DNA of 34,653 nt. It comes from Nitrospira sp. (lineage in GTDB: Bacteria; Nitrospirota; Nitrospiria; Nitrospirales; UBA8639). The notes beneath the pieces are model-generated. The model saw only the letters and a list, made by a program, of their open reading frames with translations, was not told where the DNA came from and searched no databases. Below, one piece after another: positions 1 to 34,653 of this stretch. The stretch covers positions 1-34,653 of the forward strand of contig WTGX01000016.1 in the NCBI GenBank assembly GCA_011523385.1, written 5' to 3'. The position numbers and the translations under genes are program-made. Position 1 is the first letter of the stretch. The number at the start of each line of letters is the position of its first letter.

Positions 1-1
1 C

Positions 2-85
2 TTGCCCGACGGCACGGCAGTCAAGCATATTGCCCAGGTACTGGACGAATCGGCCCAGGAGGCGCGGGAATCCGGAAGGGCGTAG
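2..85 (+). CDS. C-terminal end of an unrecognised protein (partial)
   Basis: An open frame enters from the left edge and ends at TAG 83-85, giving 27 visible residues that end in AQEARESGRA. The composition is ordinary for a soluble helical C-terminus. It stops 31 bases before the next plus-strand gene, which has its own strong ribosome binding site, so the two may be co-transcribed. Too little is visible to name a family. Confidence 0.5.
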   Translation: MPDGTAVKHIAQVLDESAQEARESGRA

Positions 86-116
86 ATAAGGGTCTTGCAG
101 AAGGAGGATTTTCACC

Positions 117-395
117 ATGGTGACGATACGCGTATTCGGACAGGTTTTGCTCCCGTGCGTGGACGAGTCCGAGATTCAATGTGAGATTTCCGAGTCCGTC
201 AGCGTGCGGGCCTTATTGGAAGGGAACCCGGAAACCCTGGGCGGGCTGATGGACTTCCTGCACAAAGGCGAATTGATGGTCACGGTGAATCAAAAAATCA
301 GCACCCTGGAATCGATGGTCAACGACGGCGACGTCGTGAAATTGACTCACCAGTTCAACCCGGAACACGAAGGCGCTCTCTGGCATAACCCGTAG
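117..395 (+). CDS. MoaD/ThiS-like beta-grasp protein without a terminal GG
   Basis: A 92-residue protein with the layout of the MoaD/ThiS sulfur-carrier family: an N-terminal beta strand (VTIRVFGQV), a helical middle, and the typical late segment VTVNQKIS...VNDGDVVKL, matching the VAVNG...DGDEV signature of the fold. AAGGAGG at 100-106 precedes the ATG by about ten bases and fixes the start. In the classical carriers the chain ends in Gly-Gly, which is adenylated and thiocarboxylated. Here it ends in EGALWHNP, so this protein either needs trimming or does not carry sulfur in the usual way. The partial gene just upstream may share its operon. The fold assignment is fairly secure; the function is unknown. 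Confidence 0.75.
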   Translation: MVTIRVFGQVLLPCVDESEIQCEISESVSVRALLEGNPETLGGLMDFLHKGELMVTVNQKISTLESMVNDGDVVKLTHQFNPEHEGALWHNP

Positions 396-446
396 ATGCG
401 GATGACCGGGAGAAAAACGAATAAGGGAGAGGAGAGAGTGGCGCGG

Positions 447-1400
447 TCAGGTGTCGGCCAATGCGGCCATTTGGCGGAATTTTTCGTAGCGGTTGGCGAG
501 GAGTTGGTCCGTGGACGTGGTGAGGAGTTGGTTCAGTTGGACGTGGAGGGTTTGGGCAAGAGCTTGACTGATGCGTTCCACGTCGCGATGCGCCCCTCCG
601 AGTGGCTCGGGTACGACTTCGTCGGCAATGCCTAATTTGAGCAGTTCCACGCCCGTCATTTTCAGGGCCGCGGCTGCGGCTTGCGTCTTGGTGGCATCTT
701 CCCACAGGATCGCCGCGCACCCTTCCGGGGAAATGACCGAGTAGATCGAGTGTTCCAACATCACGATCCGGTCGGCTACACCCAATCCCAACGCGCCGCC
801 GCTTCCCCCTTCTCCTGTGATGATGGCCACGACCGGCACCTTGAGTCTGGACATCGCGAACAGGTTTCTGGCAATGGCCCTGGCTTGACCGCGTTCCTCG
901 GCTCCGATGCCGGGGTAGGCTCCCGGCGTATCGATAAACGTGACGACCGGGCGTTTGAATTTCTCGGCCAACTGCATCAACCGCAGGGCTTTCCGATAGC
1001 CTTCAGGATTCGCCATACCGAAATTTCGTTTCACCCGCTCCTTGAAGCTTTGTCCTTTTTCATGACCGATGACGCAAATGGACCGGCCCCGGAACGTGGC
1101 AAATCCGCCGACGACGGCCTTGTCGTCGCCGAAGGTACGGTCACCGTGGAGTTCGACAAAGTCTTCGCACATGTGCTTCATATAGTCCAGGATCGACGGG
1201 CGTTGGGGATGACGGGCGATCTGCGTTTGCTGCCAAGGGGTCAGGTTGCCGAAGATTTCCTGCTCCATCTTAGTCAACCGGTTCTGGAGAATGCGGATCA
1301 GCCGCGGGAGGGCTTTCCTCTCGGACCCTGATTTCTTCAGCTTCTCCAGCCGTTCCTCGAGTTCTTTCAACGGCTTTTCGAATTCCAGAAAATCACGCAT
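447..1400 (-). CDS. accA: Acetyl-CoA carboxylase carboxyltransferase subunit alpha
   Basis: A 317-residue AccA, close to the usual length of about 320. With AccD it forms the carboxyltransferase that moves the carboxyl group from biotin to acetyl-CoA, giving malonyl-CoA for fatty acid synthesis in the cytosol. Visible features are the N-terminal helical segment rich in Leu, Glu and Lys, the HGDRTFGDD block, the GHEKGQ segment, the IDTPGAYPG oxyanion-region motif, and the GEGGSGGALG glycine-rich stretch followed by the ISPEGCAAILW signature. It starts 12 bases after the dnaE stop, so the two are almost surely co-transcribed. Its 3' end converges on the MoaD-like gene with 51 bases between them. 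No accD is visible in the window. Confidence 0.97.
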   Translation of the reverse strand: MRDFLEFEKPLKELEERLEKLKKSGSERKALPRLIRILQNRLTKMEQEIFGNLTPWQQTQIARHPQRPSILDYMKHMCEDFVELHGDRTFGDDKAVVGGFATFRGRSICVIGHEKGQSFKERVKRNFGMANPEGYRKALRLMQLAEKFKRPVVTFIDTPGAYPGIGAEERGQARAIARNLFAMSRLKVPVVAIITGEGGSGGALGLGVADRIVMLEHSIYSVISPEGCAAILWEDATKTQAAAAALKMTGVELLKLGIADEVVPEPLGGAHRDVERISQALAQTLHVQLNQLLTTSTDQLLANRYEKFRQMAALADT

Positions 1401-1412
1401 GGCAGACTCGCG

Positions 1413-4400
1413 TCACTGAAACGTGACGGTTTCTTTCCCGAGAATTTGCTCCACTTCATACACCAGGTTCGAACTCGGCAGAACGCCTAAATTCGGCAAC
1501 AGGGCAGTTTCCGCGTGCACCTGGGAATCCAGATGGAAGTGAAAGGTGACCGGGGCCGGCCCCGGGTGACGGTGCAACACTTCGTGCAGTTTGGGGAGCT
1601 TGCCCCACGTGTCCGGCGTTTCCGCGAGTTGGACGACGACCCGTTTCACCGTCCTGGCTTGCAAGTCGTTCAGGGGCTCCAGTTTGGTCGCCTTCAAACG
1701 GGCGCCCGTATCCATGTGATCCACCGTGCCGGCCGCCTGGATGACGGTATCCGCATTCAGAAACTCCGCACAGTTTTGGAACAGTTCGGGGAATACAATG
1801 ACTTCGACCAACCCTTGCAAGTCTTCCATTTGGACGTATGCCATCCGGTTTCCTTTTTTTGTGGTGGTGACTTTGACGCTGCCGATCACCCCGCAGATTT
1901 TGATTTCCCGGCCTTCGTGCGCCTCGTGGAGCGTGGCTGTGTTGTGCGTCGACAGCAGGCGGATGGCTTCGGCGTGCTGCATCAATGGATGCGCGGTAAT
2001 GTAGAATCCGGTCAGTTCACGTTCAAATTGGAGGATTTGGGCCTGCTGCCATTCATCGATCGGGGGTAGCGGTCGAGTCAGGGCGTCCGGGTTCGAGCCA
2101 TCTGCTTCAGCGGTCTCGAACAACGACGTCTGCCCCGAGGCGCGCTCCTTTTGAATGGCGTTGGCTTCATCCAGTGTCTGTTCCATAATTGCCGTCAATT
2201 GAGCCCGTTTTGCTCCCATGGAGTCAAATGCGCCGACCTTGATCAACCCCTCGATCACGCGTTTGTTGACCTTGTGCAGGTCGATTCGGCAACAGAAATC
2301 GAAAAAGGACGAAAATGGGCCTTCGGCTTCCCGGCTTGCAATGATGGACTCAATGGCGCTGCCGCCGACGTTTTTGATCGCCGCCAGCCCGAACCGGATT
2401 CCTCCCTCCACGATGGTAAAGTTCTTCTGGCTTTCATTCACGTCGGGCGGGAGGATGGGAATCCCGCGTTCACGACATTCGGTAAAATAGCCCACCATCT
2501 TGTCCGTATTCCCCATTTCGCTCGTCAGCAACGCGGCCATGAATTCGGTGGGATGATGCGCCTTCAAGTAAGCCGTTTGGAACGTCACCAGGGCATAGGC
2601 CGCGGAATGGGACTTGTTGAATCCATACCCGGCAAAGTACGCCATCTGGTCGAAGATCGTTTCGGCTTTCTTTTCCGTGAACCCCTTGGCCTTAGCCCCC
2701 TCGAGAAACAGTTTCTTTTGCTTGGCCATCTCTTCGGGCTTTTTCTTCCCCATGGCCCGCCGCAGTATATCGGCTTGCCCCAAACTGAACCCGGCCATGA
2801 GATTGGCAATGGCCATGACCTGTTCCTGATAGACCATGACCCCGTAGGTTTCCTTGAGAATAGGTTCCACCGCCGGGGGGTCGTACGCAATTTTCAAGGG
2901 ATCGCGTTTGCGCTTGATAAAGTCATCCACCATGCCGCTTTCCAAGGGACCCGGCCGGTAGAGGGCGAGGATCGCGATGAGATCTTCGAAGCCTTCCGGT
3001 TTGATGCGAACCAATAAATTGCGCATGCCCGAACTTTCCAGTTGGAAGATCCCTGAGGTCTTACCGGAGGCCAGCAGCGCGTAGGTCTCGGCGTTGTTCA
3101 GCGGAAGCCGTTCGATATCGAGGTGTTCTCCCTGGGCCTGGCTCACCATGGTCACGGCATGGTGAATCATGGTGAGGGTTTTCAGCCCGAGAAAATCAAA
3201 TTTCACCAGCCCCACTTTTTCGATGTCCGTCATCGAGTATTGCGTGACGATTTCGTCGTTGGCCGTTTTGTACAACGGCACGTGTTCCATCAGGGGTTTC
3301 TGTGAAATCACCACGCCTGCCGCGTGCGTGGAGGCGTGTCGCGCCAGGCCTTCGAGGGCTTGGGCCGTCTCCATGAGTTCCTTCATCCGTCCATCGCCGT
3401 CGACCAGTTCCTGGAGGCGGGGCTCCTGAGTCAAGGCCTCTTTCAAGGTGATATTGAGCTGTGTCGGCACGAGTTTGGCGACACGGTCCACTTCGGCGTA
3501 GGGAATATCCATCACGCGGCCCACGTCCCGGATGGCGGCTTTGGCGCCCAGCGTCCCGAACGTGATGATCTGGCACACGTGGTCTTCGCCGTATTTGTCG
3601 ATCACGTAATTGATGACTTCTCCCCGGCGGTCCATGCAGAAATCCATGTCGATGTCCGGCATGCTTACGCGTTCGGGATTGAGGAACCGTTCAAAGAGCA
3701 GGTTGTATGCGAGCGGGTCCAGGTCGGTGATGGAAAGGGCATAGGCAATCAAACTGCCGGCCGCCGATCCCCTGCCGGGTCCCACCGGAATGCCGCGTGA
3801 CCGGGCAAACTTGATGATGTCCCAGACCACCAGGAAATAGCCGGCGTAGCCCATCTGGGTGAGCACGGCCAATTCTTCCTGAAGGCGGAGTTGGTAGGCC
3901 TCCTGGGGCAGGTTCGACGGTCGGGCTGCCAGGCGTTGGGCCAAGCCTTCCTTGGCCAGGGTTTCCAAATAGGTTTCATGGGTGAATCCCTCGGGTACCT
4001 GGTAGTGAGGAAGCGACAAGGTGTTGTTGGTCAGGTTCAACCCGCACTGTTCCGCGATGTGACAGGTGTTCAGTACGGCTTCGGGGAGTTCGGAAAACTC
4101 CTCGACCATCTCTGCCGTGGACTTGACGTACAGTTGGTCGGTATCGAACTTCATGCGGTTGGTGTCGCTCAACGTCTTGCCGGTTTGCAGGCACAGCATG
4201 ATCTCGTGTGGGCGCGCGTCTTCTTTTTTCAAATAGTGGCAGTCGTTGGTTCCCACCAACGGAATGCCGAGTTTTTTGTGGATCTCCACGAGGCCCCGGT
4301 TGGCGATCAGTTGATAATCGAGCCCATTGGCCTGGACTTCCAGATAATAATGATCTTTCCCGAAAATCTCGCGGTATTCTCCGGCTGTTTGTGTGGCTTT

Positions 4401-4865
4401 TTCCATATCCTGTTGGCCGATGAGATACGGCACTTCCCCGCTCAAACACCCGGATAAGGCAATGAGGCCCTCGTGGTGTTCCTGCAGGAGTTCCTTGTCC
4501 ATCCGGGGTTTGTAATAAAACCCTTCGAGATAGGCCTTGCTCGACAGCTTGATGAGGTTATGGTAGCCCTTGAGATTGGTGGCCAGGAGGATCAGATGAT
4601 AGTAGTCGTTGTGGGCCAACAGGCCTTCGCGTTGTCGCCGGCTGCCGGGTGCGAGATAGGCTTCGCATCCGATGATGGGCTTCACCCCGTGGGCGGTGGC
4701 TTTTTCGTAGAAATCAATGGCGCCGAAGAGGTTGCCGTGATCCGTGATGGCGAGCGCGGGCTGGTGAAAGTCCCGGACTTGCCTGAGAAGCGGATTCAAC
4801 TGATTCGCGCCGTCCAGCAGGCTGTATTGGGTGTGGAGGTGCAGGTGAACGAATTGAGAAGACAC
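1413..4865 (-). CDS. dnaE: DNA polymerase III alpha subunit
   Basis: A 1150-residue DnaE1-type replicative polymerase, full length for the family. The PHP domain opens the protein (HLHTQYSLLDG near residue 8, ITDHGNLFG near 40). The polymerase core carries GPGRGSAAGS and, near residue 402, the catalytic PDIDMDF motif whose aspartates bind the metal ions. Fingers, helix-hairpin-helix and an OB-fold-like region (KICGVIGSVK, then VQMEDLQGLVEVIVFP) follow in the last third. The start is GTG, preceded by the purine-rich GGGAGGGGGG. It begins 18 bases after the cytochrome c stop and ends 12 bases before accA. No frameshifts are seen. Confidence 0.97.
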   Translation of the reverse strand: MSSQFVHLHLHTQYSLLDGANQLNPLLRQVRDFHQPALAITDHGNLFGAIDFYEKATAHGVKPIIGCEAYLAPGSRRQREGLLAHNDYYHLILLATNLKGYHNLIKLSSKAYLEGFYYKPRMDKELLQEHHEGLIALSGCLSGEVPYLIGQQDMEKATQTAGEYREIFGKDHYYLEVQANGLDYQLIANRGLVEIHKKLGIPLVGTNDCHYLKKEDARPHEIMLCLQTGKTLSDTNRMKFDTDQLYVKSTAEMVEEFSELPEAVLNTCHIAEQCGLNLTNNTLSLPHYQVPEGFTHETYLETLAKEGLAQRLAARPSNLPQEAYQLRLQEELAVLTQMGYAGYFLVVWDIIKFARSRGIPVGPGRGSAAGSLIAYALSITDLDPLAYNLLFERFLNPERVSMPDIDMDFCMDRRGEVINYVIDKYGEDHVCQIITFGTLGAKAAIRDVGRVMDIPYAEVDRVAKLVPTQLNITLKEALTQEPRLQELVDGDGRMKELMETAQALEGLARHASTHAAGVVISQKPLMEHVPLYKTANDEIVTQYSMTDIEKVGLVKFDFLGLKTLTMIHHAVTMVSQAQGEHLDIERLPLNNAETYALLASGKTSGIFQLESSGMRNLLVRIKPEGFEDLIAILALYRPGPLESGMVDDFIKRKRDPLKIAYDPPAVEPILKETYGVMVYQEQVMAIANLMAGFSLGQADILRRAMGKKKPEEMAKQKKLFLEGAKAKGFTEKKAETIFDQMAYFAGYGFNKSHSAAYALVTFQTAYLKAHHPTEFMAALLTSEMGNTDKMVGYFTECRERGIPILPPDVNESQKNFTIVEGGIRFGLAAIKNVGGSAIESIIASREAEGPFSSFFDFCCRIDLHKVNKRVIEGLIKVGAFDSMGAKRAQLTAIMEQTLDEANAIQKERASGQTSLFETAEADGSNPDALTRPLPPIDEWQQAQILQFERELTGFYITAHPLMQHAEAIRLLSTHNTATLHEAHEGREIKICGVIGSVKVTTTKKGNRMAYVQMEDLQGLVEVIVFPELFQNCAEFLNADTVIQAAGTVDHMDTGARLKATKLEPLNDLQARTVKRVVVQLAETPDTWGKLPKLHEVLHRHPGPAPVTFHFHLDSQVHAETALLPNLGVLPSSNLVYEVEQILGKETVTFQ

Positions 4866-4883
4866 GGCCCCCCTCCCTTACGG

Positions 4884-5381
4884 CTATTTCCCCAAGCTCA
4901 GTTCGTAGAGCAGAGCTTTCCAGCCTTGCTCTTCCGTAATGAACCCTTTGGGTTGGACAACGGGCAGCATGCCGGTGCCCGGGACCCGGCCGGATTGCCC
5001 CATGCTACCGTTTTTCAGGACCCACATCAGTTCGCCGGGCGTTCGTAATTTATGAAATTTCGGATTCGTGAAATTGCGGGGTTGAATCGGGAGGTTTTTG
5101 GCTGCGGCGCCGTTACCCTTGCCTTCGGGGCCGTGGCAACTGATACACCCTCCGACGCCCAGGAAGATGGTTTTGCCTTCCGCCAGGATTTCCGGCGTTG
5201 CTTCAAACGGCGGTTTGACTTTCTTGGCTTTGGCCAAATGACCGGCCGGCACACGGGGAATCCTGATGTCGTATTCACCGCCGGCTTGCCCGTATCCGGT
5301 CGGATTCACGCTCCAGGCCACTCCTGAAAACCCCACACACAACCCGGCACTCAACGCGACGCATAACACACTTCTTCTCAC
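4884..5381 (-). CDS. Secreted monohaem c-type cytochrome
   Basis: A 165-residue protein with a Sec signal peptide (MRRSV, then a hydrophobic stretch, ending near SGVAWS at about residue 24) and one haem c attachment motif, CISCH at residues 79-83. Methionines at 127 and 138 are candidate distal ligands; GTGM at 135-138 is the more typical context. It should act as a periplasmic electron carrier or as a small subunit of a redox complex; the partner is not visible. The start is GTG with a strong GAGGAGGAG upstream on the minus strand. It is the first gene of a tight group with dnaE and accA, which are functionally unrelated, so the arrangement is probably just shared transcription. Confidence 0.9.
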   Translation of the reverse strand: MRRSVLCVALSAGLCVGFSGVAWSVNPTGYGQAGGEYDIRIPRVPAGHLAKAKKVKPPFEATPEILAEGKTIFLGVGGCISCHGPEGKGNGAAAKNLPIQPRNFTNPKFHKLRTPGELMWVLKNGSMGQSGRVPGTGMLPVVQPKGFITEEQGWKALLYELSLGK

Positions 5382-5473
5382 GGTAATCTCCTCCTCGATG
5401 AATTATTGATGATGAAGGCCCCTGAGGCGAAACTGATACGGAGGCTTTGAACGTTTTTACTCTAACCTGTGTC

Positions 5474-5542
5474 GTAGGGGCAACCCCCCGTGGTTGCCCT
5501 GGGTGGTGGTGCGAAGGACAGGCACAGGGGCCTGTCCCTACC
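5474..5542. repeat. REP-like palindromic repeat
   Basis: A compound palindrome. The ends are inverted (GTAGGGG ... CCCTAC). Inside are GGGCAACC/GGTTGCCC and GGACAGG/CCTGTCC hairpins. This build resembles a widespread class of short intergenic repeats that fold into a cloverleaf-like structure. The hairpin at 11606-11627 looks like half of the same family. The rest of 5382-5679 holds no gene that I can support. Confidence 0.7.
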
Positions 5543-5679
5543 AGAATACGTAAACACCTGCCAACCACCAAAGGAACAACAGGGTTTGTCATTCCATTGG
5601 AAGGCAGAGGAAAGTTTTATGCTAAAGCCTTCGTCCCGATAATCTTTGTCCTTGTGTTCCGGGGGCGGAAAACTCTTCC

Positions 5680-5871
5680 TCACCTAATCCGTTTTCCTCT
5701 GTCGTTGTACAGTCCCGTGTGATTCTGTAGGAGTTGCAAAGGCGTCTGATAGGTGAGACATTTTAAACGAGTCCGATTATAATCGTCCACGAACCGTGTG
5801 ATGAAGGCGATTCGTTTCTCATCGACATCGATATTTTGACCTGTTCGCCAACGAAGAAATAGATAAGTGAT
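5680..5871 (-). pseudogene. C-terminal remnant of an IS3/IS481-type integrase
   Basis: The minus strand is open for about 64 codons ending at TGA (5680-5682). It reads like the end of a DDE integrase: DVDEKRIAFITRFVDDYN, then RTRLK and a YQTPLQLL segment, matching the 'YN..R.H..L.Y.TP' tail of IS3/IS481 transposases. No start or catalytic core is present. The 5' side of the fragment is cut where the restriction-modification genes begin (5874), which suggests that the arrival of that module or a later deletion removed the rest. The assignment rests on the tail motif only. Confidence 0.6.
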
Positions 5872-5873
5872 CC

Positions 5874-6836
5874 ATGGCCGTCAACAGAGATAAACCTGAC
5901 CGATGGAGACAGGATATTGCACAGTCGGTGGATATGTACAACGACTGGTTCGTACGGTTTGCGCCAGCGGCTTACCGCACGACGAGGGTGCAGACAACAG
6001 AGGAAGTCGAGGCGACACTGAAGGCGACGAACAATCTATCGGATATCAGCGTGGCGTCGCTAAAAGCAAAACCCGCTGCCCTACCGACGTTGCGGATGTC
6101 TACCTGCCCGCCTTTGGCCGTGGATCGTTTGATCGGTCTGGCAGGCGTTTCCAAGAATCTTGTTAAGGTAATGGAAAAGGAAGCGAAGCTCCCGCCACTG
6201 ATGCCACAACGGAAACTGGACAGTGATCTCGAGAAAATCGGGGAGATTATCGAGAAGATGGCCGATCCGGACATCTTCGTCTGGCTGGAACGTGGCGACA
6301 ATCCGTCTAAACAGGAATTACACCGAGCGGCGACGATCGTTGCCGACCGTCTGTGTGGTGCGGTTGCAAATCCGATTATTCGGAATGCGTAGGAAAAGCG
6401 CCAACTTGGCGCGGTTGCGGAGTGGCTGACGGCATTGGGCTATCAAAATCTACCTGCAGGTGAAGGCACGAAATATGCCGATATGCAGCCAGGGACGTTC
6501 TCCTTCCGGCTGAATGTTCCGATTAAGCAGAAAAAAACCCGCAGATCGGTCAACATTCCTGTGGACGCTGTCATCATGCCGAAGAGCGCGAGAGCAGGCG
6601 AGTTGCCGTTACTCGTCGAAGCAAAATCAGCGGGTGATTTCACAAATGTTAACAAACGGCGCAAGGAAGAGGCCGCAAAGATGAACCAATTACGACGGAC
6701 TTATGGCAAGGACGTACGGTTCATTTTATTCCTATGCGGATATTTCGATAGCGGCTATCTCGGTTATGAAGCTGCGGAAGGTATCGACTGGGTGTGGGAG
6801 CACCGTATAGACGATCTCGGGGAGTTTGGACTTTAG
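5874..6836 (+). pseudogene. XamI-family restriction endonuclease interrupted by an in-frame amber codon
   Basis: A 321-codon frame that matches the XamI restriction endonuclease family throughout (start MAVNRDKPDRW, then SVDMYNDWFVRFAP), but codon 173 is TAG (6390-6392). The same frame continues immediately with EKRQLGAVAEWLT and runs to 6836. The likely PD-(D/E)xK centre lies after the stop: D231 (PVDAVI) and E249-A-K251 (LLVEAKS). The truncated product therefore lacks the active site. A C-to-T change (CAG to TAG) would explain it. Restarting at TTG 6435 would give a 133-residue C-terminal piece without a partner domain. The stop codon abuts the methylase ATG (TAGATG), so the pair is translationally coupled. 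XamI is a SalI isoschizomer (GTCGAC, from memory); the specificity here is inferred. Confidence 0.85.
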
Positions 6837-8432
6837 ATGGCGAAGAATAGAACCAGAGTATTGGAAGAGCAACGACTGGCACTCCAGAGAGGACTGGATG
6901 CCGGCAAGGAACAGGCGGAACGGAACCGTATGGGCCAGTTTGCGACGCCAACGGGGCTTGCCGTTGACATACTTCGGTACACAAAGGGGCATCTCACGGG
7001 GAAAAGCGGGAAAGTGCGCTTTATCGATCCGGCTCTTGGAACCGGCTCATTCTATTCGGCCTTACTTGAGGTGTTTCCAAAGCGACACATTGCTGCAGCC
7101 GTCGGTTATGAGATAGATCCGTATTATGGTACGCCAGCGGCAAAACTATGGGGCGGGACCGGGCTGGATGTTCGACTGGCGGATTTCACCCAGGCCGATC
7201 CGCCGTCGGAAGCTGAAAAGTTCAATCTGCTGATTTGCAATCCGCCCTATGTGCGTCACCATCATATCATCAATGGGGAAAAACAACGGTTGAAGAGCAA
7301 GACACGCGACGCCGCGGGTGTAACTGTTAGCGGCTTGGCCGGCCTGTATTGTTACTTCCTGGGGTTATGCCATGCATGGATGGCGGATGGCGGTTTGGCG
7401 GCTTGGCTAATCCCGAGCGAATTCATGGACGTGAACTACGGCGCTTCAGTGAAGGGCTATCTGCTCAACAAAGTGACGCTACTGCACATTCACCGCTTCG
7501 ATCCGAATGATGTGCAATTCGGCGATGCGCTGGTGTCGTCGGTGGTTGTCTGCTTCCGCAAGGAAGCCTCATCGCAGGAACGCGAGGTGCGGTTTACCTA
7601 TGGTGGCTCACTGGAACAGCCGAAGTTTGAACTCCTGGTGCCGGTCGATACTTTGCGTAGCGATCCCAAGTGGACGCGGTACCCGATGAAGCAGGGGGTT
7701 GAAGCATTGAATGGACCTGTTCTGGGCGATTTTTTCAAGATAAAGCGTGGTCTAGCGACGGGGAATAACAATTACTTCATTTTGTCGGCAGATGACATCA
7801 AACGCCGCGAACTGCCGATGGAGGCGTTTCGACCAATATTGCCGAGTCCTCGCTACGTCCCGGTCGATGAGATAATGTGTGATGGCGATGGCAATCCGCT
7901 TCTGGAGCGGCGATTATTTCTGCTTGACCCGCCTTGGACGGAAAACGAGATTAAAGAGAAATATCCGAATCTCTGGATGTATTTGGAAGAAGGCAAAGCG
8001 GATGGCATCGCGGATCGCTACATCTGCCGGCATCGAGCGATGTGGTACACACAAGAGTACCGCCCTCCGGCACCGTTCGTCTGCACCTATCTTGGCCGGA
8101 GCGACAAGAAGAATGGTAAGCCGTTTCGCTTCATTCTGAACAATTCGAATGCGACAGCGGCAAACGTGTATTTGATGTTGTACCCAAGGAGGCCTTTTGA
8201 GCGCGCCTTGTTGGATAGTCCAGAACTGAAACGGCGAGTGTGGGAGTACCTTAACCAGATTTGCCCACAGGCTATACTTGGTGAAGGTCGCGTCTACGGG
8301 GGAGGATTGCACAAACTGGAACCTAAGGAACTCGGGAACGTCCCGGCGGAAGTCCTAGTCGAGCTGTTTCCCGTATTGGGGCGGCAACGGCCGGGGAAGC
8401 AAGGCGAACTGTTTGAAGGATCAGTCATGTAG
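6837..8432 (+). CDS. N6-adenine DNA methyltransferase of the XamI system
   Basis: A 531-residue gamma-class type II adenine methylase. GQFATP (33-38) and DPALGTGSF (64-72) form the S-adenosylmethionine site, and NPPY (135-138) is the catalytic motif IV that flips and methylates adenine. The C-terminal half, with several aromatic-rich segments, would be the target recognition domain. It begins directly after the endonuclease stop and looks intact, so the host site should still be methylated even though the nuclease is broken. GTCGAC sites do occur in this window (for example near 1947, 3402, 9429 and 26287), so protection can be tested. Confidence 0.92.
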   Translation: MAKNRTRVLEEQRLALQRGLDAGKEQAERNRMGQFATPTGLAVDILRYTKGHLTGKSGKVRFIDPALGTGSFYSALLEVFPKRHIAAAVGYEIDPYYGTPAAKLWGGTGLDVRLADFTQADPPSEAEKFNLLICNPPYVRHHHIINGEKQRLKSKTRDAAGVTVSGLAGLYCYFLGLCHAWMADGGLAAWLIPSEFMDVNYGASVKGYLLNKVTLLHIHRFDPNDVQFGDALVSSVVVCFRKEASSQEREVRFTYGGSLEQPKFELLVPVDTLRSDPKWTRYPMKQGVEALNGPVLGDFFKIKRGLATGNNNYFILSADDIKRRELPMEAFRPILPSPRYVPVDEIMCDGDGNPLLERRLFLLDPPWTENEIKEKYPNLWMYLEEGKADGIADRYICRHRAMWYTQEYRPPAPFVCTYLGRSDKKNGKPFRFILNNSNATAANVYLMLYPRRPFERALLDSPELKRRVWEYLNQICPQAILGEGRVYGGGLHKLEPKELGNVPAEVLVELFPVLGRQRPGKQGELFEGSVM

Positions 8433-8597
8433 GCTGTGACGGACGGTTCTACCTTGTGCAGTGAGGGCTTTGTGTGACCGTCCACAGGACTCCGAAGCCG
8501 AACAGGCCGAAGCGGTCTCGGAAGAGGGCTGTGTAGGGTAGGATGCGCGCCTTTAGTTTCAGGCAGAACGCCTTGGCGAAGGCGTCAGTGAGGCAGA

Positions 8598-8876
8598 ATG
8601 CCGCTAACCACGTTGACAAGACTGAAGGACGAGCTTGTGAGCCTCTACGGAGAAGACCAGATATCGGTGTTCGTGACGATGACTGCACGCAAGCAAGTGG
8701 ATGACTGGTTGAAAGGCGGTACGACCAAGATCAACAACAAGCTGTCATTTGGACAGGACGACCCCATAGAGCCGACTGCTGATCGGCTACGCGAGGTTTT
8801 CAAGCAGTTGGTAGTCGGACTCAACGATGAGGAGTACGCTACTACGGAGAAGATCCTTGACAAGATTATATGCTAG
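8598..8876 (+). CDS. Small hypothetical protein
   Basis: A 92-residue acidic protein (MPLTTLTRLKDELVSLYGE...), without signal peptide or membrane segment. The regular spacing of hydrophobic and charged residues looks like a real helical fold. No family is recognised. The upstream ribosome binding site is weak. Its stop codon overlaps the AGGAGG that serves the next, broken, lipoprotein frame at 8886, so the two were probably an operon. The 165 bases before it hold an inverted repeat (GGACGGT 8441-8447 / ACCGTCC 8477-8483) and nothing else I can support. Confidence 0.45.
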   Translation: MPLTTLTRLKDELVSLYGEDQISVFVTMTARKQVDDWLKGGTTKINNKLSFGQDDPIEPTADRLREVFKQLVVGLNDEEYATTEKILDKIIC

Positions 8877-8885
8877 GAGGTTCCC

Positions 8886-9185
8886 ATGGTGCGTGCTCTC
8901 CTTCTCACGTTAACCCTGTTTCTGTTCGCGGGTGTGAGAACGACTGGCAACAGTACGTCCAGCCGCAGGATCAATGGACGCGACCGGGGCCGGTTTCGCC
9001 GGACACGTATAACCGCCAGTCCCTGAACACCCCCCCTACGATTACAGTTCGACCGGGTTGTCGTCGGGCCTGGTGTGGTGGCGCACGGCGATGTGGGCGC
9101 GGAGGTGGAGCGCGAAGAGGAGCGTAAGCTCTGGAATCCAGGGCCTGGCCGGAAGGCTGGCCCAGGATCAAGCGCGGTTCCGTAG
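8886..9185 (+). pseudogene. Frameshifted small lipoprotein
   Basis: AGGAGG (8875-8880) leads into ATG 8886 and a clean signal peptide (MVRALLLTLTLFLFAG), but the lipobox cysteine is in the next frame: after GCGGG the +2 frame reads CENDWQQYVQPQDQW. The intact gene would have had LFAGC, a good signal peptidase II site. A second shift is likely at the run of C near 9031, after which the sensible frame reads FDRVVVGPGVVAHGDVG and stops at about 9185. Two shifts in 100 bases suggest a decayed gene or sequencing error in homopolymers. The family is unknown. Confidence 0.5.
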
Positions 9186-9315
9186 CGACACCGCGACGAT
9201 GTGGCCGGGACCTTGAGGCCTGGTCACAAGCCGAAGGTGGCGCCGCCACCTCGAGAAATGGGTCGGGTAGTGTCTTTGAGGGCTTCGGACGGACAGTTTC
9301 TGATGGGAGCTTCTG

Positions 9316-9540
9316 ATGGGAATTAGGCCATGCCCTCGGCCTAAGAAGACAAGGGAATCGGTTTCAAGGGAATTACTCAGGTGGAAAGTTGAAGCTGGAT
9401 TGTCGAGCAGGCCAGCCTTGGTAAAAGGTGTCGACGAGAAAATTGAGGACATTATTAAGGGACGAGACATCTATATGGAGGGGAAAGTTTTTGAGTTCGG
9501 GATATCGCCAGTGATTAAAGAGATGGCGATGTTCCTTTAG
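9316..9540 (+). CDS. Doubtful small hypothetical protein
   Basis: A 74-residue frame (MGIRPCPRPKKTRESVSREL...) without a convincing ribosome binding site or known motif. Its C-terminal half (DEKIEDIIKGRD, FGISPVIKEMAMFL) reads better than chance, which suggests a short gene or the tail of a longer decayed one. Listed because it is the best coding candidate in 9186-9635; the rest of that stretch shows nothing supportable. Confidence 0.25.
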   Translation: MGIRPCPRPKKTRESVSRELLRWKVEAGLSSRPALVKGVDEKIEDIIKGRDIYMEGKVFEFGISPVIKEMAMFL

Positions 9541-9635
9541 GATTACTTGGAAGGGTGTCTTTGTGGGGTGGTGAGGGAAATTTGGGTCGGGTAGGTCGGT
9601 ATGGAAAAATGGATCGGCTAAGTGTGGGTGGAGGA

Positions 9636-9833
9636 TCAAGAAAAATGGGTGTCCCATTGGAGGGGGATACCGCGTTCCCGCATAATTGGAATGCAGTCTT
9701 GGCAGGTGACGTGATAGGAGGAATCGGCGGTGTGATTCTTCTTTTTAGATTGGCCGTAGAGAATTAATTGAGAGTTTTCATCATAGTAGTGGACGGTGCG
9801 GTGTCTGTATTTAGAATCTTGGAGGGTAGGCAT
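9636..9833 (-). CDS. Small CxxC protein
   Basis: A 65-residue frame on the minus strand with YRHRTVHYYDENSQLILYG, a basic spacer, then VTCQDC and a short tail. Many small phage- and plasmid-borne proteins share this pattern of an aromatic/His strand, a sugar-like 'LYG' turn and a VTCxxC knuckle. It could be a minimal metal-binding protein; one CxxC alone would require dimerisation or nearby histidines to bind zinc. The plus-strand frame over the same bases looks less protein-like. The role is unknown. Confidence 0.4.
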   Translation of the reverse strand: MPTLQDSKYRHRTVHYYDENSQLILYGQSKKKNHTADSSYHVTCQDCIPIMRERGIPLQWDTHFS

Positions 9834-9917
9834 GGGAGCTTGTCAAGACGTGGCATTTGCTTGACGATTTGAAATTGACTACAATGGTCTGAAGATATTA
9901 GCCCAAAAGGTCATTCC

Positions 9918-10208
9918 ATGAAAACCACCACCGTCTCACAACTCAAGATGTTGCTCAGTGCATACCTTCGCCAAGTCAAAACCGGTGAAGAAGTCTTGAT
10001 TACCGAACACGGACGACCCATTGCACGCTTGCTGCCTATCGAAAATTCCATGTCCTTGTCCGAGCACTTGCACGACATGGAAAAGAAAGGCCTCCTTAAG
10101 CGTGGAGAGAAACCCCTGCCGGCGAATTTCTGGGATTTGCCGCGTCCGGCAGACCCGCAAGGGGCCGTGCGTTCGGCAGTCTTAAGTGAGCGGGAAGAAG
10201 GCCGGTGA
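9918..10208 (+). CDS. Phd/YefM-family antitoxin
   Basis: A 96-residue antitoxin. The N-terminal Phd/YefM fold is clear: TTVSQLKMLLSAYLRQVKTGEEVLITEHGRPIARLLP, here quoted in part as VSQLK and VLITEHGRPIA. This part dimerises and binds operator DNA; the charged C-terminal tail (residues 50-96) would wrap the toxin. It overlaps the PIN toxin by four bases (GTGA, 10205-10208), the usual coupled arrangement. Repression of its own promoter is expected from the family, but I could not fix the operator. Confidence 0.9.
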   Translation: MKTTTVSQLKMLLSAYLRQVKTGEEVLITEHGRPIARLLPIENSMSLSEHLHDMEKKGLLKRGEKPLPANFWDLPRPADPQGAVRSAVLSEREEGR

Positions 10209-10636
10209 AATTTTGGGATACATCGGCCATAGTGCCGCTCTGTGTGCAGGAACCCAACTCAGGTACCGTGCGAGAGATCCTGATCGAGGACCCGTCCATG
10301 GTCGTGTGGTGGGGCATGCGCACCGAGTGTATCTCAGCCCTGATGCGACAGGTACGGGAAGGCGGTTTGACGCCCACCGATGAGCGCGCCGCCCGCCACG
10401 TGTTGCAGACCTTGGCGCAAACCTTGACGGAAATGCAACCGAGCGAGGCATTGCGCAGCAATGCCGAACGATTGCTCACCGTCCATCCGTTACGGACAGC
10501 GGACGCTTTGCAACTTGCCGCAGCCCTTCAGTGGTGTCAAGGATTCACAACGGGACAGGGCTTTGTGGCGTTCGATCGACACCTGCGTGACGCGAGCTAT
10601 CGAGAAGGCTTTACCGTGCTTCCTGAGGCGTTCTGA
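10205..10636 (+). CDS. vapC: PIN-domain toxin, VapC type
   Basis: A 143-residue PIN-domain ribonuclease. The acidic residues expected to hold Mg2+ are all present: D5 (FWDTSA), E41 (RTECISAL), D100 (RTADALQLA) and D124 (FDRHL). VapC toxins cleave tRNA or rRNA when their antitoxin is degraded; the target here is unknown. Start is GTG inside the antitoxin stop. The toxin appears intact, so the pair could be active and may help hold the accessory region in place. Confidence 0.92.
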   Translation: MKFWDTSAIVPLCVQEPNSGTVREILIEDPSMVVWWGMRTECISALMRQVREGGLTPTDERAARHVLQTLAQTLTEMQPSEALRSNAERLLTVHPLRTADALQLAAALQWCQGFTTGQGFVAFDRHLRDASYREGFTVLPEAF

Positions 10637-10781
10637 AAGCAGGTCACCTTCAATTGAATGGCTGCTGTAACTCTCGGCCTGGACCTAATTTGAAGGAGAA
10701 GGTCGAGGTCTCCAACGCCCTGTCAATACAGGCGATTCTCCGCCGTACACGTTTTATGCTAGAATGCGACGCGATCCAATC

Positions 10782-10827
10782 GGGACGGCACCCTTCGGCT
10801 TCGCTCAGGGCAGGCTCAGGCCGTCCC
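10782..10827. repeat. Dispersed palindromic repeat (CCCTTCGGCTTCGCTCAGGG type)
   Basis: GGGACGGC at 10782-10789 pairs with GCCGTCCC at 10820-10827. Between them lies CCCTTCGGCTTCGCTCAGGG followed by CAGGCTCAGG. A reverse-orientation relative of the inner part sits inside hflX at 18533-18604. Many bacterial genomes carry short elements of this look. The remainder of 10637-10875 has no gene that I can support. Confidence 0.65.
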
Positions 10828-10875
10828 CTGCGACCGAAAACATGACTCTGACGCGAACATTACAGGGGCGGCGCC

Positions 10876-11493
10876 ATGCCGTTTGACGAGCGGGCCAAGG
10901 CTCGCTATTTCTCGGGCATGCGTCGCCGGATCGGCGAGCTGCGAGCCCAATCGGAACGCAGTCTGGATTTCGCCATCGACACCATGATGCTGGAACGGGC
11001 TGAAAGTTACATTAAGGTCGAGACCGGCCTGACGGAAATCGAACGGATGGTCACACTCATCGAAGAGGAATTGGACGAGGTCCGGGAACTGACCCATGCC
11101 CAGCGCCTGGAAGCCCGTCTCGAGTTCATCGAGGATCGCTTTGAAGATTTCGACAGCGAAATCCATCAACGCCCCAAACGACGCCGGCGAAAGATCAATC
11201 TGTTTGATTTCTTCAAGAAAGCGACCGGAAGCGGCGATGTCGCGGCTTCTCAAGGGGAAATCAATTCCCACCAGGAAGCCTATGAGGCCCTGGGCCTGGA
11301 GTTCGGGAGCTCCATGACGGCGGTGACCAGGGCCTTTCGTCAAAAAGCCAAAAAACTCCATCCCGATTTTAACAAGGGGGACCGCAGCGCCGAACCCGAA
11401 TTGCGGCGCATCATCGAGGCGTACCAGTTTCTCAGGGCGGATTCCACGATCCCGCGTACCGAGGCCCACGGTACGGAAACCCAAACCCGGTAA
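10876..11493 (+). CDS. J-domain protein with N-terminal coiled coil
   Basis: A 205-residue protein. Residues 1-100 are strongly charged and helical, consistent with a coiled coil (RAESYIKVETGLTEIE, EEELDEVRELTHAQR). A basic linker (KRRRRK) follows. Residues about 133-190 form a J domain with YEALGLE, helix II basic residues (RQKAKKL) and the HPD motif at 162-164. The HPD loop is what stimulates the ATPase of DnaK, so this is a DnaK co-chaperone with its own targeting segment. It lacks the Gly/Phe and zinc-finger parts of true DnaJ. Partner and client are unknown. Confidence 0.85.
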   Translation: MPFDERAKARYFSGMRRRIGELRAQSERSLDFAIDTMMLERAESYIKVETGLTEIERMVTLIEEELDEVRELTHAQRLEARLEFIEDRFEDFDSEIHQRPKRRRRKINLFDFFKKATGSGDVAASQGEINSHQEAYEALGLEFGSSMTAVTRAFRQKAKKLHPDFNKGDRSAEPELRRIIEAYQFLRADSTIPRTEAHGTETQTR

Positions 11494-11605
11494 GGCCCGG
11501 CACCGTCAAGGTTCACGCTTGCGACCCTTCCAGAGTTGTCTCCCCCTTTCAGGACAGGTGCTCGTTATCTTGACGGATTTTTTTTGCGCGTGTTACAAGC
11601 GGAGA

Positions 11606-11627
11606 GGGTGGACACGCAGGTCCACCC
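11606..11627. repeat. Hairpin of the 5474-5542 repeat type
   Basis: GGGTGGAC and GTCCACCC flank a six-base loop, followed by CTAC, matching the right half of the repeat at 5474-5542 in build. It lies just before the start of the zinc-ribbon gene and could affect its 5' leader. Confidence 0.5.
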
Positions 11628-11638
11628 CTACGCAATAA

Positions 11639-12034
11639 ATGCGTGACGCCGAAACTCCCGCGATTATGGCAACTCCAGAGGCTCCGGACGCGACCCAATT
11701 TGAGGTGGCGATGGATTCCCATCGGACATTGAAGGATCTTCGTGCGCGGCAACCCGGACAGCCCGTTTGTGTCGTGGGGTCCGGTGACGACCGGAAAGGC
11801 AAGGAAGGAGTCTTTCAACATTTCAACGTGCGCTTGGCCGTCGTGAAGTTCCCCGACGGCAAAACCCTGGGCTATGATCCGCTGGACCTGTTGCTGCCGT
11901 GCGAGATTCATGAGGATGGGGAAGCGTTTTTTGAAATCCGCACCTGCGCGGCGTGCAACCAGATTTTCCCGTTGACGTCCGATGAGTTCCGGGCCGAGCA
12001 GGAACGGACCGAATGCCCTGAATGCCAGCCGTAA
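11639..12034 (+). CDS. Zinc-ribbon hypothetical protein
   Basis: A 131-residue cytosolic protein. The C-terminal third holds two CxxC pairs (CAAC near residue 103 and CPEC near 127), spaced as in a zinc ribbon. The N-terminal part has short beta-rich segments (PVCVVGSG, RLAVVKFPDGKTLGYDPLD). An internal ATG at 11666 (MATPEAPDATQFEV) is an equally good start, giving 122 residues; neither start has a clear ribosome binding site. The gene converges on nadK with 21 bases between stops, where a GC-rich hairpin (CTGGGG/CCCCGG) may serve as a weak terminator. Function is unknown. Confidence 0.7.
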   Translation: MRDAETPAIMATPEAPDATQFEVAMDSHRTLKDLRARQPGQPVCVVGSGDDRKGKEGVFQHFNVRLAVVKFPDGKTLGYDPLDLLLPCEIHEDGEAFFEIRTCAACNQIFPLTSDEFRAEQERTECPECQP

Positions 12035-12055
12035 TCTCCTGGGGCTGCCCCCGGG

Positions 12056-12907
12056 TTAGACGTCCCCCCATTTGAGCTTGTTCCTTAAGACGTCATAGTA
12101 CGTCCGGTCGGGAAACCGGATGAGGCGAGTCCGGTGGGGCGAGGCGCTGATCGTGAGCGTGTCTTCATACTCCATGTGAATTCCGATTTGTCCGTCGATC
12201 GTCACGGTGCCCCCTTCCAGGCTTGTCAATTGAATCTCCAGTAAGAGTTGGCTTGGGACAAGAAGGGGACGGTGGGTCAACGTATGGGGGCTGATGGGCG
12301 TCAGCACCAGGGTTTCGAGACTGGGTTCCAGGATCGGACCGCCGGCGGACATGGAGTAGGCCGTGGACCCAGTCGGCGAGGCAACAATCAACCCGTCCCC
12401 CCGCAGCTTCGTCACGAATTGTTTGTCAACCTGAATGCTCGTGGTAATCATGCGTCCCGAAGTCCCTTTGCTGATGACCGCGTCGTTCAGCGCCGTTCGT
12501 TCTTGCTGTTCTCCGGTTGTGTGACGGATGTGGACCTGAAGGCGCAGGCGGTGATCCAGGTAAAATTCTTGCGCAAAGATTTTTTCCAGGGAGTCGTACA
12601 TCGTTTCCGGCGTGCTTTCCGTCAGAAATCCCAAGCCGCCCAAATTGACCCCCAGGATGGGGACGGACCGTTCTTCGACGAGCCGGGCCGCCCTCAACAT
12701 CGTGCCGTCTCCGCCCAGCACGAGTACGAGGTCGGCTTCGGCGGCGATTTGCTGATCGACCGGTTGCGGGCCTTCGTGGAAATGGTCCCCGGAAGAGGAG
12801 CCGACCAGGACGGTTTTTTGTTTCCGTCCAAGCCAGTCGATCAATTTCTCAAGGAGGGGGCGAATCTCGGGGAGTTGAGGCTTGGTCAGGATGCCGATGA
12901 CAGTCAC
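12056..12907 (-). CDS. nadK: NAD kinase
   Basis: ATP-dependent NAD kinase (PpnK family), which makes NADP from NAD in the cytosol. Motifs are the nucleotide site LGGDGTMLRAAR, GVNLGGLGFL, the ND pair in LNDAVISK, and GLIVASPTGSTAYSMSAGGP. The frame stays open upstream to 13069, but the family begins at a segment like MTVIGILTKP, which is GTG 12907 here; this gives 283 residues, a normal length. The upstream extension is rich in Ser, Pro and Tyr and is unlike the family, so I left it out. No clear ribosome binding site is seen. Confidence 0.93.
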   Translation of the reverse strand: MTVIGILTKPQLPEIRPLLEKLIDWLGRKQKTVLVGSSSGDHFHEGPQPVDQQIAAEADLVLVLGGDGTMLRAARLVEERSVPILGVNLGGLGFLTESTPETMYDSLEKIFAQEFYLDHRLRLQVHIRHTTGEQQERTALNDAVISKGTSGRMITTSIQVDKQFVTKLRGDGLIVASPTGSTAYSMSAGGPILEPSLETLVLTPISPHTLTHRPLLVPSQLLLEIQLTSLEGGTVTIDGQIGIHMEYEDTLTISASPHRTRLIRFPDRTYYDVLRNKLKWGDV

Positions 12908-13116
12908 AAGCGACTCACGCGTGTATGGAAAGGACGGAGCAACGAAGGGGAACGGATACGTCGAGGCGTGCCCATACGGGTTAGAAGAGACGGAAAATAG
13001 ATTGTATCGTTCACGACATTGCGGAGTCAATGAAGAAATGCCGTGAACGTTCCTTCCTCTTGACGACATCGTTAGAATGTGAAACCTTACACATCGTTAC
13101 CCGTCGTGGTCTTGCC

Positions 13117-13146
13117 TTGACAGTTTTCAGAACGGATGGATAGACT
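13117..13146 (+). promoter_or_regulatory. Sigma-70 type promoter for clpC
   Basis: TTGACA (13117-13122) is a perfect -35 element; TAGACT (13141-13146) is a fair -10 at an 18-base spacing. It lies about 70 bases before the clpC ATG, which has a strong AGGAGGG at 13207-13213. Confidence 0.6.
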
Positions 13147-13216
13147 AACCAGCGTATGACGGTGGGATTGACCTGACGCAGTCCGGGGCGAATTCCTGAC
13201 CCCAAAAGGAGGGAAA

Positions 13217-15646
13217 ATGTTCGAGCGATTCACGGACAGAGGTCGCAAGATTATTATTCTGGCCCGCGAAGAGGCTGAACGCCATCAGAACGACTATCTC
13301 GGCACGGAGCATTTGGTGCTGGCCATTCTCCGTGAATCCGATGGCATTGCCCTCATGATCATCAAGAAGATGGGGCTGTCTCCCGAACAGATTCGTCTGG
13401 AAGTGGAGCGCAGTTTGCCCGGCGGCGGGACGACCGTCACCTTCGGGGAAATTCCCTTCAGTCCGCGCGTCAAGAAGGTCATTGAATACGGCGTTGAAGA
13501 AGCCAGACTGCTGGGACACAACCACATCGGGAGCGAACATCTCCTGTTGGGCCTGTTACGGGAAGAAGAAGGGATCGGCGGGAAGGTGCTTCGGAGCCTC
13601 GGCGGGAACCTGCTCACGGCGCGTCAATTGACCGTGACCTTCTTGCGGAAATCGGGAACCCGGGAACGCGACAAGAAAAGCAGCACGCCCGCGCTCGATG
13701 AATTCGGCAGAGACCTGACCCAACTGGCACAGGACTCCATGTTGGACCCCGTTATCGGCCGCGGCGATGAAATCGAACGGGTGTTGCAGATCTTGAGCCG
13801 CCGTTCCAAGAACAACCCGGCCTTGATCGGCGAGTCAGGGGTGGGTAAAACCGCGATCGTCGAAGGGTTGGCTCAACGCATCGTCTCCATGGACGTGCCC
13901 GATAATCTGTTGAACCGGCGCGTGATCGCCCTGGACTTGGGGTCCCTGGTAGCCGGCACGAAGTATCGGGGGCAGTTTGAAGAACGCCTGAAGGTGGTCA
14001 TGAAGGAAATCGTGCAGGCCGGCAACGTGATCCTGTTCATCGATGAGTTGCATACCCTGGTGGGCGCGGGCGCGGCTGAAGGGTCGATCGATGCCGCCAA
14101 TATGCTCAAGCCGGCGTTGTCCCGGGGCGAGATTCACTGCATCGGGGCCACCACCATGGATGAATACCGCAAACATATTGAGAAAGACGGCGCCCTGAAA
14201 CGGCGGTTCCAGCCCATATACGTGAATCCGCCGTCCGTGGAAGAGACGATCAAGATCATTCAGGGCTTGCGAGATCGCTATGAAGAGCACCACGGCGTGG
14301 AAATTTCGGATGACGCGGTGGTGGAAGCCGTGAAATTGACCGATCGCTATATCACGGATCGATTCCTGCCCGACAAGGCGATTGATTTGATCGACGAGAC
14401 GGGGTCCCGGGCCAAGTTGCAATCCTATTCACTGCCCCCCGAGTTGAAATCGTTGGAACAGGAACTCAAACGCGTGGCGCACGAAAAGGAAGTCGCCATT
14501 GGGCTGCAAAGTTTTGAAGAGGCCGTGAAATACCGGGAAGAAGAAGAACGGCTTCGCAAACTGCTGGAGGATGCCAAACGCGATTGGAAGAAGAATCAGG
14601 AGCAGCAGAAGCCGGTGATCGGGGCCGAGGAAGTCAGTTTTGTGGTCTCCAAAATCACGGGCATTCCGCTCTTTAAACTCGAAGAGGAAGAGTCGGAAAA
14701 GCTGCTGCACATGGAAGACTTTCTTCACAAGCGCATCGTGGGTCAGGAGGAAGCCATTTCAGCGGTCTGTCGTGCCATCCGTCGCTCGCGGGCTGGGCTC
14801 AAGGAGGCGCGCAAGCCGATTGGGTCCTTTATCTTCTTGGGACCCACGGGCGTCGGGAAGACGGAACTGGCCCGGGCCTTGGCGGAATTCCTGTTCAATA
14901 CCGAGGATGCCCTGATTCGCATCGACATGTCGGAGTACCAGGAGAAATTTACGAGTTCCCGGTTGTTCGGCGCTCCTCCCGGGTACGTGGGCTATGAAGA
15001 GGGCGGGCAGTTGACCGAAAAGGTGCGGCGACGCCCGTATTCGGTGGTGTTGTTCGATGAGATCGAAAAGGCCCATCCGGATATTTTCAACGTGCTCTTG
15101 CAGGTCCTGGACGACGGGTTGCTCACGGACAGCTTGGGCCGGAAGGTCGATTTCAAGAACGCGATTCTCGTGATGACGTCCAACCTGGGTACGAAGCTCA
15201 TTCAGAAGGGCGTGTCCCTCGGCTTCCAAAAAGTCGAAGAGTCGGAAACCCGGAAGCGCATGAAGGACGATATTCTGGATGAATTGAAACGGAATTTCAG
15301 CCCGGAATTTCTGAATCGGATCGATGAATTCGTGGTCTTCCATCCGCTGGAAAAAGAGCATTTGCTGAACATCGTCGATATCCTGGTCCGCGAACTGAAC
15401 GAACGGTTGGCGGAGCGTGAGGTCCAATTGGAGATGGGCGACGACGTGAAGCAATGGCTGATTGCTCAGGGCTATCAACCGCAGTATGGAGCGAGGCCCA
15501 TGCGGCGCACCATCCAGAAACTTCTGGGTGATCCCTTGTCCGATGAACTCATTCGAGGGCGATTCAAGGACGTCAAGAAGATCAAAGTGGTGCTTCGTGA
15601 CGACGCTCCCGTGTTTGTTGAAGAGGAGGCGATGGCGGGCGTCTGA
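13217..15646 (+). CDS. clpC: ATP-dependent Clp protease ATP-binding subunit ClpC
   Basis: An 809-residue AAA+ unfoldase that feeds proteins to ClpP. The order is: double Clp-N repeat ([13 protein letters not shown], then [11 protein letters not shown] and [11 protein letters not shown]), AAA domain 1 with Walker A GESGVGKT near residue 205, a middle region with a UVR-like segment ([19 protein letters not shown]), and AAA domain 2 with Walker A GPTGVGKT near 542. The SLGF segment before the [11 protein letters not shown] block sits where the ClpP-binding loop is found. The short middle domain and the UVR-like segment point to ClpC rather than ClpB. It stands alone between a promoter and a terminator. 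No clpP or mcsA/mcsB is seen. Confidence 0.95.
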
Positions 15647-15715
15647 ACCTTGGGCGCTGCATCGGTTGCCGTAAGACGATAAATCATTCACGGATTGATT
15701 CCCTTCCCTTGATAG

Positions 15716-15756
15716 ACGACTCTCGCTACCCTGCGTGGCGAGAGTCGTTGTTTTTT
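15716..15756 (+). terminator. Rho-independent terminator after clpC
   Basis: An 11-base perfect stem (ACGACTCTCGC at 15716-15726 with GCGAGAGTCGT at 15738-15748), an 11-base loop, and TGTTTTTT after it. It lies 70 bases past the clpC stop. The tsaD frame is open through the right arm, which argues that the true tsaD start lies downstream. Confidence 0.9.
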
Positions 15757-15776
15757 ATGACGACTGTTCTCACGTG

Positions 15777-16877
15777 ATGCTTCGAAACGGCCAAACTCTC
15801 ACGAGCGCTCCTTGCCGCGTACCGACCCCCAGTCTCCTGGGCATCGAGACGTCTTGTGATGAAACAGCCGCTGCCGTGTTTTCGCTGGAAGGGAACCTCT
15901 TGTCGAATCTCGTGGCATCCCAGCACGAGGTGCACGGCCGGTTCGGCGGAGTCGTGCCGGAGTTGGCATCGCGAAAACACGTGGAAAGGATCGAAGAGAT
16001 CACGCATGCCGCTCTGAACCGGGCTGGTGTGGGTTGGTCTGATCTTCGGGCGATTGCGGTCACCCAAGGGCCGGGGCTTGCCGGTGCGCTGGTCGTGGGG
16101 GTGAGTTTCGGCAAGGCCCTGGCGTACGCTTTGGGCGTGCCCTGTATCGGTGTGCATCATCTGGAAGGGCATATTGCCTCCGCGTGGTTGGAATATCCCG
16201 ATTTTGTGACTCCCTGCATCGTGCTCGTGGTATCCGGCGGGCACACCCATTTGTATCTCGTTCCCCAACGCGGTGAATATCGACTCCTCGGCAAAACCCT
16301 TGATGACGCCGCGGGTGAGGCGTTTGATAAGGGCGCCAAGATGCTGGGACTCTCCTACCCGGGCGGTCCTGCGCTCGATCGTCTGGCTCAAACGGGGGAT
16401 CCGTCAACCGTCCGGTTCCCCCGTCCGTACTTGAACAAAGGAAGGTTCAATTTCAGTTTCAGTGGCCTGAAAACGTCATTGTTGTATTATTTGAGGGACC
16501 GGCAGTCGCGCCAGGAGTCGTCCTTGCCGGCGCACGTCGCCGCGGGCTATCAGGAAGCCATCGTGGACGTGTTGGTGGAAAAATCGCTTCGGGCAGTGCG
16601 CCAATACGGCGTCACCGGCTTGGCAGTGGTCGGAGGGGTCAGCGCGAATTCCCGGTTGCGCGCGGTGTTACAGGCTCGCGCGGAAAAGGAAGGCATACGC
16701 CTGGCGTTGCCGCGGATGCATTTTTGTACGGACAATGCCGCGATGGTCGCTGCTGCCGGGTGGTGGGCCTACCAGGAACAGCGGTGGGCTTCATGGGACC
16801 TGGATGCGCAGCCCGGTTTGGCGATCGAAGCCATGGAACCGTTCCCCTCCTTTGTAAGGAGGGGCCAGGGGAGGTAG
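15777..16877 (+). CDS. tsaD: tRNA N6-threonylcarbamoyladenosine transferase
   Basis: TsaD (Kae1 family) transfers threonylcarbamoyl to A37 of ANN-decoding tRNAs, working with TsaB, TsaE and TsaC. It shows LLGIETSCDETAAAV, the metal-binding HLEGH (H128 and H132), VSGGHTHL, GEAFDKGAKMLGLSYPGGP, and a late VGGVSANSRLR motif. I chose ATG 15777 (366 residues) because the earlier GTG 15735 falls inside the clpC terminator. The last residues (PSFVRRGQGR) are encoded by a dispersed repeat at 16842-16877, so the native C-terminus has been replaced or extended by it. tsaB and tsaE are not in the window. Confidence 0.95.
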   Translation: MLRNGQTLTSAPCRVPTPSLLGIETSCDETAAAVFSLEGNLLSNLVASQHEVHGRFGGVVPELASRKHVERIEEITHAALNRAGVGWSDLRAIAVTQGPGLAGALVVGVSFGKALAYALGVPCIGVHHLEGHIASAWLEYPDFVTPCIVLVVSGGHTHLYLVPQRGEYRLLGKTLDDAAGEAFDKGAKMLGLSYPGGPALDRLAQTGDPSTVRFPRPYLNKGRFNFSFSGLKTSLLYYLRDRQSRQESSLPAHVAAGYQEAIVDVLVEKSLRAVRQYGVTGLAVVGGVSANSRLRAVLQARAEKEGIRLALPRMHFCTDNAAMVAAAGWWAYQEQRWASWDLDAQPGLAIEAMEPFPSFVRRGQGR

Positions 16878-16968
16878 AGCCTAGGCGGATCGGGTCCGGC
16901 TAGGTAACGTCCCGATGGACGCCGTTGGGCTTCTACCCCACCTAACCTCCCCTTACAAAGGGGAGGAA
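16842..16968. repeat. Two inverted copies of a 36-base repeat
   Basis: Copy 1 (16842-16877) reads TTCCCCTCCTTTGTAAGGAG then GGGCCAGGGGAGGTAG. Copy 2 (16933-16968), read on the minus strand, is the same element with about eight changes. Each has its own hairpin around TTTGTAA, and the two copies could pair over their full length with a 55-base loop. Copy 1 encodes the tsaD C-terminus and stop; copy 2 lies in the apparent N-terminus of hflX. Confidence 0.8.
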
Positions 16969-18705
16969 AAGAACAGGGGAGTCTCTATTCCACATGCCAT
17001 TGGACATCTGACCGGGTTGAAGCCCGGCCAGGTTACACGACTCGAACGGTTATATCGCCGGCGCGTACCCGTTGAAAAAGTCATTTCTCCTGAACTGGCC
17101 CGCTCCTGCACGGAATTATCACATGAGATTCGACGGCAAATCGGGTTGCTGATCAATCGACGGGGCATCATCGAATCCGTCATCATCGGCACGGACCGCC
17201 AGTTGGTGATCCCGGAACTGGCGCGGAGCCGGTCCGGTCCCCGGTTATTGCGCGGCGTCCGGTTCGTGCATACCCATCTTAACAATCAACCGTTAAACAA
17301 GGACGACCTGACCGACCTGGCGATGCTTCGCTTGGATTTGATGGCGGTGCTCGGCGTGGGAAACGGAGGAGAACCGATTTCCATCTCGCTGGCTCACTTG
17401 GTGCCGCCCAACCCGCAAGGCAAAGCGTATGAGGCCTGGGCCCCGCAGAGCTTGCAGGCGTTTCAGTGCCGATGCGACCAGTTCGTGCAATCGCTGGAAG
17501 CTGAAATTTCCAGAGCGACCCCGGCGCTTCGCCGAACGGACGACGGCCCAAGTGCGTTGCTGGTCAGTGTCACGGCGGAAAGGAGGGCCGATCAGGAAGA
17601 ACACCTGCGGGAATGTCAGGGCTTGGCGACGTCGCAAGGCATTCAGGTGGTCGGGACGGTGATGCAACGCTTGTCGTGGATCAATCCCAAGTACGTGTTG
17701 GGGGTGGGAAAGATTACCGAGGTGATCATCCACGCGCTGCAAAGCGGGGCCGACCTGTTGATTTTCGACCGGGATTTGACCCCGGCGCAGATCAAGGCAT
17801 TATCCGGGATGATCGAGTTGAAGGTCATCGACCGGACGCAGTTGATCCTGGATATTTTTGCCAGCCGGGCGCATTCACGCGACGGGAAAATTCAAGTGGA
17901 ACTCGCGCAACTCAAGTATCTGTTGCCCAGGTTGTCTCAATCCAGCACGGCGTTCTCCCGTTTGGGCGGCGGTATCGGGGCTCGAGGTCCCGGCGAGACC
18001 AAATTGGAGACCGACCTGAGACGGGTGCGGGACCGCATCCATCACCTCGAACGCGAGTTGAAGGACTTGGGTCGTCAACGTGAGCAGCAACGCCCCAGGC
18101 GCCTGCGCCAAGGGACCCCGATGGTGTCGATCGTGGGTTATACGAATGCCGGGAAATCCACGTTGCTGAACACCCTGACCCGTAGTTGCGTTTCAGCCAG
18201 GAATCAGCCGTTTGAAACCCTGGATACCGTCAAGCGACGACTCAGGCTTCATTCGGGCCGGCACGTGATTCTGACCGATACCGTGGGTTTCATTCGAGAC
18301 CTGCCCCGGGATCTCTTGGAAGCCTTTCGGACGACGCTTGACGAACTTCACCAAGCTGACGTACTGGTGCACGTCGTGGATGCGACCGCGCCGGATCGTG
18401 ATCAGCAAATGCAGGTGGTCGAAGGACTCCTGCGTGAACTTGACCTGCAACACGTGACCCGGATTCTCGTCATGAACAAATGCGATCAATTGCCGCCTGA
18501 AGACGTGGACGTGCTCGAACGGCGCTTTCAGGCCTGCCCTGAGCCTGCCCTGCCTGTCCTGAGCGGAGCCGAAGGAAGCGGAGCCGAAGGGCGAAGTCGA
18601 AGGGCCCTGTGCGTCTCCGCGCTTCGGAAAGAGACCCTGGACCCGTTGCGGGACGCGATTGCCGACGCCTTGGAATCCGGCGTGCCGGTGGTGGAGGCAG
18701 GGTGA
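16915..18705 (+). CDS. hflX: Ribosome-associated GTPase HflX
   Basis: A 596-residue HflX. The N-terminal domain is followed by the family signature (GKITEVIIHALQ, DRDLTPAQ, DRTQLILDIFASRA, RLGGGIGARGPGETKLE). The G domain has G1 GYTNAGKST at 408, G3 DTVGF, G4 NKCD near 520 and G5 VSALR near 567. HflX splits stalled ribosomes and acts in heat stress. Two oddities stand out. The first 25 residues after ATG 16915 come partly from a repeat (PHLTSPYKGEEK), with no good ribosome binding site, so the start is uncertain. About 24 residues between G4 and G5 are encoded by another repeat. The gene overlaps nth by four bases. Confidence 0.93.
   Translation: MDAVGLLPHLTSPYKGEEKNRGVSIPHAIGHLTGLKPGQVTRLERLYRRRVPVEKVISPELARSCTELSHEIRRQIGLLINRRGIIESVIIGTDRQLVIPELARSRSGPRLLRGVRFVHTHLNNQPLNKDDLTDLAMLRLDLMAVLGVGNGGEPISISLAHLVPPNPQGKAYEAWAPQSLQAFQCRCDQFVQSLEAEISRATPALRRTDDGPSALLVSVTAERRADQEEHLRECQGLATSQGIQVVGTVMQRLSWINPKYVLGVGKITEVIIHALQSGADLLIFDRDLTPAQIKALSGMIELKVIDRTQLILDIFASRAHSRDGKIQVELAQLKYLLPRLSQSSTAFSRLGGGIGARGPGETKLETDLRRVRDRIHHLERELKDLGRQREQQRPRRLRQGTPMVSIVGYTNAGKSTLLNTLTRSCVSARNQPFETLDTVKRRLRLHSGRHVILTDTVGFIRDLPRDLLEAFRTTLDELHQADVLVHVVDATAPDRDQQMQVVEGLLRELDLQHVTRILVMNKCDQLPPEDVDVLERRFQACPEPALPVLSGAEGSGAEGRSRRALCVSALRKETLDPLRDAIADALESGVPVVEAG
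18533..18604. repeat. Repeat inserted in frame within hflX
   Basis: About 72 bases made of CCTGCCCTGAGC, CCTGTCCTGAGCGGAGCCGA and GAAGCGGAGCCGAAGG units, ending CGAAGTCGAAGGG. On the minus strand it resembles the repeat at 10782-10827. It adds about 24 residues (PALPVLSGAEGSGAEGRS and flanks) without breaking the frame. Confidence 0.75.
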
Positions 18706-19400
18706 AAACTCAACCATCAGAAACCAGCGAGCGGAAATCAGCAATCCACAATCAACAATCGACAACGACCCGTGCCCGTCGGATTCTGAAACGCCTGCGC
18801 ACGCAGGGGACGAACGCGCCGGTGGAACTCAGCTACACCAATCCCTTTGAGTTGCTGGTCGCGACGATTCTGTCGGCCCAATGTACGGATGAACGGGTGA
18901 ACCGGGTGACTCCAGGGCTGTTCGCGGCCTATCCCGTGGCCCGGGAATTGGCTGGCGCATCCCAAGCGAAACTCGAAGCGTTGATCAAACCAACGGGATT
19001 TTACCGGAACAAGGCGCAACATCTGGTCAAGTGCAGTCAAGCTCTGGTGTCGCAGTTCCAAGGAGCCGTGCCCAAGACCATGGAGGAATTGACGTCGTTG
19101 CCCGGGATCGGCAGAAAGACCGCCAATGTGATCCTGGGCGCCTGTTTTCATGTGCCGGCGATTGTCGTGGATACGCACGTCAAGCGCGTGGCGCAACGAT
19201 TGCACCTGACCCGGAATACCGATCCTGCCAAAATAGAGTTTGACTTGCAGGCGGTCTGGCCTGCCCGGGATTGGACCGATGGCTCGCAACGCATGTTGCT
19301 TCATGGCCGCTACGTGTGCCTGGCGCGGAAACCTCAATGCTCCGGCTGCGTGTTGTATGAAGACTGTCCATGGGAAGGAAAGGGGACGCGGCTATGTTGA
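18702..19400 (+). CDS. nth: Endonuclease III (DNA glycosylase/AP lyase)
   Basis: A 232-residue endonuclease III that removes oxidised pyrimidines and nicks abasic sites in base excision repair. The helix-hairpin-helix LPGIGRKTANVILG holds the catalytic Lys (139), VDTHVKR holds the catalytic Asp (157), and the C-terminal C-x6-C-x2-C-x5-C pattern binds a [4Fe-4S] cluster. I chose GTG 18702, which overlaps the hflX stop (GTGA) and follows GGAGG. The first 18 residues are a polar extension encoded by a low-complexity stretch of CAATC/CAACA units and are not part of the fold. It overlaps yicC by seven bases. Confidence 0.95.
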   Translation: MKTQPSETSERKSAIHNQQSTTTRARRILKRLRTQGTNAPVELSYTNPFELLVATILSAQCTDERVNRVTPGLFAAYPVARELAGASQAKLEALIKPTGFYRNKAQHLVKCSQALVSQFQGAVPKTMEELTSLPGIGRKTANVILGACFHVPAIVVDTHVKRVAQRLHLTRNTDPAKIEFDLQAVWPARDWTDGSQRMLLHGRYVCLARKPQCSGCVLYEDCPWEGKGTRLC

Positions 19401-20266
19401 AAAGCATGACGGGTTTCGGTAAACGGGAGGGAACCAGTCATGGGCTTGCCGTGGCCGTGGAAGTCCGGTCAGTGAACCATCGATTCCGGGAAATCGTCCT
19501 CCGGGTGCCCAGGGGAGGGTTCGAGTGGGAAGAAGAATTGAAGGAGTTGGTGGCCCGGACGTGTCGCCGGGGACGAATCGAACTCGTCGTTGTCTACGGG
19601 AAAGACCATGAACGCGGCAAACACGTCACGCTTGATCGTCCCCTGGCGCGGCATTATTATCGGGCGCTCAAGGATTTGCAGCGGGAGTTCCGGTTGGGGG
19701 GACAAATCGACGTCGAACTGTTGGCCTCATTCAGGGACATTTTTCGCGTTGCCGAAATCCCGATCGACGACAAGCACCTGAATCGGGTGGTGAAGCGGCT
19801 CACGTCGGGAGCGCTCGCGGATCTTGACCGCATGCGGTCGAAAGAGGGGAAAGCCCTCCAGGTCGATATCGCGAAACGGCTGAAGCTGATTCGCGAGATG
19901 CATCGATCGATCGAACGCCGCCTGCCCCGCGTGGTCAAGGGCCTCCTGGAGCGCCTGCGGTTACGCGTGCCTGCCTTGGCCGGGAGCGAGCAGGAACCCT
20001 GGCTCAACAAGGAATTGGCGCTCGTGGCCGACCGGTGTGACGTCACGGAAGAACTCACCCGGTTCCGCAGTCACGGCGTACAATTTGAGGAGATGCTGAA
20101 AAAACGGGAGCCTATCGGGCGGCAGTTGGATTTTTTGTTGCAGGAAATGGGTCGTGAGGTCAATACGATCGGGTCCAAGGCGAATGACGCGGAAATCGCC
20201 AAGCACGTCATCCAGCTCAAAAGTGAACTGGAAAAGATTCGCGAGCAGGTGCAAAATGTCGAATAA
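19394..20266 (+). CDS. yicC: YicC/YloC family endoribonuclease
   Basis: A 290-residue member of the YicC/YloC family, which in E. coli has been linked to endonucleolytic RNA decay. The start MLKSMTGFG and the block SVNHRFREI are the family N-terminal signature; the C-terminal part has ELALVADRCDVTEELTRF and GREVNTIGSKANDAEI, also conserved. The frame is open to 19370, but ATG 19394 matches the family start and follows GGAAAGGGG. Its place before gmk and rpoZ is a common bacterial arrangement. Confidence 0.93.
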   Translation: MLKSMTGFGKREGTSHGLAVAVEVRSVNHRFREIVLRVPRGGFEWEEELKELVARTCRRGRIELVVVYGKDHERGKHVTLDRPLARHYYRALKDLQREFRLGGQIDVELLASFRDIFRVAEIPIDDKHLNRVVKRLTSGALADLDRMRSKEGKALQVDIAKRLKLIREMHRSIERRLPRVVKGLLERLRLRVPALAGSEQEPWLNKELALVADRCDVTEELTRFRSHGVQFEEMLKKREPIGRQLDFLLQEMGREVNTIGSKANDAEIAKHVIQLKSELEKIREQVQNVE

Positions 20267-20286
20267 TCGGAGAGCGAGCGTGGCTG

Positions 20287-20928
20287 ATGTCGGCTGATGG
20301 TGTCCTGGTTGTGGTGTCGGGTCCTTCCGGGGTCGGAAAAAGCACGTTGTGCAAGAACATCGTGACCCGGGTGCCGAGCACCACGTTGTCGGTGTCGTAT
20401 ACGACCAGGAAGCCGAGACCGGGCGAGCGTGACGGGGTTGAGTATAGTTTTGTCGATGAGGCAACGTTTCAAGGCCTGGTTCAGGCAGAGGCATTCGTCG
20501 AGTGGGCCGAAGTGTATGGCCACAAGTACGGCACTCCGAAACAACCGTTGTTGGCGGCCTTGCAAAAAGGGACCGACGTGTTGTTGGATATCGATGCGCA
20601 GGGGGCCAGGCAAATTATGGAACGCTTTGCCGGGGCCGTGTACGTGTTCGTGGCCCCGCCGTCGCTTGACGTCCTTCGCAACCGGCTCTGCCGGCGAGCC
20701 AAGGATCCCCCGGAGGAAATCGAGCGTCGTCTGCAAAAAGCGAGTGAGGAAATCGCCAATTTCAAAGCCTATCATTACTTCGTGCGGAATGACGAACTCC
20801 TGCAGGCGACGAAAGAATTGGAATCCATTATTCTGGCCGAACGGGTGAAGACCAACCGGTTGGCCCCTGACGCACTCGTGGAAAACGGGTTGGTCGAATC
20901 CATGACGATGAAGAAGATTGCCACGTAA
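20287..20928 (+). CDS. gmk: Guanylate kinase
   Basis: A 213-residue guanylate kinase that converts GMP and ATP to GDP and ADP. The P-loop GPSGVGKS lies at 12-19. The GMP-binding region has SVSYTTRKPRPGE and the YSFVDEATF segment, and DVLLDIDAQGARQI and the RLCRRAKD lid segment follow. The length is typical. It begins 20 bases after yicC and ends 26 bases before rpoZ. Confidence 0.97.
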   Translation: MSADGVLVVVSGPSGVGKSTLCKNIVTRVPSTTLSVSYTTRKPRPGERDGVEYSFVDEATFQGLVQAEAFVEWAEVYGHKYGTPKQPLLAALQKGTDVLLDIDAQGARQIMERFAGAVYVFVAPPSLDVLRNRLCRRAKDPPEEIERRLQKASEEIANFKAYHYFVRNDELLQATKELESIILAERVKTNRLAPDALVENGLVESMTMKKIAT

Positions 20929-20954
20929 CCGTATTCACCAAAGGAGTTTCGATT

Positions 20955-21323
20955 ATGATTGATACGCTTCCTTTACTTCCCGACGATCGAGCCGGTCAGT
21001 TCGATTCCCGCTATCGAGTCGTGCTCGTTGCCGCTCAACGTGCAAAACAACTCATGCGCGGGACCCCGCATGCACAAACGAGCAAATTCACCAAAGAAAC
21101 CTCCATTGCGCTCGAGGAAGTCTTGGGAGACAACGTGGAGTATTTGATGGGACAAGAAGCGCGTGAGGCGCTTCGTGAAGCCAGGAGAAGCCTGGACCGT
21201 GAATTCGAACCGGCGTTGTTGGCAGAGGCTGATGAAGATGCCAAGGAAATCAAGAAGCAACTCAGCGTCTACGTTGACGATTCGCCGCCGGAACCCGCCA
21301 CGGAGGCAGACGCCGAATCGTGA
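20955..21323 (+). CDS. rpoZ: RNA polymerase omega subunit
   Basis: A 122-residue omega subunit, which helps assemble beta-prime into RNA polymerase and contributes to a ppGpp site. The pattern DSRYRVVLVAAQRAKQL and the KETSIALEEVLG segment match the conserved core; the acidic C-terminal tail is longer than in E. coli (91 residues). AAGGAG at 20940-20945 supports the ATG. It overlaps coaBC by four bases, the common gmk-rpoZ-coaBC order. Confidence 0.92.
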   Translation: MIDTLPLLPDDRAGQFDSRYRVVLVAAQRAKQLMRGTPHAQTSKFTKETSIALEEVLGDNVEYLMGQEAREALREARRSLDREFEPALLAEADEDAKEIKKQLSVYVDDSPPEPATEADAES

Positions 21324-22576
21324 GCGAAAAGCCGTTGCAAGGCAAACGGATCGTCCTCTGCGTCACGGGCAGCATTGCGGCCTATAAAGCCGTGTTCCTG
21401 CTTCGGACGCTGGTCGAGGACGGGGCGGAGGTGTCAGTGGTCATGACGCCGTCCGCCGCGCAGTTCGTGGCGCCGCTGACCTTCGAAGTGCTGTCCGGGC
21501 GGCCGGTGTTGCAACGACTCTTTGCAGATGACCAACCCATGCCGCACCTGCAGGCGACGGAAGACGCGGACCTGATTCTTGTGGCCCCGGCGACCGCGAA
21601 CTCCCTGGCTAGATGTGCGCTGGGTTTGGCGGATGACCTGCTGGGTACGTTGTTCGTGTCCGCACGATGTCCCATTGTCATGGCCCCGGCCATGGATGTC
21701 GAAATGTGGGACCATCCTGCGGTGGCAGCGCATACGCGGACGTTGCGCGAGCGCGGGGTCGTGGTGCTGGAACCGGAGGAAGGCCCGCTGGCGTCCGGCT
21801 TGACCGGGAAAGGCCGGTTGCCTGCCGAACACGTGATTCTGGGTGCGGTGCGTTCTTGCCTGGCGCGTCGGCTGGACTGGGCCGGGCAGCGTGTGCTCGT
21901 CTCGGCCGGACCCACGCGGGAACCGATCGATGCGGTTCGCTTTATCACGAATGCCTCATCCGGAAAGATGGGATACGCGATGGCGGAAGCCGCGGCCCAA
22001 CGGGGAGCGGAGGTGTTACTCGTCAGCGGACCCACGGCGCTGCCGTGTCCTCCCAACGTGACGCGCGTTTCGGTGGTGACGGCTGAAGAGATGCATCGGG
22101 AATTGGATGACCGGTTTGCATGGGCCACCGTCCTGGTGATGACCGCGGCCGTTGGAGACTTTCGACCCCGGAACCCTTCATCCGAAAAAGTCAAAAAACA
22201 CGAATGGATCGGCGAGCCCCTGGATCTCGAGCGGACTCCGGACATCCTGCAAGCGTTGTCACGGAAACGGACGCACCACGTGCTGGTCGGGTTTGGCGCG
22301 GAATCCGGGAACCTGCCCGACAACGGCCGCAAGAAACTGCACCAAAAAGATCTCGATTTGCTGGTCGTGAACAGGATTACGGGGCCGCAATCGGCATTCG
22401 GCAACGAGACCAATGAAGTCATCCTCCTGCCTCGTCATGGAACGCCCATCGAAGTCGAACGCCTGCCGAAACGGCTTCTGGCCGATCGCATTTTGGATAC
22501 GGTTCTCGATCAATGTATCAGTTCCCCACCCTCTCGTTCTGAACAACCGCACGAAAGAATCCGCCGGATTCAGTAG
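21320..22576 (+). CDS. coaBC: Bifunctional phosphopantothenoylcysteine decarboxylase/synthetase
   Basis: A 418-residue CoaBC (Dfp) that joins cysteine to 4'-phosphopantothenate and decarboxylates the product in coenzyme A synthesis. The N-terminal flavin domain has CVTGSIAAYKAV, a His before ATEDADLILVAPATAN, and PAMDVEMW at 123-130. The C-terminal synthetase has VSAGPTREPIDAVRFITNASSGKMGYAMA and VGFGAES. Two active-site positions differ from E. coli Dfp: D126 in place of Asn125 and S159 (LASGLTGKGRLP) in place of Cys158. I believe both also occur together in some other phyla. Start is GTG overlapping the rpoZ stop. Confidence 0.95.
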   Translation: MSEKPLQGKRIVLCVTGSIAAYKAVFLLRTLVEDGAEVSVVMTPSAAQFVAPLTFEVLSGRPVLQRLFADDQPMPHLQATEDADLILVAPATANSLARCALGLADDLLGTLFVSARCPIVMAPAMDVEMWDHPAVAAHTRTLRERGVVVLEPEEGPLASGLTGKGRLPAEHVILGAVRSCLARRLDWAGQRVLVSAGPTREPIDAVRFITNASSGKMGYAMAEAAAQRGAEVLLVSGPTALPCPPNVTRVSVVTAEEMHRELDDRFAWATVLVMTAAVGDFRPRNPSSEKVKKHEWIGEPLDLERTPDILQALSRKRTHHVLVGFGAESGNLPDNGRKKLHQKDLDLLVVNRITGPQSAFGNETNEVILLPRHGTPIEVERLPKRLLADRILDTVLDQCISSPPSRSEQPHERIRRIQ

Positions 22577-22833
22577 TGCCCGGTCGTCAGTCTGACCCCT
22601 GCCAAATCCTGCTGCGTCAGCGATTTTCGTAGCTTCGCAGAGTTTTGCATATTTCACAAAGCCCCACTTTCGCCCTTTCCGTAAAGAGACCATTCCGCTT
22701 TCCCACCAGGACAACCCGAAACCCCTTTTCATACAACGAGTTGAAAGCAGCAACCCTCTCTGCTAGAGTAAAAGACCTGTCCGAAATTCCCTCAAGTCTA
22801 GAGCAGAACGCCACTGGGGCTTCGGTAAAAGAG

Positions 22834-23106
22834 ATGAGCACGATCAGTTTTGATACACATACGTTCGTGAAGCGTCTGACACAGGCGGGCATGCCGGAAG
22901 CTCAGGCCGAAGTGCTGGCAGACTCCCAGGCGAAACTGATTGATGAGAAACTCGCCACCAAGCATGACTTAAAGGAACTGGAAATCAGACTGGCCCACGA
23001 AATGAAGGAACTGGAAGCCCGGCTGGTGCTGCAACTCACGATTCGTATGGGCTCGATGCTGGTCGTCGGCATTGGCGTCGTAGCCACGCTGATCAAAATT
23101 CTCTGA
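22834..23106 (+). CDS. DUF1640-like coiled-coil membrane protein
   Basis: A 90-residue protein: MSTISFDTHTFVKRL, then an 'EAQAEVLADSQ' helix, a coiled coil (KHDLKELEIRLAHEMKELEARL) and a C-terminal hydrophobic helix (MLVVGIGVVATLIKIL). This matches small bacterial DUF1640/CCDC90-like proteins, which are common near mobile or accessory DNA and whose function is unclear. The frame is open back to 22645, but the added 63 residues are unlike the family. The start at 22834 follows a GGTAAAAGAG purine stretch. Confidence 0.75.
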   Translation: MSTISFDTHTFVKRLTQAGMPEAQAEVLADSQAKLIDEKLATKHDLKELEIRLAHEMKELEARLVLQLTIRMGSMLVVGIGVVATLIKIL

Positions 23107-23127
23107 GCGAGAGCAAACTGCTACCCT

Positions 23128-23268
23128 TGGTCATTCGCTTTCTACCTCGCCAACATTCCTCTTCGAAAATACGCCTCTTATTTACAAAAACTCTCTCGCG
23201 GCTTCCAAGACTTCCTAGACCGTGATCAGGTTCATGCTCCCATTGCCAAACTGCTGTATGTCCTCTAA
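23128..23268 (+). pseudogene. C-terminal remnant of an unknown gene
   Basis: After the DUF1640-like stop the same frame stays open to TAA 23266-23268 and reads like real protein: WSFAFYLANIPLRKYASYLQ, then LSRGFQDFLDRDQVHAPIAK. No start codon or ribosome binding site fits. It is probably the tail of a gene lost when the polysaccharide locus was rearranged. I do not recognise the family. Confidence 0.3.
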
Positions 23269-23307
23269 ATTACGAAAAAATATCACCTTCGGTTTGTGTC
23301 TAAAATC

Positions 23308-24057
23308 ATGCCTGTTAATGTCATCACTATCAAATGGGGCGACCGTTACGGGTCCCATTATGTCAATCGCTTGTATGCAGGAGTTCAACGCAACTTAAGT
23401 GCTGCATTCAGGTTTGTCTGCTTTACCGACAATTCGCAGGGGATTCGCCCCGAGGTAGAAGTCTATCCGTTGCCGGAAATTAGTCTTGAAGGCGCAACTC
23501 ACTTCACAAACGGTCGAAAACTAGGACTTTTTCATAGTGGGATCGGCAACTTGGAAGGTCCATGTCTCTACTTCGATCTGGATGTCATAATCGTCCGATC
23601 AATCGACTGTTTTTTCGAGTATATGCCCGGCGAGTTTTGTGTCTGCCGTGAGTGGCTCCCGCCCAATAAGCGCTTGTTTTATAAACTTTTTAACAATCCA
23701 ATTGGGGTGAATACTTCGATTTTCAGGTTTGAAGCAAATTTAATGCAATTTGTTATCGACAGGATGAACGAGGAGCTTCAGACCTTGAAAAACATCAATC
23801 TAGAGCAGAGGTGGGTCGCCCACGTTGTGGGAGAACAAGTTAATTGGTGGCCGTCGGAGTGGGTGTCCAGCTTCAAGCATAGAAGACCCATTTATCCATT
23901 AAGCTTTTTCTGGCCACCCGTATTGCCCCATAGAACACGGGTCATGGTATTCAACGGACCATTGAAACCCTCACATGCGGTAACCGGAAACTTTGAGTTA
24001 TCGCCTCGGCGTGTATGCCGTTCTGCACAGTGGGCAGTACAGCACTGGATTGATTAG
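23308..24057 (+). CDS. Putative glycosyltransferase, GT8-like
   Basis: A 249-residue protein that starts VNVITIKWGDRYGSHYVN, then FRFVCFTDN, and has the acidic metal-binding motif DLDVIIVRSID (DxD type), as in GT8-like sugar transferases. A GPCLYFDLD strand precedes the DxD and NTSIFRF follows it. The enzyme would add a sugar from a nucleotide donor in the cytosol; donor and acceptor are not predictable. I prefer ATG 23308; GTG 23296 is an alternative and neither has a clear ribosome binding site. It is the only plus-strand enzyme of the polysaccharide locus. Confidence 0.75.
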   Translation: MPVNVITIKWGDRYGSHYVNRLYAGVQRNLSAAFRFVCFTDNSQGIRPEVEVYPLPEISLEGATHFTNGRKLGLFHSGIGNLEGPCLYFDLDVIIVRSIDCFFEYMPGEFCVCREWLPPNKRLFYKLFNNPIGVNTSIFRFEANLMQFVIDRMNEELQTLKNINLEQRWVAHVVGEQVNWWPSEWVSSFKHRRPIYPLSFFWPPVLPHRTRVMVFNGPLKPSHAVTGNFELSPRRVCRSAQWAVQHWID

Positions 24058-24065
24058 AAACTATC

Positions 24066-24209
24066 AAGGAACCTCTGATTTATGCACTATCGGGCGCAGG
24101 GCTGCGTTGTGTTCTCGCTCAACCCTCACCTATCTCTATGATAAGCCTCGGGTTTCGCTCCGGGACGCCTTGCCCTGCATCCCGCTATCACAATAAATCT
24201 GTCCTCGAC
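24066..24209. mobile_element. Possible MITE or IS end fragment
   Basis: The left edge GGAACCTCTGATTTAT and the reverse complement of the right edge (CGAGGACAGATTTAT) are imperfect inverted repeats around 110 bases without a gene. Ends of this kind (GGAACCTCTGATTTAT) resemble those of some IS elements. No target duplication was confirmed. Confidence 0.3.
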
Positions 24210-24252
24210 GTTCTTAATCGGGGATCAGAGTTCCTCAAATAAATTGAAGGAG

Positions 24253-25554
24253 TTATGGACCGGCTGCTGGTGGCCTCGGCCCGGGATTCAGTCCGGCGCG
24301 GGCGAACAACTCATTGATGAGGGGATCTGATACATGCCTGCTTGCATCGAAGCTTTCAACTTTTTCGCTAAAATCTCTCTTCCAGTTCGTGTTGAGACCG
24401 CGAAAATGGTAGAAGAACATTTCTTCGGGACTCAGATCCCGAAGCGCATGCTGCTTCGGAAAGAAAAGACGGAACATTCGTTCGGAACATAACCTTTTCC
24501 GAACGCTTCCGTAGAGAGATTGGTGAGCCTCATCGTATAGACGAGGCAATCCGGTCAACTTGGCAAAGCCCCGGTTTTTGGGATAGGCGATGTGCAGTTT
24601 AAGGTAATCGATGTACCGAGGTTTGAAGGCAAATTTCAAACTGGAACCCCGACGTTCGCGATTTCTGAACCAGTATGAGTTGATACGTCGATTCGCCATC
24701 GCCGGTTGTCCCTGATACGGTGGGACAATGAACGAGTCGAACAACACCTCGACTACGCCGTTGCTTTCGCAATCGTGCAAATATTCTCTGAACGTCTTTT
24801 CTCCGCTGACCACCAGGCACTCATCGATATCCAGATTCAGGCACCATGCGTCGGCTGAACCAAAACGAAGCAGATAGTGGTTTTGTGCCCCGGGCTGGCA
24901 GAGGCGATTCTTGTGACTCCGCACCGGTCCATGGGGGAAGGGCCAGTCTACGAGCACAACGTCGATCTCCTCGTCCATCCGGGTCAGGGCCGCTGCAAGA
25001 TCATCGCGGTTGTCGCTCGCGTTGTCGTACAGGACGAGGCGGGACACGCCGTGCAGGCGGTGATGCCAACGGCACCAATCCTGAATCCACGGGAGGGGAT
25101 TATTCCGCTGTAACGTCATCAGGCCGAGGCGGTATGTTTCTGCCGGAGAAAGGCAGGGGGGCGGCGGTACCTCGATTTCCACGTGGAAGGATGGGAACGA
25201 GAAGCGGAGCGGCAGGTTCTTCCCTGTATTCGTGGTTTGGTCAAAGGTCAGTTCAAGGACGCATAGCTTTCGGTACTCTCGCTTGCGGTGAGGGATCAAC
25301 TGTCCATCGCAGGTGATCCTCAACTTCGCCATCTCATTCCGCAAATTGACCGGCGGAGGACCGATCGCCACCACTTTACGGTCGTCGTCACACCGGAACA
25401 CGTCGTAGAACAGCGTCCGCGAATCGTATTCGCGGTAATCGGTCTCTGTCAGAAGGGTATTATCGGCCGTACTGTGTCGCGAAAGAAAATCTCTCCTGCA
25501 CGCACAGTCTTTCGGTATCAGCACCGGGGTTGGTCGATAGATCAATATCCCCAT
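24253..25554 (-). CDS. Glycosyltransferase, GT92/DUF23-like
   Basis: A 433-residue protein starting MGILIYRPTPVLIPKD. The middle carries the GT92-like pattern: a WCRWHHRLHGVSRLVLYDNASD strand-turn (quoted in part), then NLDIDECLV with the DxD metal site, and late FYHFRGLNTNWKRDF. Such enzymes add a sugar to a surface glycan. ATG 25554 is preferred over the open frame to 25599, because a second copy of the first codons at 29505 also begins at this Met. The first 170 residues before the catalytic part are unassigned. Confidence 0.75.
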   Translation of the reverse strand: MGILIYRPTPVLIPKDCACRRDFLSRHSTADNTLLTETDYREYDSRTLFYDVFRCDDDRKVVAIGPPPVNLRNEMAKLRITCDGQLIPHRKREYRKLCVLELTFDQTTNTGKNLPLRFSFPSFHVEIEVPPPPCLSPAETYRLGLMTLQRNNPLPWIQDWCRWHHRLHGVSRLVLYDNASDNRDDLAAALTRMDEEIDVVLVDWPFPHGPVRSHKNRLCQPGAQNHYLLRFGSADAWCLNLDIDECLVVSGEKTFREYLHDCESNGVVEVLFDSFIVPPYQGQPAMANRRINSYWFRNRERRGSSLKFAFKPRYIDYLKLHIAYPKNRGFAKLTGLPRLYDEAHQSLYGSVRKRLCSERMFRLFFPKQHALRDLSPEEMFFYHFRGLNTNWKRDFSEKVESFDASRHVSDPLINELFARAGLNPGPRPPAAGP

Positions 25555-25785
25555 ACTTGCCTCATCCGAGACTTGACAAACACAAGAATACAGCGGCACC
25601 AGACTTATCAGCGAGCCTTCAGGATGTGCGTTCTGCGTGAAAGGCTAGACGCAAAGTGTTCGATGCTGGAAGAGTTGATAGTCAACCCCGGTGGATAGAG
25701 GTAAATTTGCCGAGCTCCGTGGCATCATAGTGGTGAAGGGCCATGCGGGAAGCACGATCTTTCTTGAGGCACCAAATGAACGGAT

Positions 25786-26826
25786 CTACAAGAAACACAT
25801 TTCAGCACAGTATGTTGTGAAAACAGAAGCTGCGTATCCAGCATACGTTTCTTGATCGGAGATATCGTATAGAAAAGTCCTATCGCTCACCACATCGATC
25901 ATCCGTTCCTCATATGTATCGTCATAAAACTTGAATCCGGTTTCGCACAAAAATAGTTGCCCTGTATTGTTTTCAATTAACACATCATGCGCGTAGAATC
26001 CCGGCCCCAAAATTTGTCCAATACGGTAACTGAATGCATGCAATTCTTCCAAACGCGGTACGACCAGTTTTTCACGCAGGTATACCAGAAGTTCACGATC
26101 TTTCGGAGTATCCTTGTTGTGCACCGATGGATTATTTTCCCTCACGTCTCGAGCGCGAACATAAATTCTTATCAAGTACGTGCCAATGCACATCAACCTG
26201 ATACATGTATAATAAACCGATTCTTTGAAGCGTACCGTTGTATCTATGAACTGCGTATTGTAACGTTCCCCGTCCAATTCTTGTAAATTGTCGACAATAA
26301 ATGCTCTTGAGGCGGAACCGAATCTGGAATTACTAAACACGCTGGTTCTTTGGTCAAAAGTGCGCCCAGGCACAGATATATCGTGTTCAGAGAAAAATAA
26401 GTTAGCTTCTTTCTTGTCTCTTATGATCTCCGCAATTCCGTGAAAGTTAAAAACCGCGGTTACATTTTGTAACAAATCATTCGGAAATTTGTATGGTTCA
26501 AGATCGTCTCGATCTTCATTGACGAGATTGACAAGGACAAGCGGCAGGCCGTCAGCCAAGCAAAGTTCACGATTCAGACTCTCATGGTCACCTATATAAG
26601 CTGATGCAATACCGCGTTGCCCCAACGCACTGCAAAACGGTGGGAAAAACCGACGAGACTTAACCTTGCCGCGAGCCCTCAGACCACGAGAACCCAAGGC
26701 AAGTATTAAAATTTTTCCTCTGACGTTAGATGGTTGAAACTTTCGTATCCGAAAATTTTCCTTCCAAATTCCAAACTTCTTTCTTGTCGAAGAATGAGAA
26801 ATGCGTTTTCTTATTGTCCTGAGCAT
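25786..26826 (-). CDS. Unrecognised protein in the glycan locus, possibly ATP-grasp
   Basis: A 346-residue cytosolic protein, without signal or membrane segments. The DNA is visibly richer in A and T than its neighbours, which suggests separate transfer. Features that recall ATP-grasp enzymes are DKKEANLFFSEHDISVPGR (Lys plus a 'x..gI.vP' turn), a central FIDTTVRFKESVYY strand, and HDVLIENNTGQLFLCE near residue 285, like the 'D.l....g....E.n' metal end of that fold. If correct, it would ligate an amino acid or similar group to a sugar or carrier. This is a pattern guess; no family was recognised with certainty. The start ATG has no clear ribosome binding site. Confidence 0.6.
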   Translation of the reverse strand: MLRTIRKRISHSSTRKKFGIWKENFRIRKFQPSNVRGKILILALGSRGLRARGKVKSRRFFPPFCSALGQRGIASAYIGDHESLNRELCLADGLPLVLVNLVNEDRDDLEPYKFPNDLLQNVTAVFNFHGIAEIIRDKKEANLFFSEHDISVPGRTFDQRTSVFSNSRFGSASRAFIVDNLQELDGERYNTQFIDTTVRFKESVYYTCIRLMCIGTYLIRIYVRARDVRENNPSVHNKDTPKDRELLVYLREKLVVPRLEELHAFSYRIGQILGPGFYAHDVLIENNTGQLFLCETGFKFYDDTYEERMIDVVSDRTFLYDISDQETYAGYAASVFTTYCAEMCFL

Positions 26827-26965
26827 GTTCTTTTTCGAGCCCTTTTGTGGCTGCGCTGCCCCTTACCTAATGTAAGTCCGAGTGGAGAATCAGGAATTGA
26901 CGGAATTATAGCGGTCGTGGTGACTATGGGAAAGGTTAATGAAAAAACCCGTATTGCCGCATCCG

Positions 26966-28006
26966 TCACACTTCATCACTACTTGGATTGCCCGCGAAAA
27001 GATCCAGGTACTGATCAACGATTCGATTCTTGTTGAAGGTCTCTTGCAAACGCCTGCGACCGCCCGCGACCAGCGTCTCGGCAAGTACCCTATCGTTACG
27101 CAATCGGCGAACAGCCGTGACGAAGGCATCAAGATTGTCGATGTCAACGAGCAACCCATTCTCGCTATCAGTCATGTACCAGTTCGGCCCTTCACTACGG
27201 GTCGCAACCACCGGCACGCCGGCTTGCCATGCCTCCAGGATCACGTTGCCGAGCGGCTCGCGCCGTGACGGCATTCCAAAAACGTCCGTTGCGGCGACGT
27301 AATGGATTGGTTCCTCCACCCAACCAACAAAACGGGTACGATCGGCTATACCCACCCGATGTGCCAGCTTTTCCAGCGATCGACGTTCCTCTCCGTCGCC
27401 GATCAGCCAGAGCCAAGCGTCCGGAATTCCCGCAGCCGCGCGAATCAGAAGATCATGCCTTTTTCTTGGCAAGAACCGGCCTACACCCGAGATTAAGAAA
27501 ACGTCCTCAGGTGTGTCGAGTTCGACCCGCGCCACCGGCACCGGATTCACCTCGCGGGCGAAGTTGGAGATGATGTGTACGGGCCGGGTCCAGCCTAGAT
27601 CTATGCAATGACTCCTGATGCCCGGCATGTTGCCGACCAATGCGTCGCAGCGGAAAAAGTGCTTCAAGTGCGGGGGAAAGTTCCCGAGCCGTGCCAGCTT
27701 CACTGCCCCTGGCCAGTCAGGAATTAGCCGTGCGGCGCGCGTCATCCAAGCCATGATGGCATCGGGTTGCCACTGTCGGAGCATCTTGCGCACCCGCCAT
27801 GGTAAGAGAAGACTTGACAGCGAGATGTATCGGTAATGATTCTCGATGATTGGACCAAGCGCTTCGATTTCTCTCCGCCATAAGCGCCGTGGACGAATGA
27901 CGAATCGTTGCTCCACACCTCGTTCGCCCAACGCATTGACCAGATTTACGAAGAAACGTTCCGCGCCGCCGTCCTTGCCGAAATGCATGTGTAAAATCTT
28001 CGGCAT
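26966..28006 (-). CDS. Glycosyltransferase family 4
   Basis: A 346-residue GT4 (GT-B fold) enzyme. The N-terminal domain starts ILHMHFGKDGGAERFFVNL, the acceptor-side pattern. The C-terminal domain has ISGVGRFLPRKRHDLLIRA, the LIGDGEERRSLE stretch, and the donor-binding SRREPLGNVILEAWQAGVPVVA with the E-x7-E pair. It should work at the inner face of the membrane on a lipid-linked glycan. It is the last gene before the fragmented segment. Confidence 0.92.
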   Translation of the reverse strand: MPKILHMHFGKDGGAERFFVNLVNALGERGVEQRFVIRPRRLWRREIEALGPIIENHYRYISLSSLLLPWRVRKMLRQWQPDAIMAWMTRAARLIPDWPGAVKLARLGNFPPHLKHFFRCDALVGNMPGIRSHCIDLGWTRPVHIISNFAREVNPVPVARVELDTPEDVFLISGVGRFLPRKRHDLLIRAAAGIPDAWLWLIGDGEERRSLEKLAHRVGIADRTRFVGWVEEPIHYVAATDVFGMPSRREPLGNVILEAWQAGVPVVATRSEGPNWYMTDSENGLLVDIDNLDAFVTAVRRLRNDRVLAETLVAGGRRRLQETFNKNRIVDQYLDLFAGNPSSDEV

Positions 28007-28116
28007 GATTACGTCTACCTATGTATCCGATGCCAATGAAGAAGCACGTGATAACGAAGCTGATAAATCAGATTATGTCAAGCTTGTATGCCGCCGCGTT
28101 CCACCAATAACCGTCT

Positions 28117-28248
28117 CTACTCCCGGATCGTGCAAGTCATTGCCTGCGTATTGCCGGCCAGCAACGGCGATGGCTGTACCAGAACCACCTTGAGTCCGGT
28201 CTCCCGGAGGAACTTCTTATCTTCGTCTACGGTACTGGCCTCCTCCAT
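28117..28248 (-). pseudogene. Remnant of an unknown coding frame
   Basis: 43 residues that read like protein (MEEASTVDEDKKFLRETGLK, then VVLVQPSPLLAGNTQAM) and stop at 28117. The frame is open some way upstream (TVRRLY) but meets a stop at about 28278. It lies between the intact GT4 gene and the GT4 fragment, in 299 bases with no complete gene. It is probably a leftover of the rearranged locus. Confidence 0.3.
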
Positions 28249-28305
28249 CCTGTAAAGCCGCCGCACCGTATTCGATCCGTCATCCGGTTATTCAGGCCCG
28301 TGTCC

Positions 28306-28623
28306 TTATCCACCGTCCAGCAGCTCCCGGTAGAGCGTGTTGAGTGCTGCTGCCTCGTCCTCGATCTGAAATTTTTCCTCGACGTGGCTCCGGGCCGCTG
28401 CTGACCATTGCTGCAGCGTGGCGGGCGAGGCAAGCGTTGCATCGACTGCCGCGCGCATTTGTTCCACGTTACCGGGTGGGATCAGGCGTCCGGTCTCGCC
28501 TTCCACCACCAACTCGTCGAATGCCCCAACCGTCGTAGCGATCACCGGGACACCGCATGCCATTGCCTCGAGCGGGGTCAGCCCGAAGCCTTCCCAGCGC
28601 TACGGGGCCACAAGCAGGTCGAG
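28306..28623 (-). pseudogene. C-terminal GT4 fragment, near-copy of 29588-29907
   Basis: About 106 codons that match the last part of the GT4 gene at 29588-30637 with roughly 17 differences in 320 bases by eye. The frame holds an in-frame TAG at 28600-28602 where the intact copy has CAA (VAP-stop-RWEGF versus VAPQRWEGF). Upstream of 28623 the similarity fades within 30 bases. No start is left, so no product is expected. The 28646-28820 stretch that follows holds nothing I can name. Confidence 0.85.
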
Positions 28624-28820
28624 TACCACAATGGCACTCGGCATTAATTGCACACAGCCGATGGAGATTCGGCGAATTCCCTGAATTCCATCGATCGTTA
28701 TACAGAGAAATCTGGATTCTTGTTGTCAAACTGGGTTGCGTCCCCTAGATTACGAAAAATCTACGCATCATCCAATGGAGTATTGAAAGGAGTCATCGTT
28801 TGGATTCAACCCTGAACAAC

Positions 28821-29165
28821 CTATGTGCGCTCATATGAAGAAACCGCTTGCGTTAAGGTGTCTTTCACCCAGGCGTTTAAAGTTTGATCCTCATCTGCCG
28901 CCGCGATGCTGATCATTTCGTGAATGTCTGGACCAACCCGGGCGACAAATTTGCCGGAGTATGATTTATACGGAGCGATTGCTCTCAGTGCACACTCATC
29001 CAGATAGACTTTCAGGGACTTTTTGAATTCACGCTTCAACTCAGCTACCGTTTTCCCGTAAAAATCCGCGCTGCCGGTTAATCCCAGGATCTCTCCACGG
29101 AACAATTCCGCATCCTGATCAAACACAATTTTTGCCTTCATGTTACCCAGCGTCATGACGTTCAT
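28821..29165 (-). CDS. hicB: HicB-family antitoxin
   Basis: A 114-residue HicB: an N-terminal degraded RNase H-like fold (KAKIVFDQDAELFRGEILGL, then TVAELKREFKKSLKVYLDEC) and a C-terminal ribbon-helix-helix region (FVARVGPDIHEMISIAA, DQTLNAWVKDTL), which binds operator DNA. It would neutralise HicA and repress the operon. The ATG overlaps the hicA stop by four bases (ATGA). Met9 (29141) is an alternative start. Confidence 0.9.
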   Translation of the reverse strand: MNVMTLGNMKAKIVFDQDAELFRGEILGLTGSADFYGKTVAELKREFKKSLKVYLDECALRAIAPYKSYSGKFVARVGPDIHEMISIAAADEDQTLNAWVKDTLTQAVSSYERT

Positions 29166-29416
29166 GGCCTGACTCCGTTCTCTTCCAGGAATTTTCTGAT
29201 TGTTGTGACAACGCCCTTGTTAGTATTGGGTGAGGGATGCGGCCGATGAAAGACGTGGACCCTGTTGAAAATAAAAACCGAAATACGTGAGCCTTCGCGT
29301 TCTTCGATTACAGCACCTAGTTCCCTGAAAAGCGCCATCATATCTGTCCATTTGATATTGCCGCTGACAGGATGTTTGAAGATTAATGCAAGCGTTCTCT
29401 CATTCTTGCGCTTCAC
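29162..29416 (-). CDS. hicA: HicA-family mRNA interferase toxin
   Basis: An 84-residue HicA, a double-stranded RNA-binding fold that cleaves mRNA. It has WTDMMALFRELGAVIEE, then EGSRISVFIF, the HRPHPSP segment with the catalytic-type His, and KGVVTTIRKFLEENG, in the order of the family's longer subtype. Start is GTG 29416. A TATAAT-like -10 and a palindrome lie just upstream. It looks intact. Confidence 0.9.
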   Translation of the reverse strand: MKRKNERTLALIFKHPVSGNIKWTDMMALFRELGAVIEEREGSRISVFIFNRVHVFHRPHPSPNTNKGVVTTIRKFLEENGVRP

Positions 29417-29426
29417 GCCTAAATGA

Positions 29427-29441
29427 TACTATATTATAGTA
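29427..29441 (-). promoter_or_regulatory. Palindrome over the hicA -10 region, candidate HicB operator
   Basis: TACTATA and TATAGTA are perfect inverted arms around one T. On the minus strand it contains TATAAT about 20 bases before the hicA GTG. HicB proteins with ribbon-helix-helix domains bind such palindromes at their own promoter; the role here is inferred. Confidence 0.45.
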
Positions 29442-29505
29442 CTTCCGTAAACCATCTGTCTTCCGGTATCAGCACCGGAGTAGGTCGATAAATCAGCACT
29501 CCCAT
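29434..29505 (-). pseudogene. First codons of a second GT92-like gene
   Basis: 23 codons starting MGVLIYRPTPVLIPEDRW, then FTEVL and a stop. The first 14 residues equal the start of the GT92-like gene at 24253-25554 except for one conservative change. The break after ED coincides with the hicA promoter region, so HicAB seems to have replaced the rest of the gene. Confidence 0.8.
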
Positions 29506-29587
29506 GCCCACCGCCTTCATGCCTTGGTAAACCCAAGATCAGGTAGATCAGTATGCCCCGCAGTTTGTGAAAGAGTCATCGCCTCTC

Positions 29588-30637
29588 TTATCCACCGTCC
29601 AGCAACTCCCGGTAGAGCGTGTTGAGGGCCGCCGCCTCGTCCTCGATCTGAAATTTTTCCTCGACGTGGCTCCGGGCCGCTGCTGACCATTGCTGCAGCG
29701 TGGCGGGCGAGGCAAGCGTTGCATCGACTGCCGCGCGCATTTGTTCCACGTCGCCGGGGGGGATCAGGCATCCGGTCTCGCCTTCCACCACCAACTCGTC
29801 GAATGCGCCGACCGTCGTTGCGATCACCGGCACACCGCACGCCATTGCCTCGAGCGGGGTCAGCCCGAAGCCTTCCCAGCGTTGCGGAGCCACGAGCAGG
29901 TCGAGCGCCTGATACCAGCGCGGCATTTCCTCCACCGGCACCTCCGGCAGGAACAGAATCCGGTCCTGAAGCCCGGCTCGTATCACCTTCTCGCGCAGGC
30001 CCTGTAGAAACGGAACATGCTTGTGCGCGGCGCGGCCCATCACCAGGGCAGTCACGCCGGTGTGCCGGGGCAGCACTTCGAGCATCGCGTCGACGAACAC
30101 GTCCGTACCCTTTTGGCGCCGGATGCGCCCGTAGCACCCGATGGTCACGTTCCCGGACAGACCGAGCGAACGCCGGTGCGCGCGCCGGTCCCCGGGGGGG
30201 TGGAACGTCGCGATGTCGATTCCGTGCATGATCACGCGCGCCGGTCGTCGCAGATAGGATGCGGATTTGCGTGACGTGGCCACGACGGCGTCCATGCCCG
30301 AAATCAGAAGGCGGGTGTAGCGCGTGTGGTGCCGCTGCGAGGCGGAGGTGAACACGAGCTTCAGGCGCTTTCTCAGAACGTGACGCAGGATGAGACCCAT
30401 GAGCATCTCGGTGTTGCGCCGCGCGTGCCAGACCCGGCACGTCCGGCCGGACATCCGGATCACGGACCATAACGGTATGTGGGGGACGTGAGCCGGCAGC
30501 CCCGGGCCGGTCGCCGCGATCCCGATCGATCTGGCCTGCACCGGCAACAACCGCACGATCGTTGCCGTGACGCCCGACAGCCGTCGTTTCAGATTCGCCG
30601 CGATCACTTCGATCTTGTCGTCGATCTTCTCGGGCAT
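29588..30637 (-). CDS. Glycosyltransferase family 4
   Basis: A 349-residue GT4 enzyme. The N-terminal domain includes HIPLWSVIRMSGRTCRVWHARRN; the C-terminal domain has GCYGRIRRQKGTDVFVDA, ILFLPEVPVEEMPRWYQALD, and the donor site RWEGFGLTPLEAMACGVPVIA with the E-x7-E pair. The whole C-terminal DNA is duplicated at 28306-28623. It lies 40 bases from pyrE on the same strand. Long antisense frames across it are shadows. Confidence 0.92.
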   Translation of the reverse strand: MPEKIDDKIEVIAANLKRRLSGVTATIVRLLPVQARSIGIAATGPGLPAHVPHIPLWSVIRMSGRTCRVWHARRNTEMLMGLILRHVLRKRLKLVFTSASQRHHTRYTRLLISGMDAVVATSRKSASYLRRPARVIMHGIDIATFHPPGDRRAHRRSLGLSGNVTIGCYGRIRRQKGTDVFVDAMLEVLPRHTGVTALVMGRAAHKHVPFLQGLREKVIRAGLQDRILFLPEVPVEEMPRWYQALDLLVAPQRWEGFGLTPLEAMACGVPVIATTVGAFDELVVEGETGCLIPPGDVEQMRAAVDATLASPATLQQWSAAARSHVEEKFQIEDEAAALNTLYRELLDGG

Positions 30638-30677
30638 CGATGGCTATCCGCGACATCAGCTATTGGCCGGGTGTCAA

Positions 30678-31271
30678 TCACGTGCCGGGTTGGGCGGTTT
30701 TCAAATCGTCCAGGGTTAACAGACTGATCAATGACACCCCTTGCGCTTCGATTTTCTGTTTGCCGTCCTGTTCCTGCCGGTCCACGATGACCATGACGTG
30801 TGAGACGTACAATTGTGCTTCACTGGCGGCCTGGATGGCTTGCAGGAGCGACCCGCCGCTTGTCAGCACGTCATCGACGACCAGCACGCGATCATTGGAT
30901 TTGATTGCGCCTTCGATTCGTTTCCCCAGTCCATGATCCTTGGCTTGTTTTCGCACGACAAAGGTGCGGTAGGTTTTCCGAGGTTGAGTCGAAAAGGCAT
31001 AATCGGATATAGCTGTTGCCAGTGGAATGGCTCCGATTTCCAGGCCGCCCACCGCTTCGAAGGAAAGGTCGCGGATGGCCGCGCACGCGAGTTGCGCCAC
31101 GAGCCACCGGGCATCGGGATGCGCCAACAGGGCCCTGCAGTCCACGTAATAGGGACTGGTTTCTCCGGAGGCCAGCACAAAGCCGTTGTCCGGGTTCCAT
31201 TGAAACGCCTCGTATTGCCAAAACAGGGTTGCCAGTTGTCGGGAACTGTCCATGAAAAGCAGGTCTAGCAT
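30678..31271 (-). CDS. pyrE: Orotate phosphoribosyltransferase
   Basis: A 197-residue PyrE that joins orotate to PRPP, giving OMP in pyrimidine synthesis. The PRPP-binding motif VLVVDDVLTSGGSLLQA is complete, RKQAKDHGLGKRIEG is the flexible catalytic loop, and SGETSPYYVDCRALLAHP is the orotate-side segment. Met7 (31253) is an alternative start. It is divergent from the gene at 31334 with 62 bases between. Confidence 0.95.
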   Translation of the reverse strand: MLDLLFMDSSRQLATLFWQYEAFQWNPDNGFVLASGETSPYYVDCRALLAHPDARWLVAQLACAAIRDLSFEAVGGLEIGAIPLATAISDYAFSTQPRKTYRTFVVRKQAKDHGLGKRIEGAIKSNDRVLVVDDVLTSGGSLLQAIQAASEAQLYVSHVMVIVDRQEQDGKQKIEAQGVSLISLLTLDDLKTAQPGT

Positions 31272-31333
31272 TTGACGACCGGGAATGACAACGATGAAAA
31301 TCGGCGCGACGGTTTCACCTGTCGGACACGATC

Positions 31334-32185
31334 ATGTTCAAGATAAAAAAGCGGCCGCTTAAGCCGGTCAAAGAGCCGCAGCTCTACAACGTGTTGGAGA
31401 ATTACACGGATTTCGATCCTCCGGGGAACGTCATGGTCTGCGCCATGGCGGGCGAGGAGAATATCGAGCATCACGCCAAAGTCCTCGGGGAAAGTTATGA
31501 GATTCCGCTGGAAGACATGCGCCGGCTGTTGACGGACGGGGGGCTGTATACGTATCCGGAAGCCGGGGGTGTGGTGACGCGCGGGATGTTCGTGTGCCGG
31601 ATCGACCCGGCCGGGCCCAAGCAGACCTGGGTCCTGGATTTGGAGCAGACCGCCCAGGCCGAGCAACTCGCGCGGTTTTCGGATATTCCCCTGGCCGAGG
31701 CCGTGGAGCACGTGTTTTACAGGGGGCTTCCCGGGGAATTGCAGGAACGCCTCACACAGAAGAATCTGGGGCTTGATTACAGCAAGCTGGAGCGGTCGGT
31801 GGCTCGATGGGGAGATATTCGCTACATTGATTTTCGCAAAGACTGGTCGCCCTATTTCAAGCGCAAGTGTTCGATGCCGGATGGGTCGATGGTCGAAACC
31901 GGCGGAATCGGGGAATTTGCCGAACTCCACGGCATTACGGTGGCGCAGGCGCAGACGTTGATGGAGCAGGGGGGTACGTTGGAGCTTGAAGACGGGGTGC
32001 TGGCCTGCCAGGTGGTCAATAACCAACCGACGGTGGCCCGCTTCAATGCCAAACAGTACGCCAAGGCCAAGGAGTTGATGGACACCAAGGGCCTTCACGT
32101 CATGGACGCGCTGAGTGAGATGGCGTTGAACGACCCCGTGCTGATGCGCGCGTTACGGCGGGCCGAACGGGAAAGCTCGGGCTGA
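31334..32185 (+). CDS. Unrecognised cytosolic protein
   Basis: A 283-residue protein (MFKIKKRPLKPVKEPQLYNV...) with no signal, membrane segment or known motif. Visible stretches are PPGNVMVCAMAGEENIEHHAK near the start, a PGELQERLTQKNLGLDY middle, and a C-terminal MEQGGTLELEDGVLACQVVN segment with helical tail. It is acidic and well-formed, with good codon use like the housekeeping genes here, so it is a real gene, perhaps one limited to this phylum. It is divergent from pyrE; a shared control region is possible. Function is unknown. Confidence 0.8.
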   Translation: MFKIKKRPLKPVKEPQLYNVLENYTDFDPPGNVMVCAMAGEENIEHHAKVLGESYEIPLEDMRRLLTDGGLYTYPEAGGVVTRGMFVCRIDPAGPKQTWVLDLEQTAQAEQLARFSDIPLAEAVEHVFYRGLPGELQERLTQKNLGLDYSKLERSVARWGDIRYIDFRKDWSPYFKRKCSMPDGSMVETGGIGEFAELHGITVAQAQTLMEQGGTLELEDGVLACQVVNNQPTVARFNAKQYAKAKELMDTKGLHVMDALSEMALNDPVLMRALRRAERESSG

Positions 32186-32210
32186 CCGGGAACGCGTGGT
32201 TCATTTCCCG

Positions 32211-32228
32211 CCCTGTCGCTCGACAGGG
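32211..32228. other. Short perfect hairpin
   Basis: CCCTGTC and GACAGGG flank a four-base loop in the gap between the unknown gene and the SUMF1-domain gene. No T-run follows, so it is not a clear terminator. Confidence 0.35.
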
Positions 32229-32265
32229 GGCGCGGCTCCGGTTGTTTGAGCATACAGAAAGAGAG

Positions 32266-33105
32266 ATGATGACGAAGAGGCTGCTGGTTGTCGCCGCGTG
32301 TGTGTTGATGGGAATAAGCGTGAACGGTGCCGCTATCGAGTGGGCTGACGCGGACGTGGCCGTTTCGAGCAAGGACGGTGCGCCCATGGTGGTCATTCCC
32401 GCCGGTCCGTTTTTCATGGGCGTGCCTAAATGGGCACGAGACGGGGGGCTGGATGAATACCCCAATCATGAAGTCGAATTGGACGCCTATGCCATTGACA
32501 AATATGAAGTGACCAACGGCCTGTATTTGGAATTTATTCGTGTGACCGGCCATCGTACGCCATCGCACCCCACCGACCCGTCGAAAAATCTCTGGCAGGG
32601 GGGACTTATGCCGGAATCCATTGCGTCCCTGCCGGTGGTCAACGTGGATTGGTTTGACGCCGATGCCTATTGTCAATGGGCGGGCAAGCGGTTGCCGACC
32701 GAAGCTGAATGGGAGAAGGCCGGTCGCGGGACCGATGATCGACGGTTTCCCTGGGGAGACGTCGAACCCACGCACAAACACCTGAATTTCAATCAGTCCT
32801 GGCAGGGTGAAAAAACCCTGGTGCCGGTGGGGATTTATGAAAAAGGCAAAAGTCCTTACGGGGTTTATGATATGGCGGGTAACGTCTGGGAGTGGGTCGC
32901 CGATTGGTATGACGCGACGTATTATTCCAGGAGCCCACGCCGGAATCCTCAGGGGCCCTCAACGGGGACCCGACGGGTCATCCGCAGTTCCGGGTGGCAG
33001 GTGGAAACCCCACAGGTGAGAATTTTTACCCGGGTCGCCAGCAATCCGCTCGACCGGAATCACTCGACCGGGTTCCGGTGCGCCGCCACTCTTTCGACGC
33101 CGTAA
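32266..33105 (+). CDS. Secreted SUMF1/FGE-sulfatase domain protein
   Basis: A 279-residue protein with a signal peptide (MTKRLLVVAACVLMGISVNG) and a SUMF1-type domain: MVVIPAGPFFMGV, YAIDKYEVTNGLYLEF, VNVDWFDADAYCQWAGKRLPTEAEWEKAGRG, MAGNVWEWVADWYD and GFRCA, here in family order. The pair of cysteines that generate formylglycine in the true FGE are not present at the usual place, so this is more likely a non-catalytic or different SUMF1-fold protein acting in the periplasm. I chose ATG 32266, which follows AGAAAGAGAG; the frame is open to TTG 32242. Confidence 0.85.
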   Translation: MMTKRLLVVAACVLMGISVNGAAIEWADADVAVSSKDGAPMVVIPAGPFFMGVPKWARDGGLDEYPNHEVELDAYAIDKYEVTNGLYLEFIRVTGHRTPSHPTDPSKNLWQGGLMPESIASLPVVNVDWFDADAYCQWAGKRLPTEAEWEKAGRGTDDRRFPWGDVEPTHKHLNFNQSWQGEKTLVPVGIYEKGKSPYGVYDMAGNVWEWVADWYDATYYSRSPRRNPQGPSTGTRRVIRSSGWQVETPQVRIFTRVASNPLDRNHSTGFRCAATLSTP

Positions 33106-33166
33106 TGTCGCTCGGGTGGGGTGGTAGTCAACGTAGGCCTCCCCGGTCACGCGGCCTCTCTGTATT

Positions 33167-33239
33167 TGTAGCGGCCGCATCTCATGCGGCCTTGAGAGGC
33201 AACCAAGAGAAGAAGACATTATGAGATGACGCCGCTACA
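33167..33239. repeat. Palindromic repeat with TGTAGCGGC ends
   Basis: TGTAGCGGC (33167-33175) is inverted at 33231-33239 (GCCGCTACA). A nested hairpin GGCCGCAT/ATGCGGCC lies at 33173-33191, and GCCTCTC/GAGAGGC overlaps the left part. It is in the 356-base gap between the SUMF1-domain gene and the MltD-like gene. It may be a REP-like element. Confidence 0.6.
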
Positions 33240-33361
33240 GCGACAAGAGAGCGGAGCGTGATCGACCGCAACCCGTAGTTGCTCACAGAGAGTAATATTG
33301 ATGTCGGCCTACAAGATGTTGTAGCATATGCTCTCAAGTAGATGAGCCAGACATTGCGTTC

Positions 33362-33390
33362 TTGACAGAGTTTCGCATTTACGTTATCTT
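33362..33390 (+). promoter_or_regulatory. Sigma-70 type promoter for the MltD-like gene
   Basis: TTGACA (33362-33367), a 17-base spacer and TATCTT (33385-33390) lie in an AT-rich stretch about 75 bases before the start codon at 33462. A TATAAT at 33398 has no matching -35. Confidence 0.55.
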
Positions 33391-33461
33391 ATGTAGGTAT
33401 AATTGGATATTGATGAAAATATTATAAAAAATCAACATGTTACGAATAAAAAGGATTGTTC

Positions 33462-34653
33462 TTGAAAGTTAAAATCTTTTTGCTCTGTCTGTCAGGGGTT
33501 TTATTTGGTGCTGGCGGCGTTCTGGCTTCCGGCATGCCGCAACTGCTGCCTGTCGGGGTTTCATCTCAGTTGCCCGAACCGGCGAGTTCCGGTGGTCTCA
33601 CCTATTTCCCCCCTGACCCCCGACCTGATTCTCACGTCCCCCTCACCCCAAACCCCCGATTAAAAACGTCGGGGGCTTCGCCTATAATTTCAGATCAGGG
33701 GAGAGGGGGTTATACGTATGAGGCTATTCCCGTTATCGTCAATCCTGCGGTCGAACGTAATATTCACTACTTTCAAAACGTGATTCATGACCGCTTTCAA
33801 GAATGGTTGACCAGATTCTATCCCTACCGGCCGTTAATCAAGCAGATCTTTGTTGAGTTCGGCTTGCCCCAAGAATTGGTTTACCTGTCATTGGTCGAGA
33901 GCGGGTTTAACCCAAGGGCCTATTCTCGCGCGCACGCGTCGGGTCCGTGGCAGTTTATCAAGAGCACGGGCCGGATTTACGGTTTGACGGTTAACTGGTA
34001 CGTGGATGAACGCCGGGACCCCATCAAATCCACGGTGGCGGCGGCCAGACATTTGCGAGACCTGTATGACCTTTTCGGCTCGTGGCCCTTGGCGCTTGCG
34101 TCATACAACGCCGGGCCCGGTAAAATCAGCCGTGCGATTGCAAAAACCGGGAGCCGGGATTTCTGGACGATTGCGAGGACCCGCTACATTCGACGGGAAA
34201 CCAAGCAATACGTACCCAGATTCATGGCCGCCATGATTATCGCGACGCGCCCCTCGCTGTTCGGTTTTCACGCTGATTTTCAACCGGTTCATGAATACGA
34301 AGAGATTCACTTGAAGAGGTCCATCCATTTGCGATCCGTTTCCAGGGAAGCAGAGCTCTCTTTTGAAGAACTTCGGCGATTGAATCCCGAACTCCGCCGT
34401 AACGTCATTCCATCGGATCAAGACGGTTATTTTTTAAAGGTCCCCGTGGGAACGTCAGGGCGCGTGGAGCAGGTCAAAGGCCGATTCAAGACGTGGACGC
34501 AACGTCCGTCTCAACGGACGTGGTATCGCGTGCGCTGGGGAGACAGTCTGTCGGTGATTGCGCATCGCTTCGGGACCAGCGTCCGGCAATTGAAGCGCCT
34601 CAACGGTCTCTCGGGGAACGTGATCAGGGTTGGACAACGGTTGCGCGTGAACC
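33462..34653 (+). CDS. MltD-like membrane-bound lytic transglycosylase with LysM (partial at 3' end)
   Basis: 397 codons are open to the right edge. A signal peptide (KVKIFLLCLSGVLFGAGGVLAS) is followed by a Pro-rich linker, then an SLT domain: LPQELVYLSLVESGFNP with the catalytic Glu, SGPWQFIKSTGRIYGL, ASYNAGPGKI, and RRETKQYVPRFMA. After a linker comes a LysM domain (YRVRWGDSLSVIAHRFGTS, then IRVGQRLRV). It should cut peptidoglycan between MurNAc and GlcNAc in the periplasm. TTG 33462 follows AAGGA at 33451-33455; no better start exists. The linker carries a repeat-like hairpin at 33638-33709. Confidence 0.9.
   Translation, partial: MKVKIFLLCLSGVLFGAGGVLASGMPQLLPVGVSSQLPEPASSGGLTYFPPDPRPDSHVPLTPNPRLKTSGASPIISDQGRGGYTYEAIPVIVNPAVERNIHYFQNVIHDRFQEWLTRFYPYRPLIKQIFVEFGLPQELVYLSLVESGFNPRAYSRAHASGPWQFIKSTGRIYGLTVNWYVDERRDPIKSTVAAARHLRDLYDLFGSWPLALASYNAGPGKISRAIAKTGSRDFWTIARTRYIRRETKQYVPRFMAAMIIATRPSLFGFHADFQPVHEYEEIHLKRSIHLRSVSREAELSFEELRRLNPELRRNVIPSDQDGYFLKVPVGTSGRVEQVKGRFKTWTQRPSQRTWYRVRWGDSLSVIAHRFGTSVRQLKRLNGLSGNVIRVGQRLRVN
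33638..33709. repeat. GC-rich inverted repeat inside the MltD-like gene
   Basis: CCCCCTCACCCC (33638-33649) faces GGGGAGAGGGGG (33698-33709), an almost complementary pair. Within it CCCCCGA (33653-33659) pairs with TCGGGGG (33669-33675). The segment looks like a dispersed intergenic element but is read in frame as part of the Pro-rich linker. Confidence 0.6.

Follow-up and report, generated by a model that had tools for sequence, protein, structure and literature searches.

A repeated GT4 glycosyltransferase gene tail beside a HicAB pair is probably a recombination scar in a variable glycan locus of a Nitrospira-related bacterium

Why does the end of a glycosyltransferase gene occur twice in one locus, with a HicAB pair between the copies, and how did one copy come to lack its beginning? 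We addressed this question in a 34,653-nucleotide stretch of a Nitrospira sp. genome (contig WTGX01000016.1; this whole stretch is hereafter called the window). Self-comparison, a check proposed by the first-pass annotation, recovered one long direct repeat (28305-28623 versus 29587-29905; 319 bp, ungapped, E 7e-142) that spans the final 105 codons and the stop of a GT4 gene, with 302 of 319 bases the same (17 mismatches, 94.7% identity). One copy ends an intact glycosyltransferase gene of 349 aa (29588..30637, minus strand; Pfam PF13692/PF00534), which adjoins pyrE and is the anchor of the locus. The other is a 3′-terminal copy without the 5′ part (28305..28623, minus strand), and Pfam places both in GT4 families. 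Codon 252 reads CAA in the intact gene and is an in-frame TAG in the fragment; besides this stop, just two amino acid differences separate them. Between the copies sit HicAB, identified by Pfam matches, and a GT92 5′-end relic cut at 29456 (29456..29538, minus strand). The first-pass annotation had reported a GT4 end present twice at about 95% identity, an amber codon in the fragment, HicAB between the copies and the start of a second GT92-like gene nearby, all of which stand. No third copy of the GT4 tail was found in the window's own genome.

The repeat belongs to a variable glycan locus whose left boundary is a gene that we take, from its Pfam Pribosyltran match, to be pyrE (30678..31271, minus strand), and whose right boundary in the window is presumably coaBC (21320..22576, plus strand). 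Beyond the fragment lie a stretch that we call the type B context (28209..28304, minus strand), which in the sister loci L003 and L005 immediately follows an intact GT4; GT4b, a second GT4-family glycosyltransferase gene by Pfam (26966..28006, minus strand), which is also downstream of GT4 in L003; a conserved hypothetical gene (25786..26826, minus strand) found with GT4b in L003, L005, and L011; an intact GT92-family gene (24253..25599, minus strand; PF01697); and x253, a hypothetical gene of the variable locus (23296..24057, plus strand). The GT92 relic is 73.5% identical to the start of the window's own GT92, 86.7% to L009 and 84.3% to L005. The spacer between hicB and the fragment (28624..28820, minus strand) contains recognizable pieces: 28698-28760 resembles the region upstream of x253, and 28624-28653, adjoining the fragment, resembles in antisense the final, C-terminal codons of the F24 glycosyltransferase gene (F16, F23, F24, F26, and F27 are clusters from our ORF comparison). 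The deletion claimed earlier is borne out by these relics, to which a GT92 gene and the F24 gene have both been cut in the window. Folding gave no support for a structured RNA in the spacer (z -0.28), and Rfam had no match at gathering score in 22500-31500. The locus also holds a coiled-coil gene (22645-23106; it resembles CCDC90, at a score below cut-off) that contains short internal repeats, which are more numerous in its L005 relative.

HicA (29162..29416, minus strand; 84 aa, GTG start) scores 29.5 bits with PF07927 (cut-off 27), and HicB (28821..29165, minus strand; 114 aa) scores 58.2 bits with PF05534 (cut-off 21). With both scores above cut-off and a gene overlap of 4 bp, the two are predicted from gene content to form a toxin-antitoxin (TA) pair. 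A perfect 7-1-7 palindrome over a -10-like hexamer upstream of hicA (29427..29441) may be operator-like; it is imperfect in L011 and L004. HicAB has a promoter-like site, one of four in 28200-29700 where 1.2 are expected. HicB (omega 0-0.08) is well conserved across three genomes and HicA (omega 0.12-0.42) less strongly, values that would fit a working pair. HicA is 66.7% identical to an annotated plasmid HicA, and 214 of the 216 plasmid records with HicA relatives fall below 60% identity. Four stretches of viral contigs fit a pattern and none of them encodes a HicB relative; PDB sequences yielded no HicA match and only two for HicB, both at E 0.5 or more, and neither protein had a hit in PADLOC. 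Among the window, L004, and L011, HicAB DNA identity is 95-97%, compared with about 91% for pyrE. Synonymous divergence of HicAB is lower than that of a "core" set that includes GT4 itself, both between the window and L011 (11/133 vs. 82/339, p 5e-5) and between the window and L004 (17/130 vs. 177/730, p 0.004), and does not differ significantly between L004 and L011 (p 0.22); in the L004 pairs, GT4 and F04 counts were reused from an earlier substitution analysis, and a different genome pair supplied approximate numbers of sites for them.

The nearest named loci are metagenome-assembled genomes (MAGs) labeled Nitrospira or Nitrospirales, and "Nitrospira sp. bin75" (G005) ranks in the window's genus. 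The GTDB genus bin75 was named Candidatus Nitrosymbion in 2024 and is described as mostly sponge-derived, and its unique orthologs are reported to include several TA modules (PMC11812461). The window probably belongs to this genus, and its source bacterium is related to nitrite oxidizers that live with sponges. Intact GT4 occurs in 10 of the 14 genus genomes, its own included (88-100%), within a variable glycan locus. Downstream of pyrE-GT4 follow variable glycosyltransferase, methyltransferase, and hypothetical genes, a set that ends at coaBC in the window. On the same contig and within about 20 kb, pyrE and coaBC were found in 7 of 14 genomes; they are far apart in both single-contig genomes (G009 and G010) and on separate contigs in five. 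G005 carries F16 and coaBC directly after pyrE and its GT4 cassette on another contig, and the cassette seems to have been relocated as a whole; the pyrE-coaBC interval (L136, contig C115) is nearly empty, and the cassette lies on L006 (contig C92). GT92 is intact in only two of the 14 genomes, the window's own and G004 (L009), with a start fragment in G012. Extra partial GT4 copies number four, in three of the ten GT4 carriers (one in the window's genome, G000; two in G008, the source of L004; and one in G012, the source of L005), leaving seven carriers with none. Among the matches listed, all four reach residue 349 and none begins before residue 132; a DNA search recovered the same 14 GT4 tails. 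As a control, all 71 GT4 loci of other taxa (L012-L082), drawn from 80 of 208 matches, with some flanks ending at contig ends and at distances of 51-68% identity, gave a single hit for extra GT4 pieces, 30 bp in reverse orientation, which we took as chance.

Alignment with the sister loci resolved the window into segments of different affinity. From pyrE through GT4 and the GT92 relic it is collinear with L009 (isolate p16x63bins.32) up to 29456, where it switches; the GT4-GT92 order that the first-pass annotation had suggested seeking in other strains is thereby present in L009, as pyrE-GT4-GT92. From 29456 to 28305 the window is instead collinear with L004 6784-7931 (HicAB, spacer, and GT4 tail; 1151 bp, 91.7%), and the HicAB-spacer-fragment junction falls at the same place in both, within about 4 bases. 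Since this stretch and its junction recur in L004 (SB0677_bin_15), an independent assembly, the repeat can hardly be due to chance or to a one-off assembly error. Downstream of the fragment comes sequence that in L003 and L005 trails an intact GT4, with GT4b next in L003. The two GT4 copies of the window consequently have different downstream contexts, each of which occurs elsewhere behind a single or intact GT4 (GT4-GT92 and GT4-GT4b): the intact copy has the L009 type and the fragment the L003/L005 type. The GT4 tails of L004 and L005 likewise have differing contexts. In L011, a single GT4 is followed directly by HicAB and then GT4b, with about a dozen bases resembling the end of the GT92 relic. 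Because F24 C-terminus-like codons abut the fragment, its start is a non-homologous junction, the F24 3′ end being joined to about GT4 codon 245. A chimeric GT92-GT4 protein considered for L005 was rejected, as its parts lie in different frames.

The substitutions between the copies comprise 14 synonymous and 3 non-synonymous changes (dS 0.196, omega 0.066), which suggests that the fragment diverged mostly as a working gene. Eleven of the 17 differences are assigned to the fragment by majority polarization, several sites being weakly polarized, and only two of these 11 are non-synonymous, compared with 70-75% expected under neutral decay (p 0.0002-0.0006). The full L004 gene and its second fragment differ by 28 synonymous and 9 non-synonymous changes (omega 0.088) and the L005 pair by 13 and 10 (omega 0.27). 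The two window copies share a tract of 118 bases free of differences (p 0.004-0.008). In a tree of the GT4 arms, copies group by genome: the two window copies at 91/90, which falls short of the tool's star, the L005 pair at 98/98, and the L004 trio at 96/92. AU tests, run on groups with a first FastTree already seen beforehand, reject grouping by junction (window fragment with the second L004 fragment, p 0.0035), grouping by context (the type B group of window fragment, L003, and L005, p 5e-5), the second L005 copy with the second L004 fragment (p 2e-4), and the intact window copy with L009 (p 6e-4). The arms and the junction have different histories. Divergence climbs toward the GT4 3′ end in eight of nine full-gene pairs, most steeply in the three L004 pairs; because this rise is so general, raised 3′ dS alone is not evidence of recombination, and a recombination hotspot proposed on that ground was dropped.

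Our preferred reading, to which we give a probability of roughly 0.6, is that the fragment is a recombination scar: GT4-anchored recombination would have stacked haplotypes of the locus, and end-joining would have truncated the displaced copy. In this scenario, pyrE-GT4 would anchor the variable glycan locus on its left side. Incoming DNA of another haplotype (GT4-GT92...HicAB) would recombine with the resident through pyrE/GT4 homology, and its other end would join illegitimately into the resident GT4, leaving an intact GT4 upstream and a 5′-truncated GT4 tail before the resident cassette (GT4b and the next gene). Later exchange between the GT4 arms would complete the picture; we infer all three steps, the homologous end, the illegitimate join, and the arm exchange, from the comparisons above. 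In favor of this reading are the two contexts, the junction common to the window and L004, the mainly synonymous differences between the copies, the AU rejections, the low HicAB divergence in two of three pairs, the difference-free tract, and the GT4 tails of L004 and L005; counting against it are the non-significant L004-L011 comparison, the 91/90 support for the window copies, and the seven GT4 carriers that lack an extra copy. The non-homologous join was located (F24 3′ end to GT4 codon ~245) and no homologous crossover point was; no donor strain was seen among the genomes compared. Of proteins tied to competence, ComEC and DprA are present, but both also occur in E. coli.

The first-pass annotation instead explained the repeat by simple duplication in place, followed by insertion of HicAB. 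As sole cause, in-situ duplication is rejected on contexts and substitution pattern: the two contexts differ and occur separately in other genomes, the copies diverge mainly at synonymous sites, and the GT92 relic, at 73.5%, is too far from the window's own GT92 to be a close copy of it. Insertion of HicAB after the duplication is likewise unsupported, because in L011 only one GT4 precedes HicAB and in L004 HicAB and the fragment meet at the same junction, and the module may for these reasons be older than the repeat or have traveled with it. An amended version, in which a GT4-led cassette was duplicated in tandem in an ancestor and then underwent differential loss, truncation, and gene conversion in each genome, is in our view rather unlikely. 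It would explain why the order of GT4, partial GT92, and partial GT4 is common to the window and L005, why the window and L004 have a junction in common, and, through conversion, the difference-free tract. However, it predicts grouping by context, which the AU tests reject unless conversion was frequent. Had the resident gene converted the fragment and decay then set in, most changes on the fragment side should be non-synonymous, whereas two of 11 were.

Islands are known to restore gene ends at trmE or tRNA genes, and an integrative element using the GT4 3′ end as its attachment site in this way would account for the 3′-terminal position of all four extra copies and for modules that, in L011, L004, and L005, begin close to the stop of GT4. 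We hold this to be very improbable, since arm lengths vary from 59 to 218 codons, unlike a short att core, and no integrase, transposase, or other recombinase was found among 39 Pfam-scanned proteins (those of the genes called in the window's pyrE-coaBC interval plus part of the sister-locus ORFs), although a recombinase could have been lost. An equally slim chance is given to a chimeric assembly of co-occurring strains: the window's genome assembly has 38 contigs, its named relatives are MAGs, and contigs of mixed strains can become joined at GT4, yet the same 1151-bp module and junction exist in an independent assembly and the copies differ at 17 sites. Least credible of all is a silent-cassette system in which GT4 tails act as gene-conversion donors that diversify the C-terminus of GT4. 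Although the repeats lie on one strand and a conversion tract is possible, the fragment offers only two amino acid differences apart from its stop, and the L004 and L005 pairs differ mainly at synonymous sites, per site (omega 0.09 and 0.27).

TA or defense-like genes stand next to six of the 14 GT4 3′ ends and glycan or hypothetical genes next to the other eight, the latter assigned by ORF clustering and not all Pfam-scanned; an association of TA/defense modules with GT4 ends is suggestive. The six comprise the full L004 end (HEC-01), the first L004 fragment (HicAB), the full L005 end (PDC-S01, separated from it by about 200 bp of type B context), the second L005 copy (another, distinct HicA whose HicB-like partner scores below cut-off), the L011 end (HicAB), and the window's intact end (HicAB behind the GT92 relic). 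HicAB is found in the window, L004, and L011, PDC-S01 in L005, and HEC-01B in L004; HEC-01A was scored on the L006 copy, which is 94% identical to that of L004, and copies this close occur only in these two loci, with relatives at 35-42% elsewhere. As a locus-specific feature, the DUF4143/PDC-S01 gene is a weak candidate, with relatives in 13 of 14 genomes and abundance genus-wide. In L005, the stop codon that ends the second GT4 copy is where this other HicA and its weak HicB-like partner (L005:13466-14001) are inserted; at that point the second L004 fragment runs straight into shared context. None of the literature matches listed describes, in its title or the start of its abstract, TA modules bordered by glycosyltransferase tails, and none of the papers listed in a separate search used the term HEC-01.

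Hypervariable O-antigen and capsule loci exchange glycosyltransferase cassettes between core genes and leave gene remnants. The present locus resembles them in cassette swapping between core genes and in its remnants, and differs in that 3′ tails of a single anchor gene recur, with TA/defense-like modules alongside. In the type VI secretion arrays of Vibrio cholerae, effector-immunity modules are described as sequentially displaced, and homology-facilitated illegitimate recombination has been proposed (PMC5361080); a conserved anchor stretch, an incoming module, and a displaced 3′ remnant or old genes downstream would recur here, whereas our anchor is a glycosyltransferase and the cargo consists of glycan, TA, and defense-like genes in place of effector-immunity pairs. 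Core defense hotspots of Pseudomonas aeruginosa likewise have a variable interval beside core genes, and transfer by homologous recombination in the flanks, which would leave no scars derived from mobile elements, is suggested for them (PMC10250203). Unlike these hotspots, our locus holds mainly glycan genes and its anchor-gene tails look scar-like. How surface-glycan and defense loci beside core genes come to be rebuilt without recognizable mobile elements is a question raised for these hotspots (PMC10250203). The GT4 anchor tails, present in three of ten genomes, would be a readable record of such splices, the order of which is testable by strain comparison.

HicAB might discourage loss of the segment through recombination between the repeats, which, if so, would give a chromosomal TA pair a concrete role. 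TA genes in a recombination-removable segment are also known in sgiAT of the island SGI1 (PMC5006074) and tvrAT of the pneumococcal tvr locus (PMC6265443). sgiAT is reported to stabilize SGI1, the excision of which requires an IncA/C plasmid and a site-specific recombinase (PMC5006074). tvrAT is reported to suppress its recombinase, with no addiction effect in the experiments described and with TA homologs between repeats (PMC6265443), and because of this pneumococcal case the stabilizing role proposed for HicAB is weakened. A wider version of the idea is in our judgment doubtful. In it, the 3′ end of GT4 would serve as a docking arm that needs no integrase, TA/defense-like modules bordered by GT4 tails would pass between Nitrospirales symbionts of sponges through ordinary homologous recombination in GT4, and HicAB would prevent looping-out between the repeats.

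Within the genus, full-length HicB relatives (88-100%) were found in the window's genome (G000) and three others (G013, G008, and G005), while G013 and G012 have one truncated relic each and G008 has two; all these close relatives and relics are on contigs bearing the GT4 cassette, and the remaining HicB matches are at most 49% identical. No HicA was found beside the full-length HicB of G005 (L006:16962-17306), which adjoins HEC-01B/A and is possibly an orphan antitoxin. The left boundaries of the truncated relics (L004:12998-13147, L004:14100-14354, L005:18749-18883, and L011:8833-9048) fall within about 20 bases of each other. The relics of L004 (14100) and L005 abut F26, the gene next to coaBC, and the L011 contig ends at its relic, near which lies a PIN-domain protein (L011:8065-8442) that we take to be VapC-like.
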